Below the pieces are notes generated by a model. The model made no database searches and was not told the origin of the DNA. It saw only the letters and a list, made by a program, of their open reading frames with translations. The translations under genes and the position numbers were made by a program. A stretch of 64,000 nucleotides of DNA, from assembly GCA_947165045.1 (NCBI GenBank), contig CAMUYW010000004.1:16395-80394 (forward strand), written 5' to 3'. The number at the start of each line of letters is the position of its first letter. Position 1 is the first letter of the stretch. Of this stretch, positions 1-64,000 are shown piece by piece. Source of the stretch: an uncultured Fibrobacter sp. Lineage in GTDB: Bacteria > Fibrobacterota > Fibrobacteria > Fibrobacterales > Fibrobacteraceae.

Positions 1-478
1 GTTGGTGGTGATCCATGACCATAACCGCCATGCCAAGTTCCTTGGCATGTGCAATTTCCAAGTTTGCCGTAATGCCCGTATCGACCGTAATCAGGTTACG
101 AGCTCCGGCCTCGTACATTTCATCGACGGCAGAAACCGAGAGTCCATAGCCATCGCCAAAGCGGTTCGGGAGTCGCCATTCCGATTCGATACCGACAGTC
201 TTTAGGCAACGTGTCAAAAGCGTCACCGAGGTCATTCCGTCCAGATCGTAGTCGCCAAAAATGAACACGCGTTCGCCACGTTCACGAACGGCCAAAATCC
301 ATTCTACAGCCTTATCCATCCCCATCATCAGGAAGGGGTCATGCACATTGCTTTCGTTGCAACACAGCATGTGGTACGCATCGGACACAGTCCTTATGCC
401 GCGCGAAACGAGAAACCTCGCCACGGCATGTGGTATCTTTAGCGTAGAGGACAAGGTGGAGGCAACAAGATCTTCCAT
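1..478 (-). CDS. recJ: Single-stranded-DNA-specific exonuclease RecJ, N-terminal part (runs off the window edge)
   Basis: Minus-strand translation from ATG at 478 contains VFIFGDYDLDGMTSVTLL and VMVMDHHQ (DHH-family motifs); start overlaps the holB stop (TAATG). Confidence 0.85.
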   Translation of the reverse strand, partial: MEDLVASTLSSTLKIPHAVARFLVSRGIRTVSDAYHMLCCNESNVHDPFLMMGMDKAVEWILAVRERGERVFIFGDYDLDGMTSVTLLTRCLKTVGIESEWRLPNRFGDGYGLSVSAVDEMYEAGARNLITVDTGITANLEIAHAKELGMAVMVMDHHQ

Positions 479-1617
479 TACTTGTAGCCTTCAAAAAGTT
501 TCATCGAGAGGTTCTGGAGGCACATCACGGCCGCCATACGTCTTGATGCAATTCGTGACATCGTTTCTTGCACGCTCACGAGCGCAAGTTCCAAGGCCGA
601 AGCCCCCACCTGCGGGTAGCGTTCGAGATTCACTTGGCCAGTCGCTTCAGGAATGCGGAGCGGAGCCCCGGACTCACGGCGCAACAAATCCGAAATCAAG
701 AACGAGAGAACTTCCAAGAATCGGTTTACAATCGCCGGGTCTTCAAGTTCGGCTTCTTCCAGTTCAAAGAACAAGTCCGTGTAATCTTGTGAAAGCGACT
801 TTTCAATAAAATCGACAGCAAGCGGGCACCAAGTCTTAGCATGTTCCGCGTAGTAAAGCGCCATGCCCGGAGAACCTACTGCAAGTCCAATCGCATCTTC
901 CGTCAGAGACGATTCGTCAAAGTCTTCGCCACCTACGCGGATGGCTTCCGCGCGAACTTCTTCATCGGTCAAAGGCGGCAAGTGGAGCGCTAAGCAGCGC
1001 GAACGGATCGTCTGCAAAAGCTTTTCGCGAGAGGACGTCGTTAAAATGAAATACGTGTTCGGCGGAACTTCTTCGAGCGTCTTGAGGAACGCGTTTGCCG
1101 CAGAATCGTTCATGCGGTCGGCCTCGGCGATAATCACCACGCGAACGCGGTCGCCCTTCATTGCAAAGGAGGCGGTCATCGTACGGATGAGTTCGACCGA
1201 AATGAGTGCACCCGCACTGAAAATATCGACGCGGTACGGGTTCTTCGTAATTTCTTCGATGTAGGCTTGCTTAAAATCCTGGATGGTCTTTGCAGAACTC
1301 CCGGCAGAGACGTCGGCCGCATTACGGGCGCTTGCCTCTTTTGCTTCCATGGGAACAACCCAGTTGTCCGTCACACCGGTATCGGTAGCCATCTTGCAGC
1401 CAAAGCAATTACCACACGGGCGTATGCTCGGGTTCGTGCACTGCAAAGCCTGGGCAATTTCCATCGCCAAAGCCTTTTTGCCAATACCCACAGGACCGTC
1501 AATCAGAATCGACTGCGGGAAGCGGTTCTCACGCAATGCCGCCATAAGACGAATGCGGATTCGTTCCTGGGAGGCGGGGCCATTTAAGCGATATTCAATC
1601 ATTTCTGTTTCAACCAT
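478..1617 (-). CDS. holB: DNA polymerase III delta-prime subunit
   Basis: 379 aa; GPVGIGKKALAMEIAQALQC Walker A, CGNCFGC zinc motif, RVVIIAEADRMNDSAANAFLKTLEEPP-like clamp-loader motif. Confidence 0.9.
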   Translation of the reverse strand: MVETEMIEYRLNGPASQERIRIRLMAALRENRFPQSILIDGPVGIGKKALAMEIAQALQCTNPSIRPCGNCFGCKMATDTGVTDNWVVPMEAKEASARNAADVSAGSSAKTIQDFKQAYIEEITKNPYRVDIFSAGALISVELIRTMTASFAMKGDRVRVVIIAEADRMNDSAANAFLKTLEEVPPNTYFILTTSSREKLLQTIRSRCLALHLPPLTDEEVRAEAIRVGGEDFDESSLTEDAIGLAVGSPGMALYYAEHAKTWCPLAVDFIEKSLSQDYTDLFFELEEAELEDPAIVNRFLEVLSFLISDLLRRESGAPLRIPEATGQVNLERYPQVGASALELALVSVQETMSRIASRRMAAVMCLQNLSMKLFEGYK

Positions 1618-2912
1618 TGCAACGGGTCCACGGTCTGTGTCCCTTCGCTTACTTGAAAGTACAATTTAATTCCATTTAACGAAGCAATATCGCCCACTTC
1701 TCCAATTTCTTCGCATTTCTTGACACTTTTGCCCTCTTGGACGTGGATTGCTTTCATGTGACCGTACACCGTGTACGTTCCGTCTTCGTGTTCAATGATG
1801 ACCGAAGGGCCGCGGCCATCAATTTCGGCGACCATCGCTACTGTTCCGGCGGCAGCAGCACGAATGCGACCACCACGCTTACCGCGAATTTCAACGCCCA
1901 AGTTACGCGTCATGATGTGGAGTACAGGGTGCTCCTGCAGGCCGTATTCGCTGATAATCGGGCCATCGAGCGGCATGCATTTGGGACCTTTGAACGGAGT
2001 GACCTGAATCGTCTTTTTCGCCACTTCGGTCTGTTGCGCCTTTTCGACATCACGTTTCTTATCTGCTGCTTGTCGCTTTTTCTCGGCTTCGCGTTCCTTT
2101 TTCTTGAGCGCGGCAAGGCGGGCTGCTTCGGCTCGTTTTGCTTCTTCGATTTCGCGCTTGCGGCGCTGTTCGAGCTTTTTGAGGAGCGCAAGCATTGTCT
2201 TCTGGTTGCGTTCGAATTCCTTGAGTGCCATGCGCTGCACGGCCTTGTCGTGCTTGAGCGCGTGCAGCATGCGTTCCTGGCCATTCATTTGCGCGACGAG
2301 TCCGCGTTCTTCGACTGCCTTGCGAGAGCGGAGCCTCGACAGTTCAGCCAAGTGCTTTTCCTGAGCCTGTTGCTTTTGCGTACGTTCGGCAACGAGCTTT
2401 CGAAGCGTTTCCACATCCTCGCGGTCACGGTTCAGCAAGTGATGCACCCAGTAAACTTCACGTTCCGGGTTACCGTTCTTGGTCAACAGTTCAAATAAAA
2501 TTTCAGCATCGTTGCTACGGCCATATACATACAAATTCCTAATTCGTTTTTTCATGGCTCGTTTGCGTGCTTTTATTTTCGTATCCAAGGAATCAATATC
2601 CATCACAAGCTGCTTTACCGCCCCTTGCAATAAATCCTCGTTGCGTGAAAGTTCCGACAAGTAAGAACGCGTACGGTTCAGGTTCTGGTCCAAGAGAGAA
2701 ATCGTATTGAGCACGCCTTTTTCTTCAGTTTCTAGGACCGCCAGTTCCTCGCGCTTTTTTGCCAAATCAACTTCTAGCTTTTTCAGCGCGCTCTTTTGTT
2801 CGTCAATTTGTGCATCCGTTTTTTTAGGCGCCGCAAAAGTCGCGACCGGCGATATAGCCATAAAAGCAAAGGCGAAAATCAACAGCGAAAACAACCGAGA
2901 AATACGGCGCAT
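1599..2912 (-). CDS. EnvC-like murein hydrolase activator / M23 peptidase-domain protein with long coiled coil
   Basis: Signal peptide, long Lys/Glu/Ala coiled coil, C-terminal LysM/M23-like domain (GLQEHPVLHIMTRNLGVEIRGKRGG...VIIEHEDGTYTVYGHM); adjacent to ftsX-like gene. Confidence 0.8.
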   Translation of the reverse strand: MRRISRLFSLLIFAFAFMAISPVATFAAPKKTDAQIDEQKSALKKLEVDLAKKREELAVLETEEKGVLNTISLLDQNLNRTRSYLSELSRNEDLLQGAVKQLVMDIDSLDTKIKARKRAMKKRIRNLYVYGRSNDAEILFELLTKNGNPEREVYWVHHLLNRDREDVETLRKLVAERTQKQQAQEKHLAELSRLRSRKAVEERGLVAQMNGQERMLHALKHDKAVQRMALKEFERNQKTMLALLKKLEQRRKREIEEAKRAEAARLAALKKKEREAEKKRQAADKKRDVEKAQQTEVAKKTIQVTPFKGPKCMPLDGPIISEYGLQEHPVLHIMTRNLGVEIRGKRGGRIRAAAAGTVAMVAEIDGRGPSVIIEHEDGTYTVYGHMKAIHVQEGKSVKKCEEIGEVGDIASLNGIKLYFQVSEGTQTVDPLQWLKQK

Positions 2913-3799
2913 TATTCCTGCTCACCTTTCTTTTCGAACAAGAAACTGCGCACCGTGCGGAAACTAAAGTAGCCCGCCAAAGCCGTTTCCAACAGCACCG
3001 TGAATAGCGCCACAATCCAGAAATACGAGACGCCGACTGCCACGATTGGGAACATTTTCACCACGGACTTAATAACAAGCCCGAGCAGCAACACGGCAAC
3101 ACCGCTCCCGATAAAGCCTTGCATAGCGCCTTCCATCACAAACGGGAATTCGATGAACAGGTAACTGCCACCTGCGTATTTCATATTCTCGACCAAAAGT
3201 TTGCGGGACATAAGCGAAAGTCGCACCGAATTGCAAATAATAAGCGAGAGAGTAATGAGCAAAAGGATGCTGATGCAAATCGGCCAGAAAATCATCTTGA
3301 ACTTCCACGATGCAATTCGCGAAGCCCATTTCAACGGTGCTTGAACCTCTTCAAAATAAGATTCCTCGGCAATCGCATGGCGCACTTCGGAAAGGTCCAA
3401 CGGGTTGCGAGCTTCTTCACTGAGCGACACTCGGAAAAACGCAGGGATGGGGTTTCCTTCGACAAGTTCCAGCATGTCTGGCGAGAAATGCTTGCTGAAA
3501 TCGGCAAGCGCAGAATCTGCACTGACGAAAGAGACCGACTCCACATGGCGGGTATGTTCCAGCCGCATCTGGATTGCGGGAATTGAATCTTCAGGGACAT
3601 TCTCGTTCAGGAACGCCTCGATGACATATAGTGATTTTTCTGCAGAAAGGAGCCTAAATGAAACGCCCAACGCCGTAAAAGACGAAGCCAAAAGAAGCGA
3701 GCACAGGAAAATCGTCAAAAGAGACGGGAGAATCACCGTGCGGTGTTGCTTCCATCCTCGAAAAGATTCCGATATTAAGTAACCTAATTGTCCGAACAC
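2912..3799 (-). CDS. ftsX: FtsX-like cell division permease
   Basis: 295 aa, N-terminal TM then extracellular loop and three C-terminal TMs; overlaps the EnvC-like gene. Confidence 0.75.
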   Translation of the reverse strand: MFGQLGYLISESFRGWKQHRTVILPSLLTIFLCSLLLASSFTALGVSFRLLSAEKSLYVIEAFLNENVPEDSIPAIQMRLEHTRHVESVSFVSADSALADFSKHFSPDMLELVEGNPIPAFFRVSLSEEARNPLDLSEVRHAIAEESYFEEVQAPLKWASRIASWKFKMIFWPICISILLLITLSLIICNSVRLSLMSRKLLVENMKYAGGSYLFIEFPFVMEGAMQGFIGSGVAVLLLGLVIKSVVKMFPIVAVGVSYFWIVALFTVLLETALAGYFSFRTVRSFLFEKKGEQE

Positions 3800-3844
3800 G
3801 CTTGGAATATAATTAAATTTATAGAGGTTCTTTATGGGGCTTTT

Positions 3845-4825
3845 ATGGGAAACATCATATTAAAGATTACCGCATTGGTGTGCGCGATGGCCCTTTGGTT
3901 CTACGTCATCTCGCTCAAGGACTTCCAACTGACAATGGAAGTTCCGCTTACGTTCGTGAAGTTGCCCGAAGCGCTCGCGATTGCATCCAAACCGCCAAGC
4001 ACAGTTTCCGTGACCGTCGAAGGAAAACCTCTCGACTTGATTCGCCTTCAGTCACAAAAGCAGTCAGCAATGGTCATCGACATGCACAATGCAGAACTTG
4101 GCTCCAAGCGCATTCACCTAGACTCAAAGAATTTTGTGGCCCCGAACTTTTCATCGGTTCATTATGTCGAGCCCGACAACCAGTACCTCTTTGTCGATGT
4201 CGCTGTCGATACGCGAATTGAACGCAGCATTCCCATCAAGAACAACGTGACTTTCGGAGCGGCCCCAGGCTATGTCATTGTCCAGCCCCCCAAGCTCATG
4301 CAAGAAGACCTCATGGTTTCTGGCGCGCGTAACGCACTGACTCGCATCATCGACATTCCAACAGATTCCTTATTCTTGGATAGCATCAAGGCTAGCCAGA
4401 CTTTCTCTGTTCCGCTAGCTACCGATCAGCTTCCGCCGTTTGTCACTCCGAGTGATTCTGTGGCAAAGATTTTTGTCGACGTTCAAAAGATCAAGTCCAA
4501 GGAATTCAAGAACATTCCAATCAATCTTATCGGTTTCTACGATCGCGCCTTGAATACGCTTTCGCCGCAACAGGCAACCGTTGAGGTTACTGGTGGTGAT
4601 AAAGTTATCGAAGCTATCAAGAGCAGCGATATTGAACTTTTTATCGAATACAACCGCTTTGCCATCGAAGATGCAGACAGCCTTAATCCAACCGTTAAGC
4701 TCAACTTGCCGTCTGATATCGACCGCAGCATGTCTATCAAGGCCATTCTTACCAAGCCCGATAAAATCAAGCTAATCAAGACACGCGTCGAAGGCGAAGA
4801 CAAAGACGAGGAATACGGAATATGA
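3845..4825 (+). CDS. YbbR-like (CdaR-type) domain protein
   Basis: Single N-terminal TM (MGNIILKITALVCAMALWFYVI) followed by repeated beta-rich YbbR-like units (PLTFVKLPEALAIASKPPSTVSVTVEG; ADSLNPTVKLNLPS). Confidence 0.75.
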   Translation: MGNIILKITALVCAMALWFYVISLKDFQLTMEVPLTFVKLPEALAIASKPPSTVSVTVEGKPLDLIRLQSQKQSAMVIDMHNAELGSKRIHLDSKNFVAPNFSSVHYVEPDNQYLFVDVAVDTRIERSIPIKNNVTFGAAPGYVIVQPPKLMQEDLMVSGARNALTRIIDIPTDSLFLDSIKASQTFSVPLATDQLPPFVTPSDSVAKIFVDVQKIKSKEFKNIPINLIGFYDRALNTLSPQQATVEVTGGDKVIEAIKSSDIELFIEYNRFAIEDADSLNPTVKLNLPSDIDRSMSIKAILTKPDKIKLIKTRVEGEDKDEEYGI

Positions 4826-5829
4826 TTTGGCTTGGAATTGAATCCAGCTGTGACGAAACCGCATGCGCTGTTTTACAGGACGAACCGCTCAAAGTTCTTT
4901 CGAACCCGCTCTATAGCCAAATTGACGAACATGCCCTTTACGGAGGCGTAGTCCCCGAAATTGCGGCACGTGCACACTTGCAAAAGATTGCGCCTATCGC
5001 CGAAGCTGCCGTCAAGGAAGCGGGCATCGAACTCAAGGACGTTGATGCGATAGCTTACACCACAGGCCCGGGCCTCATGGGTCCGCTTCTCGTTGGGGCT
5101 AGTTTTGCAAAAGGTCTTGCTCGCGACTTGAACATTCCTGCTTATGGCATGAACCACCTCGAAGGGCACCTTGCCGCCGCTTGGCTCAGTAACCCGGACA
5201 TCGAACCGCCGTTTTTAACGCTCACCGTATCGGGCGGCCACACGGAACTCGTGATGGAAGAACCGGGTTTCAAGTATACAAGCATCGGCCGTACGCGCGA
5301 TGATGCCGCCGGCGAAGCGTTCGACAAATGCGGAAAACTCCTTGGGCTCAAGTACCCGGCCGGCGCCACCATCAGCCGCTTGGGCAAAGACAAGAACCGC
5401 AAATTCGTTGAATTCCCGCGTGCACTCCATACGCACGACAACTGCGAATTTTCGTTCAGCGGTCTAAAGACTGCCGTGCTCCGTTACACGGAAACGCACG
5501 ACCCCGAATTTATCCAGCAGAACCTTGGCGACATCTGCGCTTCGCTCGAAGACGCCATCGTCGATAGCCTTGTCTCAAAGACCATCAACGCGCTCAAGAA
5601 AACCAAGATGAAAACGCTCGTGATGGGCGGTGGCGTGAGTGCCAACAGCTGGTTGCGCACGCGCCTGCAAGACTACTGCGACAAAAAGGGAATCCGTTTT
5701 TGCGTACCGGATCGTAGCCTGAGTACTGATAACGGAGCGATGATTGCAGCCGCGGCTATCCGCCGCAAATTGCAGGGCAAGCTCGAATCTATCGATGTCG
5801 TAAAACCCTGGATGCCTCTCGCAATTTAG
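4822..5829 (+). CDS. tsaD: tRNA N6-adenosine threonylcarbamoyltransferase TsaD
   Basis: 335 aa; LGIESSCDETACAVL, MNHLEGHLAAAWL, LTVSGGHTELV, GGGVSANSWLR motifs. Confidence 0.97.
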   Translation: MIWLGIESSCDETACAVLQDEPLKVLSNPLYSQIDEHALYGGVVPEIAARAHLQKIAPIAEAAVKEAGIELKDVDAIAYTTGPGLMGPLLVGASFAKGLARDLNIPAYGMNHLEGHLAAAWLSNPDIEPPFLTLTVSGGHTELVMEEPGFKYTSIGRTRDDAAGEAFDKCGKLLGLKYPAGATISRLGKDKNRKFVEFPRALHTHDNCEFSFSGLKTAVLRYTETHDPEFIQQNLGDICASLEDAIVDSLVSKTINALKKTKMKTLVMGGGVSANSWLRTRLQDYCDKKGIRFCVPDRSLSTDNGAMIAAAAIRRKLQGKLESIDVVKPWMPLAI

Positions 5830-6012
5830 TAGAAAGGACTTTGCGACTTGTCATCCTCGCGAAGGCGAGGATCTAGTATTAGTTCTATATAATACAACTT
5901 ACAAGGTCCGCGCAAGCGGACTTCTTTGTTTTACCTTAAACACGACCTTCTTTTCGAGTTCGCGACCTTATATAAGTTTGTTTTTTTTAACAATTCAATT
6001 TATATTATAGAT

Positions 6013-6465
6013 ATGGTATTCAAAGTAACGCAAAAGATTTGTGCAGCCATTGGTTCCCGAATGGCATTTTTGATTATTTGTCTTGTCGCAGCGTCGTGGG
6101 CGCAGGACTTGAACAAGCCCATAAGCGATGTTGATGTTTTCCGCCCCGAAAAGCGCGAAACAAAAGTTGAACTCGTCGATTCAGCGCAAAATAATTCCGT
6201 AAAGTTGAATGTCGATATTTTTGCAGACGGTTTTATCGGATCGTACTACATTCTTTGGGATAACGTAGATTTATCCGAAGATATCAAAAAGACCATCCAA
6301 AGCCGCAACTTCGCCACAGACGAATTCTTTATGCAAAATATCGACCGCGAACAGTTCGAACAAGAGCGCATGTTGCAACTCTTTGAAGACCGGAAACAAG
6401 AATTCTTTAAGATATTCCCCGACGAAGCTCTCAAGGAACTTCAAGAAATGAAGGCCGACGAGTAA
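6013..6465 (+). CDS. Hypothetical secreted protein
   Basis: ORF with signal peptide (MAFLIICLVAASWAQ); no family recognised. Confidence 0.55.
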   Translation: MVFKVTQKICAAIGSRMAFLIICLVAASWAQDLNKPISDVDVFRPEKRETKVELVDSAQNNSVKLNVDIFADGFIGSYYILWDNVDLSEDIKKTIQSRNFATDEFFMQNIDREQFEQERMLQLFEDRKQEFFKIFPDEALKELQEMKADE

Positions 6466-6544
6466 GTAAACGAGAAAACGCCCCAAGCTGTCATTCCGGC
6501 CTCCGAGCCGGAATCTCCTTTTAACAAACACCGACCAACAACAC

Positions 6545-7444
6545 ATGTTTACTCTAGAACGTAATTTTAAAGAGTGGAAGCTTAAAGGATTTGGCGGTGC
6601 AAAGGCCGAACTTTTCGAAACCATCGGAAGCACTCATGCCTATATGAAAGAACTGGCTTGTGCAGGGCTTATCGCGCCGGGAACGCTCTTTGTTGCAGAT
6701 TCACAGCGCACTGGCCGCGGACGTCACGAACGCACTTGGGATTCTCCCGCCGGGAAAAATCTTTATTTTAACATTTTGATTCCGCTTGATGGGATTCCTG
6801 CAAATCGTTACGCACAAATTACGCAGGTGTCGGCACTAACGTTTGCTGAAGTGTTCAACGAAATTCAAGAAGCTGCGAATCTCGAGACTGCGGACCACAA
6901 ATGCGCGGTTCCAGCGAACTGCGCATTCCCGGCAAGCGGAAACATCGCGCCTCCCAAAATTACGGTCAAATGGCCTAACGACATTCTCTATGGCAAAAGT
7001 AAGTTCTGCGGGATTCTTGCGGAAGTTGTTTTTTCGCCCACTCCAGCGCTTAACATGGGTGTCGGCATTAACGTCAACAGCGCTCCCGAAGATTATGCGC
7101 ATTTAAACCGCGCCGTTACAACGCTCAAAGCAATTGTCGGCCGTACAATCAACCGCGAAAAACTTTTGCAAATGCTCGTCGGGAACCTTGAACGCGCCGT
7201 CGGACAATTCAAAGCATTCGGCATCAGCCCTTGGATTGCAGCTTGGAAACGCATGGACAAGTTCATCGGCGCCCGCGGCACCATCGTCGTAAACAACCGT
7301 TGCACCGATCAAAACCGCGACAGCGGCGAAGGGTCCGTCAAAAAAACGGGCACCATTCTCGACATGCAATCCGACGGAAGTTTGCTCTTTAAATGTGACG
7401 ACGGCTCTATCGAAACCGTCATCTCTGCAGATTTAGAAATCTAA
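6545..7444 (+). CDS. birA: Biotin--[acetyl-CoA-carboxylase] ligase (BirA/BPL)
   Basis: DSQRTGRGRHERTWDSPAGKNLYFNIL, ITVKWPNDILYGKSKFCGILAE, MGVGINVN motifs. Confidence 0.93.
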   Translation: MFTLERNFKEWKLKGFGGAKAELFETIGSTHAYMKELACAGLIAPGTLFVADSQRTGRGRHERTWDSPAGKNLYFNILIPLDGIPANRYAQITQVSALTFAEVFNEIQEAANLETADHKCAVPANCAFPASGNIAPPKITVKWPNDILYGKSKFCGILAEVVFSPTPALNMGVGINVNSAPEDYAHLNRAVTTLKAIVGRTINREKLLQMLVGNLERAVGQFKAFGISPWIAAWKRMDKFIGARGTIVVNNRCTDQNRDSGEGSVKKTGTILDMQSDGSLLFKCDDGSIETVISADLEI

Positions 7445-7461
7445 CCTGTTTTAAGGTTTGC

Positions 7462-7653
7462 TTATCTTTTAAAATACATGCTGCCGATAAGCGAAACGGC
7501 AAGCATCACAATCATTGCGGTAAGGCCCATGTCCGCCAATTCGCGATGTTCGCCCGCGGCACCCGATTCAATAAGAATCACGCAGACAAGCGCAATAACG
7601 GCAGCTACGCCGCCCATCAGGTGGAACATTTTTACTTTTTCTTCGTTCGTCAT
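7462..7653 (-). CDS. Small two-TM membrane protein
   Basis: 63 aa ORF overlapping the start of downstream UbiA-family gene region; two hydrophobic segments. Confidence 0.5.
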   Translation of the reverse strand: MTNEEKVKMFHLMGGVAAVIALVCVILIESGAAGEHRELADMGLTAMIVMLAVSLIGSMYFKR

Positions 7654-8528
7654 GCATCACCTCCAAGGCAAATCCACACAATGAGTCCCACCATCACGAG
7701 AGCGCTAATTGCAACGTTTGCTAGGAAAAAGTCGCGGTTCATGGCATCCAAATCGTTAGACTTTCTGAACAAGTGAATGTAGACTATCGCAGTTGTCATA
7801 AGGCCAGTGACTGTCCACCAAACCCAGCCCATGTTCCAGAAAAATCCGAACACCACACAAAGCACAAGCATCGCCAAATGGCTTGCGAGCGCAATGCGCA
7901 AAGACTTCTCAATCCCAAATCGCGCGGGCACGGAGTGCAATCCTTGCTTGCGGTCGATTTCAATGTCCTGCGTGGCGTAGATAATGTCGAAACCGCCCAT
8001 CCAGAGCATCAGAATAAACAGGAGAAAAATCGGGAACACGGCAAATTCGCCACGCACTGCAATCCAGGCGCCGAGCGGGCTCATTCCGATGGCAAAGCCG
8101 AGGAACCAGTGGCAAAGCCACGAGAAGCGCTTCCAGTAAGAATATGAAAGGAGCAGAAGCCAAACTGGAAGTGCGAGCGCGCCCGCGAGGGGCTGGAGCA
8201 TCCAGGCAAACGCCACAAACAAAACGCCGTTCAAAGCGAGGAACGCAATCACCGATTTACGACTCAAGCGCCCTGCCGGCAAATGACGTTTTGCCGTACG
8301 CGGATTTTCGGCATCGAACTTGGCGTCGGCAATGCGGTTAAAGCTCATGGCGCTATTGCGGGCGGTCACCATGCAAAGAACGATCAAGACGATAATGCGT
8401 GCGGTTTCGTAAGCGCTCATGTCGCGGAAACCGTTTGCTGCAACCCACATGGAACCAAGCGCAAAAGGCATCGCAAACAGCGAATGGCTCAACCGAACAA
8501 GATGTGTAAATTCTAAAAGCTTATTCAT
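7650..8528 (-). CDS. UbiA-family prenyltransferase (menaquinone-type 4-hydroxybenzoate polyprenyltransferase-like)
   Basis: 292 aa polytopic; NSAMSFNRIADAKFDAENPRTAKRHLPAGRLS and YATQDIEIDRKQGLHSVPARFG motifs. Confidence 0.9.
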   Translation of the reverse strand: MNKLLEFTHLVRLSHSLFAMPFALGSMWVAANGFRDMSAYETARIIVLIVLCMVTARNSAMSFNRIADAKFDAENPRTAKRHLPAGRLSRKSVIAFLALNGVLFVAFAWMLQPLAGALALPVWLLLLSYSYWKRFSWLCHWFLGFAIGMSPLGAWIAVRGEFAVFPIFLLFILMLWMGGFDIIYATQDIEIDRKQGLHSVPARFGIEKSLRIALASHLAMLVLCVVFGFFWNMGWVWWTVTGLMTTAIVYIHLFRKSNDLDAMNRDFFLANVAISALVMVGLIVWICLGGDA

Positions 8529-8608
8529 TTTCTTTCCTGCAATATAAAAACTCCGAAAGTCGTGTTCAACTTTCGGGGTTCACCTCGCTGTTCGATGGTG
8601 ACAAACAA

Positions 8609-9034
8609 CTATTTTCTCAGGATTTCGACGAGCTGTTTTGCGTTCTTTTCGATGAGAATGAACGCTTCGAACATACGTGCTTCGCGCCACTTGGTCAGAT
8701 ACTTCGTCTGCCAGTCCACGGCAATCACGTCCGGGTCCTTCGGACCATTCTCGTTCTGGTACCAGACTTCCTTCGTGATTTCGCGAATCATGGCGCCCAT
8801 TTCGGCTGCCGGCTGGAGCGAACCCTTGCAGAGGAGCAATGCACGGAGGTTGTCGAGCAAAATTTCGTCTGTTGGCTGTTCAGCATCTTCGCGAGCGCAT
8901 TCCCAGATTTCGTCGCGATGGCGTTCAGTCCAGTCGATCAAATACTTTTTGGTCTTTTCAAGTTCGCCCTTGGCGAGCTTTTCATCGACCGCTTCGCGCG
9001 GATAATATATGCTGTTAGGATAGAATTCAATCAT
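8609..9034 (-). CDS. Hypothetical protein
   Basis: 142 aa from internal ATG at 9034; the longer ORF start would run into the tRNA gene. Confidence 0.55.
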
Positions 9035-9074
9035 GATCCACCTCCTTGTGCGAAGTTGAAGCACAAAAAGACAA

Positions 9075-9158
<84 letters not shown>

Positions 9159-9374
9159 GGTTGTGCGTGCAGAATATAGCAAATTTGAGTAGGTTTATTT
9201 ACATGATTACACGATTTAACATAGTTTTTATCACATTTCTTCAAGAAAAAACATTTTCTGTTTACAAATATTTACTTTCAAAGTTCCTTTTATATATATT
9301 ATAACTTGGACCAAGGCGATAAAAGGGCTCCTTTTATTGTTAATTTTGGTGCGGATTGTCTTGGAGATTTCGAT

Positions 9375-9923
9375 ATGTTGAATCACGTTTCAAAAAAGAG
9401 CGGCTTTACCCTAGTAGAAGTCCTTGTCGTTGTGTCGATTATGGGAATTCTGTCTACGGTGGGTGTTGCAAGCTTGAGAGGTGCTGTGATCAATAGTCGA
9501 ATGAGGGATTGCGCTCTGAATACGGCGGCATTCCTGGAACGTATTGCGAATGATGCCAACAGAATGTCCAAGACCCTTTGCGTTAAAAAAGATAATGACC
9601 ATAGATTGACCGCTTATGTGACGGATAATTGCTCGAATCTTTCGGGCGCCGAAGAATTTGAAACTTTCGCGATCGAAGCTCCAGCAAAGTTTGGGTGCAG
9701 TGGACCTACCGCAATTAGCGACTTGGAAGATTATAGCGGTGACGATTGGTCTACAGGTGGTGCGTTATTTGAGCCTCGTATTGGTCTTGCGGCCACTCCC
9801 TCTGAAGGCTATCTCTGCATGCAGTACGGTAGCAGTGACGTTTATGGAATGGCGTTCAAGAAAAAAAACAACAATATGATAATCCCCATGTGGAAATCGG
9901 GTAGTTACTGGAACGAGTTATAG
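9375..9923 (+). CDS. Prepilin-type N-terminal methylation domain protein (pseudopilin, GspH-like)
   Basis: KKSGFTLVEVLVVVSIMGILSTVGVASL at N-terminus. Confidence 0.8.
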   Translation: MLNHVSKKSGFTLVEVLVVVSIMGILSTVGVASLRGAVINSRMRDCALNTAAFLERIANDANRMSKTLCVKKDNDHRLTAYVTDNCSNLSGAEEFETFAIEAPAKFGCSGPTAISDLEDYSGDDWSTGGALFEPRIGLAATPSEGYLCMQYGSSDVYGMAFKKKNNNMIIPMWKSGSYWNEL

Positions 9924-9930
9924 GTGTATT

Positions 9931-10392
9931 ATGGAAAAACTTTTGAAAAATAAGAAAGGCTTTGGTATCGTAGAAATCTTGGTCGCTGCGGCGGTCCTCG
10001 GTTTTATGTACATGGCTATTTTGAATCTTCAGGGTGGAAACCATGATGCCTTATTGCGTATTCGTGGACGTGACGGCGCTGTTCAAGTGGCGCAACAAGT
10101 TCTAGATTCTCTCAAGTCCGTGGGGATAGCATCCATCCCGTCTAAAGAAGCTGACGATACAACGTTTACAGTTCAAAATATCGATCGCAAGTGGGCGCGC
10201 GGTCTTGGGGACTCTGCAACGGTGACGTATTCTGCGCAAGTGACAGTTTCTGCAACGTCAAATTACACATCGCAGACATCATCGCAATTCGAGACGGTTT
10301 CGCACGTTTACGCAAAGCAAGTGAACGTCAAGGTCTCTTGGAATTTTAAAGGCTCAACGCAGTCCATCGAAGTTTCAAGCGTAATTAGGTGA
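9931..10392 (+). CDS. Prepilin-type protein (pseudopilin-like)
   Basis: NKKGFGIVEILVAAAVLGFMYMAILNLQ class III signal-like N-terminus. Confidence 0.7.
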   Translation: MEKLLKNKKGFGIVEILVAAAVLGFMYMAILNLQGGNHDALLRIRGRDGAVQVAQQVLDSLKSVGIASIPSKEADDTTFTVQNIDRKWARGLGDSATVTYSAQVTVSATSNYTSQTSSQFETVSHVYAKQVNVKVSWNFKGSTQSIEVSSVIR

Positions 10393-10398
10393 TAGGGG

Positions 10399-11775
10399 TT
10401 AGGGCTTCGTCAACAAATGCATTATCACCGGGCGGTTTTTACCGTGCTCGGTTTTGTGTATCGTGAGTTTTCCCGTGCTGTCGTAGCTGAACTGTTCGCC
10501 CACGCGTTCGCCGTTCACATAAGTCAGGCTATCTCGCAAAATTCCGCTTGGATACCAGTTGCGCCAGATACCATGACGCTTGGCGCCGTCTCGATCTCTT
10601 TGCCAAAAGCCTTCGCTTGCCATCTTGCCACCCATGCTGTCGGGGTAAAAACTGCGGCTTACGCGAATAGCTGGATCGCCGTAGCTTGACGGCGGATCAT
10701 CGTATGCCCAAAATTCTTCGTACAAAAGAACGTGCCCTGCCTTGATGTAGCGGAGCGTTGCGGGGTACTTTCCGATATTTTTCTTATAGGCATCCTTGAA
10801 ACTTAACGTGCAACTGTCGAGCGTTCCGCTTGGGAGCCCTGAACGGACAAATGAAGTTTCGGCGCAGAATAGTGTAGATGAATTGGCGCAAGTTCCGTAG
10901 GTGATGCCCGTACTTTCAACGGGGCCGTCCGTTTCTTCGGTAATGAAATTGCTTTCACGAACAACGTTGTTGTTCTCGTCGAACCATTGTATTTTTTCAC
11001 GGCCCTTGAAATAATTCGACTTGATTTTTTTGATGAACGTACCGTCGGCTCTGTAAGTCGTATGCGGGTAGAAAAGGATGTCGCTTTCCGCAAAACCTTC
11101 TTCCTTGATTTGGGCCTTGTTGCAACTTTCGCCAGTGGAATCGGGTTCTCCGTATGATTCGTAATAGCGCTTGTAAACGCCCGATTTCTGTTCGCCTTCG
11201 CATTCGTAGTATTCCAGAATTCTGCAGTCACGGCCGTAGCGCTTGATATATCCGGGTGTAGGGTCGTCCATATATTCCTGATGGCAATTATTTTCTTCGG
11301 CGAGCACGCCGTTGTCATGCCATTTTTTCCAAACGCCCGTTGCAATTCCATCTTCGTTGTAATGTTCCTCGAACGCTTTTTTCTGGTTATGATGCCAGCC
11401 TTCCCAATCGCCAACAGGGTGGTCGTCCTTGTAATACTGGACTGCCTCGACTTTCTTGTTCTGGTAGTAGATGGTCCACTTGCCGTCTTTCAGCCCTTTG
11501 TTGTAGTTGCCAATCATCGCCACATCGCCAAAACCTGTCCAGCGCTTGAATTCGCCGTGCGGGAGGCCGTCTTTGTAAGGAATTTCAAGTTCCTTGATGC
11601 CATCGTTGTACCATTCGTTGCGCTTGAGGACGGTTCCGTCCGGGTAAACCCAGATGGAGGTCTTTTTGACTCCGTTAGCGTGCCTTGCGAGGATTTGTTC
11701 TTCGGCTCGCTCGACTGTACAGCCGGCGAAATAGCATAAAAGTGCAGAAAAAGCGATGAATTGATGGAGTTTCAT
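10399..11775 (-). CDS. MORN-repeat / YwqK-like lipoprotein
   Basis: Start at ATG 11775 gives MKLHQFIAFSALLCYFAGC lipobox; repeated G.w..wy.nG/k....y.dg units (GDWEGWHHNQKKAFEEHYNEDGIATGVWKKWHDNGVLAEE). Confidence 0.75.
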   Translation of the reverse strand: MKLHQFIAFSALLCYFAGCTVERAEEQILARHANGVKKTSIWVYPDGTVLKRNEWYNDGIKELEIPYKDGLPHGEFKRWTGFGDVAMIGNYNKGLKDGKWTIYYQNKKVEAVQYYKDDHPVGDWEGWHHNQKKAFEEHYNEDGIATGVWKKWHDNGVLAEENNCHQEYMDDPTPGYIKRYGRDCRILEYYECEGEQKSGVYKRYYESYGEPDSTGESCNKAQIKEEGFAESDILFYPHTTYRADGTFIKKIKSNYFKGREKIQWFDENNNVVRESNFITEETDGPVESTGITYGTCANSSTLFCAETSFVRSGLPSGTLDSCTLSFKDAYKKNIGKYPATLRYIKAGHVLLYEEFWAYDDPPSSYGDPAIRVSRSFYPDSMGGKMASEGFWQRDRDGAKRHGIWRNWYPSGILRDSLTYVNGERVGEQFSYDSTGKLTIHKTEHGKNRPVIMHLLTKP

Positions 11776-11809
11776 TGTTCGTAAAGTAGAAAAAAAGTAA
11801 TTTCTAGAT

Positions 11810-12598
11810 GTGAACGAGCAAACAAAAAAAATAATTGCAGAAACTTTGCGCATGAAAATCCAGACTCCCTGGATTTGGCTTGTCGTTGTGCTTACGATTT
11901 GCCTCACGGCGTTGTTCTATGTTTCGCAGAAACCGCAGGTTGCCGTTTATTCTCAGTATGTCAAGTCACTTTGCGATTACCAGTTTGCCGATGCAAGCCT
12001 GATGCGCTCGATGGAACATGTCCGAAGCGGCTACGGGGTGGATTCGGCGGTGGTCATTTCGCAGATGATGACGCTTCGCGAAGTGGCGCTCTCGTTCGAG
12101 GGGGGCGTGCAAAAACTGGAGCAGACTGGCTTTTCGGCTCCGTCGAAAGCTTCGGTGGATAATTTCAAGTCAAGCGTTTTGGCGAAAGTTTCTTGCTTGC
12201 AGCGTTACCTTTCGGAACGTTCCGCCTGGCTCGATGATCTTGAACGCGTCTACCGCTTGATGGAACTGAATCCGGCGGGGGTGGACCTTGCGCTTATGCG
12301 TAAGCTCGATTCTGCAAAGGCGGGTTATGCGGTGTTGCCCGATAGCCAGTTGGATTTGCCCGAGTCATTTAACAAGCGTGTGGAATTGCTGTTCCAGAAA
12401 AACTTGGAATTGTACAATGCCTGGAACCAGTTTGATAATGACAAGACGCTTAGTGCGAGTGACGAACTGCTCCACTTTTTCCAGATGGAAAACGTGAAAG
12501 AAATTTCGTTGTCGGCAAAGATTCCGCTTGCGTTTTACTTTTTGTCGCTGGTCCTTTTGCTCGCTACGTTCTTCTTCATATTCAAGTCTAAACAGTAA
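11810..12598 (+). CDS. Hypothetical membrane protein (TM at both ends)
   Basis: 262 aa with N- and C-terminal hydrophobic segments. Confidence 0.6.
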   Translation: MNEQTKKIIAETLRMKIQTPWIWLVVVLTICLTALFYVSQKPQVAVYSQYVKSLCDYQFADASLMRSMEHVRSGYGVDSAVVISQMMTLREVALSFEGGVQKLEQTGFSAPSKASVDNFKSSVLAKVSCLQRYLSERSAWLDDLERVYRLMELNPAGVDLALMRKLDSAKAGYAVLPDSQLDLPESFNKRVELLFQKNLELYNAWNQFDNDKTLSASDELLHFFQMENVKEISLSAKIPLAFYFLSLVLLLATFFFIFKSKQ

Positions 12599-12607
12599 GG
12601 ATTTGTG

Positions 12608-13228
12608 ATGTCTATTTTTCGCGTTCGTAAAGTTGCTTTTATCAATTTTGGGTTGTTGTTCATTTTTCTCGCAAGCTGGATCTCGTGGTACATTTACCCG
12701 CTGGCAAGAAGCATCACAAAAGAGTTTACCGCATACGAGATGACGGATGGTTCTTTCGAATATGGATTCTCCGAGGAATTGGGGTTCCTTTCGGAACATG
12801 TCTTTTTTGGCAAGGTGAGCTATGCCGCTATTCCGAAATTGTTTGGCGGAACAAACATCCCGTTTTTTGACAAAGTCTATTTCCAGTTGAACGGCGATTC
12901 AAAGAGCACTTTCGTTCTTTACGTGAACGATGAAATTTTGGACGAAATGGCCGAATGGTACGATTTTGGCGCGATGAATGCTAGCGATGTTCCTATGGAA
13001 GTCCGTGCTGTAAAAGTGGGTGACAAGTATATCGTCAAGTCCATGAAATCGACAGACGGAGAGCTAGGCTGGGAATTTTTGATGGACGGCTATCATTTTT
13101 ATTGGTGCTTTGTCGGCATAGGCCTAGTTAGCATAATGTTTGTGTTCGGCCTGGTGCTGGTCGTTGTTGGAATCATGCATAAGCCGCGCCGCGTTGTGGA
13201 ACAGGAAGCGCCCAGCGACGTGGAATGA
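12608..13228 (+). CDS. Hypothetical membrane protein
   Basis: N- and C-terminal TM segments; immediately follows previous ORF. Confidence 0.6.
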   Translation: MSIFRVRKVAFINFGLLFIFLASWISWYIYPLARSITKEFTAYEMTDGSFEYGFSEELGFLSEHVFFGKVSYAAIPKLFGGTNIPFFDKVYFQLNGDSKSTFVLYVNDEILDEMAEWYDFGAMNASDVPMEVRAVKVGDKYIVKSMKSTDGELGWEFLMDGYHFYWCFVGIGLVSIMFVFGLVLVVVGIMHKPRRVVEQEAPSDVE

Positions 13229-13237
13229 TGTAGAATC

Positions 13238-13987
13238 ATGTGTTTGCGTGCTGTTATTGCTTTGTTGTTGGCATGCGTGTATGCGTTTGCTGCGCCGGAT
13301 TCGCTCTCGGTTCCGGTTGGAACGTCGGGCGTGCAAAGCCTGACGGGAATCTGGTGGCCGAAATCCGCGACTGCGAAAAAGTTGTCGAAGGTGAAAAAAT
13401 CGGAAAAAGTGAAGCGCGAGAGTGCGCCGGTAGTCCTTTGGTTCCATGGTGGCATGGGGAGCGGCAACTGCGCGAAAGGGCTTGTTGCTGGGGCCGATTT
13501 TGCTGAACTTTATCCAGAAAAAATTGTGGTGAGTGTGTCGGCTTGTCGTGAAAATCATTGGATCACGAAAGGGATGATGGATGCCGTTGATGCGGCGCTC
13601 GATTCTGTGGCGGCAAGGCGCAAGACTCCAGTGGGACGTGTTTCGCTGGTGGGCGTTTCGGATGGTGCGCTGGGCGTGTTAGTCTATTCGCTGGAAGGCC
13701 GTCGGGCCGTGGAGGACCGCTTGCTCATGAGCTCGTTCGGCAAGTTACTGGGAGATGCGCGCGCGATTGCCGGGGCAAATGAAACTCGGATGCGCATGGG
13801 ACGTTGGCGTTTTTTGCAGGGCGGTAAGGATAGACTTTATCCGTCGGGTGAGACTGTTCCGTGGATAACGGAATTCTGCAAGGCAGTTCAGGTGGACTGC
13901 GAACTCCGGTTCGATCCGGAGGGCGAGCATGACTGGTCGTATTGGAAAGACAAGCGCATGGACTGGATTCGCGAAGCGACCCCTTGA
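13238..13987 (+). CDS. Secreted alpha/beta-hydrolase-like protein
   Basis: Signal peptide, VVLWFHGGMGSGN oxyanion-type motif, SLVGVSDGALGVLVYS (GxSxG-like), late EHDWSYW histidine. Confidence 0.6.
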   Translation: MCLRAVIALLLACVYAFAAPDSLSVPVGTSGVQSLTGIWWPKSATAKKLSKVKKSEKVKRESAPVVLWFHGGMGSGNCAKGLVAGADFAELYPEKIVVSVSACRENHWITKGMMDAVDAALDSVAARRKTPVGRVSLVGVSDGALGVLVYSLEGRRAVEDRLLMSSFGKLLGDARAIAGANETRMRMGRWRFLQGGKDRLYPSGETVPWITEFCKAVQVDCELRFDPEGEHDWSYWKDKRMDWIREATP

Positions 13988-14023
13988 CAAAAGGTTGATT
14001 TTTTTCAAAATTTGGTGCACCAC

Positions 14024-14107
14024 GCGGATGTGGTGGAATTGGTAGACACGCTAGATTCAGGTTCTAGTGCTCGCGAGGGCATGAAGGTTCAAGTCCTTTC
14101 ATCCGCA
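14024..14107 (+). tRNA. tRNA-Leu (anticodon CAG)
   Basis: GCGGATGTGGTGGAATTGGTAGACACGCTAGATTCAGGTTCTAG...GTTCAAGTCCTTTCATCCGCA. Confidence 0.93.
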
Positions 14108-14110
14108 CTG

Positions 14111-14140
14111 AAAAACCCGGTAGTTCGCTGCCGGGTTTTC
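14111..14140 (+). terminator. Rho-independent-type hairpin downstream of tRNA-Leu(CAG)
   Basis: AAAACCCGGTAGTTCGCTGCCGGGTTTT. Confidence 0.75.
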
Positions 14141-14145
14141 TGTAT

Positions 14146-14235
14146 CGTCATCCTCCCTTCGGGAGGATCCATACGTGTTTCGCCAATAGTATTGTATGGG
14201 TTGGCTCCGCCCTGCTCTTTGCCTCAACGAATGAC
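14146..14235. repeat. GTCATCC-type intergenic palindromic element (diverged copy)
   Basis: CGTCATCCTCCCTTCGGGAGGATCCATAC...GTATGG...ATGAC; resembles the element at 14881-14949. Confidence 0.5.
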
Positions 14236-14268
14236 TGTCTACTTTAAAATTTCTAGGATTATAGCATT

Positions 14269-14868
14269 GTGGGTGAAACGTCTGAAAATGAATTTAATTT
14301 CGAAATAGAACCTTGCGAATTCTCTTTGCAAGCGGTGGACGGCGACCATGTGGTATTGCGGCCGCTTGTCGAAGCGGACGCGCAGTCGCTGTTCGAACTC
14401 ATTGACGAATCTCGCGAGTTCTTGCAGGTGCATTTGCCATGGCCGGATGAATGCACTTCGGTCGAAGACGTTTCTGCGAGAATTGATTCATGGAATATGC
14501 AGGCTGAAATGGCGAATGGCGCTTGCTGGGGTATTTTCGAAAAAGAAAAAATCGCGGGCTGCATTATGCTTGGCTGGGTGCAGTGGAAGCACCGCTCGGC
14601 GACAGTCAGCTACTGGCTGGGAAAGCATTTTTGCGGTCGCGGCTTGGCGACCGAAGCGTTGCTGTTGGCTGCAAGCGAAGCTTTTGCGATGGGCTTGAAC
14701 CGCCTTGAACTTACGGCATCAGTCCGCAATCCAAAAAGTATTGCGGTCGCTCGTCGTGCCGGATTTGTCGAGGAAGGCTTGTGCCGTGAATACGAACGTC
14801 TCCATGGAAAGTTCGAAGACCATGTGCGCTTCTCGCTTCTTGCGCGCGATTTACTCGGTGCCGAGTGA
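14269..14868 (+). CDS. GNAT-family N-acetyltransferase (RimJ/RimL-like)
   Basis: SYWLGKHFCGRGLATEALLLAASEAFAMGLNRLELTASVRNPKSIAVARRAGFVEEG. Confidence 0.88.
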   Translation: MGETSENEFNFEIEPCEFSLQAVDGDHVVLRPLVEADAQSLFELIDESREFLQVHLPWPDECTSVEDVSARIDSWNMQAEMANGACWGIFEKEKIAGCIMLGWVQWKHRSATVSYWLGKHFCGRGLATEALLLAASEAFAMGLNRLELTASVRNPKSIAVARRAGFVEEGLCREYERLHGKFEDHVRFSLLARDLLGAE

Positions 14869-14880
14869 TTGTTCCGCTTG

Positions 14881-14949
14881 CGTCATCCTCCGCAAGGAGG
14901 AACCATACATTGCTTAATTACAGTGTATGGATCCTCTTCGAGGATGACG
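14881..14949. repeat. GTCATCC-type palindromic intergenic element (complete copy)
   Basis: CGTCATCCTCCGCAAGGAGGAACCATACATTGCTTAATTACAGTGTATGGATCCTCTTCGAGGATGACG: outer arms CGTCATCCTC/GAGGATGACG plus inner CCATACA/TGTATGG. Confidence 0.7.
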
Positions 14950-15066
14950 TGTAACCATCGTTCTGCCAACATCTTACAGCAACCTGTAAGCAAATTGGTT
15001 ACTTAGGTAAACGATAAAGCGTTTTAAATTTTTAATATTGCCCCGAAACTCTTCTATTTTTAGAAT

Positions 15067-15912
15067 ATGGAAACAGGAGAAAATCATATTGTTGAACCTG
15101 ATGTCTTGAAGTACACCAACTACCGCGTGTACTTGCGGGACTACTATGAGTTCAAGAAAAAGACGGTGCCGGCGTTCAGCCTCCGTTTCTTTGCCGAGAA
15201 GGCGGGACTTTCGAGTCACGCCCATTTGAAGCTTACTATCGATGGCAAGCGAAACATTACGAAGAATACCGTCGTGAAGCTCATTCATGGTCTCGGACTA
15301 GAGAACCAGCGTGCCGCCTATTTTGAAAGTCTCGTGTTCTTTAATCAGGCTCAGACCGATGCCGACAAGCAAGTTTATTACGCTCAACTTTTAAAAGCAA
15401 GCCCGCGCTCCAAACTGCACAAGATGGACAAGGCCCAGTTCCGCATCTTCCGCGAATGGCACCATTCCGCGATTCTCGAGATGGTGGCCCTCAAGGATTT
15501 TCGACCGATTCCCGACTGGATTTCGAAACGATTGCACGGAGCAGTCACACCCGCCCAGGTCACGGAATCGCTCAAGCTGCTTGTGGAACTAGGCCTCTTG
15601 GTCAAAACGGCGAATGGATACCGCCAGCGCGATCCGCTGATTACCACCGATGACGAAGTCCAGGATTTGATGGTCAAGATGTACCATTTGCAGATGCTGA
15701 AGCTCTCGGCGAACATGCTTTCGGACCTTCCGGCCGCAGAAAGGGACGTTTCGGCACTTACATTCTGCATTAGACGCGAAGATTTCCACAATTTGAAAAA
15801 ACATTTGCAACTTATGCGCAAAGAACTACTAGATTTTTCTGCAAAAGCGGGAGAAGCTGAGGATGTTGTGCAAGTCAATATCCAGCTGTACCCTCTGACA
15901 CGAGGAGTTTGA
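15067..15912 (+). CDS. TIGR02147-family-like protein (Fibrobacter-type regulator)
   Basis: YRVYLRDYYEFKKKTVPAFSLRFFAEKAGLSSHAHLKLTIDGKRNITKNTVVKLIHGLGL N-terminal HTH-like architecture; remembered family, not searched. Confidence 0.7.
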   Translation: METGENHIVEPDVLKYTNYRVYLRDYYEFKKKTVPAFSLRFFAEKAGLSSHAHLKLTIDGKRNITKNTVVKLIHGLGLENQRAAYFESLVFFNQAQTDADKQVYYAQLLKASPRSKLHKMDKAQFRIFREWHHSAILEMVALKDFRPIPDWISKRLHGAVTPAQVTESLKLLVELGLLVKTANGYRQRDPLITTDDEVQDLMVKMYHLQMLKLSANMLSDLPAAERDVSALTFCIRREDFHNLKKHLQLMRKELLDFSAKAGEAEDVVQVNIQLYPLTRGV

Positions 15913-17174
15913 TGCGTTCTTTGACTTCAATAATCGGTTGTGTGCTTATGGCACTTTGGTTAGCTGGGTGTTCTGAATCCGACACTACGGCCGGTATTGA
16001 AATTGGGAATCCGGAAATTCGCAATCTGGCCTTTACGGCAGATTTCTCGATTGATTATTCCGAAACGAAGCAGGCAACGCTCTCGAAATCCGCTTCGGAT
16101 GAAGAAAATTTTGTTGTCGATACGTTCCGTCTTATGTTGACGGAAGTCCGCTCTTATTGCAGTTTCTATGCGGGCATGTCCGTAGATCTGGAATCGGGGC
16201 TTATCCTTTGGCCGTACGAAGAAGATCCGTCGGCGGTACTCCCCATATCGTTTACGGACGGTGAACTTGTTGAAGATGCCTTCGAAGACATTAACCTGCG
16301 CACGGAAGGGCGCCTGAAGGAAATCGGAGTTGCGTTCCAGGTGGGAATGAACGAAAAGCCCAATTCCATTTATGGACGTATCCGCAAAGATGGTAAGGAA
16401 ATACCGTTCGTTTACGAAATGAACAACATTCAATTGTTCGAACTGAGGTACCATTATTCGCAAATTGATATCCAAGATTCTACAGTAAATTTGTCTGTAA
16501 TTTTCCGCGTGCACCGCTTCGTAGATGGGCTCGATTTGTCCAAGGCCGAAGTTGGCGAAGACGGCGTAATCCGCTTTAGCAAGACAGCCAATGCAGAACT
16601 TTGGAAGTCGCTGAATGAACGCTTCTTGTCGAGTTTCCAGGCTCTGCGCTATAAATACACGGATGCCGAAGGCAAGGACGGCAGCGCTTATGTCGATGAT
16701 GTTTGGGAAAAACTCAGTGGTGCGTTGAGTACAAATTTGGTAAGCAACGGCGATTTCAAGCACGATGACAAAGATTGGATTTTGCACACGCAGCTGAACG
16801 GCGCTGCAGAAAAATCAATAGTCAGAGAAGAACGTTCGAACCTGATGCGCGTCCACGTGACAAAGGGTGGCGGGTATTCGTACAGCGTTCAGCTTTTGCA
16901 CGAAAACATTTCTGTTGTGGCCGGCGCTCGATACAAGATTATTTTCACGATGTGGTCGGATGTCGAAGGCGCTATTACGGCACGTTTGGGAACATACATT
17001 CGCTATGAAACCAACGGCTTCCAGGAACACCCTGTTATCGAAACTGTTGGCAAGTCTTTTGAATACGAATTTACTCCCGAAGTGACGGACCCGTTTGCCC
17101 GCCTTGATTTGAACTTGGGCAAAGCCGAAAGAACGTTCTGGATCAAGGACGTGCAGATTGTGAGGATTAAGTAG
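15912..17174 (+). CDS. Lipoprotein with C-terminal carbohydrate-binding-like (CBM4/9-type) domain
   Basis: MRSLTSIIGCVLMALWLAGCSES lipobox; C-terminal LVSNGDFKHDDKDWILHTQ...FWIKDVQIVRIK jelly-roll-like pattern. ATG overlaps previous stop (TGATG). Confidence 0.65.
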   Translation: MRSLTSIIGCVLMALWLAGCSESDTTAGIEIGNPEIRNLAFTADFSIDYSETKQATLSKSASDEENFVVDTFRLMLTEVRSYCSFYAGMSVDLESGLILWPYEEDPSAVLPISFTDGELVEDAFEDINLRTEGRLKEIGVAFQVGMNEKPNSIYGRIRKDGKEIPFVYEMNNIQLFELRYHYSQIDIQDSTVNLSVIFRVHRFVDGLDLSKAEVGEDGVIRFSKTANAELWKSLNERFLSSFQALRYKYTDAEGKDGSAYVDDVWEKLSGALSTNLVSNGDFKHDDKDWILHTQLNGAAEKSIVREERSNLMRVHVTKGGGYSYSVQLLHENISVVAGARYKIIFTMWSDVEGAITARLGTYIRYETNGFQEHPVIETVGKSFEYEFTPEVTDPFARLDLNLGKAERTFWIKDVQIVRIK

Positions 17175-17175
17175 G
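17133..17175. repeat. Left copy of 43-bp imperfect direct repeat (3' end of the lipoprotein gene)
   Basis: ACGTTCTGGATCAAGGACGTGCAGATTGTGAGGATTAAGTAGG; matches 19144-19186 with one mismatch. Confidence 0.95.
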
Positions 17176-17216
17176 GCTCTTGCCGCCCTCGATTTTATAG
17201 AGGGTGTTTCTTGTTA

Positions 17217-17738
17217 TCAGAAGAAATCCTTAGAAAAAGACGGAAGCGTTTTTGCAATAAAATGCAGATTTAAAGCTTTGACTAAAGCATCATCCTGAAA
17301 TTCTTCGTCGAGACGTGATAGCACGCTTATGCCTTCTTGTAGACGGTCTTCATTGAACAAGACAAACCCCTTGTTATGAAAAGATGCGATAAGGGCGTGG
17401 AGGTTGCTATATGTGCCTTTGAACTTTTTTAGAATGCTTTTTAATTGTTGACGAACAGAACCGTCCACATTGAACTTCATTTCTCCAAGCAGCGCTTTAC
17501 CATTGTCCAAGACGAATGCGAAATCCATCGAACAAGGCTGTTGCCTGGGGAAACATGCTATTGCCAAAGCATCCCCATTTACGACAGGTGCGTCTTGTGG
17601 TGTAAAGGCGAAATCAGCATCTCCAAGATTTTTATCAGGATTGTTTTCTTTTTCAGCCAACGAATAGAAATCTGTACGGGCTTGCGGGGCGCATCGCATT
17701 ACAAGATTTGTTGAATTGGTTTTATCGTATTTAGGCAT
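17217..17738 (-). CDS. Putative PD-(D/E)XK-like nuclease partner of the adjacent ATPase
   Basis: CSMDFAFVLDNGKALLGEMKFNVDG resembles D-x(n)-E-x-K core; start overlaps ATPase stop. Weak motif-only call. Confidence 0.45.
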   Translation of the reverse strand: MPKYDKTNSTNLVMRCAPQARTDFYSLAEKENNPDKNLGDADFAFTPQDAPVVNGDALAIACFPRQQPCSMDFAFVLDNGKALLGEMKFNVDGSVRQQLKSILKKFKGTYSNLHALIASFHNKGFVLFNEDRLQEGISVLSRLDEEFQDDALVKALNLHFIAKTLPSFSKDFF

Positions 17739-19065
17739 CCCCGTCCTCATCATCTATTCCGGAATAGATGTCTATCTTTTCAAGCGATTTGTTGAACATT
17801 TTGAATATTGGGGAAATGTTCAAATCATATTTTTTGAATCGATATAGATAAGAATCAGGCGTACTGCTTTCTGCAAGATAAAAACAGACTTTGTCTTGAA
17901 CGTCCTCTCCAAACTCGTATTCGGATACGTGCTTGATAGCCCGGATGAAGTCTGGACTATGGCTTGCTATGAGAAATTTGACTCCAATGATTTTATGAAG
18001 TCTAATTACAAGTCTCGCGTATTCAACCACCCATTGAGGATGGAGGTGGGCTTCGGGTTCGTCGAGAATCAACAAACTTTTTCCGTCCAGTACACCTGCT
18101 GTATAGAGCATTTGCAATATGGAAAAAGATTTTAATCCGGTTGCGCACTCTAGCAGGTTAAATGATTTGCCATCTGGACGGTGGTAGACGAACTGTTCGT
18201 AATTGTCCTTCTTTTCCCAGCTGGAATTTCCACTGAGCAAGCCCAAGTTTGCCCCGCCAGTAAAGTCGAAGCCGGAAATAGATTTTTTTCTTTTTAGGGA
18301 ATTATTCAAAAAATTCCAATGAGCTCGGTATGATTGATTTTCGCCGAGAGCCATTGGAGAATCTATGTAGAATATGTTTTTGACTGTATTCGGAATAGCG
18401 ACGTTGTCGTCTTCGGTATTTAAAATAGGGACGGAATCTTCGTAGACGTTAAACAGTTCTGGATTAATCCCGTTACCTTCGCCAAAGGAATTTTTCCAGA
18501 ATTCCTGAAATAAACCGGCTTTGCGGTCTGCTTTTGCTCGAATTGCATCGCGTTCTATTTGATTCAAATAGTTTTCTATTTCTATTGCAATTTGAGGTAA
18601 TTCCAAAGAATTTGCATTATTCCCAATGATAGACTCGAATATTTTGCGGAATCTTGTGATTTTATTTTGTTCTTTTGCAGGAGGGCTTATATAACCGATG
18701 GATTCAAGGACTTGCTTGAGAATTTTTATAGCTGTGTGGAGTCTTTCTAGGTCGGAGCTTTCTGTGCCAATGAAATAAGGGTATAGCTCTTTAGTCAATT
18801 TTGTCAATGTAGATCTGTCAATTAACCCAGTCAGGTTGTTGCTTGCGATAAACAGAGCTTGTGCCAAAGGATAAATATACTTGGTCCAGGTATTATTGTT
18901 GACAATATCTTCGTAACGGATGGCTGAAGAAAGGAGATTATATGTTTGATTGGCAATGGTGCTTTTGCCGGAACCGTTTATGCCGGATAATACCGAAATC
19001 CCGTCTAGTTTTATTTCAGCTGATTCTACTGCGCGAAAATGATTGATTTTTACCAAAAGACTCAT
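17731..19065 (-). CDS. AAA-family (AAA_21/RecF-like) ATPase
   Basis: Walker A GINGSGKSTIANQ, Walker B SLLILDEPEAHLHPQW, FLIASHSPDFIRAI. Confidence 0.85.
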   Translation of the reverse strand: MSLLVKINHFRAVESAEIKLDGISVLSGINGSGKSTIANQTYNLLSSAIRYEDIVNNNTWTKYIYPLAQALFIASNNLTGLIDRSTLTKLTKELYPYFIGTESSDLERLHTAIKILKQVLESIGYISPPAKEQNKITRFRKIFESIIGNNANSLELPQIAIEIENYLNQIERDAIRAKADRKAGLFQEFWKNSFGEGNGINPELFNVYEDSVPILNTEDDNVAIPNTVKNIFYIDSPMALGENQSYRAHWNFLNNSLKRKKSISGFDFTGGANLGLLSGNSSWEKKDNYEQFVYHRPDGKSFNLLECATGLKSFSILQMLYTAGVLDGKSLLILDEPEAHLHPQWVVEYARLVIRLHKIIGVKFLIASHSPDFIRAIKHVSEYEFGEDVQDKVCFYLAESSTPDSYLYRFKKYDLNISPIFKMFNKSLEKIDIYSGIDDEDGDA

Positions 19066-19143
19066 ATTGACCTTATCTTTTAGTTAAATATATAAATTTA
19101 TTAATCTGGTAGATGTTTTTTGAATTTGTGCAAGAACAATGCT

Positions 19144-19186
19144 ACGTTCTGGATCAAGGACGTGCAGATCGTGAGGATTAAGTAGG
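19144..19186. repeat. Right copy of 43-bp imperfect direct repeat (tail of a lipoprotein paralogue)
   Basis: ACGTTCTGGATCAAGGACGTGCAGATCGTGAGGATTAAGTAGG; encodes TFWIKDVQIVRIK* like the end of the 15912-17174 gene. Confidence 0.95.
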
Positions 19187-19193
19187 TGACGCT

Positions 19194-19333
19194 TTACAGT
19201 AAGACCTGTCTTACGTCTTGCATCAAAGAATCCATCTCTGGATAATTCGAAAAGTGGTTTTCAAAAACACTTAGCACTTTTTTCTCAAAAGACAGACGAT
19301 ATGCTTTGCAAAAATTTCATAATTGATGGACAT
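19194..19333 (-). pseudogene. Frameshifted ~45-aa ORF immediately downstream of the second ATPase
   Basis: TAAATG stop/start junction; MSINYEIF...(+1 T in the T5 run would continue) CKAYRLSFEKKVLSVFENHFSNYPEMDSLMQDVRQVLL*. Confidence 0.45.
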
Positions 19334-20323
19334 TTATTTTTCCGCGTGGTCGTTCGTTATATCTTCCATGAAAACAACATTCTCGCCCCATCCTTTTCCA
19401 AACATCGAAGGCGAATGTGTTGCTATAATGAGCTGGCAATTTGGATTCATTTGACAAATGACATCTATTAATATTTGCTGCCAACTGATATGCAGAGATA
19501 TTTCAGGTTCGTCCATCAGGACAATCCATTTTTTCTTTTCTTGCAAAAATACCTGAAGTAAAATATAAAGTAACTGTTTTTCTCCAGATGATAGTTGGTC
19601 TATATCTATTTCACCACCATATTCTGTTTTGAAAAAAAGCCGTGCAGGATTAGAAGATACATCTATTTTTTTCTTTGTTTCTTGGAAAAATTTATTGACG
19701 CATTCGAAGAAATCATCAATATTCTTAAGAATAGATTCTGCGTTTTTTTTGTCGTCCAATGCTCTTAATCTGTAGTTGAAAAAAGAAGGGGCTTTGGAAT
19801 TTTGGTTTATGACAAATTCCAATTGTTTTGACAGAAAACTTTCGTTTTTCTTTTGATTTTCTCCGTTAATGAGATCGCACAAACGATTCAGGAATGTTGT
19901 TTTTCCAGATCCGTTGTTGCCAACTAAAATATTGACTGTCTTTAAATTATTCCAAGAAATTTTTTTACCGTTCCACAAATCGCACGATACGATGGATGAA
20001 ATGAATTCCTTGGGTCTCAAATCGGAATCATCTATTTTCCAATATTCTCTAAAGTAAGCTTCGGAATAATCTTTGTACTTGATTTTGCCCTCTTTTGCAT
20101 CATCAAATTTTTTCCGGACTTTTTCAATAGCTTTTTGGGGCCACTTCAATTCTATGAGGTATTTTGACATATCTTCGTCAAAAACCTCTCCAAAAGAATA
20201 CAAGGCCTTTACAGCTTCTTTAACTCGATTTTCGTCAAGAGGATGTGCGAAACCAGTCTCTGGGAAAGACGTCTGCGTAAGCCAGTCAAAAGCCTTCATT
20301 GTTACTTTAGAAATGTTATTCAT
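19334..20323 (-). CDS. AAA-family (ABC/RecF-like) ATPase
   Basis: Walker A VGNNGSGKTTFLNR, QLSSGEKQLLYILL signature, Walker B WIVLMDEPEISLH, LIIATHSPSMF. Confidence 0.85.
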   Translation of the reverse strand: MNNISKVTMKAFDWLTQTSFPETGFAHPLDENRVKEAVKALYSFGEVFDEDMSKYLIELKWPQKAIEKVRKKFDDAKEGKIKYKDYSEAYFREYWKIDDSDLRPKEFISSIVSCDLWNGKKISWNNLKTVNILVGNNGSGKTTFLNRLCDLINGENQKKNESFLSKQLEFVINQNSKAPSFFNYRLRALDDKKNAESILKNIDDFFECVNKFFQETKKKIDVSSNPARLFFKTEYGGEIDIDQLSSGEKQLLYILLQVFLQEKKKWIVLMDEPEISLHISWQQILIDVICQMNPNCQLIIATHSPSMFGKGWGENVVFMEDITNDHAEK

Positions 20324-20450
20324 CGTAATAATCCAATTTAGCTAAAAAATACTATTTCTTTTTGTCAAAAAGGGTGAAAAAGATTTTTTTTAGTGGCAAA
20401 CTAACATTTGCACCCTCGCAAACAACGCACAATCTTCAGTAAGGAAATAT

Positions 20451-20730
20451 CATGAGTGATTTTTTTTGAAGAAATCCACAAATGGACTCAAAAAACAGGG
20501 CAAACTTCGTTCAATAAGAGTTCAAATTGGACGCGAAGAAAATTAGCTTTGGTAAGCGACTGCACACGCATCTGGTGCGGCACACTTTCGCCACATCGTG
20601 CATATGCTCGGAATTCCGATCGAGGCTGTTTCGAAACTGTTGGGAAATTCCGTTATCCAGACCACGATGATTTACGCAAATTACGCGGATTCGACCATTG
20701 ACCGGTGCATGGCTAAGTTCCAGATATAGC
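20451..20730 (+). pseudogene. Tyrosine recombinase relic (N-terminus fused to C-terminus, frameshifted)
   Basis: Starts MSDFF (cf. MSDFYKEV at 60773); later RLHTHLVRHTFATSC in one frame then LGIPIEAVSKLLGNSVIQTTMIYANYADSTIDRCMAKFQI* in another; matches LHAHLARHTFATSCISFGIPLEVVSKLLGHANLQTTLIYARYSNSVIDREMQKFKINA of the 60773-61606 recombinase. Confidence 0.85.
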
Positions 20731-20871
20731 CTGCATTCAGACATATATAGCATAGAAATTTATTTGCAAAATTTTACGCAAATCATTCCGGCCAAAGCCA
20801 TCAAAAAAGCGTGTTAAGAATATAGGGGGCAAAGTTACCCCCGACAAAACCTACAGAAGGATTTAACTACA

Positions 20872-21592
20872 ATGTATGATAAAAAAGAATCTATGAATGA
20901 GGAACTCGACATTGTCAAGGAGTTCAACACCATTCTTGAATCCGTTGCGGACGATAGCAATTTCAATCATGACCGCTACTTACGCTTTGCGTTCGCAGAC
21001 CCAAAGAGGATGGCTGAATTGCTAAAACTGTATGCAAGGCATAAGCCCTCATTAAGGGAATTTCTTGACACACGAGTGGGACCCACTATCAAAGCCGCAT
21101 TTCGAGAACTACCCCAAATACTACCACAAAATTGGCTATCCTTTCATGTTAGAGTTTTTGGATGTAGGATACGGCATTAATGACGATGATTTGAAAAACG
21201 TTTCACCGGTGACCCTTGTCGCGCTCACTTCGTTGAAGTATATTTTCGACGAAAAGAAGTTCACTATATCGTTCCGCGAGGCTGCGGCCCATTTACTCAA
21301 ACTGGACCATTCTCCCGAAGGAAAAGAATTTATCAGACAGTCGCTTTCATATTTCTTGTGGAGGTGGCCAAACAGGCAAGAGGATATCAAGATGGATAGA
21401 CCGGAAATCGTTGCAAGAAGAGGTTACGAGACTTTTGCGGAACATTATGTGAATGTTGGTGTTAAACGGGAACGTGACGAAAATCGAGCTGACACTGAAA
21501 CCGTCTTACGCGAAGAAGGCCTATCCGAAGAAATGATTGAAAAAATACAATCAAAGCTCGAAGCCCTTCAGCAGAGTCGTCTTTCCAAGTAA
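20872..21592 (+). pseudogene. Rpn-like PD-(D/E)XK nuclease/transposase family gene with internal deletion and frameshift
   Basis: N-terminal piece HDRYLRFAFADPKRMAELLKLYARHKPSLREFLD joins out of frame to C-terminal piece THEWDPLSKPHFENYPKYYHKIGYPFMLEFLDVG...; middle (catalytic) part absent. Confidence 0.65.
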
Positions 21593-21717
21593 TTTCTAAT
21601 CCCATACATTTTCCCAAAGTCCAGTCCAAAGGGCTGGATTCTTTTTGTGAGGTGACAAGTTCATTCTGCCTGTCATTCCCGGCTTGACCGAGAATCTCCA
21701 TAAACCGCAATACCAAT

Positions 21718-21880
21718 GAATCACAATTACTACGTTTACATTTTCACAAACAAGTACAAAACAGTCTTTTATACAGGCGTAACAAACGACTTTACGAGTA
21801 TTTTTCGAATATTATTGATACAATTAAGAGGGAAGAACGTTTAAAACGTTGGAATCGCAAATGGAAGAAAGAATAGATTG
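21718..21880 (+). pseudogene. GIY-YIG endonuclease-family relic
   Basis: MNHNYYVYIFTNKYKTVFYTGVTNDF followed after a gap by REERLKRWNRKWKKE*, the ends of a GIY-YIG-type small protein. Confidence 0.65.
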
Positions 21881-21906
21881 AAAAGCTAAAGGCCCCCTTT
21901 CCACCT

Positions 21907-22329
21907 GTGCACCCCAATAGATATATTATAGTGGACCTTCCGAATTTCAAGAAGTTGCGAAAGAACATCAGTTCACGCGAGGACTACTGGCTGAAACTTT
22001 TGTCGCAGGGACCTCTTGAAGTTCCCGAATCGAAGGACCCGATTTTCAGGGATGCCCTCAATCGTTTACGTATTAGTCGCATAAGCCCAGAACTGCTTAA
22101 AGCCTTGGAGGAACATATGTTCGATAAACACGCTGATGAAGCTATCGAAGCCGAAATTTGGCTTAAAGCGGAAGCCAAGGGGCTTGAAAAAGGGCGAGAA
22201 CAGGAACGTGCAGAAAATAAGGTCGATACAGAAACCGTCTTGCGGGCTAAAGGCCTTTCCGAATCAATGATTGCTGATATACAATCTGAGCTTGATGCTC
22301 TTCGACAAAATCGCCACGTAGAAAAATAA
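21907..22329 (+). pseudogene. 5'-truncated Rpn-like nuclease/transposase C-terminal region
   Basis: IIVDLPNFKKLRKNISSREDYWLKLLSQ; C-terminal tail ENKVDTETVLRAKGLSESMIADIQSELDAL parallels ENRADTETVLREEGLSEEMIEKIQSKLEAL of 20872-21592. Confidence 0.6.
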
Positions 22330-22424
22330 AAATTCCTTTTTACCCCCCGCTTCGGCGGGGCTGTTTTGCAACTCAGAATTAAGCTGTAAACCTGTGGAAG
22401 ATTTTTGGAAAGGCGGTAAGTAAT

Positions 22425-22500
22425 ATGTTCGAAAAACACGTTGATGAGGCTGTCGAAGCTGAAATTTGGCTTAAAGCGGACGCCAAAGTCCTTGAACTGC
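22425..22500 (+). pseudogene. Third Rpn-like fragment
   Basis: MFEKHVDEAVEAEIWLKADAKVLE parallels MFDKHADEAIEAEIWLKAEAKGLE at about 22118. Confidence 0.6.
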
Positions 22501-22641
22501 AGAAAAAACGAGGGTGTTTTTTTTTTAAAAGCGTTTGTATTTGGAGGGGGCGGGCGAAAATTTGTAGGGGACGTGGGGGGCTAGTCGGGGCTGATGCGGC
22601 TCTTTGGGCTAGATTTTTTTTCTATACCTCTAAAAAATTAC

Positions 22642-22669
22642 TTGTAAACGCGTTCTATTTTGTTATATT
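22642..22669 (+). promoter_or_regulatory. Possible sigma70-type promoter for the left polysaccharide operon
   Basis: TTGTAA-N16-TATATT; by eye only. Confidence 0.3.
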
Positions 22670-22752
22670 TTTCGTACGATTTGTGTTTTAGATTCTAACG
22701 GATTGGTGTTTTTTGTCGATTTGTTGCGAAATTCCTGGTTTTGATAGAGTGA

Positions 22753-22780
22753 CCTCAGTTTTCCCAAAACTGAGGGGAGG
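22753..22780. repeat. 28-bp palindromic element, left copy
   Basis: CCTCAGTTTTCCCAAAACTGAGGGGAGG; exact reverse complement of 60684-60711. Confidence 0.95.
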
Positions 22781-22854
22781 AGTAGTCACTCAAAGCCTCA
22801 CTGAAATGGGTAAACAGATGTTGGAATTGAAATGCTCAAGTAAAAAAATCTGCA

Positions 22855-23997
22855 ATGGATGATATGATGATTCATTTTAACGTTCCTCCTTTTATTGGCA
22901 CTGAATTTGATTTTATGCGCCAGGCAGTCGAAAACCACAAGATTTGTGGTGATGGCCCGTTTACGAAGCTTTGTAACAAGTGGATTGAAGACCGATTCCA
23001 TGCGAACAAGTGCCTGTTGACGACTAGCGGGACATCCGCTCTTGAAATGGCGGCGGTTCTGTGCGACTTTAAGGACGGCGAAGAAGTCATTTTGCCAAGC
23101 TATACCTTCAGTTCTACGGCAACGGCCTTCGTGCTAGCGGGAGCAAAGCTTGTGTTTGTCGATATCGAACCCAAGACGATGAATATCGACATCGAATGCA
23201 TTAAAAAAGCAATCACGCCGAAAACAAAATGCATCTGTGTCGTACACTATGCCGGTATATCACCTGATATGGATGCTGTTATGGCTCTAGCCAAGGAACA
23301 TAACTTGTTGGTTGTGGAAGATGCTGCACAAGGTGTCATGAGCACTTATAAAGGGCGGGCTCTTGGTACAATCGGCGATTTTGGGTGCTATTCGTTCCAT
23401 GAAACAAAAAACTATTCCATGGGCGAAGGCGGTGCAATTGTCGTCAATAATCCTAAATACAGCGATCGTGCGGAAATCATCCGCGAAAAAGGGACTAATA
23501 GAGCCCAATTTTTCAGGGGGCAGGTTGCCAAATACAATTGGGTCGATTTTGGTAGTAGCTGGTTGCCGAGCGATTTAAATGCTGCTTATTTGTGGGGGCA
23601 GTTACAATGTGCCGACCAAATTAACGAAAACCGTCTTGAAACTTGGAATGCTTATTATAAAGCTTTCAAACCGCTTGAAGAACGTGGTTTGGTCGAGTTA
23701 CCGACTGTTCCCGAAGAATGCAGACATAATGCTCACATGTTCTACTTGAAGTTGAAAAATCTTGATGTTCGACAAGATTTTATTCGCTTCATGAAAGAAA
23801 ATGATATTCTTTGCGTGTTCCATTATGTGCCGTTGCATTCTGCTCCGGCTGGACAAAAATTTGGGCGCTTTAACGGCGAAGATCGTTACACAACTAGCGA
23901 AAGTGATCGACTTGTAAGGCTTCCGCTTTATTACGGAATATCCAAGGAAGATCTCGACAAAGTAATTCGCTGTGCTTTGGAATATTTTAGCAGGTAA
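22855..23997 (+). CDS. DegT/DnrJ/EryC1 aminotransferase (dTDP-4-amino-4,6-dideoxygalactose transaminase-like)
   Basis: FNVPPFIGTEFDFM, LTTSGTSALEMAA, VEDAAQGV, YSFHETKNYSMGEGGAI. Confidence 0.9.
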   Translation: MDDMMIHFNVPPFIGTEFDFMRQAVENHKICGDGPFTKLCNKWIEDRFHANKCLLTTSGTSALEMAAVLCDFKDGEEVILPSYTFSSTATAFVLAGAKLVFVDIEPKTMNIDIECIKKAITPKTKCICVVHYAGISPDMDAVMALAKEHNLLVVEDAAQGVMSTYKGRALGTIGDFGCYSFHETKNYSMGEGGAIVVNNPKYSDRAEIIREKGTNRAQFFRGQVAKYNWVDFGSSWLPSDLNAAYLWGQLQCADQINENRLETWNAYYKAFKPLEERGLVELPTVPEECRHNAHMFYLKLKNLDVRQDFIRFMKENDILCVFHYVPLHSAPAGQKFGRFNGEDRYTTSESDRLVRLPLYYGISKEDLDKVIRCALEYFSR

Positions 23998-24000
23998 ATC

Positions 24001-25110
24001 ATGATAAAGGTTGCTGTTGTAGGTGGCCCCATTTTGTCGGGCGGAAAGAAAAATTTGATCATGGAGTATTTTCGCCATATCGACAAGAACCAAGTGCAAA
24101 TGGACATCATCTGCAATGACGATTCAAACGCTATCCCCAAAGAAGAAATAGAATCCTTGGGTGGTAGAGTTTTTATTGTACCATCTTTTGAAAAGCTTCC
24201 TTCGCATACATGGTCTTTGTACAAGCTTTTTAAGCGTGAAAAATACGATGTAGTGCATGCTTACAACAGCACAATGAATCTTTTCCCGATGTTTGCTGCA
24301 AAAATGGCGGGATCGAAAGTCCGCATTAGCGAGAGTCTTTCGATGGCGGCAAAAGGCGAAAGCAAAACCTACATCAAGCTGTTTTTAAGAAAGTTTAGCC
24401 ATTTTTTTTGTAATTACTATATGGCTTGCGGTAAAGACTGCGGTGCGTGGCAGTTTGGAGAAAAGGCATTGAATCGAGGCAAAATTGCAATCTTTAAGAC
24501 TGCTATTAATACCGAGGCGAATGCCTATAATCCAGAATTACGTAACGAAACCCGTAAAAAATTCGGATGGCAGGATAAAGTCGTCTATGGATTCATCGGG
24601 CGATTCGAAATGCAGAAAAATCCGCTTTTCTTAATAGACATCATGGCTGAAATTCGCAAACGTCAAGACAATGCTCAGTTTGTGATTATTGGGGCTGGCG
24701 ATTTGGAAAAACAGATGTTGCAAAGAATTGATCAGTCTGGAATCAAGGATTCTGTAGCTTGGCTAGGCCGTCGTGAAGATATTCAGCAGTTCTATAACGC
24801 ATTCGATGCGTTCCTCTTGCCTAGTTTATACGAAGGATTGCCAGTCGTTGGTCTTGAAAGCCAAAGTGCGGGACTCCCTATATTCTTTTCGACTGCTGTT
24901 ACACCAGAAGCTTCTGCCTGTGAACTTGGGGTGTATACTCCACTTTCGGCTGGTGCAATTAATTGGGCGAAAAAGATTATTGAAGTGACGATGCAGAACA
25001 TGCCTATTCGCAGAAGCCATGCTAAGGATGTTGCTGATGCCGGCTTTGATTCCAAGGTGGAAGCCGATAGAATGCTGAAGTTTTACATGGATGCGATAAT
25101 GAAATGCTGA
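24001..25110 (+). CDS. Glycosyltransferase family 4-like
   Basis: YGFIGRFEMQKNPLFLIDIM, FDAFLLPSLYEGLPVVGLESQSAGLPI. Confidence 0.9.
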   Translation: MIKVAVVGGPILSGGKKNLIMEYFRHIDKNQVQMDIICNDDSNAIPKEEIESLGGRVFIVPSFEKLPSHTWSLYKLFKREKYDVVHAYNSTMNLFPMFAAKMAGSKVRISESLSMAAKGESKTYIKLFLRKFSHFFCNYYMACGKDCGAWQFGEKALNRGKIAIFKTAINTEANAYNPELRNETRKKFGWQDKVVYGFIGRFEMQKNPLFLIDIMAEIRKRQDNAQFVIIGAGDLEKQMLQRIDQSGIKDSVAWLGRREDIQQFYNAFDAFLLPSLYEGLPVVGLESQSAGLPIFFSTAVTPEASACELGVYTPLSAGAINWAKKIIEVTMQNMPIRRSHAKDVADAGFDSKVEADRMLKFYMDAIMKC

Positions 25111-25162
25111 ACAATATGTTGTCTCGCATTCTCAAAATTATTAATTGTATTTGTTAGATTAG

Positions 25163-26443
25163 ATGGAAAACAAAAAAATCAATATAATTCTCGGAAACGC
25201 CGTTATGGAAAATAACGGAAATTTGGGATGTATTGCACTCACGATTTCTTCTTTATATTTACTAGATAGCCTTTTAAAAGCGAAAAATGTAGACTATTCA
25301 ATCTACCTTTGTGATTCCAGTATTCCTGGTGTTGGAAAACGTGTTCTAAACTGTACTGAAAAACAGATTGTGTATGGTTTTTGCGATAATATATATTTCC
25401 CAAAAACAATAACAAAAGTAAAGCACTTGGTAAAAAAGTTGATTGGAAAAAAAGAACCTCTTTTTATTCAGGTTCTTTTTGATTCCAAGGATAACATGCG
25501 GAAAAGCTTTGATTTATTCAAGAATGCAGATGCTGTTCTTGATATTGGTCAAGGTGACAGTTTCGCTGATATTTATGGCATAGGACGCTTTGAAACCATT
25601 GATTCCGTGCATGTTCTGGCAAGGAAATTTAAGAAGCCTTACTGTTTATTGCCTCAAACAATAGGCCCTTTCGGTAACAAGTCGGTCATGAATAAAGCTA
25701 AAAAAAGCTTGGAATGTGCTGACTTTGTAATGGTTCGAGACAAACAGAGTCTTGACTATGTAAAGCAAATTGCTCCAAATCAAAAGAATGTAGGCGAGTA
25801 TGTGGACGTTGCATTCTATTTGCCTTATAAGCGAATGGAGTTTGATAAAACTTTTACCCATGTAGGTCTGAATATTAGCGGTTTATTATGGCACGGTGGC
25901 TATACTGGAAAAAATGAATTGGGCTTGACTGTTGATTATCAACGACTGATAAGAAAAATTATTGAAAAGTTCCTCGAAATTCCAGATGTAAAAATCCACA
26001 TTATACCTCATGTCCGTGCAATGGAACCTGCAAACGATAATGATTATTTGATATCCAAGGATTTGGTTAAAGAATACAACAATCCAAGAATTGTGCTTGC
26101 AGAATTTTTCAAAGGTCCTATCGAAGCAAAAAATTACATTTCTGGGATGGACTTTTTTATGGGGGCAAGAATGCACTCTACTATTGCGGCATTTTCAAGT
26201 AATACGCCGGTAGTGCCCATGGCCTATAGCAGAAAATTCAACGGGCTTTTCCTTGATACTCTGCATTACCCTTACATGGTTGATTTAAAAAATGATTCAG
26301 AGGACAAAATACTTGATGTAATCATGAACTGTTTTGCTGAACGCGAAACCCTCAAGGCTCTCGAAGTAGAACAGATGGGATCGACTGTCGCTGAAGCTAA
26401 AACGAAAATAGAAAAAGACATTGCTTCATTTTTTAGAATATAG
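25163..26443 (+). CDS. Polysaccharide pyruvyl transferase family protein
   Basis: NNGNLGCIALTISSLYLL, AGQGD/SFADIYG, KPYCLLPQTIGPF, GARMHSTIAAFSSNTPVVPMAYSRKF. Confidence 0.85.
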   Translation: MENKKINIILGNAVMENNGNLGCIALTISSLYLLDSLLKAKNVDYSIYLCDSSIPGVGKRVLNCTEKQIVYGFCDNIYFPKTITKVKHLVKKLIGKKEPLFIQVLFDSKDNMRKSFDLFKNADAVLDIGQGDSFADIYGIGRFETIDSVHVLARKFKKPYCLLPQTIGPFGNKSVMNKAKKSLECADFVMVRDKQSLDYVKQIAPNQKNVGEYVDVAFYLPYKRMEFDKTFTHVGLNISGLLWHGGYTGKNELGLTVDYQRLIRKIIEKFLEIPDVKIHIIPHVRAMEPANDNDYLISKDLVKEYNNPRIVLAEFFKGPIEAKNYISGMDFFMGARMHSTIAAFSSNTPVVPMAYSRKFNGLFLDTLHYPYMVDLKNDSEDKILDVIMNCFAERETLKALEVEQMGSTVAEAKTKIEKDIASFFRI

Positions 26444-26457
26444 GAATTGTTAAGAGT

Positions 26458-27303
26458 ATGATAGATAAGTTGAAAAAAGCGATTAGAGCTATTCGCTTAG
26501 CAAAAAAATTTTATAGAACTGGTGGATGTGTTGTTGCGAACATTGCGTATCCTCAGTATGGATATGTTCTCAAAGGCAAAAGAGTATGCATTACCGGAGG
26601 CTCTTCTGGTATTGGATTGGCTATCGCTAAAAAATATGCTCAATGTGGAGCTGAAGTCGTCATAACGGGACGCAAAGAAAGTAAGCTGAAGGCTGCTGTT
26701 AGTGAAATTGGCCATGACGCGAGTTATGTTTTATGGGATGTGAGCGATATTCATGTTTGCCAAGACAAAATAGATGAAATGGGGCAGAAACTTGGTGGCT
26801 GTATTGATATACTGATTAATAATGCCGGTATTGCTCCCTCAAAGTTTTGGGGAAATGTTGATGAATCGGAATGGGATAATATCTACAACATTAACCTTAA
26901 GGGAATGTTTTTTTTAACGCAACAATTGGTCAAGGAGTGGAAAAAACAGCCGATACAAGGATATAGGAAAGTTATTAACATATCTTCTCAGGGCGGCTTT
27001 GTCGGTGCTACTTATCCATACCGAATGGTAAAATGGGATATAAGAGGTTTGACTGAAGGTCTTGGAAAATCTTTGATAGGTGAAAATATCATTGTTAATG
27101 CGATTGCTCCTGGAGTTGTCAAAACATCAATGCAACAATTTTCATTGGAACAGGGCGATAACTTGTTTACTAATCAAAATCCGATACAGCGTGTTTGTTT
27201 GCCTGAAGAAATTGCTGAACTCGCTCTATTCTTGGCAAGTGATGCTAGCAACTATATAATTGGTCAGACCATTGTTTGCGATGGTGGTTACACCTTAAAA
27301 TAA
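26458..27303 (+). CDS. Short-chain dehydrogenase/reductase
   Basis: CITGGSSGIGLAIAKKYA, LINNAGIAPS, NAIAPGVVKTSM, ASDASNYIIGQTIVCDGGYTL. Confidence 0.92.
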   Translation: MIDKLKKAIRAIRLAKKFYRTGGCVVANIAYPQYGYVLKGKRVCITGGSSGIGLAIAKKYAQCGAEVVITGRKESKLKAAVSEIGHDASYVLWDVSDIHVCQDKIDEMGQKLGGCIDILINNAGIAPSKFWGNVDESEWDNIYNINLKGMFFLTQQLVKEWKKQPIQGYRKVINISSQGGFVGATYPYRMVKWDIRGLTEGLGKSLIGENIIVNAIAPGVVKTSMQQFSLEQGDNLFTNQNPIQRVCLPEEIAELALFLASDASNYIIGQTIVCDGGYTLK

Positions 27304-27313
27304 GGCGGTCAGC

Positions 27314-29002
27314 ATGTATTCTAAAGCAAAAAATGTTCAAATCGTAACCGCTCTTCTCAAGGAGCATGGTATAAACCAAATGGTCGTCAGTCCTGGTGGG
27401 ACGAATGCACCTTTTGTAAAAGGTATCCAGGATGATCCTTTTTTTACGCTTTATTCCGTTGTTGACGAACGTAGTGCTTTGTATTTTGCCATCGGCGTAT
27501 ATCTTGCAACTGGCAAGCCTGTCGCCATGTGCTGTACCAGTGCTCAGGCCACTCGCAATTACGTTCCGGGATTGACAGAAGCTTTCTACAAACATGTTCC
27601 AATTCTCGCCATAACTTTTTCCAAGCATCCGCAATATACTGGTCAGGATTATATGCAAGCTCCGAACCAAACCTCTTTGCCTGTGGACGCTGTTCGAAAA
27701 TCGTTTTCGTTACCTTATGTATCAAACGAGCATGACCGACTTCATTGCGAACGTTTAGTAAACGAAGCTATTCTAGAACTGACACATATTATTCCAGCTC
27801 CAGTACAGTTGAATGTTCCGATGCTTGATTCAGAACTAGGCTCATATACTGATGATTCTTTACCTCGAGTGAAGGTTATTAAGAGATTTTCGAAGAATGA
27901 CTTATTTAATGTAAATCTTGAAAAGAAAAAGATTTTGATTGTTGTTGGCGAAAATAGGGGCTATAATGATGATGCCATAATTAGATTTACCCAAAGCCAT
28001 AATGCAGTAATTTATGTCAATCAGTTATCTAATATGCGCAATGATTATACGGTTGAGGGCAATATGATGCTTTCTCGTATGAATCAGGAGTATTTTGATA
28101 AGGAACTTTGTCCTGACATATTGATTACAATTGGTGGACAAACTGGAGATTATCCGCTGTATCATAAATTGGCTGAATCAGCTTGTGAATACGAGCATTG
28201 GCGAATATCTGCTGGTGGAGAAATTGTAGATACGTACGATCATTTGACAAAGGTGTTTGAATGTGAAAATGACGAATTCTTTGATAGTGTAAAGTCCTCT
28301 ATATCTGAAAAAAATTACAAAGATAAATGGAAATCTTTTACAGATAGATATAATACCTCTATGGATTTGCCGATTTCAAATGCTTTTGCGGCTCAGCAAC
28401 TTTGTTCTAAAATTCCAAGGAATTCCTACGTCAACTTCGCTATTTTGAATTCACTTCGTGTTTGGAATCTATTCCATTTGAAAAATAAGGTAAAGTGTTT
28501 CTGTAACGTCGGAGCTTTTGGTATTGATGGTGGTATGTCCACTTTCTTTGGACAAAGTGTTGTAACCGAAGAAATATGCTATATGATTATTGGGGATTTA
28601 GCCTTCCTTTATGACATAAATTCCCTATCAATTAGGCATATTAAGAATAATGTACGAATCATACTTGTCAATAATGATGGCGGTATGGAATTTAAATATG
28701 GAGTTAATGATCTAAAGAAGAAATCGCTTGACCGATACATTGCAGCTGCGGGACATTTTATTAATGCTAATGGTTGGGCGACAACAAATGGATTTGAGTA
28801 TATCCCTATAAAGACAAAAGAAGATTTTATGAAGAATGTTGATCGGTTAAATCGGCCTACTGAAAAACCGATTTTGATGGAAATCTTCACAAATGAGGAT
28901 AATGAAAATAAAGCGTATTGTTCTTTGATGAATGCAAATGATCATCGAACATTTTCTGATAAAGTTGTTGGTCGCTTAAAAAATAAATTGAAATTGCACT
29001 AG
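27314..29002 (+). CDS. MenD-like thiamine-diphosphate-dependent enzyme
   Basis: VVSPGGTNAPFVKGIQ, VDERSALYFAIGVYLATGKPVAMCCTSAQATRNYVPGLTEAFYKHVPILAIT; GDLAFLYDIN..IILVNNDGGMEF ThDP motif. Confidence 0.85.
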   Translation: MYSKAKNVQIVTALLKEHGINQMVVSPGGTNAPFVKGIQDDPFFTLYSVVDERSALYFAIGVYLATGKPVAMCCTSAQATRNYVPGLTEAFYKHVPILAITFSKHPQYTGQDYMQAPNQTSLPVDAVRKSFSLPYVSNEHDRLHCERLVNEAILELTHIIPAPVQLNVPMLDSELGSYTDDSLPRVKVIKRFSKNDLFNVNLEKKKILIVVGENRGYNDDAIIRFTQSHNAVIYVNQLSNMRNDYTVEGNMMLSRMNQEYFDKELCPDILITIGGQTGDYPLYHKLAESACEYEHWRISAGGEIVDTYDHLTKVFECENDEFFDSVKSSISEKNYKDKWKSFTDRYNTSMDLPISNAFAAQQLCSKIPRNSYVNFAILNSLRVWNLFHLKNKVKCFCNVGAFGIDGGMSTFFGQSVVTEEICYMIIGDLAFLYDINSLSIRHIKNNVRIILVNNDGGMEFKYGVNDLKKKSLDRYIAAAGHFINANGWATTNGFEYIPIKTKEDFMKNVDRLNRPTEKPILMEIFTNEDNENKAYCSLMNANDHRTFSDKVVGRLKNKLKLH

Positions 29003-29061
29003 TTCGCGATTGCGAAAAAATTACTTAAAAAACAGATTAGAGCTGATATGGATAAATAATT

Positions 29062-30555
29062 ATGGGTAGTGCAAAGAAAATAGCGAGTGGCGTTATCTGG
29101 AGCATTCTGCTCAATGTCGTGAACGGAGTTTACGGCTTCATAGCTGTTCCTATACTAATTCGTTATTTTGGCAAAGCCGAGTATGGACTTATTGGTATTG
29201 CAATGTCCATAAATGTCTATATGAGACTTATGGATTTGGGATTTAACAGCACTAACCTTCGTTTTTTTGCGACATGGCTTGCAAAGGGCGATAAAGAAAA
29301 GGTCAAGAAACTTTTTCAAACCAGTCTTGCTTTCTATGGAAGTGTGGGACTTTTGAATGCTGCGATACTCTTTGTTTTTTCGTTATTCTCACAAGAACTT
29401 TTTCACCTTACCATCGTGCAGGACCAAACCTTAAAGATTCTGATGTATATATTAGCGGTAAGTGCCCTTATAAGCTGGTTCTCGTCCTGTTTTGATCAAC
29501 TGATTAGTGCGACTGAAAATGTGGCATGGATAAAAAAGCGGACTCTTTTACCAAAACTTTTGCAAATTTCAGTTTTGTTTATAACTGTATTTGCTAAGTT
29601 ATCCATTGGCTGGTATTATTTCTTGACATGCTTTGCAGCCTTTGTAATCGTACCTCTTTCTGTAAAAAAGATACGGGAAGAAACTCCTTTTGTATCCTTT
29701 ATACCAAAATTTGATTGGGCGACTCTCAAAGAGATGCTCCCTTACGCATTGAATATTTTTTCGTTCTCCTTTTTTCAATTCTCATTTTACAATTTACGAC
29801 CAGTGCTGTTAGGTATGCAAGGAACTGTAGAAAGTGTTGCGGATTACAACGTGCTCAATGGAATTATTGGAGCCGCAACAATGTTTTCAAGCGTATTTAT
29901 GGGAGCACTTTTGCCTTCGTCAACGAAAGCTGTTGCCCAACAGAATAAAGAAGCCTATTACCGCGTAGCTTATGACGCGACAAAGTACATTTCAATCGTG
30001 CTATGCTTTTGCATTTTTGCGATAATGACCGTGAACAGGGAATTGTTGACTATATATGTGGGAGAAAGTTTCTTATACTTAATTCCTTGGCTTAATGTGT
30101 GGCTTGTTTGTATGATTGGTGTTCACAATCAGGCCATTTCAAGCTTGATTTTAGCCGGATCAGATATTCGAGCGATATCATATTCATCCATTTTTGCATC
30201 TTCGGTTGGTCTTATTTTGGCGTGGTTCTTGATTCCAAAGTTCTTGATTGGAGGCGTTGTTATTGCGTTTGTGGTTTACCAAACAATACAGTTATCCTTT
30301 TATTACTTTTACTACTGGCCAAAGAAAATGCAAATAAATTCGTGGCGAGTATTCTATTACTCCTTTGCTCCGTATTTTGTTTTAGGCTTTGCCTTGTGCT
30401 TGCTTGTGAAGCGAGTAATTGATATGAACCTTTCTAATGTCGCATTACTCGTTTTTAAGGGGTGTGCTTTTGCCATTTTTTATGCTCTTATTGTGCTGTT
30501 GCTGATGAATAAGAATGATAAACTTTTTTTTAAATCGTTGTTGGAGATATCATGA
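29062..30555 (+). CDS. Wzx-type oligosaccharide flippase (left arm)
   Basis: 497 aa polytopic; VPILIRYFGKAEYGLIGIAMSINVYMRLMDLGF. Confidence 0.85.
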   Translation: MGSAKKIASGVIWSILLNVVNGVYGFIAVPILIRYFGKAEYGLIGIAMSINVYMRLMDLGFNSTNLRFFATWLAKGDKEKVKKLFQTSLAFYGSVGLLNAAILFVFSLFSQELFHLTIVQDQTLKILMYILAVSALISWFSSCFDQLISATENVAWIKKRTLLPKLLQISVLFITVFAKLSIGWYYFLTCFAAFVIVPLSVKKIREETPFVSFIPKFDWATLKEMLPYALNIFSFSFFQFSFYNLRPVLLGMQGTVESVADYNVLNGIIGAATMFSSVFMGALLPSSTKAVAQQNKEAYYRVAYDATKYISIVLCFCIFAIMTVNRELLTIYVGESFLYLIPWLNVWLVCMIGVHNQAISSLILAGSDIRAISYSSIFASSVGLILAWFLIPKFLIGGVVIAFVVYQTIQLSFYYFYYWPKKMQINSWRVFYYSFAPYFVLGFALCLLVKRVIDMNLSNVALLVFKGCAFAIFYALIVLLLMNKNDKLFFKSLLEIS

Positions 30556-31682
30556 ATATGAATAATTCCCCTCCCCGTAATATAAAATCACTAACAAGTT
30601 TACGCTTTGTATTTATGTTGATGATTTTTTTGTGTCATTTAGAATTTTTGTCAAATTTGACAGACTCTTATATGCAATATTTCCATAATGGGTATATTGC
30701 TGTGCCATTTTTTTTCATGATGTCGGGCTTTGGTCTTACGTTTTCTTTCTCTTATAGAAAAAAAATTGCTATGGATGGACGATGGAATCCTGTTAAGGGA
30801 TACATGTATGGGTTTAAAAAATTGAAAAAATTATATACGGCGTATTTGATTTCCATGGCTATGGTTGTTCCTTTATTACTATTTGAACTTATTGATGATG
30901 GACGAACATGGACATATTCAATCGGTTCGCTTTCTATAAAATATTTGTTTTCTATGACTATGTTACAAAGCATATTGGGAATAAAAAAATATAGTCATAT
31001 GTTCAATGGGGTTGGCTGGTTTTTGTCAACATTACTTATTTTATATGTGTTTTACCCGTTGTTGGAAATTTTAAATGCGAAATTTTTTTTAACACATGAT
31101 AAAAAAAGATCTTTTTTTGCATTGATTGTATTATTTGCTTGTCGTATACCGATGTTTTATTTTTTTGAGTTTCTTATGCAAAAGTTTCCTTTTTTTACAG
31201 ATTTAACTTATGGATTTCCTGGATTCAGAATAACTGAGTTTGCTATTGGAATATTGATTTGCAACATATTCTTGAATTCCACAAAAATGGGCGAAAAAAA
31301 TAAAAAACTAGGCAGTTTAATGGAATCTGTTGCATTTGTGCTTGTTTTTGCTTGGTGGTTGTTAAGAAACTCGATGAATATGGACTTTCTACCCATAGTT
31401 ACGAAAATTGAGATGGATGTTTTTGTTGCAATGTTTACTCTTTATGTCTTCTGTTTTCAAGGAGGTGTTTTTTCTAGAGTATTATCGATAGATGGCTTTG
31501 TTTTACTTGGTAAAAGCACCATGTTCATCTATTTGTTTCACTATCCTGTAAGATTAATTGTGGATGAGGTTACACGTAATTGTTGTGAATCAATATCTGT
31601 TGCTGTAGCAATAAATATTTTTGTGATAGTCGTAATGACTGGTGTTTTTACGGTAGTGGGAATGAAAATCAAGGAAAAATAA
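30552..31682 (+). CDS. Acyltransferase 3 family protein (left arm)
   Basis: SLTSLRFVFMLMIFLCHLEF, VPFFFMMSGFGLTFSF. Confidence 0.88.
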   Translation: MNMNNSPPRNIKSLTSLRFVFMLMIFLCHLEFLSNLTDSYMQYFHNGYIAVPFFFMMSGFGLTFSFSYRKKIAMDGRWNPVKGYMYGFKKLKKLYTAYLISMAMVVPLLLFELIDDGRTWTYSIGSLSIKYLFSMTMLQSILGIKKYSHMFNGVGWFLSTLLILYVFYPLLEILNAKFFLTHDKKRSFFALIVLFACRIPMFYFFEFLMQKFPFFTDLTYGFPGFRITEFAIGILICNIFLNSTKMGEKNKKLGSLMESVAFVLVFAWWLLRNSMNMDFLPIVTKIEMDVFVAMFTLYVFCFQGGVFSRVLSIDGFVLLGKSTMFIYLFHYPVRLIVDEVTRNCCESISVAVAINIFVIVVMTGVFTVVGMKIKEK

Positions 31683-32362
31683 TGAGTGAAATTTTTCATA
31701 AAATTTGTCGTGACTCTTGGGTTTTCTGGAATTTACCGAAAATTATTTGGTTTAACTTTCGTTATTTGCCGTTCAAACAAGCGTATAGACTTCCTATATG
31801 GTTGCGTAAAACACACCTTTTAAAATGTGACGGGAAAATTATTATTGATGCCCCAAAAGTCTTTCCAGGAATGATTCGATTGGGAACCAATAATGTCAGC
31901 ATATATCCAGATAATGGAGTTTGTTTTAAAAATAGAGGAACTTTAATATTTAAGGGGCGCTCACACATTTCTAATTCTTCTGGCATAAGTATTGCTGGGG
32001 GGGGTAAAATGGTAATTGGAAATCATGTTGCAATAAATGCGAGTAAATTAGTGTGCTATGAAGAAATTTGCATAGAAGATTCGGTAATGATTGGATGGGA
32101 AAGTAAAATATTTGATTGCGACATTCATTATGTGGTTGATGAAAACTCAGGAACTCTATATCCTAACAAAGGCCCTATAACAATCGGGCATCATACATGG
32201 CTATGCAATAATGTGACTGTTACAAAGAATGTATCAATTCCGCCGAATACAATTGTTGCGTCACATTCGGTTGTGAATAAGTGCTTAGATGTTCCCGAAT
32301 ATAGTCTCGTTGCGGGAATTCCTGCAACATTGAAGAAACATGGAATAAGTTGGAAATATTAA
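31682..32362 (+). CDS. Hexapeptide-repeat (LbH) acyltransferase; contains an in-frame G8 tract
   Basis: GHHTWLCNNVTVTKNVSIPPNTIVASHSVVNKCLDVPEYSLVAGIPATLKK. Confidence 0.85.
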   Translation: MSEIFHKICRDSWVFWNLPKIIWFNFRYLPFKQAYRLPIWLRKTHLLKCDGKIIIDAPKVFPGMIRLGTNNVSIYPDNGVCFKNRGTLIFKGRSHISNSSGISIAGGGKMVIGNHVAINASKLVCYEEICIEDSVMIGWESKIFDCDIHYVVDENSGTLYPNKGPITIGHHTWLCNNVTVTKNVSIPPNTIVASHSVVNKCLDVPEYSLVAGIPATLKKHGISWKY

Positions 32363-32372
32363 GAAATTTCTT

Positions 32373-32822
32373 ATGCACCAAGTCTCAATCATAATCGTCA
32401 ATTATAACACTTGCAAAATGACTGCGGAGTGCATCGATTCCATCTTCGAGAAGACGGAAGGTGTTGATTTCGAAGTCATTTTGGTGGATAACGCGTCTAA
32501 AGATGGAAGCAAAGAACATTTCGAAAAAGATACACGCATTCGTTATGTTTATAACATCGAAAACATGGGCTTCGGCAGGGCGAATAATGTAGGAATGAAA
32601 CTAGCCAAAGGGAAATACCTGTTTCTGCTAAACAGCGACACTCTCCTTATAAATAATGCAGTCAAACAATTCCACGATTATGCAGAAAGCTACGAAAAAA
32701 AAGCATTTTACGGATGTTGGTTGAAAAACGAAGAAGGTAAACGAATTCATTCATGTGCAAGGATTCCTAGCATTAAAGATATTCTATACAACTCTATTTA
32801 TACCTTTAGAAAAAATTTTTGA
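32373..32822 (+). pseudogene. Truncated/frameshifted duplicate of GT2 gene at 34066
   Basis: First ~145 codons nearly identical to 34066-34935; frame lost in A6 run (AGAAAAAATTTTTGA vs AGGAAAATTTTTGAT) and stop soon after. Confidence 0.85.
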
Positions 32823-32856
32823 TAAGAATGATTCCTAGTTTTTTTTGGAGATTCGA

Positions 32857-34059
32857 ATGCGTTTTTTTATTACATATCTGTTGTTTTTTGCAACTGTAGC
32901 TTTTTTTAATTACAAGGGTTTGGTTCCTGAACAACTAAATCGTCATATATTATTGTTGATTGAAATTATTGCAATTGGTTATGCGTTTTTATTTATAAAA
33001 AAGAATAATTTGGCTAAGGACAATTTTAATCGGATCTATATATGGATGATATTTTTCATCTACGTCTCTATTGTTCCTGCGTCTATGTTTCAAGATCAAA
33101 GTCTTTTAGATTCGATTGTAATAATCATCCCTAATTTACTTGCATGGTCTACTTTTTTTGTTTTTTTACAATTTAATTTTAGATATAATGAATGTATGAA
33201 AATTATTATTGTTTTGGCGATTTTGGGAATTGTGACTTTTTTAATTAATCACATTATGGCTCCTAACATTATTTTTTCAGGTGACTTCGCGGATGATGTT
33301 TCTAGAGGTTTTCTTAGGTTAAAACTATGTTTTTATCCATATGTTGTTTTAATTTATTTGTTATGTGTTTCCAAAATTAAATCGATCGATGACAAATTAT
33401 GGATGTTTTTATCAATGGGTTTGTTTATGATAATTTTAATGATGATGGTTCGACAAATTATATTGTTTTCTTCTATTTTAGCAGGTATGCTTTTACTTAG
33501 AAAAAAAACGATTACAAAAAAAATTGTTTTTTTTATCTGTATTTTATTTTTTTTATTAGCAGTACTTCCGCAAATTGGAATGTTTAAAGGATTAATGGAG
33601 TATTCAGAAAAACAGCAGGAGTTTTCTGAAGATGTTGATGCTCAGATGAGATCGCGTGCATGGAATTTTTTTATTTTTAATCAAACAAATGAAATTACTC
33701 CGTTTATAGGAAATGGTTTTCCTTGGAAGGATAAGTCAGCCTATGGAAAAACTTTTATACAACAGGTGAACCACAATGGCATTTACGATGTAGATGCCGC
33801 TTGGGCTTCTTTTTTTTGGTATTATGGAGTGTTTGCTTCAATGAGCCTTTTGTTTCTATTTATACAGTCCATGAACATAATTAAATCGGAACGATTTATT
33901 TACATAAAATATTGGCTTTTTTATATGATAATGGTAAATTGTTTGTCTGGTGCGATTGTTAATAATTGTCAAATTTCCCATTTGACATTTGTATTCGCTA
34001 TGATTCATAATAATCAATTTGAAATGTCTGGAAAACTTTTAACCAAAAGCGAAGTATAA
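32857..34059 (+). CDS. Wzy-like polymerase / O-antigen ligase-type membrane protein (left arm)
   Basis: ~400 aa polytopic protein; NQTNEITPFIGNGFPW...NGIYDVDAAWASFFWYYGVFASMSLLFLFI. Confidence 0.7.
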   Translation: MRFFITYLLFFATVAFFNYKGLVPEQLNRHILLLIEIIAIGYAFLFIKKNNLAKDNFNRIYIWMIFFIYVSIVPASMFQDQSLLDSIVIIIPNLLAWSTFFVFLQFNFRYNECMKIIIVLAILGIVTFLINHIMAPNIIFSGDFADDVSRGFLRLKLCFYPYVVLIYLLCVSKIKSIDDKLWMFLSMGLFMIILMMMVRQIILFSSILAGMLLLRKKTITKKIVFFICILFFLLAVLPQIGMFKGLMEYSEKQQEFSEDVDAQMRSRAWNFFIFNQTNEITPFIGNGFPWKDKSAYGKTFIQQVNHNGIYDVDAAWASFFWYYGVFASMSLLFLFIQSMNIIKSERFIYIKYWLFYMIMVNCLSGAIVNNCQISHLTFVFAMIHNNQFEMSGKLLTKSEV

Positions 34060-34065
34060 TTTATT

Positions 34066-34935
34066 ATGCACCAAGTCTCAATCATAATCATTAATTATAA
34101 CACTTGCAAAATGACTGCGGAGTGCATCGATTCCATCTTTGATAAGACGGATGGTGTTGATTTTGAAGTCATTTTGGTGGATAATGCCTCTAAAGATGGA
34201 AGCAAGGAGTATTTCGAAAAAGATTCCCGCATTCGTTATGTCTATAACAACGAAAATATGGGCTTCGGTAGGGCAAATAATGTGGGTATGAAACTTGCTA
34301 AGGGTGAATATCTGTTTTTGCTAAATAGCGATACGCTCCTTGAAAATAACGCCGTCAAACAATTTTACGATTATGCGCAAAAACAAGGGAAGAATGCTTT
34401 TTATGGTTGCTGGTTAAAAAATGGTGAAGGAAAAAGAGTTCATTCATGTGCAAGGATCCCAAGTATTAAAGATATTCTATACAACTCTACTTATACCTTT
34501 AGGAAAATTTTTGATAAAACAGCAACCTATTTTTGTGAAAATACTCCTTATACGGATGAAAAATGCATAAAAGTTGGGTATGTTACTGGAGCCGATATGT
34601 TCTTACATCGAAGCATTTTCGAAAAAACATCTGGTTTTGATGAAAATATTTTCATGTATTATGAAGATGCAGAATGGCAGCGACGTGCAAAATGTTTGGG
34701 AATAGAATCCTTCTGTATTAACGGACCTGAAATTGTGCACCTTGTAGGAGGAAGTCAATCCGAAAAAAAATGGACATCGGCAAAGTTTAAGCGTGGTTTG
34801 AAAAGCCGATTCTATTATGTGTGTAAGGGAAATTCTTTTGCTAAATACCTTTTGTTTAGAATAGCCTTTTTTGTGTTAGAATTTCCTAAGACATTTGTTA
34901 GAAATCCAAAACTGACATTAGAACTTTTAAAATAA
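34066..34935 (+). CDS. Glycosyltransferase family 2
   Basis: VSIIIINYNTCKMTAECIDSIF, LVDNASKDGS, FLLNSDTLL, GFDENIFMYYEDAEWQRRAK. Confidence 0.92.
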   Translation: MHQVSIIIINYNTCKMTAECIDSIFDKTDGVDFEVILVDNASKDGSKEYFEKDSRIRYVYNNENMGFGRANNVGMKLAKGEYLFLLNSDTLLENNAVKQFYDYAQKQGKNAFYGCWLKNGEGKRVHSCARIPSIKDILYNSTYTFRKIFDKTATYFCENTPYTDEKCIKVGYVTGADMFLHRSIFEKTSGFDENIFMYYEDAEWQRRAKCLGIESFCINGPEIVHLVGGSQSEKKWTSAKFKRGLKSRFYYVCKGNSFAKYLLFRIAFFVLEFPKTFVRNPKLTLELLK

Positions 34936-34969
34936 AATAAGGTATAACACCTTTGTCAAAGGTCTACTC

Positions 34970-35974
34970 ATGAAATATTGTTTTGTAATTGCTCGCCAAT
35001 GTGTTGCTCCGAAAGGAGGTATAAAGGTTCAAGCTGAGATGTGGAAAACCGGTTTGGAAAAACTTGGTCATACCGTTATGATGGCTGGTTCTTGGGATAC
35101 CCCGGATTGGTCTTCTTTTGATGCAATAATAATCTTTGACTATGCTCCTGGTATTGCTCATCTTGCAGAATCTTTAGCTAAAGAAAACCCGCATTTGGTG
35201 ATTGCTCCGATTATAGATCCTTCGTGGTCTGCTTGTATCTACAAATTCTTTGTTAAGTACTGGGGGGCGAAGAAATTCCTTGGACTTTCGTCTCGGTTTC
35301 ATGACTTGTGGCTAGCAAGAAAATTTCCGTGCCTTTGGCTTGTGAGAAGTGAGGAGGAACGCCACATGGTAAACTATGCTCTGGAAATTCCGCAAGATAA
35401 AATTGTGAAAATTCCACTCCATTATAGAATTCCGCCTTTGGAAGGTTTTCCAGAAAAAGAAGACTTCTGCTTTCATGCGAGTCGTTTAAAGTCTGCAAAC
35501 AAGAATGTTCCAAGATTGATTGAAGCTGCCCGAAAATATGGATTTAACCTGAAACTTGCGGGCCATCTTATGGGGGATTCGGAACGGGTTTGGCTAAACG
35601 GGCTCATTGGAAATGCTAAAAATATTGAATATGTGGGCGAAGTATCCGAGGCTGAACTACTTGATTACTATAAACGGGCTAAGGTTCTTGCTTTGCCATC
35701 ATTGTTTGAAGGTGTAGGTATGGTAGCCTTAGAGGGGGCGGCGTATGGTTGCGAAATTGTACTCACGAATTTTGGTGCTCCTAAGGAATACTATGACGGG
35801 CGAGCAATCCTTGTGGATCCAAAATCAGTGGATGAAATAGGTCAAGGAATAACCAAAGCTATAAAAGAAGGATTTTCTCAGCCAGAGCTTAAGACCTATA
35901 TAGAAAACCATTACAGCGAAAGAGCTTTAATGCACGAATTAAACGAAAAAATATCTGCATCGATCGGAATATAA
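34970..35974 (+). CDS. Glycosyltransferase family 4 (left arm)
   Basis: YVGEVSEAELLDYYKRAKVLALPSLFEGVGMVALEGAAYGCEIVLTNFGAPKEYY. Confidence 0.88.
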   Translation: MKYCFVIARQCVAPKGGIKVQAEMWKTGLEKLGHTVMMAGSWDTPDWSSFDAIIIFDYAPGIAHLAESLAKENPHLVIAPIIDPSWSACIYKFFVKYWGAKKFLGLSSRFHDLWLARKFPCLWLVRSEEERHMVNYALEIPQDKIVKIPLHYRIPPLEGFPEKEDFCFHASRLKSANKNVPRLIEAARKYGFNLKLAGHLMGDSERVWLNGLIGNAKNIEYVGEVSEAELLDYYKRAKVLALPSLFEGVGMVALEGAAYGCEIVLTNFGAPKEYYDGRAILVDPKSVDEIGQGITKAIKEGFSQPELKTYIENHYSERALMHELNEKISASIGI

Positions 35975-35983
35975 GGTGTGTGA

Positions 35984-36940
35984 ATGCTTTCCAAAAATGA
36001 AAATTCAATAGTTTGTAAAATGTATCAATACACCTATAGCATAACAATCACTCATTATAATGCTCCTACTCTTTTGGCGAGGATGCTTTCGTCAATTCCT
36101 GAAAGAGAAGATATTCAGGTAATTGTTGTAGATGATTGCAGTTCTGCCGATAACAAAGATGCTCTAGCATCGCTTAAACACAAGAATTTGGAAATCATTT
36201 ATTCTCCAAAGAATTATGGGGCTGGATACGAACGTAATGTCGGCTTTGAATATGTTAAAGGAAAATGGTTAATCGCATGCGATTGCGATGATCTTTTTGC
36301 GAAAAACGCTTTTGACATTTTGGACAAGTATAAAGATTCTGATTTTGATTACATCTGTTATTGTGTCAAGTATTTGGATTCGGAACTGAAGCCGACTGGC
36401 ATTCAACTCCGCTCAGATGCTTCTGTTCGCAGATTTTTAAAAGAAAAAACAAAGGACGCTGTAAAGTATTTCAAGTTTTGGAATACTGAACCTTGGAATA
36501 AATTGATTTCTGTTGATTTTTTAAGAAAAAATGATATTCGATGGGAGCCATGTAGGGTAAATGTTGATGTACTGTTTTCTTATCAAGTTGCATTAAAAGC
36601 CGAAAAATACACTGCAATTGCGGACGAATTATATTTCTTTGTTGGTGATGGTAATAGTATCACTCGAAAAAAGCGTAGTGTTGAGCGAGAATTTGAATTT
36701 TATTTGGCTGCGCAAAAGAGGAATGGTTTTTTTAAGGTGTTGGGATACGGCTCCCCGTTTGGTCGCCCGGACTTTATGTACCTGCCTTTTTTACTAAAAA
36801 AAAGAGGAATTAAAGAAACTATCCAATTTTACAAGTTACGCAAAAATCGTTGGACGGAAGTCCTTGATGCTCGAAAGCTTTTTGTTCCTTATCTTAATGG
36901 GGTTGACTTGAATCACGTTCTCGATATCTCGGAGATTTAG
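35984..36940 (+). CDS. Glycosyltransferase family 2
   Basis: SITITHYNAPTLLARMLSSIP, VIVVDDCSSADN, YGAGYERNVGFEYVKGKWLIACDCDD. Confidence 0.88.
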   Translation: MLSKNENSIVCKMYQYTYSITITHYNAPTLLARMLSSIPEREDIQVIVVDDCSSADNKDALASLKHKNLEIIYSPKNYGAGYERNVGFEYVKGKWLIACDCDDLFAKNAFDILDKYKDSDFDYICYCVKYLDSELKPTGIQLRSDASVRRFLKEKTKDAVKYFKFWNTEPWNKLISVDFLRKNDIRWEPCRVNVDVLFSYQVALKAEKYTAIADELYFFVGDGNSITRKKRSVEREFEFYLAAQKRNGFFKVLGYGSPFGRPDFMYLPFLLKKRGIKETIQFYKLRKNRWTEVLDARKLFVPYLNGVDLNHVLDISEI

Positions 36941-36944
36941 CAGA

Positions 36945-38150
36945 GTGATTTCTATAAAAAACAAAGAAGATTGTTGCGGATGCTCGGCATGTGTTCAAGC
37001 TTGTCCGAAGAAGTGTATAGAAATGATTGAGGATAATGAAGGCTTTCTTTATCCCCAAGTAGGTGCTTCGCTTTGCATAGATTGTGGAGTGTGCGAAAAG
37101 GTCTGCCCTATAAAAAATCAAAAAATTGAACAATCGTTTAAACAAACTGCGTATGTTGTTCAAAACAAAGATTTGTCTGTCTTGAGAGAAAGTACTTCTG
37201 GAGGTGCGTTCTCTGCAATAGCATGTTGGGTTCTTAAACAGGGTGGCGTAGTTTTTGGAGCAGGCTATGATGACAATTTAAATGTTTTGCACCAGTATGT
37301 TGAGGATGAGCGATCACTATTCAAATTTAGAAATAGCAAATATGTTCAAAGTAAAATAGGAACAAGTTTTCTTCAAACCAAAGAATTTTTGCAAAAAGGA
37401 CGAATGGTCCTTTTCAGCGGAACGTCTTGCCAAATTGAGGGGCTACTTTCTTATTTGCGGAAGCCCTATGAAAATCTTTGGACTGTAGATGTCGTGTGCC
37501 ATGCATGTCCTTCTCCGTTGATGTTTCGAAAGTATAAAGAATGGCTAAACTTAAAATGTGCAGATGAAATTAGAAATATCGCCTTCCGTGATAAACATTA
37601 TGGGTACAAGTATTCGACAATGTCGGTCTTTAGAAAAGAGAAGGATTATCATGAGGGGATAGATACAGATCCTTATTTGAGAGCTTTTTTTCGGCATCTT
37701 AGTATAAGGCCGAGTTGTTTTAATTGTGCATTTAAGAAAATTTATCGCCCGACGGATTTTACAATATGGGATTGCTTTGATGTTGAAAATTTCTGTAAGG
37801 AAATGGATAATGATCGTGGTGTGACAAAAGTTCTTTGTCATTCGTCTCGCGCACAATCGCTGATTTTAAATTTACGGGACTACTTGTCTATTTGTGAAGT
37901 TTCTCCTGAAAAAATTATAGAGGGAGAAAAAGAACTTGTGAAACCTGTTGCTCCCTGCGACGAAAGAACACAGTTCTTTAAAGACTTAAATGAAATGCCC
38001 GTTGAAGAGTGCTTTGAAAAATATTTCCCTTTAACAATGCGTCATAGAATTGAAAAACAAGTTCGCATTTGGACAAATCGGCTTGGTATTTACAAATTCG
38101 CAAAGAATGTCTTCAAAAAAATCAATGGTAATAGAGAGGTTAAACGATAA
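36945..38150 (+). CDS. FrhB-like (F420 hydrogenase/dehydrogenase beta subunit family) Fe-S protein, pair 1
   Basis: Two 4Fe-4S motifs CCGCSACVQACP and CIDCGVCEKVCP; STSGGAFSAIACWVL; FSGTSCQIEGL; VDVVCHACPSPLMFRKY. Confidence 0.87.
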   Translation: MISIKNKEDCCGCSACVQACPKKCIEMIEDNEGFLYPQVGASLCIDCGVCEKVCPIKNQKIEQSFKQTAYVVQNKDLSVLRESTSGGAFSAIACWVLKQGGVVFGAGYDDNLNVLHQYVEDERSLFKFRNSKYVQSKIGTSFLQTKEFLQKGRMVLFSGTSCQIEGLLSYLRKPYENLWTVDVVCHACPSPLMFRKYKEWLNLKCADEIRNIAFRDKHYGYKYSTMSVFRKEKDYHEGIDTDPYLRAFFRHLSIRPSCFNCAFKKIYRPTDFTIWDCFDVENFCKEMDNDRGVTKVLCHSSRAQSLILNLRDYLSICEVSPEKIIEGEKELVKPVAPCDERTQFFKDLNEMPVEECFEKYFPLTMRHRIEKQVRIWTNRLGIYKFAKNVFKKINGNREVKR

Positions 38151-39307
38151 TGAAAAAAGTAGCTTTGGCCATTAATTACGATTACCATGATTATGGTGGA
38201 ATGCTTCAGGCATTCGCCACGCAGAGAGCGTTGTTGAAGTCCGGCGTTGATAGCGAAGCTATCGATTTTGACAATTTAAAAAATGATATTACAAAACGCA
38301 AATGGAAATACTTCCTTAGCAATCTGCTGGACATTTCGATTGTTAGGGAAAAGGCGAAGGTAATCGAAAAAAAGATAAAGCAAAAGCTAAACAAAGCTCT
38401 CCGAAATAATTTGGAGAAACGCGATGCTGCATTCGACCGTTTTTGTTCTGCCAACTTTAAGGTCTCCAGAAAATTTGAATCTTGGAAAGAATTGACGGAA
38501 TCCTGTAAAGCATATGATTCTGTTATTGTCGGTAGCGATCAGTTGTGGCTCCCTTCGAATGTTTGTGCGGATTATTACACGTTAAGTTTTGTTCCAGATA
38601 ATGTGAATAAAGTGGCGTATGCAACAAGCTTTGGTATTGGCAGAATCCCTACAAAATATGAGGGTGCTTATGTCAAGTTTCTTTCTCGTATAAATCATTT
38701 ATCTGCTCGAGAATTTTCTGGCAAGGAAATTATTAAGAAGTTGATAGGTCGTGATGTTCCGCAAGTTTGCGATCCAGCCTTGCTTTTGGATTCTTCTGAC
38801 TGGGACGAAGTTGCCTCGCTGCGTATAATCCCTGAAAAATACATTTTCTGCTATTTTATGGGCGATAATCCTGACCAACGAGACTTTGTAAAAAAACTTG
38901 CAGCAAAGACTGGTTGTAAGATTGTCGCTTTGTTGCATTTGGATCAGTATATTTCAAGTGATGAGTCCTATGCCGACTATACACCTTATGATGCGTCTCC
39001 GGCTGATTTTGTTTCTTTGGTTAAACATGCTGATTTTGTGTGTACGGATTCATTCCATGGAACGGTCTTTTCCATCATCTACGACAGAAACTTTTTTACC
39101 TTCATGCGTTTTAAGAAAAAGGCGTCTCTATCCACAAATACGAGAATAGAATCGTTGTTGAATACATTTGGATTGACGAATAGACTTTTTGAAGGGGATG
39201 CTTCGATAAATGGTGATTTGTCTATTGATAATTGGACAGAAATACAACAACGAGTATCTGCAATGAGAGATATTTCGTTAAAATATTTGCTGGACTCTAT
39301 TAAGTAA
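38150..39307 (+). CDS. Polysaccharide pyruvyl transferase, pair 1
   Basis: YDYHDYGGMLQAFATQRAL, VIVGSDQLWLPSN, VAYATSFGIGRIP, ADFVCTDSFHGTVFSIIY. Confidence 0.88.
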   Translation: MKKVALAINYDYHDYGGMLQAFATQRALLKSGVDSEAIDFDNLKNDITKRKWKYFLSNLLDISIVREKAKVIEKKIKQKLNKALRNNLEKRDAAFDRFCSANFKVSRKFESWKELTESCKAYDSVIVGSDQLWLPSNVCADYYTLSFVPDNVNKVAYATSFGIGRIPTKYEGAYVKFLSRINHLSAREFSGKEIIKKLIGRDVPQVCDPALLLDSSDWDEVASLRIIPEKYIFCYFMGDNPDQRDFVKKLAAKTGCKIVALLHLDQYISSDESYADYTPYDASPADFVSLVKHADFVCTDSFHGTVFSIIYDRNFFTFMRFKKKASLSTNTRIESLLNTFGLTNRLFEGDASINGDLSIDNWTEIQQRVSAMRDISLKYLLDSIK

Positions 39308-39327
39308 TAAAAAAGGAAGAAGAAAAA

Positions 39328-40418
39328 ATGAACCAAACAATTTCTCAGATAATCAGTTTCATAAGGTTCCCTCTGGCGTTCCTTATAGTTTATTCACATT
39401 TCTACACTCCCGACATCTCTGCAGATACAATTCTTGCTGGGGGGGGACGGGTCTCTACGCGTTTATAGGAGAGTTCACTAACCACATGCCCATGGTGGCG
39501 GCAGTTCCGTTGTTTTTCTTTATGTCCGGTTATCTTTACTTTGTTGGTTCTGCAGATAAGGGATTCACATTCCAAGCTTGGAAAAAGAAGTCGTGGAATC
39601 GCGTCAAGTCTCTTGTGGTTCCTTATATTGCGTGGAATCTGCTGATTCTAGCTCTTTTTGCGGGCGTACAGTACTTGACGGGTAATTCCCCTACGATGTA
39701 AAAAGATGGCTACAAATTAATTGCGGATTTCCAGTTTATAGATTATCTAAAGGCACTCTGGGCTTTTGACCATAGTGGTGTACCGATGGATGGCCCTTTG
39801 TGGTTTGTCCGTAATTTGATTGTGATTTCTATTGTGTTTTCTTTTCCGCTGTACTATTGTTTGAAATATGCTGGCATACCGACTTTGATCGCTTTGTTTG
39901 TTGGAGCTCTCTTTGGATTGTGTTTCGCGGACATCTCTGTAGGGTCCGTGTTCTTTTTTGCATGGGGTGCCTTCTGTGCCATCAAAAAATTTGATTTGTT
40001 CACCAATGTTTCTGAACGAACATCGAGGTTGTTCGGACTCGCCATTTTGAGTACGCTGCTATTGAAGATAACATTCTGCGTTTTGAAATCCCCGATAGAA
40101 CATTACTTCAATTCACTTTATATTTACACGACCGTGGCCTTGATTTTCGGTTTTCTGGCTCCATACATAAAGAAGGGCGTGCTGAAGCCTATGCCATTCT
40201 TGGCAAGTGCGAGCTTTTTCATCTACGCGATGCACAAGCCGTTGCAAGTCATATTCCGCAGGTATTCCTTCGCCATTTTGCACCCACAATCAGAATTGCT
40301 TCTGTGCACGCTCAATATTTTGATTCCTGCCATTGTCATTGCACTTTGCCTTTTGGCGTTCTACATAGTAAAGCGGTACTTGCCGTGGCTTAATTTCCTG
40401 AACGGATTCAGGATGTAA
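39328..40418 (+). pseudogene. Acyltransferase 3 gene disrupted at a G8 tract and by an in-frame TAA
   Basis: MNQTISQIISFIRFPLAFLIVYSHFYTPDISADTILAGG | (frame change at G8 39439-39446) GLYAFIGEFTNHMPMVAAVPLFFFMSGYLYF...GNSPTM*(TAA 39699) KDGYKLIADFQFIDYLKALWAF... Confidence 0.88.
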
Positions 40419-40489
40419 AATTCTTTTGGGGTTAGACTTTTGCAAAAATAGTTTGTTCCAACATCAGATTTAGGCTACATTCTTTCGAC

Positions 40490-40700
40490 GCGATGTATCT
40501 CAGTCTAGCGCAAACCAACATCAAGGCTGATTCTCCGTCAGGGAAAAATCCGCAAGGCTAGTGATGCGAAAACACGCTTGCGTGTTTTCATATCCGAGCC
40601 GAGGATGTTTCTGTAACCAGCCCACTACGCGAGTTCTCCGGCGTATTTCGCGGTTGAGCCGTTCGAGGAAGGACTTTTGTCGATAGGCAAAAGTCTGTCA
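40490..40700 (-). mobile_element. IS256/mutator-type transposase C-terminal relic
   Basis: Minus-strand frame reads QTFAYRQKSFLERLNREIRRRTRVVG, a characteristic IS256-family C-terminal stretch; no intact ORF. Confidence 0.65.
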
Positions 40701-40733
40701 AATGGTCAAAAGCCGTAATATACCGCTCAGAAA

Positions 40734-41501
40734 TCACTCCATACAAATTGAACAAAATTTTTTTCCAAATTCTGTTATAGCGTAAATACTCTTTTTTTCA
40801 ACAATAGATTGCCCAGCGCTCAATTTTATTTTTGGATAATTTGGATGTTTTTTCAAATTTTCATAGATTGAATCGTTCGTAAAGGCACGATCTTTTTCAA
40901 TATCAACCAGTCCTAACCTTTGCAAATTATCAAGATATTCAGGAAATTTTTCAGGATATGCACAATTTACTTTGTAACATAAATCACCAAAATAAGGAAC
41001 AACATCATATTCCCCATCATTGTCTATTTTTAATCTTGGTTTTATTATTGGAAGCAATTTTTCGGCAAAAAGTTCTCTTAACATTTTACATTCGTCAGAG
41101 CTCAATTGTTTTATGATTTCAACAAACGCAGGATGCTCATCTACAACATCAGAATTCATCGAAGCTCCTAAAAGATTCGTGAACATGTCTCTCAATTCAG
41201 TTTTATGAGAATTGTATGTCAGCGCTACGACTGTCGGCACCGCAATGCTTGGGTCAGGACTTTTTATTTTCTCGGAAGGAACTTTCTTTCTTGCAAAATA
41301 TTCAGGAATAGCGACATCTAGATACGATGCTATTTTATCAAAGCCCCAAACCATAGCAGATATCGGAGACAACGCCATTCTCGTCGCACCCTGCAATGCT
41401 TTACCCACCTCAGACAATGCGGGATGCGCTACATCCTCATAAATTGCTTTAACGGGAACTTGTTTTCCAATTTCACCACCCAAAGATTCTTTTACATCCA
41501 T
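40734..41501 (-). CDS. Abi-alpha / DUF4393-like protein
   Basis: 255 aa; ALQGATRMALSPISAMVWGFDKIASYLD...LRDMFTNLLGASMN...VHPAFVEIIKQLSSDECKML layout of DUF4393. Confidence 0.7.
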   Translation of the reverse strand: MDVKESLGGEIGKQVPVKAIYEDVAHPALSEVGKALQGATRMALSPISAMVWGFDKIASYLDVAIPEYFARKKVPSEKIKSPDPSIAVPTVVALTYNSHKTELRDMFTNLLGASMNSDVVDEHPAFVEIIKQLSSDECKMLRELFAEKLLPIIKPRLKIDNDGEYDVVPYFGDLCYKVNCAYPEKFPEYLDNLQRLGLVDIEKDRAFTNDSIYENLKKHPNYPKIKLSAGQSIVEKKSIYAITEFGKKFCSICME

Positions 41502-41933
41502 AAATTTTTCTCCTTTTTTATTTACAATTTTTAGAATTTTTCAAAAAAGTTTCCCCTATCAATTATTATCATTTTATGTACGAAACATTCAGATGTTTTT
41601 CAAAAACAATAATCCAAAAAAGAATAGTCTTGCAAGGTATAATGCGTAATTGTAAGCATCCCCATGATTAGGATTGTTCATAACTAGGTGAAAAGGGGTA
41701 CCCTTCTTTCAGAATGCTACTTTGGGTAATAAAAAGCTGTGGAATATTAGGCCAGTCTACAACAACGGTTGGCAAAGACTGGGTGATTTTGTATACTTTA
41801 AACAACTCTTAAAATAGGAATCCATACAATTATGGGGAAACTTAAAACTGTGCAAAAAACACCTATGGTATTCCATTCGAAATTTAAAAGACTACATAAA
41901 ACAAACTGTAAAAATAATTATCTGGAGAAAAAC

Positions 41934-42536
41934 ATGAACCCAATAAAAACTATCGTTGCATTCGCACTCGTTTTATTATTTACCGGGTGCACAGAATCTA
42001 ATGTTTACACAAATGAGGCCCAATGCAAGCAATCCTTGTGTACTAAGGAACATTGCTATGTTTGGAGTGCAGAACTCAACCGTTGCGGCACATCAGAGGC
42101 TTTGAAGAAAGAAGAATTGCGTTTGAAGAAAATTGCGAAGCAGACCGAACAGATGGATTCCGTCAAGGCTGTTTTGCCGAAGCCTGTCCGTGACTCCATC
42201 GCCAAAATTGAGAAGAAGGAAAAGGCCATAAGGTCCGAAATCAATGATCTGAAGAAGATTGTTGACTCCTTGCGCGTGGCAGATTCCCTCGCAGGCACGA
42301 ACCTTACGGCTGCAGCATATCTGAAGAGCAAGCTGAATGCGGACAAGCGTGCCTTGGAATTAAAATACAAGTCGCTGATGGACAGTGTTGAAGTTCTGAA
42401 CTTGGTTAACCACAAGCCTATTACAGCAGTTCAGTGGATTGACTACAACAAACGCAAGAAAAAAGCCAAACTGGAACAGTTAGAAAGGAAAAAAGAAAAA
42501 GCGATGCAGTCAGAAAAGACGACCGCGAAGAAGTAG
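41934..42536 (+). CDS. Putative lipoprotein with coiled coil
   Basis: From ATG 41934: MNPIKTIVAFALVLLFTGCTES lipobox, then long charged helix. Confidence 0.6.
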   Translation: MNPIKTIVAFALVLLFTGCTESNVYTNEAQCKQSLCTKEHCYVWSAELNRCGTSEALKKEELRLKKIAKQTEQMDSVKAVLPKPVRDSIAKIEKKEKAIRSEINDLKKIVDSLRVADSLAGTNLTAAAYLKSKLNADKRALELKYKSLMDSVEVLNLVNHKPITAVQWIDYNKRKKKAKLEQLERKKEKAMQSEKTTAKK

Positions 42537-42719
42537 ACAATAGACAGCGCATGGGTAGAGCCGTATGTGCTCATTTTTTCTTCCTGGCACCATACATAAA
42601 GAAGGGCGTGTTCGGCCTACACTGCCGCAGAAATCCTGTTCGACCGTTTGACGGGTGGCTCTGCTTGATCGGAAAGGAGGCTCTCTAACGCCAGACTGGT
42701 GGCTCAATGTACCCCAGAA

Positions 42720-42908
42720 TAATCAGTGGGCTTGTTTTGGCTGGAAATCGAAGATTTTTCAGAAAAATCTTCTGACATCAATAACCCGTTCGGTTTGCTG
42801 AAAGCACTTATGGAAAAGAAACTGAAGGACTACTGGTTTGAAACGGGAACACCGACGTTTTTGGTGGAGCAGATTCGCAACTACGACTATATAGGAGTAA
42901 CAACATAA
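42720..42908 (+). pseudogene. Fragment of AAA-ATPase-like (PF09820/DUF1703-type) gene
   Basis: NNPFGLLKALMEKKLKDYWFETGTPTFLVEQIRNYDY resembles the NPFSvlnal...YWFeTGTPTFLvelL core. Confidence 0.6.
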
Positions 42909-43660
42909 GTAAAGTCTTGTGCTGAACCAAATAAATGATCGAAGCCACTAGAAAGCAGAACTTCTACATCTCCTGTAGGAGAATTTATTTTCATATAACG
43001 ATCATGATAATCGTTTGTAGCGTCTACCTGTTGAAAAGCGCAATGAACTTTGGGATAATTTTTTGAATTAGACTTCCACCACGCACCGATATCTGCATGT
43101 TGTTTGGCATACAAATCTGGAGCCAATGGCAGAAGAATTGTCAATTCAACATTTTCTGCGCTTTTTAATAAATCAAAAAAATTTGATATTATTCCAGAGG
43201 AAAAATTCTTACTATCACATAAATACTTGTCATAGACAATAACATGATTAGCGCTTGAACACATCGCTTTTAAATGTTCAACACATTTAGATCTAGGCTT
43301 ATTCTTAAATGTTCCTGAAAAAGTCAATTTTAAGGAATCGCAACCATCAATATTGACATACGGATAAGCGTATGTCGATTTAGCATCCGTCAAAATCAAT
43401 TTAAGTTTTGTCTTCTTTGCGAGATCTCGTTCATTAAGCCCATTGAATCCAGCCGCCTGCAATTGAGCCTCCATTGCAGTATCCATTTGTGCATTAATTC
43501 TATCGTATTGGTCTTTATTTGTTTGATGAGGCTTGTAATGAGACAAAAGTTGTTCTAACTTCTTTTTCTCATTCAGATTAAGTCTATTTCCATTTTTAAA
43601 ATCTAAATACAATTTTAACAGGCTATCGCAGAGTACAATTTCACTCAATGCCATTTTCAC
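42887..43660 (-). CDS. Third gene of DUF262/DUF3696 operon; possible PLD-like HDR-motif protein
   Basis: 257 aa; HDRYMKINSPTGDVEVLLSSGFDHL resembles an H-x-(K/R)...GS/SG motif; ATGA overlap with ATPase gene. Confidence 0.6.
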   Translation of the reverse strand: MKMALSEIVLCDSLLKLYLDFKNGNRLNLNEKKKLEQLLSHYKPHQTNKDQYDRINAQMDTAMEAQLQAAGFNGLNERDLAKKTKLKLILTDAKSTYAYPYVNIDGCDSLKLTFSGTFKNKPRSKCVEHLKAMCSSANHVIVYDKYLCDSKNFSSGIISNFFDLLKSAENVELTILLPLAPDLYAKQHADIGAWWKSNSKNYPKVHCAFQQVDATNDYHDRYMKINSPTGDVEVLLSSGFDHLFGSAQDFTYVVTPI

Positions 43661-44661
43661 CCCATATCAATTAATTGTCTTAGCGTGGCATCAAAAAATC
43701 CTGTGGGAAAATCGCATCTTTTTCCGTTTTTTTCATAGTGACCATCTTCTGATATATTCATTTTTTCAAATGGTGTTCTGCAATCACTTTTGTAGAATAA
43801 TTTCACATCGCTTGATTCGATATTTCCTGAATACACTTCGTATCGAATACGATTAATCAAATGTTCGCAATGAGTTTCTATGATTACCTGTATGCCAGCG
43901 GAAGCCACAAAAGAAAGAAATTCGCCCATCTTAGATTGAGCCGCCGGATGCAAATGAATCTCAGGATTTTCTATGATAACAACTTGTCCAGGTTCGGCTC
44001 GCAAGCACGTTATTATAATTTCTGCAGCGTAACTTAAGCCCGCGCCGAGTTGTGTAGGCAAAACATCTTCCAACACATCATAGTTAAACGTAACACCCAG
44101 AATCTTTGGATCAGAAGATTTTTCTACCTTTAATTCAACATTCTTCCCGAAAAAGTATTGAAGCCAATAATCAACATTTTGGGATAAAGTTTTGGATTCT
44201 GACCTTACGAGTTTTTCTGCGATAGTATCAGATTTATGTTTGTATAGATAACTCAATACGAAATCAGCCCTATCTCCAATATCATCAAGATCAGAATGTT
44301 TTGCACTATCTTCAGGGCCAATTCTTGTTTCGCTTAAATAAAAGAGATTCTCGCCTTTTTTTATTGAACTTGGTGGAACATCCGTGCCGAAAGAAAACAT
44401 TTTCGGTTCGAACTTACAAACAACTCCATTAATACTAATAAACAATTCTTTTGCATTCAGATATCTATTTTTTATAACATCAAAAGAATAATATGTTAAG
44501 GGAACATTTCCGCTATTTGCTGCGGCTATATACAACAAAATTGCTTGTATTACAGATGATTTTCCTGCGGAATTTACACCTGTAATAATATTCAGATTTC
44601 CGAAATCAAAGGATTCTTCGTCAATACACTTGAAATTTTTTAATACCAAACTATTTATCAT
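43657..44661 (-). CDS. RecF-like AAA ATPase, DUF3696-type
   Basis: FGNLNIITGVNSAGKSSVIQAILLY Walker A; VVIIENPEIHLHPAAQSKMGEFL Walker B; VIIETHCEHLINRIR. Confidence 0.85.
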   Translation of the reverse strand: MINSLVLKNFKCIDEESFDFGNLNIITGVNSAGKSSVIQAILLYIAAANSGNVPLTYYSFDVIKNRYLNAKELFISINGVVCKFEPKMFSFGTDVPPSSIKKGENLFYLSETRIGPEDSAKHSDLDDIGDRADFVLSYLYKHKSDTIAEKLVRSESKTLSQNVDYWLQYFFGKNVELKVEKSSDPKILGVTFNYDVLEDVLPTQLGAGLSYAAEIIITCLRAEPGQVVIIENPEIHLHPAAQSKMGEFLSFVASAGIQVIIETHCEHLINRIRYEVYSGNIESSDVKLFYKSDCRTPFEKMNISEDGHYEKNGKRCDFPTGFFDATLRQLIDMG

Positions 44662-45758
44662 ATATTCAAAGCCTTCTGCAAATCAATAATCTGTTCAAAA
44701 CGACTTTTCACCTTTGTTGAACTATCAACTTGCTTTGAAAAATCAGAATTTAGAAAAACATCTTTTTGTTCGTTCAATCGCTTTGATATTTCCTCTTTCT
44801 TTTGTTCTATCGCTTCGGAATCCTTAGCAAAAAAATACATCAACACTTCAAATAAAGCCATGTTTATAGGAAGCCTTTTTTCATCAGTACCTTTGGAAAA
44901 CCTGAACGCATCAGCACCTAAAGTCATATAGCAATTCTTCATACTACAACAGAAAATTTCTTTCAATTTTTGTACAGTGCCATCATCAAGTTCGTTAATG
45001 ACATCCATTGATTTCGCTAAAAAATCATCTATATCGCTTCGATACTCGTAGTCTTCGAAACCTGCCCATTTATGGAAATACATATAAAATGACAAAGAAC
45101 GAAGAATTATATAACGGTCCTTCATTCTTTTCTGCTTAATAGATCCACCGGTGGCGGTCTGAAATTCCGTCGATTCAGCAAGTTCTTTTAGTAACAAGGT
45201 TGATTTGCCTTGATGAAGAGCATTTCTCATTTCTTGATGGTTCAGCACAGTTCCGCTTCTATTCACTCTATCAAAAATGTCGAATTTTATTTTTTCAAGG
45301 GTGGGAGGCTGAATCATATACACGTATGTTTGATAATCTTCAATTTTCCCTTGCAAAATAGGAGATAAATCTGAAAATTTTTTTCCATTTTCAGAAGATA
45401 ATATTTTTAGGTCCTTCAAAGCAAATTCATTATTCATGAACCGAAAAACCGAAGTCAATCTTTGTCGTCCATCAACAACCTGCTGTTTTCCGTCATTTTG
45501 TTCGAAAAAATAAAACGGTGGTAAGGGAATTCCCATTAAAATAGATTCAATCAGTTCGCATTGTTGTTTTAATGGCCAAACAAATTCGCGCTGAAATTCT
45601 GGGTCCAAAATGATATCCCTTCTGATCGGATCATCCGCTTTACGTTTCAATTGAAAGAGCGTAAACTGATCCCTGCTAATTTTCACCTTTGCATTGGGAT
45701 AAACGGAAGGAGAACCTTCACCTTCATCAACTTCGAGCGTTTCGTCGTTTTGCGTCAT
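44658..45758 (-). CDS. DUF262-domain protein (GmrSD/ParB-like)
   Basis: PEFQREFVWPLKQQCELIESILMGIPLPPFYFFEQNDGKQQVVDGRQRLTSVFRF. Confidence 0.9.
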   Translation of the reverse strand: MTQNDETLEVDEGEGSPSVYPNAKVKISRDQFTLFQLKRKADDPIRRDIILDPEFQREFVWPLKQQCELIESILMGIPLPPFYFFEQNDGKQQVVDGRQRLTSVFRFMNNEFALKDLKILSSENGKKFSDLSPILQGKIEDYQTYVYMIQPPTLEKIKFDIFDRVNRSGTVLNHQEMRNALHQGKSTLLLKELAESTEFQTATGGSIKQKRMKDRYIILRSLSFYMYFHKWAGFEDYEYRSDIDDFLAKSMDVINELDDGTVQKLKEIFCCSMKNCYMTLGADAFRFSKGTDEKRLPINMALFEVLMYFFAKDSEAIEQKKEEISKRLNEQKDVFLNSDFSKQVDSSTKVKSRFEQIIDLQKALNI

Positions 45759-45908
45759 AAGCCATAATCTAGCAAAAAAGAGAAGCTTAGGTAACGTATG
45801 ACTATCAACTACCCATTTTTCAGGTCGTTCCTTAATCCGGCTTCGTCAATTTTGATGGCGGCAATCCCTTAGTGGAATTTGCGAAAGAAATCCTTCTCCA
45901 GTTATTTT

Positions 45909-47426
45909 TTAACAATCTTTCAATTTGATACGTTTCATTAAAGAAGGGGGGATTTGCTTGAAAACGAGCAATAACAACACATATAGCATGTACCATAAGC
46001 CTCCAATTAAAAAAATCCATGGCAAACATTCAAATCGGCTTTTGGTTGAATAATCAACAAACGTAAAAATATAGTAAAGCAATACTGTTGGGATAATGGC
46101 TAATAAAATTGGAACCACTATCGGACTAATGATGACGCCTTTGTTTAGTTGTAAAAGGGTAGGGTAGTAATATAGGTAATTAAAAATGATAATTCCCATA
46201 ACATACAGGAAATACGCCAAAATTGCCGACCCCATTCCTATGTGTGGTGCTAAAAAAGCATTGAGAAAAATTGATATTACGCAAAAGATTGCTGTTGCCC
46301 ATACTAAGGGTTTTGTCTTTCCAATCGCAAGTACCAGACTATTGCAAACACTTGTTGGTAAATTTAAACAAAAAGCAATAATTGCAAAGTCAAGCCAGAA
46401 AGACAATTCAATATATTCCGCACCAACAATGAATGCCAACAGTCCCTTTGCACATAATAAAATTGGCATACATAGGCACATGCATAAAATAGTTGATATT
46501 TTACTACCATTTTTTATGTATGCTGTCAACTCTGCAATATTGTCTTTTTTCGCAACAATGACAGAAGCCTTTGGCAATAACAGCGAAGACAAAATTCCGT
46601 TTATGGACAAAATGAATGATGGCAGCAACTGCACAATATTATAATGGGCTACAGCAATAGCTGCAGAACTAGCAAACATTCCCAATATAATTGGTCTGGA
46701 TGATGCAGCACACATTTGAAAAAAACTAAGAACAAAAATGGACAAACTGTAAATCAAAATTATTTTAAAGTTTGCCCAATCAAATTTTGGAAATAAAGAA
46801 GTTACCAAATGCATTTTTTTTGATAAATAGGCATAAGGAACAACAAGTACAGCTAAGAAAAAGGAGAAAAAGAAAAAATAAAATTCAATTGAAAACTTGC
46901 CATAAATCGTTAAATAAATCAAAGCTATTTTAAATGCTGCCACAAAACACATCATTTTATGAACAAAGGCTATTTTTTGAGCGGCTGTTAAAAGTTGGGA
47001 AAATACGGCGCCAATCCAATTGATAATCGCGAAAAAAGCGGATATCCACAAAAACTTTTGCAACAATTCGAATTGAGTGTCAGAAATGCTAAAAAAATTC
47101 CTACCCCATAAAGCAAGAATTATCAATATTCCCGCATTAATTATGCCGATTATGCCATAAAAGGAGACGCTCGTTCTAACAACGCTATCAAGCAAAGTAA
47201 CCTTTTTCTCATAAATCCATTGAGAAAAGAATTTCACGGCACCAACGTGCATTCCCAAGTCTAATAGATGCATGTAAGCGTTTACCGAAGTAGCAAGTGT
47301 CAGAACTCCATAATTTTCAACTTTAAAATAAGATAGTAACAGCGGAACGGAAATTACACCAAAAATAGAATTTAAAATTTTGGCGAGGACCCCCCACGAA
47401 AAAGAAGACGCATAATAATTAGCCAT
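45909..47426 (-). CDS. Wzx-type flippase (right arm)
   Basis: VPLLLSYFKVENYGVLTLATSVNAYMHLLDLGM...LFPKFDWANFKIILIYSLSIFVLSFFQ; collinear with 29062-30555 product. Confidence 0.85.
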   Translation of the reverse strand: MANYYASSFSWGVLAKILNSIFGVISVPLLLSYFKVENYGVLTLATSVNAYMHLLDLGMHVGAVKFFSQWIYEKKVTLLDSVVRTSVSFYGIIGIINAGILIILALWGRNFFSISDTQFELLQKFLWISAFFAIINWIGAVFSQLLTAAQKIAFVHKMMCFVAAFKIALIYLTIYGKFSIEFYFFFFSFFLAVLVVPYAYLSKKMHLVTSLFPKFDWANFKIILIYSLSIFVLSFFQMCAASSRPIILGMFASSAAIAVAHYNIVQLLPSFILSINGILSSLLLPKASVIVAKKDNIAELTAYIKNGSKISTILCMCLCMPILLCAKGLLAFIVGAEYIELSFWLDFAIIAFCLNLPTSVCNSLVLAIGKTKPLVWATAIFCVISIFLNAFLAPHIGMGSAILAYFLYVMGIIIFNYLYYYPTLLQLNKGVIISPIVVPILLAIIPTVLLYYIFTFVDYSTKSRFECLPWIFLIGGLWYMLYVLLLLVFKQIPPSLMKRIKLKDC

Positions 47427-48576
47427 TATTTTTTCCTAATTTTTTCCATATTTTTTTAGGAACTCTCCACAATAGTGATATAGGACTTTCATGAAGTCTA
47501 ATTCGCCATTTTAAGCATTTGTTTATCGCATAGAGATAACCATTTTCTTTATACAAAGATCTGAACTTCCTATATAAAGGATGTTTTGGGTATGGTCTTT
47601 GTAACGATGGACTGTGCGACACCGCTGTCTCTATGGACTTTTTGATACACTCTACAGGATATTTTTGGACCACATCATTCCAAATATCCTTGGCTTTATT
47701 ATTGTTCAATAAAACAAGAGAAGTATTCTTTAATTCTATGCCAATAAAATCGCCTAGGGTAAAATCTCCAACTCTATTCAGTTCGGCATATTGGCAAGTA
47801 TAACAGTTATCTCGTAGCGTTATACCATTTAAAAAGCCTCTAAAATATGGATTTGTAATCCATGCTTTATCATAGAGCAAAGAGCCTTTGTTCCACAGTG
47901 TAAAATGAAAATTTTTCAATGGAATATTGCTTCTGAAAACGACATTGTCAATTTCTTCAAGATTTTTCTTTTTACGAATATCTTCTATTTCCTGCTTAAG
48001 ATAAGCATTTGGAGAAACGCCATGACAGATTAAATCTGCCGTAATTAGATTATCGTAATCCTTTTTCAAAAAAGCCTTAAGCCCAGCAATTTGGCACGGC
48101 GTGGAAATATAAAGGCAAGACAAGCCATTTTGCAAATCTTTTTTTATAGACTGATAAGAGTCGCCGACATAGCAATGTGTATATTTAGAACCTTTAAGGG
48201 AGTTTAAATCGTCTATTTTAGATATTCGTTTTGTGTGAACGTTGAATTGATTGTCGTAACATGCTCCGTAAACAACGCCGCCTTGTTCAATAACATATTT
48301 CGATAATATGGATGCAATTCCGCCGCTAGCACATTTTTCTCGAAATGCAATATCGGTCGTCCATGCAGCAAAGCATTCTTGAGGACTTTTTTTCTCTACG
48401 GGGACATTTACTGGACAACTTTTTTTGCATAGGTTGCAATTAATGCATTCTTGCTCGTTAATCTCTGGGTGTAACGCCCCCCAAAAATCCTCTTTTATTG
48501 AAATTGCATTTTTAGGGCATGCATTAAAACACGCACAGCAACCAGTACATTGGTCGTATTCACAAATTTTATTCAT
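47419..48576 (-). CDS. FrhB-like Fe-S protein, pair 2
   Basis: CTGCCACFNACP and CINCNLCKKSCP; CASGGIASILSKYVIEQGGVVYGACYD; ADLICHGVSP. Confidence 0.87.
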   Translation of the reverse strand: MNKICEYDQCTGCCACFNACPKNAISIKEDFWGALHPEINEQECINCNLCKKSCPVNVPVEKKSPQECFAAWTTDIAFREKCASGGIASILSKYVIEQGGVVYGACYDNQFNVHTKRISKIDDLNSLKGSKYTHCYVGDSYQSIKKDLQNGLSCLYISTPCQIAGLKAFLKKDYDNLITADLICHGVSPNAYLKQEIEDIRKKKNLEEIDNVVFRSNIPLKNFHFTLWNKGSLLYDKAWITNPYFRGFLNGITLRDNCYTCQYAELNRVGDFTLGDFIGIELKNTSLVLLNNNKAKDIWNDVVQKYPVECIKKSIETAVSHSPSLQRPYPKHPLYRKFRSLYKENGYLYAINKCLKWRIRLHESPISLLWRVPKKIWKKLGKNNG

Positions 48577-49647
48577 TTAAGCCCCTATTGCTTTATATAA
48601 ATAGTCAATGGATTCTTGACGCCAAACATTTAATTTTTCTTGTACCGGTAGAAAATCTATTGTTTCGGACAACTCGTTATTGTCAAAAGTTTTTTTACTA
48701 AAAATACGACTTTCCAGCCCTAATCGATTCATAAAATCAAATATTCTTGAATTTTGAGATCCTATTTCATTACTATTGAATCTCATAAACATCAAAAAAT
48801 TTTTAGACAGGTTGACACTAATTGCCATTGCATGGAAAGAATCAGTACAAACAAGCCGTGCATTAGATATTAATGCGATAAAATCCTCGATGCCGGCATC
48901 ATAAATTTTTTCAAAAGGCCACTTTTTTTGTGCCTTGTTATAAACTAGCAAAACAACTTTTTTTATGCTATATTTCTTTTGAACTTGTTCAACAAGCTCT
49001 CCGTAGTCCAAACGACTTCCAACAAAATAGCATAAAATATAATCTTCATTGGAAATTTTCAGAGCTGATTCTTTGCCAATATTTTTCCACTCATCAGTTG
49101 TCAATAGAAATGTGGGATCAACAACCCAAGTTGAATGTAGGGAAAACTCCTCTTGAATTAAATCACAACCAGTTTTTTCTCGGCAAGACAATGCTGAAAA
49201 TTCAACAAAGGCATTCCGGTATCGCTCTTTTTGAGAATCTGGTAATGATGATACCCCAAAACTCGAGGCGTAAGCGATTTTTTTGATTGAGGATGGAAAT
49301 ACTTTTAATAAAGAAAAATCAGTAGAATGCTGAGGATGCCATATTTGGTCACTACCACAAATGATTGTGTCAAATTTCTTTTCGCTAAATATTGAAAAAG
49401 AAAATTTTTTTGCGATAAAGCAATTTATTGCATTTATTTTTTTTAGCGAATAAAATTCTCTAAAAGAACGATGAAGCCACACCTTTAGCTTATACAACCA
49501 CATTCGAAACGTTTTTTTCTTTTGCAAAATTTTTACAGAACCAACATTCTTTTCAAGAAATCTGTACAAGGCGAATGCTTGTAACGTTGTTCCGTAGTTT
49601 TTCCCACCCAGCCAAGATACAAGACCTATTTTTAAATTATGTTTCAT
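48577..49647 (-). CDS. Polysaccharide pyruvyl transferase, pair 2
   Basis: GGKNYGTTLQAFALYRFL, TIICGSDQIWHPQHS, IAYASSFGVSSLP, ARLVCTDSFHAMAISV. Confidence 0.88.
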   Translation of the reverse strand: MKHNLKIGLVSWLGGKNYGTTLQAFALYRFLEKNVGSVKILQKKKTFRMWLYKLKVWLHRSFREFYSLKKINAINCFIAKKFSFSIFSEKKFDTIICGSDQIWHPQHSTDFSLLKVFPSSIKKIAYASSFGVSSLPDSQKERYRNAFVEFSALSCREKTGCDLIQEEFSLHSTWVVDPTFLLTTDEWKNIGKESALKISNEDYILCYFVGSRLDYGELVEQVQKKYSIKKVVLLVYNKAQKKWPFEKIYDAGIEDFIALISNARLVCTDSFHAMAISVNLSKNFLMFMRFNSNEIGSQNSRIFDFMNRLGLESRIFSKKTFDNNELSETIDFLPVQEKLNVWRQESIDYLYKAIGA

Positions 49648-49683
49648 AAAGACAACTCAACTAATATGTTTTAATATTCGATT

Positions 49684-50790
49684 TCAGCAATTTTGCTTTT
49701 TATATAGAATATTCGATAATACAAATGTTACAACCAATGTAGTCGCAATAATCAACGGAATGCTTAAAGCTGTTTTGTGTAAACCAATGAGACGGAATAA
49801 TACTTTTAGATATGTTAACAAAGGGAGGTGAATCAAGAATATGTACATAGAGATATTCCCTAAATACACCAATTTTTTTTGTAGCAAGAATCGGGAGATA
49901 GGACCACATTGAAATGAAAATGTAAAGATTACTAAAGCAGCGACAATAATACTTACATAAGGCCACAGTATCTCAAAAACAGGAAAAAATGTCATTAAAC
50001 TATTTTTGAATAAAACCACCAATATCACCATAACAGAAACAAAAAGTTCAATAAAAGTAAAGTTAAGAATACGAAATGATTGGAAAGTAGCGTGAAATAA
50101 GCGAGATAATAACATACCAAATATCACGTAAAAAACTCTACAATAAGGAGATGCGTAAACAAGGTCATCAAAAAAAGAATTTTTTTCTATTTCAAAAAAG
50201 AGCGTTCGAACGAGAATGATTGATATAAAACAAAAAAACAACGCATAATAAATCGATTTTATGTTCTTGATTTTTCTAAATAAATTCAGCAGCATCGGAG
50301 CTATTAGATATATGCAGAACAAAGATGAAATGAACCAACATGGAGCATTTGCAATATGGCTAAAAGATTTAACTCCTGTTAATGATTGAAATAATGGGAT
50401 TGTTAATAAAAACTGAATCAATCGTAAAAAAGAAAAATCTTCAATCACAATATTTCCTTCAGAGACATTTGTTAAATAAAATGGCAATCCCATCAATATT
50501 GTTATTATATAAACGAAATAAATCTTTTTTATGTGTTTCAACGCATACTTTATACATGACATTGGAGAAATATCCATTTTATTTTCATTTTTCCCTATAA
50601 AAGAGTACATCATTCCAAAACCAGATAGAATGAAGAAAAAATCAACAGGTAAATACGCATTTCTGAAAAAAAGATCATATATGAAACCAAAATTTCCATT
50701 TCCATATTCAGTTATAAATGAACAATGGAATAATACGATAAGCATTATCATAGGGAATCGCAATGATGTTAAAGTATTAATTCGTTGCAT
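49684..50790 (-). CDS. Acyltransferase 3 family protein (right arm)
   Basis: NTLTSLRFPMIMLIVLFHCSF, LPVDFFFILSGFGMMYSF. Confidence 0.87.
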   Translation of the reverse strand: MQRINTLTSLRFPMIMLIVLFHCSFITEYGNGNFGFIYDLFFRNAYLPVDFFFILSGFGMMYSFIGKNENKMDISPMSCIKYALKHIKKIYFVYIITILMGLPFYLTNVSEGNIVIEDFSFLRLIQFLLTIPLFQSLTGVKSFSHIANAPCWFISSLFCIYLIAPMLLNLFRKIKNIKSIYYALFFCFISIILVRTLFFEIEKNSFFDDLVYASPYCRVFYVIFGMLLSRLFHATFQSFRILNFTFIELFVSVMVILVVLFKNSLMTFFPVFEILWPYVSIIVAALVIFTFSFQCGPISRFLLQKKLVYLGNISMYIFLIHLPLLTYLKVLFRLIGLHKTALSIPLIIATTLVVTFVLSNILYKKQNC

Positions 50791-50799
50791 TGGATATCC

Positions 50800-51759
50800 C
50801 TAAACCTTATGTTTGAAAAAGTAAATCATTTTTTTTGTCAAAGAAATTACACCAAAATTTCTAACTAGTTTTACAAAAAAAGATAAACCGTTCTTAATAT
50901 TCTTTCTTTTTAAGCATACGAACATTGCTTTTGTTTGACAATGAAGCGATACATTTTTTTGATATTTTTTTAATAATTCATCGTTCATAGGAATTTGGGT
51001 TAATGTCTTGTTTATATAAGACTCGAATTCCGCAAGCATGTTCAGCACATCATTCGTATTTTTTCTTTTATGTGAAATACTATCTTTACGAATGTAATAA
51101 TTCAAAAGAGGTTCATCAATATAAAGAGCTTTATACGAAAACAAAACAGGAAGTGTCGTTTGCCATAAATAGCCAAATCGACTTGCAATAAATTCTCTAT
51201 TAGGATGTGTTTTATCAAACGCGTCAACTCTAAACATCAAGCATCCAGAAGTGTTAACACCCCTGTTATTTAAAAATGTTTCAAATAAGTTTTCTTTTTT
51301 TAAGTGATTTGAATTTGGAATTAATAATCCAACAGCGTTTCCTGTTTCTTCGTCTACGTTTATTGCATTACAGATTAATAAGCCATAGTCAGAACCCAGT
51401 TTTTCAAATAATTCAACACGTCGTTCGATCGATTCCGGCGGAAAACTGTCATCATATTCTAAAGACACATAATATTTCCCGTTAATATAACTCAAGGCTT
51501 TCATTACAGCCTCGGAACATCCTTTATTTTCCTGTTGTACAAATTTAAATATCCATCCTTTTTCTTCAAATCTGGGAGCATACGCTTTAACTATGTCGCT
51601 AGTTCCATCTGTAGAACCGTCGTCTACATATATATACTCAATATTGCTATAAGTTTGTGCTAAAACTGAATCAAGACAACGCTTTACAAACGCCTTTCCA
51701 TTATAACCTGGCGTAATGATACTAACTAGTGGATGGATGTTTTTACATGAATTGTTCAT
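50800..51759 (-). CDS. Glycosyltransferase family 2
   Basis: VSIITPGYNGKAFVKRCLDSVLAQTYSNIEYIYVDDGSTDGTSDIV. Confidence 0.9.
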   Translation of the reverse strand: MNNSCKNIHPLVSIITPGYNGKAFVKRCLDSVLAQTYSNIEYIYVDDGSTDGTSDIVKAYAPRFEEKGWIFKFVQQENKGCSEAVMKALSYINGKYYVSLEYDDSFPPESIERRVELFEKLGSDYGLLICNAINVDEETGNAVGLLIPNSNHLKKENLFETFLNNRGVNTSGCLMFRVDAFDKTHPNREFIASRFGYLWQTTLPVLFSYKALYIDEPLLNYYIRKDSISHKRKNTNDVLNMLAEFESYINKTLTQIPMNDELLKKYQKNVSLHCQTKAMFVCLKRKNIKNGLSFFVKLVRNFGVISLTKKMIYFFKHKV

Positions 51760-51775
51760 AAGTAAGCCTTTCTTT

Positions 51776-53017
51776 TTAATAATTTGACACGTGAGATCCA
51801 AATAAAGGAAACAATGTGTACCTAATGGTTTTTATTTTGTAATATATTCGCTTTATAAGTGGCAATTTATTTAAATGTTTGCGGACAATCTGTTCTAAAG
51901 TTATGTCTTTGTTTTTTAATTCATTAAATATCTTCTGTCTTTTTTCGTCATCAATGCGTTGAACTGGAGAATATATTCGTGGACTATATTTTTTGACCTT
52001 TTCAAAATCAACATGACGACAAATAATTTGGTTTGCATCTATAGAATTAAATAGAAGCTCTCCAACATCAGTATTTAGCAACACTAAACTAGCACCTTTA
52101 TCATCATCCATATCTTTGAAAAAAGAACGGATAGACCAAAAATCGGCAAGAGAAATATCTGCAATACGAGGTAGTTTGGCATATTTGCATTCAAAACATG
52201 AATTGTTTAAACATAAGTCAGAAAGAAAAATTCTCATATAGGGATTTTCTTTATGATGGCTAGATATTTTTTTCTGAAAACAGTTTCCATTACTGTATTC
52301 AATGACATTTGTCATTGAAAACAGTTTCCAACCAAATACCTTATCCCTAAATAAGGTTTGTACAACGGTTCCTTTTCTGTGCTCTATTTCCTTACAATAT
52401 TTATCATATAAAAGATGTGTTGGGACACCATGACAAACTACATCGACTGTAATTAAATTTTCATACTTTTTACGTCCGAGAACAGCATAAAGAGCTGCTA
52501 CTTGACATGGTGTTCCCGAAAAAAGGACTTTTTTATCTGCATTTAATAAAGAACGAACTTTGGAATATACATCACCTACATTTGCCTGAATGTATTTAGA
52601 TCCACGTAATTTACTCAAATCAGTAACGTTATCAATAACAATAAAACCAAATTGGGATGGATTTTGTTGAGCAACACCAACAACAAAACCCCCATCATCT
52701 AATATATTCTTAGCAAGAACAGTAAACATTCCTCCGCTAGACGATTCAAGACGAATAGCGTCATCTTTAGCAAAAGCTCCCAAGGATTTAGGGGAATGCA
52801 TGACTTCGGCAGGATTATTGACAATATTATTGCTGGGGCAAACTTTTTCACACAATCCACAATGCACACATTTTTCAGAGTCAAAAATAGGGGTGTAAAA
52901 GCCATCCGCATTTAGTTGCATAGAAATTGCACTTCGGCTACATACGTTTGCACAGGCGGCACAACCAGAACAATTTTTCGGAGGAATCGATTTCATTGTA
53001 GAAATGTTGTTGATCAT
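51776..53017 (-). CDS. FrhB-like Fe-S protein, pair 3
   Basis: CSGCAACANVCS and CVHCGLCEKVCP; ESSSGGMFTVLAKNIL; FSGTPCQVAALY; VDVVCHGVPTHLLYDKY. Confidence 0.88.
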   Translation of the reverse strand: MINNISTMKSIPPKNCSGCAACANVCSRSAISMQLNADGFYTPIFDSEKCVHCGLCEKVCPSNNIVNNPAEVMHSPKSLGAFAKDDAIRLESSSGGMFTVLAKNILDDGGFVVGVAQQNPSQFGFIVIDNVTDLSKLRGSKYIQANVGDVYSKVRSLLNADKKVLFSGTPCQVAALYAVLGRKKYENLITVDVVCHGVPTHLLYDKYCKEIEHRKGTVVQTLFRDKVFGWKLFSMTNVIEYSNGNCFQKKISSHHKENPYMRIFLSDLCLNNSCFECKYAKLPRIADISLADFWSIRSFFKDMDDDKGASLVLLNTDVGELLFNSIDANQIICRHVDFEKVKKYSPRIYSPVQRIDDEKRQKIFNELKNKDITLEQIVRKHLNKLPLIKRIYYKIKTIRYTLFPLFGSHVSNY

Positions 53018-54129
53018 AAAGCGACTCTTTTTAAGGCTTTTTTAAGCCATAGTTCTGACTCTGATCGCCAAGATTGCAAACTAGCATCAACTTTATTCCA
53101 ATTAACATCTTTTTTCAGAATTTCTTCTAGATTTCCATCTTTATATATGCGATCTTCACATCCTATTTTTTTCAACAACGTTGTTATTCGCGAGTTCATA
53201 CGTTCCTTACCTCCGCCCACAGGAATAACTATAAAAGGAACATGATAGATAACGGCAAAAACAGTACCATGAAAAGAATTAGTCACAAAAAATTGGGCCC
53301 CGCGAACAAGTGATATCCACTGAGGAATCGTAGGATAGTCCGAAGGAACACCAAAACAATTATTATCCATTCCTTGTGAGGGAACATAGCGGAGCTGAAA
53401 TTTATTTTCTTTTGCAAAAGAGATAATTTCTTTTTGGGGAATATCGGTTTTCCATCCAAGAAAATAAGCCATGATATATTTGCCCGACACATCATATTGA
53501 TTATCGGCAATGCTGTCATATTTTTCCTTAGTAAGCAAAATTGTTGGATCACAAACAGTTTTCAAATCATCTAAATGTACACCTGCTAATCTGCAAATAT
53601 CAAGGCCTTCATTTTCTCTACAACTAATAGCGTCAAATTTTTTTATTTTGGGAAAAATATATTTAAGAAACTTTGGACGCACGTTGATCGAACCAAAACT
53701 GACTGCGTACGCAATCCTTGCGAATTTTCTATTACGACCAAAATCAAGAAAATATGGGTCGCCAGAACCGTCAAAAGTGTTGTAATTCCAAACTTGGTCA
53801 GAACCCGCTATAAAAACATCTGCTTTAGGAAAATTTTTATTCAATTGTCTGGCACTATAAAAAATCTGTTCAGTAAAAGATGTATTTTTTTTTCTAAAAT
53901 CCTCAAAACCTCTTTGTTCATATTCTGGAATATTGTACTGCACACAATCTTTTTTCCCTAAAATTTTCTTAATAAGTCTTTTAATCTCAAGCGTTACAGA
54001 CCTGTGTTTATAACGAACCAAAAAAGGCTCATGTCCCTGAGCAGAAAGATATTTCTGTAGAGCGAAATTCTGTAAAACTCCACCATAATTAGTTTGAGTA
54101 TTCCAAAGAGTAAAAATGCCTATTCTCAT
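53014..54129 (-). CDS. Polysaccharide pyruvyl transferase, pair 3
   Basis: TQTNYGGVLQNFALQKYL, FIAGSDQVWNYN, IAYAVSFGSINV, AQFFVTNSFHGTVFAVIY. Confidence 0.88.
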   Translation of the reverse strand: MRIGIFTLWNTQTNYGGVLQNFALQKYLSAQGHEPFLVRYKHRSVTLEIKRLIKKILGKKDCVQYNIPEYEQRGFEDFRKKNTSFTEQIFYSARQLNKNFPKADVFIAGSDQVWNYNTFDGSGDPYFLDFGRNRKFARIAYAVSFGSINVRPKFLKYIFPKIKKFDAISCRENEGLDICRLAGVHLDDLKTVCDPTILLTKEKYDSIADNQYDVSGKYIMAYFLGWKTDIPQKEIISFAKENKFQLRYVPSQGMDNNCFGVPSDYPTIPQWISLVRGAQFFVTNSFHGTVFAVIYHVPFIVIPVGGGKERMNSRITTLLKKIGCEDRIYKDGNLEEILKKDVNWNKVDASLQSWRSESELWLKKALKRVAL

Positions 54130-54188
54130 AATTGATTATCCAAGCAAGATGATTTTAGCTCAAAACCTTCGTTCATCGCGAAATACAT

Positions 54189-55529
54189 CTATCGTCTCCG
54201 AATGATTTTATTTGCTCCAAATTCTGGCAAAGCGTTCATTGTAGCCAATCCAACCCACATGGGTAAATAAGCATAACTTCCTTGTTGAAAAGGCATTGCT
54301 AGCAATATAGAAGCCCAAAATACAAATACAGGAGTGGTTATAGATGAAATTTTTTCTGTAGCAGCACTTATATAAAAACGTAAATAGAGAAATGCTCCAA
54401 ATAAACCGAATTCAGAAAATAATTTGGCATATATTGTGGTGTTAGCACTAGTTCCTGTAGAAATATAATACCACACTTCATTATAGTTTAATGCCTCAGG
54501 AAAATTTTTTAATAAATAATCTTTCATCATATAAGCGAATGACCCTGCTCCGGTGCCAAACAAAGGATGATCAAAGAATATCTGTAACGCAATTAAAGGG
54601 AATCCTGTTCTTATAAAAACAGAGCCGTCTAAAAAAAGCATATCTCGCCAAGAAAGTGAAGTCGAAAAATTTAAAATTCTAGCTGTAAAGTATGAACCTT
54701 CCATTTGTGATGCTACATACGCAATCAAAAGCCAAGCCAATCTAAAAATTACAACCAAAATGACAAGTTTACAAATAGCAACAGCCAGTTGTTTTTTATT
54801 AGCAGATTGCAGAATGTAATATACTATACCTGCAATAGCCAAGAGGATATATCCTTTTAGCGAAAAACAAAAACAAAATGATAAGACGGTCATGAAAAAT
54901 AAAGCTTTTCGTGCATATTCATTTTTATAAAAGCCTCGATAATAATAGATAGGCATTATAGAAAGAAGATGTAATGCCATCCATGATGTTTCAGACGAAG
55001 AACCGCATATACGACCGGATTGCCAGCCACCGAAAAGATTATTCAGTGCTATTTTAATAGATATTGGAAATGGGGTGTATATAGCAAATACTTCAATAAC
55101 ACATATAATAACAGGAATTGTGTAAGCTAATGCCAATATATCAGTTACAGTATCAATTATTGTATTTGAGGTTGTTGATCGATAGAGATATAAAGATACA
55201 CAAACATAAGCCAGAAGCCCCATTACAAAAGCCGCATAATGGTCTATAACATTTCCGAATGGATTATGAAAAAAAATTGATGTAATGATTCCTACAGGTA
55301 TGGAATAGAGGCAAAAACCGAACAACCGCCGCATATTTTTATCTACAACAAGTTTTGCATTGCAATCTCCTAAAATATACAAGAACAAAGATAATGCGAA
55401 AAAATATACAGAGATAGGGCGGTAATGAGTTGGCATCACGGGAAGAGCATCATATGGCAACAAGAACAAGCCCATCACGCAAAGCTTTTCAGCAAGAGAT
55501 TTCGTCTTTAAATAAGAACTAAACCTCAC
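54189..55529 (-). CDS. Wzy-like polymerase / O-antigen ligase-family membrane protein (right arm)
   Basis: 446 aa polytopic; IFFDHPLFGTGAGSFAYMMKDYLLKNFP...KLFSEFGLFGAFLYLRFYI. Confidence 0.8.
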   Translation of the reverse strand: MRFSSYLKTKSLAEKLCVMGLFLLPYDALPVMPTHYRPISVYFFALSLFLYILGDCNAKLVVDKNMRRLFGFCLYSIPVGIITSIFFHNPFGNVIDHYAAFVMGLLAYVCVSLYLYRSTTSNTIIDTVTDILALAYTIPVIICVIEVFAIYTPFPISIKIALNNLFGGWQSGRICGSSSETSWMALHLLSIMPIYYYRGFYKNEYARKALFFMTVLSFCFCFSLKGYILLAIAGIVYYILQSANKKQLAVAICKLVILVVIFRLAWLLIAYVASQMEGSYFTARILNFSTSLSWRDMLFLDGSVFIRTGFPLIALQIFFDHPLFGTGAGSFAYMMKDYLLKNFPEALNYNEVWYYISTGTSANTTIYAKLFSEFGLFGAFLYLRFYISAATEKISSITTPVFVFWASILLAMPFQQGSYAYLPMWVGLATMNALPEFGANKIIRRR

Positions 55530-56536
55530 GAAATGTCTCCTACTTTTTTATAGACTTCTAGCAATTGGCTCTTAACGACTTCTTCCGAAAATTTTTCTGC
55601 AATACATTCACGCAATGCCGGTTGGTATGTTTCACCATCTATAAATTTCTTTACAGCTTTACCAATATCGTCAACACTATATGGATTTACAGCAATTGCA
55701 TTTGGTAAAAAATATTCCTTTGGACCTCCGATGTTTGTAATGACTATGTCGCATCCATACGAAGCAGCTTCTAAGGCAACAAGCCCCACACCTTCTCGAA
55801 TAGAGGGCAATGCAAAAACTCGAGCACGTTTATATAAGTCAATTAATTTTTCGTCTGAAACACGCCCAAGAATTTGGATATTTTTTGACGTCCCAATTTT
55901 TGCTAAAAGCAACTGTTTAAAAGAATCCGAACACTTTCCTGCAAGAACTAATGGAAAATCATACTTCAAAGCGGCTTCTACCAAACGTAGGACATTTTTG
56001 CCCGAATCATCATTTCTAGAAACATGTAGGCAATAATTTTCTTTTTTTATCACATTCTGTTCAGGGAAGAGTCGGCCCGCTAAGGGTACTTTTTGAATCT
56101 TAGAAACATTTATAGAAAGACCTTTTTCCAAATATTTCTGCTCATAATCGCTACGAACCAAAAAACAATCGAACAAGTCCTTGTACTTTCGTAGAGTCGC
56201 AATTTCACACCATATTTTTAATTTCGGAACCATTAAATAAGAAAGCAATTTATATTGCCAAATTGGCATATAAGAATCAATAATCGGTGAACATACAAAT
56301 TTCAAATGGGGAAAACGCTTTTTCAAATTCTGATAAATGGTTACATACGAAAAGCCAAAATAAAAGAAGTGTACAATATCAATCGAATTCCAGTCATAAT
56401 CGCCCCATTCTGAAATTTCAACAATTTCATGACCATGGGCCCTCATTGAATCTCGCCATTGCATCGCCTGCATCTTAATTCCGCCAGACGATCCGCTAAT
56501 AATTGTAAAAGAAGGTAAAATATATCCGATTTTCAT
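55526..56536 (-). CDS. Glycosyltransferase family 4 (right arm)
   Basis: ILGRVSDEKLIDLYKRARVFALPSIREGVGLVALEAASYGCDIVITNIGGPKEYF; paralogue of 34970-35974 product. Confidence 0.88.
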   Translation of the reverse strand: MKIGYILPSFTIISGSSGGIKMQAMQWRDSMRAHGHEIVEISEWGDYDWNSIDIVHFFYFGFSYVTIYQNLKKRFPHLKFVCSPIIDSYMPIWQYKLLSYLMVPKLKIWCEIATLRKYKDLFDCFLVRSDYEQKYLEKGLSINVSKIQKVPLAGRLFPEQNVIKKENYCLHVSRNDDSGKNVLRLVEAALKYDFPLVLAGKCSDSFKQLLLAKIGTSKNIQILGRVSDEKLIDLYKRARVFALPSIREGVGLVALEAASYGCDIVITNIGGPKEYFLPNAIAVNPYSVDDIGKAVKKFIDGETYQPALRECIAEKFSEEVVKSQLLEVYKKVGDIS

Positions 56537-57753
56537 CGAAACCTCTTTAATTTAAAGACCCATCTATTCATTTTTAAACGGACGCTTTTAGGCAGAAGTT
56601 CTTTCATCTTTGTAAAGAAAAATTGCTTTCCGTGTAAACACAATTTGTTGGAATACTGAGAATAAGGCAATTCGTCAATGCCCTTGTATATCTCACTTCT
56701 ACAAGCCGGACGCCGTGCTGGAACACGTAAATGTCCATTTTTATAAGAAAATTCAGCAAAGCTAGAGTTGATGTATTCAAAGTCTTTTTTTACAGCTTTA
56801 AACGCGTTTAAACCTTTCTTTGTGTTTAATAATATCCCGCTTACACCTCGTTTGTCGTAAAAATCAGGGTGAAATATTTCTATGCCCCAAAAATCCCCAA
56901 CAGTAATGTCTGCGATCCGCTCGGTTTTGGCAACACGACATTCGTAACAGCAAGGACGGCTTATCTTACACCGAAGAAAACTTGAAAAATAAGGATCCTT
57001 TGACTCTCGACATTCATAGACCTTTGTTGCTGTCACTGCTTGCATTCGATAATTTAGTCCCCAACCATGCGATTTGTCACGGAACCGAAATGAGACAATT
57101 TTTTCGCCCAATTGTTGTTCCAAAAACTCCACGTGTTTTGAAAACAATTTTTGACTCGGTGTACCATGACAAATTATTTCTATTGTCAGCAGGTTTGGAT
57201 AATCATTCCCTAAAAATTTACGCAATCCAGCAATCTGACATCCAGTACCCGTAAAAAGCACTTCTTTATTTTGTTTTAGATAATCTTTTACCTGACGAAA
57301 AGATGTATTCGGATCACTTGCTACGTACTTGGAACCTCTTAAACGTGCTAAATCGTTTTTCTTGCTTACACAAACTAGTCTCGCGACAAGATTTTCGTCC
57401 AATTCGCACCCAAAAACAACGCCATCTTTTTTTAACGTCTCCTCTGCAAATGCTGTGAACATGCCCCCACTAGAACTTTGTAGAAGAATCTCATCATTTT
57501 TCAATCTTGCTGCATAAACTAATGGTTCCTGCAATCGATGATTGTCCATAGAAGGCTCTTCAATCATTGGACAATGCGAAATGCAAAGTCCACAATGGAT
57601 GCATCTGGTTTCGTTTACAACAGGATACCGAAATCCTTCAAAATCTTCTTGCATAGAAATACATCCGCGAGGACATATTTGCTCGCAACTACGGCAACCG
57701 CAACAATCTTCTTTTCGAGCTAGCGTTATATGCGGTTTATCTTGCATAAACAT
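56533..57753 (-). CDS. FrhB-like Fe-S protein, pair 4
   Basis: CCGCRSCEQICP and CIHCGLCISHCP; QSSSGGMFTAFAEETL; FTGTGCQIAGLRKFL; IEIICHGTPSQKLF. Confidence 0.88.
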   Translation of the reverse strand: MFMQDKPHITLARKEDCCGCRSCEQICPRGCISMQEDFEGFRYPVVNETRCIHCGLCISHCPMIEEPSMDNHRLQEPLVYAARLKNDEILLQSSSGGMFTAFAEETLKKDGVVFGCELDENLVARLVCVSKKNDLARLRGSKYVASDPNTSFRQVKDYLKQNKEVLFTGTGCQIAGLRKFLGNDYPNLLTIEIICHGTPSQKLFSKHVEFLEQQLGEKIVSFRFRDKSHGWGLNYRMQAVTATKVYECRESKDPYFSSFLRCKISRPCCYECRVAKTERIADITVGDFWGIEIFHPDFYDKRGVSGILLNTKKGLNAFKAVKKDFEYINSSFAEFSYKNGHLRVPARRPACRSEIYKGIDELPYSQYSNKLCLHGKQFFFTKMKELLPKSVRLKMNRWVFKLKRFR

Positions 57754-58844
57754 TTTTCCATATATTGAATGGATTTTTTTCGTTCCTCATTCAATTTCTG
57801 TTGAACAGACACGAAATCAATTTGTTGCTTATCTAAATCAAGAGGATCGTTTTCTCCAACAACGCGGCTTTGTAAACCAACCTGCTCGACAATGCTGGCC
57901 AATCGAGAACTAAAATGTTCCGGATAAACCACAAAAAGATTACGACTAAAGTTTATTGAAAACGCTGTTGCATGAAAAGAGTCTGTGACAACAGCCTCCG
58001 CATTAGCAAGGAGGGACAAGAAATCTTCTACGCTTGGACAAACAAATACCTTTCCCTTGCGTGAAAAAATTTCGTGAAAACAATAGCTAACGGTATAAAT
58101 GGGAATGTTTTTGGACTCGCTCAATTTTGCGGCGATCGAATCAATTTTAGGTGAACGATTCAAATTATAAACAAAAACATATTTTTTTCCGGCAAAGCGA
58201 TTGGACGCAATTTTTTCCCAATCATTTCCGTTCAACAATAGTGTTGGGTCTAGAACATGTTCCGCAGCAAACCCTAAGCCGGCAAGAATATCTACTCCGG
58301 CCTTTTCTCTACATGACAAAGCAATATATTTTTGAATTAAACGTTTGGTTTCTGGGATTTCCCAGTCATCCAATTTCTTTTTCCCAAAGCTTGCCGCATA
58401 AGCAAAGCAAGGCTTATTTTCTGGTATAAAGTCTAAAAAGAATGCTTTATCTATTTTTTCATTCCAGTCGGAATTCCAAACCTGATCACTGCCTGTACAA
58501 TAGCAATCTGCTACAGGAACTTCTTTTCGCAAATCTTCAATAGAATGGTATTGATTTGAACTCAAATGGATATGGCGTTTCAAAAAGCCCCAAAACATCT
58601 GAAAACGTTTTAAATAGGATGGCAACATTACAATTTGAGCAATGAAACCTACCAAAGGATTTTGCAACACCTTTTTTTTGTTTTTTATTCGCTTTAGCAT
58701 GCCCAATATGGTCATGCGCTCATCAAAATAATCAATCACCTCAACCTGGTGGCCGAGACTCTCTAAAGTTTTCTGTGTCGCATAAGTCTGCAATACAGAA
58801 CCATAGTTTACAATACGATGAAGCGTAATTAGGGCGATTTTCAT
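57726..58844 (-). CDS. Polysaccharide pyruvyl transferase, pair 4
   Basis: RIVNYGSVLQTYATQKTLE, CTGSDQVWNSDWN, FAYAASFGKKKLD, AEAVVTDSFHATAFSI. Confidence 0.88.
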   Translation of the reverse strand: MKIALITLHRIVNYGSVLQTYATQKTLESLGHQVEVIDYFDERMTILGMLKRIKNKKKVLQNPLVGFIAQIVMLPSYLKRFQMFWGFLKRHIHLSSNQYHSIEDLRKEVPVADCYCTGSDQVWNSDWNEKIDKAFFLDFIPENKPCFAYAASFGKKKLDDWEIPETKRLIQKYIALSCREKAGVDILAGLGFAAEHVLDPTLLLNGNDWEKIASNRFAGKKYVFVYNLNRSPKIDSIAAKLSESKNIPIYTVSYCFHEIFSRKGKVFVCPSVEDFLSLLANAEAVVTDSFHATAFSINFSRNLFVVYPEHFSSRLASIVEQVGLQSRVVGENDPLDLDKQQIDFVSVQQKLNEERKKSIQYMEKCLCKINRI

Positions 58845-59680
58845 ACAGCACCTTTAGAGTAATCTGCCACTAATCTTTCAATTTTTCTCGCTGACCATAA
58901 ATAGCGATGTTTCCAGAATAAATACGCTAAGCCTTTAATATGTTCCCAATTATGTTTACTAAACAACTTCTTTCGAGATAGTCTTTGCCAACTATGCAAA
59001 ATTTTAGCATTTTGGTCTTTGACTACAGACAATCCTGATTTCCAGCAACTGATGCAATAGTCAACGTCTTCAGGGGCGTAAAAAATTTTTTCGTCTAAAT
59101 AACCGATTTTCGCGAGAAGGCAGGGGCGAAACATCCAACAAGCACTCATCAAATAACCAACAGGAATTGCTGAGTTGTCAGATGGATAATTGTAATATTC
59201 TAAAGATTCGCCCCATTTTCTAATTTTTTTGAAGGGAAGAATTTTGGAAAACTTGATTGTTAAAGTGGGTATTTTTCGCCCGCTATTCTGCAGCACGCCA
59301 TTTTCATCGCGCATTTCTGGACCAACAATTCCAATATTTGGATTATCCAAGGTCTTGACCATGGAATACATTGCTGAGTCATTTACTTCAGTATCTGAAT
59401 CAAGAATGCAAATATAATCTACGTTATTACCTATTTTTTTGAGAGCCAAATTTCTTGATATGGTTGTTCCTTTGTTATAAGGAAGCTTGACGACATATAA
59501 CTTATTGTATTCTTTCTTTAACGAGTCCAAAACATCTATGGTCTTGTCATAAGAACCATTATCTACAACATAAGCAGAAACGTTAAACGATGATAATGAA
59601 AAAACAGAACGCAAGCATCTTTCGATAACATTCTGAGAGTTCCATGTCAAAATGACAAAAGCTAACGAAGGCTTATTCAC
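58841..59680 (-). CDS. Glycosyltransferase family 2
   Basis: LAFVILTWNSQNVIERCLRSVF, VVDNGSYDKT, ICILDSDTEVND; GTG start at 59680 follows the epimerase stop. Confidence 0.88.
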   Translation of the reverse strand: MNKPSLAFVILTWNSQNVIERCLRSVFSLSSFNVSAYVVDNGSYDKTIDVLDSLKKEYNKLYVVKLPYNKGTTISRNLALKKIGNNVDYICILDSDTEVNDSAMYSMVKTLDNPNIGIVGPEMRDENGVLQNSGRKIPTLTIKFSKILPFKKIRKWGESLEYYNYPSDNSAIPVGYLMSACWMFRPCLLAKIGYLDEKIFYAPEDVDYCISCWKSGLSVVKDQNAKILHSWQRLSRKKLFSKHNWEHIKGLAYLFWKHRYLWSARKIERLVADYSKGAV

Positions 59681-59681
59681 T

Positions 59682-60680
59682 CTATTCCAGCCCCTTCTCC
59701 TCGCAATCCTTGTACCAGTCCCTGAAAGCATCTTCCAGCGAATAGCTGAGTGGGTAGTTTTGCGAGAGTTTGTATCCGTTGATGTTCGTGCTCACCATGA
59801 GCTTTTTCACGCGGGCCGGGCAGATGCCGAGACCGAGGCCGCCAAGGAGTCCGCAAACAGTCGCCGCGGCCATCATCGGTTTCTTCGGAATGTACGGGAT
59901 GTGCCGTTTAAGGCCTGTAGCCTTGAGCATCGTGTTTGCGATTTGTTCGATGGTGAACGACGGATAATAACAGCAGTTGTGAAGTTGGATGCGGTCGGCG
60001 TTTTCATTCTCGGCCATGGCAAGCATCACGTGGGCGAGATCCTTCACATAAATGCAGGCCTTGATTGTGTCCTTGCGGCCAGCGTAAGCGAATTTGTGAC
60101 TCTTGAGACCCTTGTACAAACGAGTCATATTGCCGTGTTCACCCGTACCAAATACAATTCCCGGGCGCACGATGGAAAGCCTGCGGTTTTCATTTTCCGC
60201 AGCCCATTCGCGATGGATTTTTTCGGCCACCAGTTTCGAAATGCCGTATGGCGTGTTGGGTGTCGGGAGGGTCTCCTCGGTTTTCAATTCTTCCGCAGCG
60301 CCATAGGGCGCGATACTGCTCGTAAAAACAATATTCTCTATGTTATGCTTACGTGCAAATTCGCAGACATTTTCTGCACCGCGAATGTTCGTCTCGAAAT
60401 AGGCATGGTCAGGGTGCCCCGGAGTGCGATGTATTGCCGCAAAATTGAAAATCAGGGTATCTTTGCCGAATTCCCCCTGCATTTCGATAGGTTGGCGGAC
60501 ATCGACGCGCTGGTAATGGATTGCTTCGTTGCCTTGCGGCTCCTCGCAATGACGTTGATCCGCAAGAAGGTCGGCAATGTAGATTTTCGCGTCAGGATAT
60601 TTTTCCCGAAGCAAGTTCGCCGTGTGCGTTCCGATAAAGCCACAGCCGCCAAAAATTATAAACGAATTAAAATTCATCAC
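59682..60680 (-). CDS. NAD-dependent epimerase/dehydratase containing an in-frame repeat insertion
   Basis: SFIIFGGCGFIGTHTANLLREKYPDAKIYIADL; YGISKLVAEKIHREW; insertion peptide QRHCEEPQGNEAIHYQ. Confidence 0.9.
   Translation of the reverse strand: MMNFNSFIIFGGCGFIGTHTANLLREKYPDAKIYIADLLADQRHCEEPQGNEAIHYQRVDVRQPIEMQGEFGKDTLIFNFAAIHRTPGHPDHAYFETNIRGAENVCEFARKHNIENIVFTSSIAPYGAAEELKTEETLPTPNTPYGISKLVAEKIHREWAAENENRRLSIVRPGIVFGTGEHGNMTRLYKGLKSHKFAYAGRKDTIKACIYVKDLAHVMLAMAENENADRIQLHNCCYYPSFTIEQIANTMLKATGLKRHIPYIPKKPMMAAATVCGLLGGLGLGICPARVKKLMVSTNINGYKLSQNYPLSYSLEDAFRDWYKDCEEKGLE
60517..60554. repeat. Dispersed intergenic-type repeat inside the epimerase CDS
   Basis: TGGATTGCTTCGTTGCCTTGCGGCTCCTCGCAATGACG (reverse: CGTCATTGCGAGGAGCCGCAAGGCAACGAAGCAATCCA). 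Confidence 0.75.
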
Positions 60681-60683
60681 ACC

Positions 60684-60711
60684 CCTCCCCTCAGTTTTGG
60701 GAAAACTGAGG
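60684..60711. repeat. 28-bp palindromic element, right copy
   Basis: CCTCCCCTCAGTTTTGGGAAAACTGAGG, inside a longer CCCCTCAGTTTTGGGAAAACTGAGGGG palindrome. Confidence 0.95.
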
Positions 60712-60772
60712 GGTGCTGTGAAAATCGTTTGATTGTATCTTTGTCGCCCGTTTTTTTTATAGAGGAATAGAG

Positions 60773-61606
60773 ATGAGCGACTTTTATAAAGAAGTTATTG
60801 CTATCGTAGAACGGAAATCTACGGAGCTATCGCGTTTTACTTATAGTACGTATATGGGACACATCCGAAAATTGCGGATTTTCAGACCAAAGTTGGACTG
60901 TCAAGATATAGACCAAAATTTTGTAAGCGGGTATATCGAATTTATGCATTCACGTGGGAATAGCCCTGGCACCATTCATCGCTCGTTATCGATATTAAAA
61001 ATGTTTCTTGCGGAGCTTGTCAAAAACTGCAGAATACCCTTTAATCCCATGCAAAACCAGGTGTTGCGTAGGTATCGCTCACGTCGGGAATTTTTGGAAA
61101 TCTCCGAACTAGAAAGCCTTTACCAAAATTTTTGGCGGTATTTTGATGCGGTAACGGTAAGCGAACGTGAAGCGCTGCGGGCGTTTCTTTTTTCGTGTTT
61201 TACGGGATTGCGATATTCAGACCTTAAGGGGCTAAAAACTCGTGATATGCTAAATGGAAAAATTAGGCTTTGTACGCAAAAGACAAATACGCTTGTGTAT
61301 ATTCCTGTGCCGGCTCCGGCGTTGCGGCTTGTGAATGGTGCGAATGATTTGGCGTTGCATGTGGTGAACAACTCGACTTTTAACAAAAATTTGCGTTCGG
61401 GGGCGAAAAAGCTAGGTTGTCACCGTCACTTGCATGCGCATCTTGCGCGGCATACTTTTGCGACATCGTGTATTTCGTTTGGAATTCCGCTTGAGGTGGT
61501 TTCAAAACTGCTCGGCCATGCAAACTTGCAGACCACATTGATTTACGCGAGGTATTCTAATAGTGTTATAGACCGCGAAATGCAAAAATTTAAAATCAAC
61601 GCATGA
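60773..61606 (+). CDS. Tyrosine recombinase (XerC/D-like integrase)
   Basis: FTGLRYSDLKGLK, LHAHLARHTFATSCISFGIPLEVVSKLLGHANLQTTLIYARYS (R-H-x-x-R...H...Y). Confidence 0.93.
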   Translation: MSDFYKEVIAIVERKSTELSRFTYSTYMGHIRKLRIFRPKLDCQDIDQNFVSGYIEFMHSRGNSPGTIHRSLSILKMFLAELVKNCRIPFNPMQNQVLRRYRSRREFLEISELESLYQNFWRYFDAVTVSEREALRAFLFSCFTGLRYSDLKGLKTRDMLNGKIRLCTQKTNTLVYIPVPAPALRLVNGANDLALHVVNNSTFNKNLRSGAKKLGCHRHLHAHLARHTFATSCISFGIPLEVVSKLLGHANLQTTLIYARYSNSVIDREMQKFKINA

Positions 61607-61636
61607 CGTATGGGACTATTCTGTTTTTTCAACGGG

Positions 61637-61664
61637 TTGACAAAATCTGTTATTTTGCTACCAT
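61637..61664 (+). promoter_or_regulatory. Possible sigma70-type promoter upstream of the Wzc-like kinase
   Basis: TTGACA-N16-TACCAT. Confidence 0.4.
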
Positions 61665-61694
61665 TTGCTTACAACAAACTTTTTGTAAAAAATT

Positions 61695-63869
61695 ATGACT
61701 AATACTCCAGAAACAACAAGTCAAGTCCCTAATCAAGTTGCTGCATCGCAGGGTATTTTAAAACCGAGCGATGTCATCGACATCTTTGAATTGTTCGGCA
61801 TATTTAGGCGTCATTGGTTGATTTTCGCTGCACTTTCTTTCTTAGGATTGGTGGCGGGGCTAACTTATGCTCGCTATAGCCGTGACCAGTTCCAAAGTAC
61901 AACGATGTTGCAGCTAGATACCAAGTCTAAAACCGGTAAGGCGATTGCCGATATTGGTGAATTTTTTGAATCGCAGAGCCCGGCTAAGGCAGAAATCCAC
62001 TTGATCAAGAGCCTTAGCGTGCTCATGCCCGTGGTCGAGAATCTGCATTTGAACTACAGTGCCGAGCCTCAGGGGATTGTCGACCGTTTTATGCGCCGTG
62101 AAGGGCGCATGGAATTGGAATTGTTCGAACTGCCGGTTGCGCTCACAACCAAGGATGACAAGTGGATTGCCGAGGTCAAGTCCGAAGATTCTTACGAACT
62201 ATTCTCTCCGCTCGGTTCTAGCCTTGTAGTGGGGAAGGTGGGTGAAACGTACCGTGTACCCATCGGCCCTGATACGGTTGCCATTTGTGTCAAGTCTATT
62301 TATGCTTTGCCTGGGCAAACGTTCCGTTTAAGTAGGGCTTCTGTTCTGGATGTGGCTGAAGGTTTGCAAAAAGTGGTTGATGCGATTGAAAAGGATAAGA
62401 ATACGAATATTCTTCAGATTTCGTATATGGACCGCTATCCTGACCGTGCGGCGAACGTCTTGAACGCTATCGCCGAGATGTATGTGCGCCAGAATGTCGA
62501 GATGCGCAGTGCCGAGGCTGAAAAGTCTCTTGAATTCTTAGAAGAACAGCTGCCTACGATTAAGGCAAAGTTGGATTCTGCTCAGCAGCTTTTGACAAGC
62601 TACCGCAACAAGGTGGGTACGGTTGACTTGGGCGCCGAAGCTCGCGGAACTTTGGAGCGTCAGGTGCAACTTAAAACGCAGTTGCTTTCTCTTCAGCAGG
62701 AATATCAAGAAAAGAGCCGTTTGTTCAAACAAGATCACCCGGCCATGCTCGCGATTGTACAGCAGCAGGAGCGCTTACGCAAGGAAATTGGGCGGGAAGA
62801 AGGCAAGACGAAGGCTTTGCCGACGACTCAGCAAGATGTGCTAAAGCTCCAGCAAGATGTTGAAATTAACAACCAACTCTACACGTCCGTTTTGAATAAC
62901 ATCCAACAGCTCCGTGTGGTGCGTGCTAGCGAAATTGGTAACGTGCGTATTGTGGACCCTGCCTATATTCATGCAAAACCGGTTAAGCCCAATCGTAAGA
63001 TTATTGTGCTTGCTGGTTTGGGTGGCGGTTTTGGCTTTGCGTGGATTCTTGTTCTTGTGTTGCATCGCTTGCGCAATCGCGGTGTGGGCTCATCTTCTGA
63101 AATTGAACGTGAAACAGGCGTGAGTGTTTACGCAAAAGTTCCCAAGACTCATATCAGCCACAAACTCTCCGGAGTGAATGAAAGACGATTCATTTTGGCG
63201 AAGGCTGATTCTGAAGATGTCGCGGTCGAAAAACTCAGGGCCTTGCGGACGGCTTTGGAGTTCTCTTGCCTGGACGAAGGTGGCCGCGTGCTGATGGTAA
63301 CGGGTATTGCGCCGGGTGCAGGTAAGTCTTTCATTTCGTTGAATCTTATGCATCTCCTAGCTAAGCAAGGTAAGCGCGTGCTGTTCGTTGATGCGGACTT
63401 GCGCAAGTCTCGTCTTTCGCACAAACACGAAAAGGGCGTGTCCGATATTCTTGCCAATACAAGTAAACTAGATGATGTCGTTGTCGCTATGGATGATGGC
63501 GCGTATTTCTTGCCGAACGGTTCGCATGTGGCTAATCCGGGTGAAATGATTGCGTCCAAGGCCTTTGCCGAACTCATACAGGAATGCCGAAAAAAATTCG
63601 ATATTGTCATTGTCGATACGCCGCCGGTGGCGCTGGTGTCGGATGCTCTGTCCATTGCTAAACTTGTTGACTTTGGCTTGATTGTTATTGAGTTTAAAAA
63701 GCATTCTATGGAAAATATCCAGGATGTCATTGATCAGCTTAAAATGGCTAATCTTGAGAAGATGGCGATTGTGCTGAACCAGTGCGTTCATGACGGTAGT
63801 TCTTACGGTTATGGCTACGGATATGGCTATGGTTATGGATATCGATATAGATACGGTAAAAACAAGTAA
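61695..63869 (+). CDS. Polysaccharide co-polymerase / tyrosine autokinase (Wzc-like)
   Basis: N-terminal Wzz domain, VTGIAPGAGKSFISLNLMHLLA Walker A, VLFVDADLRKSRLS, and C-terminal YGYGYGYGYGYGYRYRYG tyrosine cluster. Confidence 0.93.
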   Translation: MTNTPETTSQVPNQVAASQGILKPSDVIDIFELFGIFRRHWLIFAALSFLGLVAGLTYARYSRDQFQSTTMLQLDTKSKTGKAIADIGEFFESQSPAKAEIHLIKSLSVLMPVVENLHLNYSAEPQGIVDRFMRREGRMELELFELPVALTTKDDKWIAEVKSEDSYELFSPLGSSLVVGKVGETYRVPIGPDTVAICVKSIYALPGQTFRLSRASVLDVAEGLQKVVDAIEKDKNTNILQISYMDRYPDRAANVLNAIAEMYVRQNVEMRSAEAEKSLEFLEEQLPTIKAKLDSAQQLLTSYRNKVGTVDLGAEARGTLERQVQLKTQLLSLQQEYQEKSRLFKQDHPAMLAIVQQQERLRKEIGREEGKTKALPTTQQDVLKLQQDVEINNQLYTSVLNNIQQLRVVRASEIGNVRIVDPAYIHAKPVKPNRKIIVLAGLGGGFGFAWILVLVLHRLRNRGVGSSSEIERETGVSVYAKVPKTHISHKLSGVNERRFILAKADSEDVAVEKLRALRTALEFSCLDEGGRVLMVTGIAPGAGKSFISLNLMHLLAKQGKRVLFVDADLRKSRLSHKHEKGVSDILANTSKLDDVVVAMDDGAYFLPNGSHVANPGEMIASKAFAELIQECRKKFDIVIVDTPPVALVSDALSIAKLVDFGLIVIEFKKHSMENIQDVIDQLKMANLEKMAIVLNQCVHDGSSYGYGYGYGYGYGYRYRYGKNK

Positions 63870-63880
63870 AAGTTCAAACG

Positions 63881-63912
63881 AACCCTAGAGTTGTTGCTCT
63901 AGGGTTTTTGTT
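63881..63912 (+). terminator. Rho-independent-type terminator after Wzc-like gene
   Basis: AACCCTAGAGTTGTTGCTCTAGGGTTTTTGTT. Confidence 0.85.
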
Positions 63913-63926
63913 ATTTTTGAATCATT

Positions 63927-64000
63927 ATGGCAACTATTCCTACTTTAAAAGAAAATCTCGTTATTGAAAATATTCGCCCGAACATCGAGGGCGGCCGCTT
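63927..64000 (+). CDS. Start of GlgE-like alpha-1,4-glucan:maltose-1-phosphate maltosyltransferase (partial)
   Basis: MATIPTLKENLVIENIRPNIEGGR resembles the DUF3416 N-terminus (vvIe.vrPe.dgGrfp.kr); only 24 codons visible. Confidence 0.5.
   Translation, partial: MATIPTLKENLVIENIRPNIEGGR

Follow-up and report, generated by a model that had tools for sequence, protein, structure and literature searches.

Menshen, which was reportedly discovered by Millman et al. in 2022, is encoded by the genes named nsnA, nsnB and nsnC in PADLOC and DefenseFinder. Menshen has been described as a DUF262 gene residing beside a predicted OLD-type protein, without DUF1524, and phage resistance is lost on mutation or deletion of the DUF262 gene (PMC10952713). 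In the same review, an OLD TOPRIM nuclease domain is reported for one Menshen component (PMC10952713). The window analyzed here, a 64,000-nucleotide stretch of DNA from an uncultured Fibrobacter sp., contains three intact, overlapping open reading frames on the minus strand at positions 42887-45758, all of them present as originally predicted:

44658..45758, minus strand: NsnA gene (366 amino acids, ATG start)
43657..44661, minus strand: NsnB gene (334 amino acids, ATG start)
42887..43660, minus strand: NsnC gene, putative effector (257 amino acids, GTG start at 43660 or ATG start at 43654)

Each of the three proteins matched a PADLOC model of the corresponding Menshen component: NsnA near full length (2e-110), NsnB across residues 1-330 (2.3e-85) and NsnC across residues 7-256 (model PDLC03880, 2.5e-52), with residues 11-138 of NsnC also matching PDLC03907, a separate 141-residue NsnC model. 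The genes are adjacent in the order A-B-C by which Menshen is recognized and, as all three frames match profile families (E <= 2.5e-52) and the gene order recurs in distant phyla, the open reading frames are not a chance reading. Pfam searches yielded no TOPRIM match in any of the three proteins; as the trio matches the PADLOC models near full length, this absence was treated as not defining. The locus is almost certainly a complete, intact-looking Menshen operon (NsnA, NsnB, NsnC), and it is a further copy of an already named system rather than a new one. The original prediction that the trio is a defence-type operon, combining a sensor/NTPase of the DUF262 kind and an ATPase with a putative effector, is supported; its claim that this was not a named trio is overturned by the PADLOC assignment of all three genes to Menshen, an outcome that had been set beforehand as counting against it. 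An unnamed system distinct from Menshen is extremely improbable and was rejected on this profile assignment: the NsnC type does differ in sequence from the NsnC of other NsnB clades, but PADLOC names all three genes, this NsnC type is already modeled as PDLC03880, and the gene order and partners are the same as in Menshen.

Both junctions had been read as ATGA overlaps. This holds for the first (44658/44661, NsnA/NsnB), whereas the second (43657/43660, NsnB/NsnC) is a GTGA overlap, as the overlapping NsnC start is GTG. An alternative in-frame ATG for NsnC resides two codons on, at 43654, and would leave a 2-nt gap after NsnB. In related PLD-type loci, those whose NsnC carries the PLD-like domain described below, NsnA and NsnB invariably overlap, by 4-32 nt, and the NsnB/NsnC junction ranges from a 4-nt overlap to a 5-nt gap. 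A promoter and terminator scan yielded sites no more numerous than in shuffles. The motifs quoted in the original prediction (VVDGRQRLTSVF, GVNSAGKSS, IIENPEIHLHP and HDRYMKI...LLSSGFDHL) were all found. Relics had been noted nearby, and one homologous locus (L020) has its NsnA split into two frames, both of which could suggest that the trio is a decaying, non-functional relic; this is highly unlikely, however, with all three window open reading frames at full length and the family-invariant motifs intact.

Several other genes in the window were observed around the trio. The Abi-alpha-like neighbor was confirmed as an Abi-alpha homologue at 40734-41501 on the minus strand (Pfam PF14337, 1.6e-50; PADLOC candidate PDC-S47, 5e-52), separate from the trio and with an opposite-strand open reading frame in between. 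Two adjoining OLD/AAA_15-type ATPase genes at 17731-19065 and 19334-20323, both on the minus strand, are candidates for another defence locus. A tyrosine recombinase gene is present about 15 kb from the trio (60773-61606, plus strand; PF00589, 9e-18).

The trio proved to be conserved as a unit, as had been predicted. A search of GTDB genomes with an NsnB profile brought up 25 loci, spread over at least eight phyla, and in these neighborhoods a DUF262 gene homologous to NsnA was immediately upstream of NsnB in 25/25, with a full third gene (~240-300 amino acids) directly after NsnB in 21/25; the remaining loci (L027, L029, L032 and L034) have a third frame that is split or short or that runs off the contig end. 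Complete trios are also carried by Campylobacter plasmids. Restriction-modification genes reside near three homologous trios, and in Moritella a type I restriction-modification operon encloses the trio, with HsdM/HsdS on one side and an HsdR-like gene on the other (L018:134-10139). Full-length NsnC was found in 3/168 genomes of the phylum and trio DNA in 2/80 genomes of the genus, a patchy distribution as expected of accessory defence genes.

A maximum-likelihood tree was built from 27 NsnB proteins, and its long branches leave the finer placement unsure. A branch with support 100/100 separates all eight rows with a PLD-type NsnC from those with other NsnC types, so that effector type goes with the ATPase lineage in this sample of 27. 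The PLD type is a catalogued one, as it is covered by PDLC03880, and the remaining types match different PADLOC models of NsnC with one streptococcal exception (L038), whose third protein had no PADLOC match and may represent an NsnC type not yet catalogued. NsnC-like proteins that are shortened at the N-terminus and stand alone, with no NsnA or NsnB nearby, were also observed on Campylobacter plasmids (L003:4872-5456 and L052:2504-3088, both plus strand), and one C. jejuni plasmid carries a lone NsnC-like gene together with a full trio; these lone genes could be either relics or genes with an independent role.

NsnA is a DUF262/GmrSD_N protein (ParB/Srx-type NTPase fold) with GmrSD_N as its sole Pfam domain (1.8e-25), and its nearest solved sequence is BrxU (7p9k). 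The predicted NTP-binding site is marked by the following motif, in which the D, G, Q and R of DGxQR are invariant across an alignment of 14 NsnA proteins:

45459..45473, minus strand: DGRQR motif of NsnA, residues 96-100, predicted NTP-binding site

Two further forms of NsnA were observed among the homologues. In an alphaproteobacterial trio, NsnA lies in two overlapping frames (L020:3890-5001, plus strand), either by frameshift or as a two-subunit form, and in the streptococcal trios (L037:2758-7008 and L038:2751-6959) NsnA has ~745 amino acids.

The GmrSD_N core, the proximity to BrxU and the restriction-modification genes near three of the homologous trios would be consistent with type IV restriction of the GmrSD/BrxU kind, in which NsnA would recognize modified phage DNA and NsnC would cut the phage DNA directly, without cell death. 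We consider this mode of action unlikely, as the trio contains no DUF1524 nuclease and every locus found also encodes the ATPase NsnB, whereas GmrSD has no such ATPase. Pfam searches yielded no match to the DUF1524 His-Me nuclease domain in any trio protein, and on this basis the identity of a GmrSD-type restriction enzyme was rejected.

NsnB is an OLD/PtuA/AriA-like ABC-type ATPase (Pfam AAA_15, 2.2e-21) whose relatives are annotated as AAA family or DUF3696. Its nearest solved relatives by profile include OLD, PtuA and AriA, and it matches AriA profiles in the PADLOC search (4.5e-23) as well as AriA structures. In addition, its AF2 model (pLDDT 88) matches the ATPase folds of SMC, Rad50 and PtuA at E about 1e-10. 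Two Walker motifs were located in NsnB:

44554..44580, minus strand: Walker A motif GVNSAGKSS of NsnB, residues 28-36
43945..43983, minus strand: Walker B region VVIIENPEIHLHP of NsnB, residues 227-239, containing Asn232

Asn232, within ENPE, is invariant in 27/27 NsnB proteins. As the corresponding Walker B sequences are EEPE in OLD, DEVD in PtuA and DEPE in AriA, the second acidic residue has been replaced by Asn throughout NsnB.

For the third protein, the window NsnC, Pfam yielded no significant match and a direct sequence search against the PDB no useful one, and two weak matches of gene 3 were rejected, one to a hAT-dimerisation domain (E 0.035, below the curated cut-off) and one to a phage internal virion protein (phrog_3155, E 0.0077). 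An AlphaFold (AF2) model generated from 8 sequences (mean pLDDT 82, pTM 0.70) and a Foldseek search with it point to the following predicted layout:

43301..43660, minus strand: mostly helical N-terminal region of NsnC, residues 1-120, from AF2 secondary structure
42893..43291, minus strand: predicted C-terminal PLD-like domain of NsnC, residues 124-256, from Foldseek
42998..43006, minus strand: HDR, residues 219-221, the first three residues of the invariant HDRY, where the first hairpin strand begins
42944..42952, minus strand: SSG, residues 237-239, at the end of the second hairpin strand

The best Foldseek match in the PDB was the PLD-like domain of MITD1 (2e-5, prob 1.00), and the top matches were members of the PLD superfamily (MITD1, the polyphosphate kinase PPK1, NgoAVII R-protein, Tdp1, SauUSI, Zucchini and phospholipase D), with modest TM-scores of 0.36 by query and up to 0.56 by target. 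In the model, strands 221-227 and 230-236 form a hairpin with HDRY opening the first strand and SSG following the second. This is the layout of the HKD hairpin of PLD enzymes, with SSG in the place of their G/S motif. The window NsnC shares 38-41% identity with its two nearest relatives, and across the eight PLD-type NsnC proteins the invariant residues include R123, D144, H219, D220, R221, Y222, E233, S238 and G239. The predicted fold and the invariant HDRY...E...SG thus support the proposal of a PLD-like third protein, and NsnC probably ends in a PLD-like effector domain, with its N-terminal region as the proposed docking part. Unrelated proteins elsewhere in the phylum end in weak relatives with the same motif, and the PLD-like domain therefore looks like a widely used module. 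Such HDR-type C-termini reside at L010:1387-2301 (minus strand), L006:520-2106 (plus strand) and L007:1360-2755 (minus strand), and their carriers include an ORF6N-domain protein and a 528-residue protein whose reading frame is broken in two in another genome.

Catalysis by NsnC is plausible only, as each chain carries a single motif, with HxR in place of HxK; a two-motif active site would need a dimer. HxR(x4)N/D/E was found in 8/8 NsnC proteins, and the HxK(x4)D motif of HKD enzymes in none of them. We give an active PLD-like nuclease an even chance. The PLD-like domain of MITD1 is generally regarded as non-catalytic, and the trio could also be a Menshen system in which the corresponding domain of NsnC is non-enzymatic and, as in MITD1, serves to bind a lipid, nucleotide or nucleic acid ligand, with the toxic step elsewhere, for example in membrane damage or in NTP depletion by NsnA. 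This alternative draws on MITD1 MIT_C as the best fold match, on the Pfam match of the L020 homologue, which is to MIT_C (6e-4 on its own), and on the replacement of the HxK lysine by Arg in all eight proteins. However, the catalytic-type His and the hairpin S/G are invariant despite identities of 21-40% among the homologues, and other fold matches (Tdp1, NgoAVII R-protein, SauUSI, PPK1) are to enzymes that act on phosphodiesters or phosphoanhydrides, so we regard a non-enzymatic NsnC as the less probable case, if a somewhat better candidate than type IV restriction.

As PtuAB and AriAB both pair an OLD-like ATPase with a nuclease, and NsnB resembles PtuA and AriA, the best-supported model in our analysis, and the most likely, has NsnA as sensor, NsnB as ATPase scaffold and NsnC as effector. 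For any activity of the window copy, we infer a course in which the nucleotide-binding DUF262 protein NsnA would detect an infection cue in the form of a nucleotide or DNA state that a phage has altered, NsnB would dimerise on ATP to act as scaffold and gate, and NsnC would be held in the complex via its helical N-terminal region and then be released or activated. Dimerisation of the PLD-like domain would complete the active site, and NsnC could then cleave a phosphodiester in a nucleic acid substrate, such that either the phage or the cell would be stopped. Taken as a whole, with this sensor, scaffold and nuclease-effector explanation included, the assignment of the trio to the Menshen type whose NsnC has a C-terminal PLD-like domain is quite probable. 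A more specific proposal, that NsnB is an ATP-binding clamp with slow or no hydrolysis and NsnC a non-canonical, single-HxR PLD-like enzyme completed only on NsnAB assembly, making PLD-type Menshen a mechanistically separate lineage, is speculative and rather doubtful; the Asn at the Walker B catalytic position is common to all NsnB proteins compared, not to the PLD type alone.

As a discovery the locus is modest, adding a Menshen operon of divergent sequence, found in a Fibrobacteraceae genome. NsnC type follows NsnB lineage in the sample, with a PLD-like effector fold predicted for the window type, and the invariant residues of DGxQR, ENPE and HDRY/SG are direct targets for mechanistic tests of a system about whose mechanism the literature covered says little.

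Compared with known systems, the trio is like Menshen in having all three components, their order and overlap, and no DUF1524; it differs in that its NsnC is of the PLD-like type, with other NsnC types seen elsewhere, and in its divergent sequence, with NsnC at 38-41% identity to its nearest relatives. NsnA also matches PD-T4-2_A (1.4e-32), but far more weakly than the NsnA model, and NsnB and NsnC had no PD-T4-2 match among the matches listed. A DUF262 domain with the DGxQR motif is shared with GmrSD, BrxU and SspE, whereas the trio has no DUF1524 nuclease domain and encodes its ATPase and effector as separate genes. With the PtuAB proteins of Septu and retron Ec78 the trio shares a PtuA-type ATPase fold in NsnB and the pairing of an ATPase with a separate effector protein; in contrast, the trio effector is PLD-like rather than HNH, a DUF262 gene is added and there is no reverse transcriptase. 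The HNH partner PtuB of Septu is absent, the third gene being NsnC, with no HNH match in Pfam or PADLOC. PARIS AriAB is alike in the AriA profiles and structures that NsnB matches, and unlike in that the trio has a DUF262 partner and no AriB TOPRIM effector. Finally, NsnC resembles members of the PLD superfamily (MITD1 MIT_C, Tdp1, NgoAVII R-protein and SauUSI) in the predicted fold of residues ~124-256 and in a hairpin with an invariant His, and differs from them in HxR for HxK, a single motif per chain and an identity of 7-14%.
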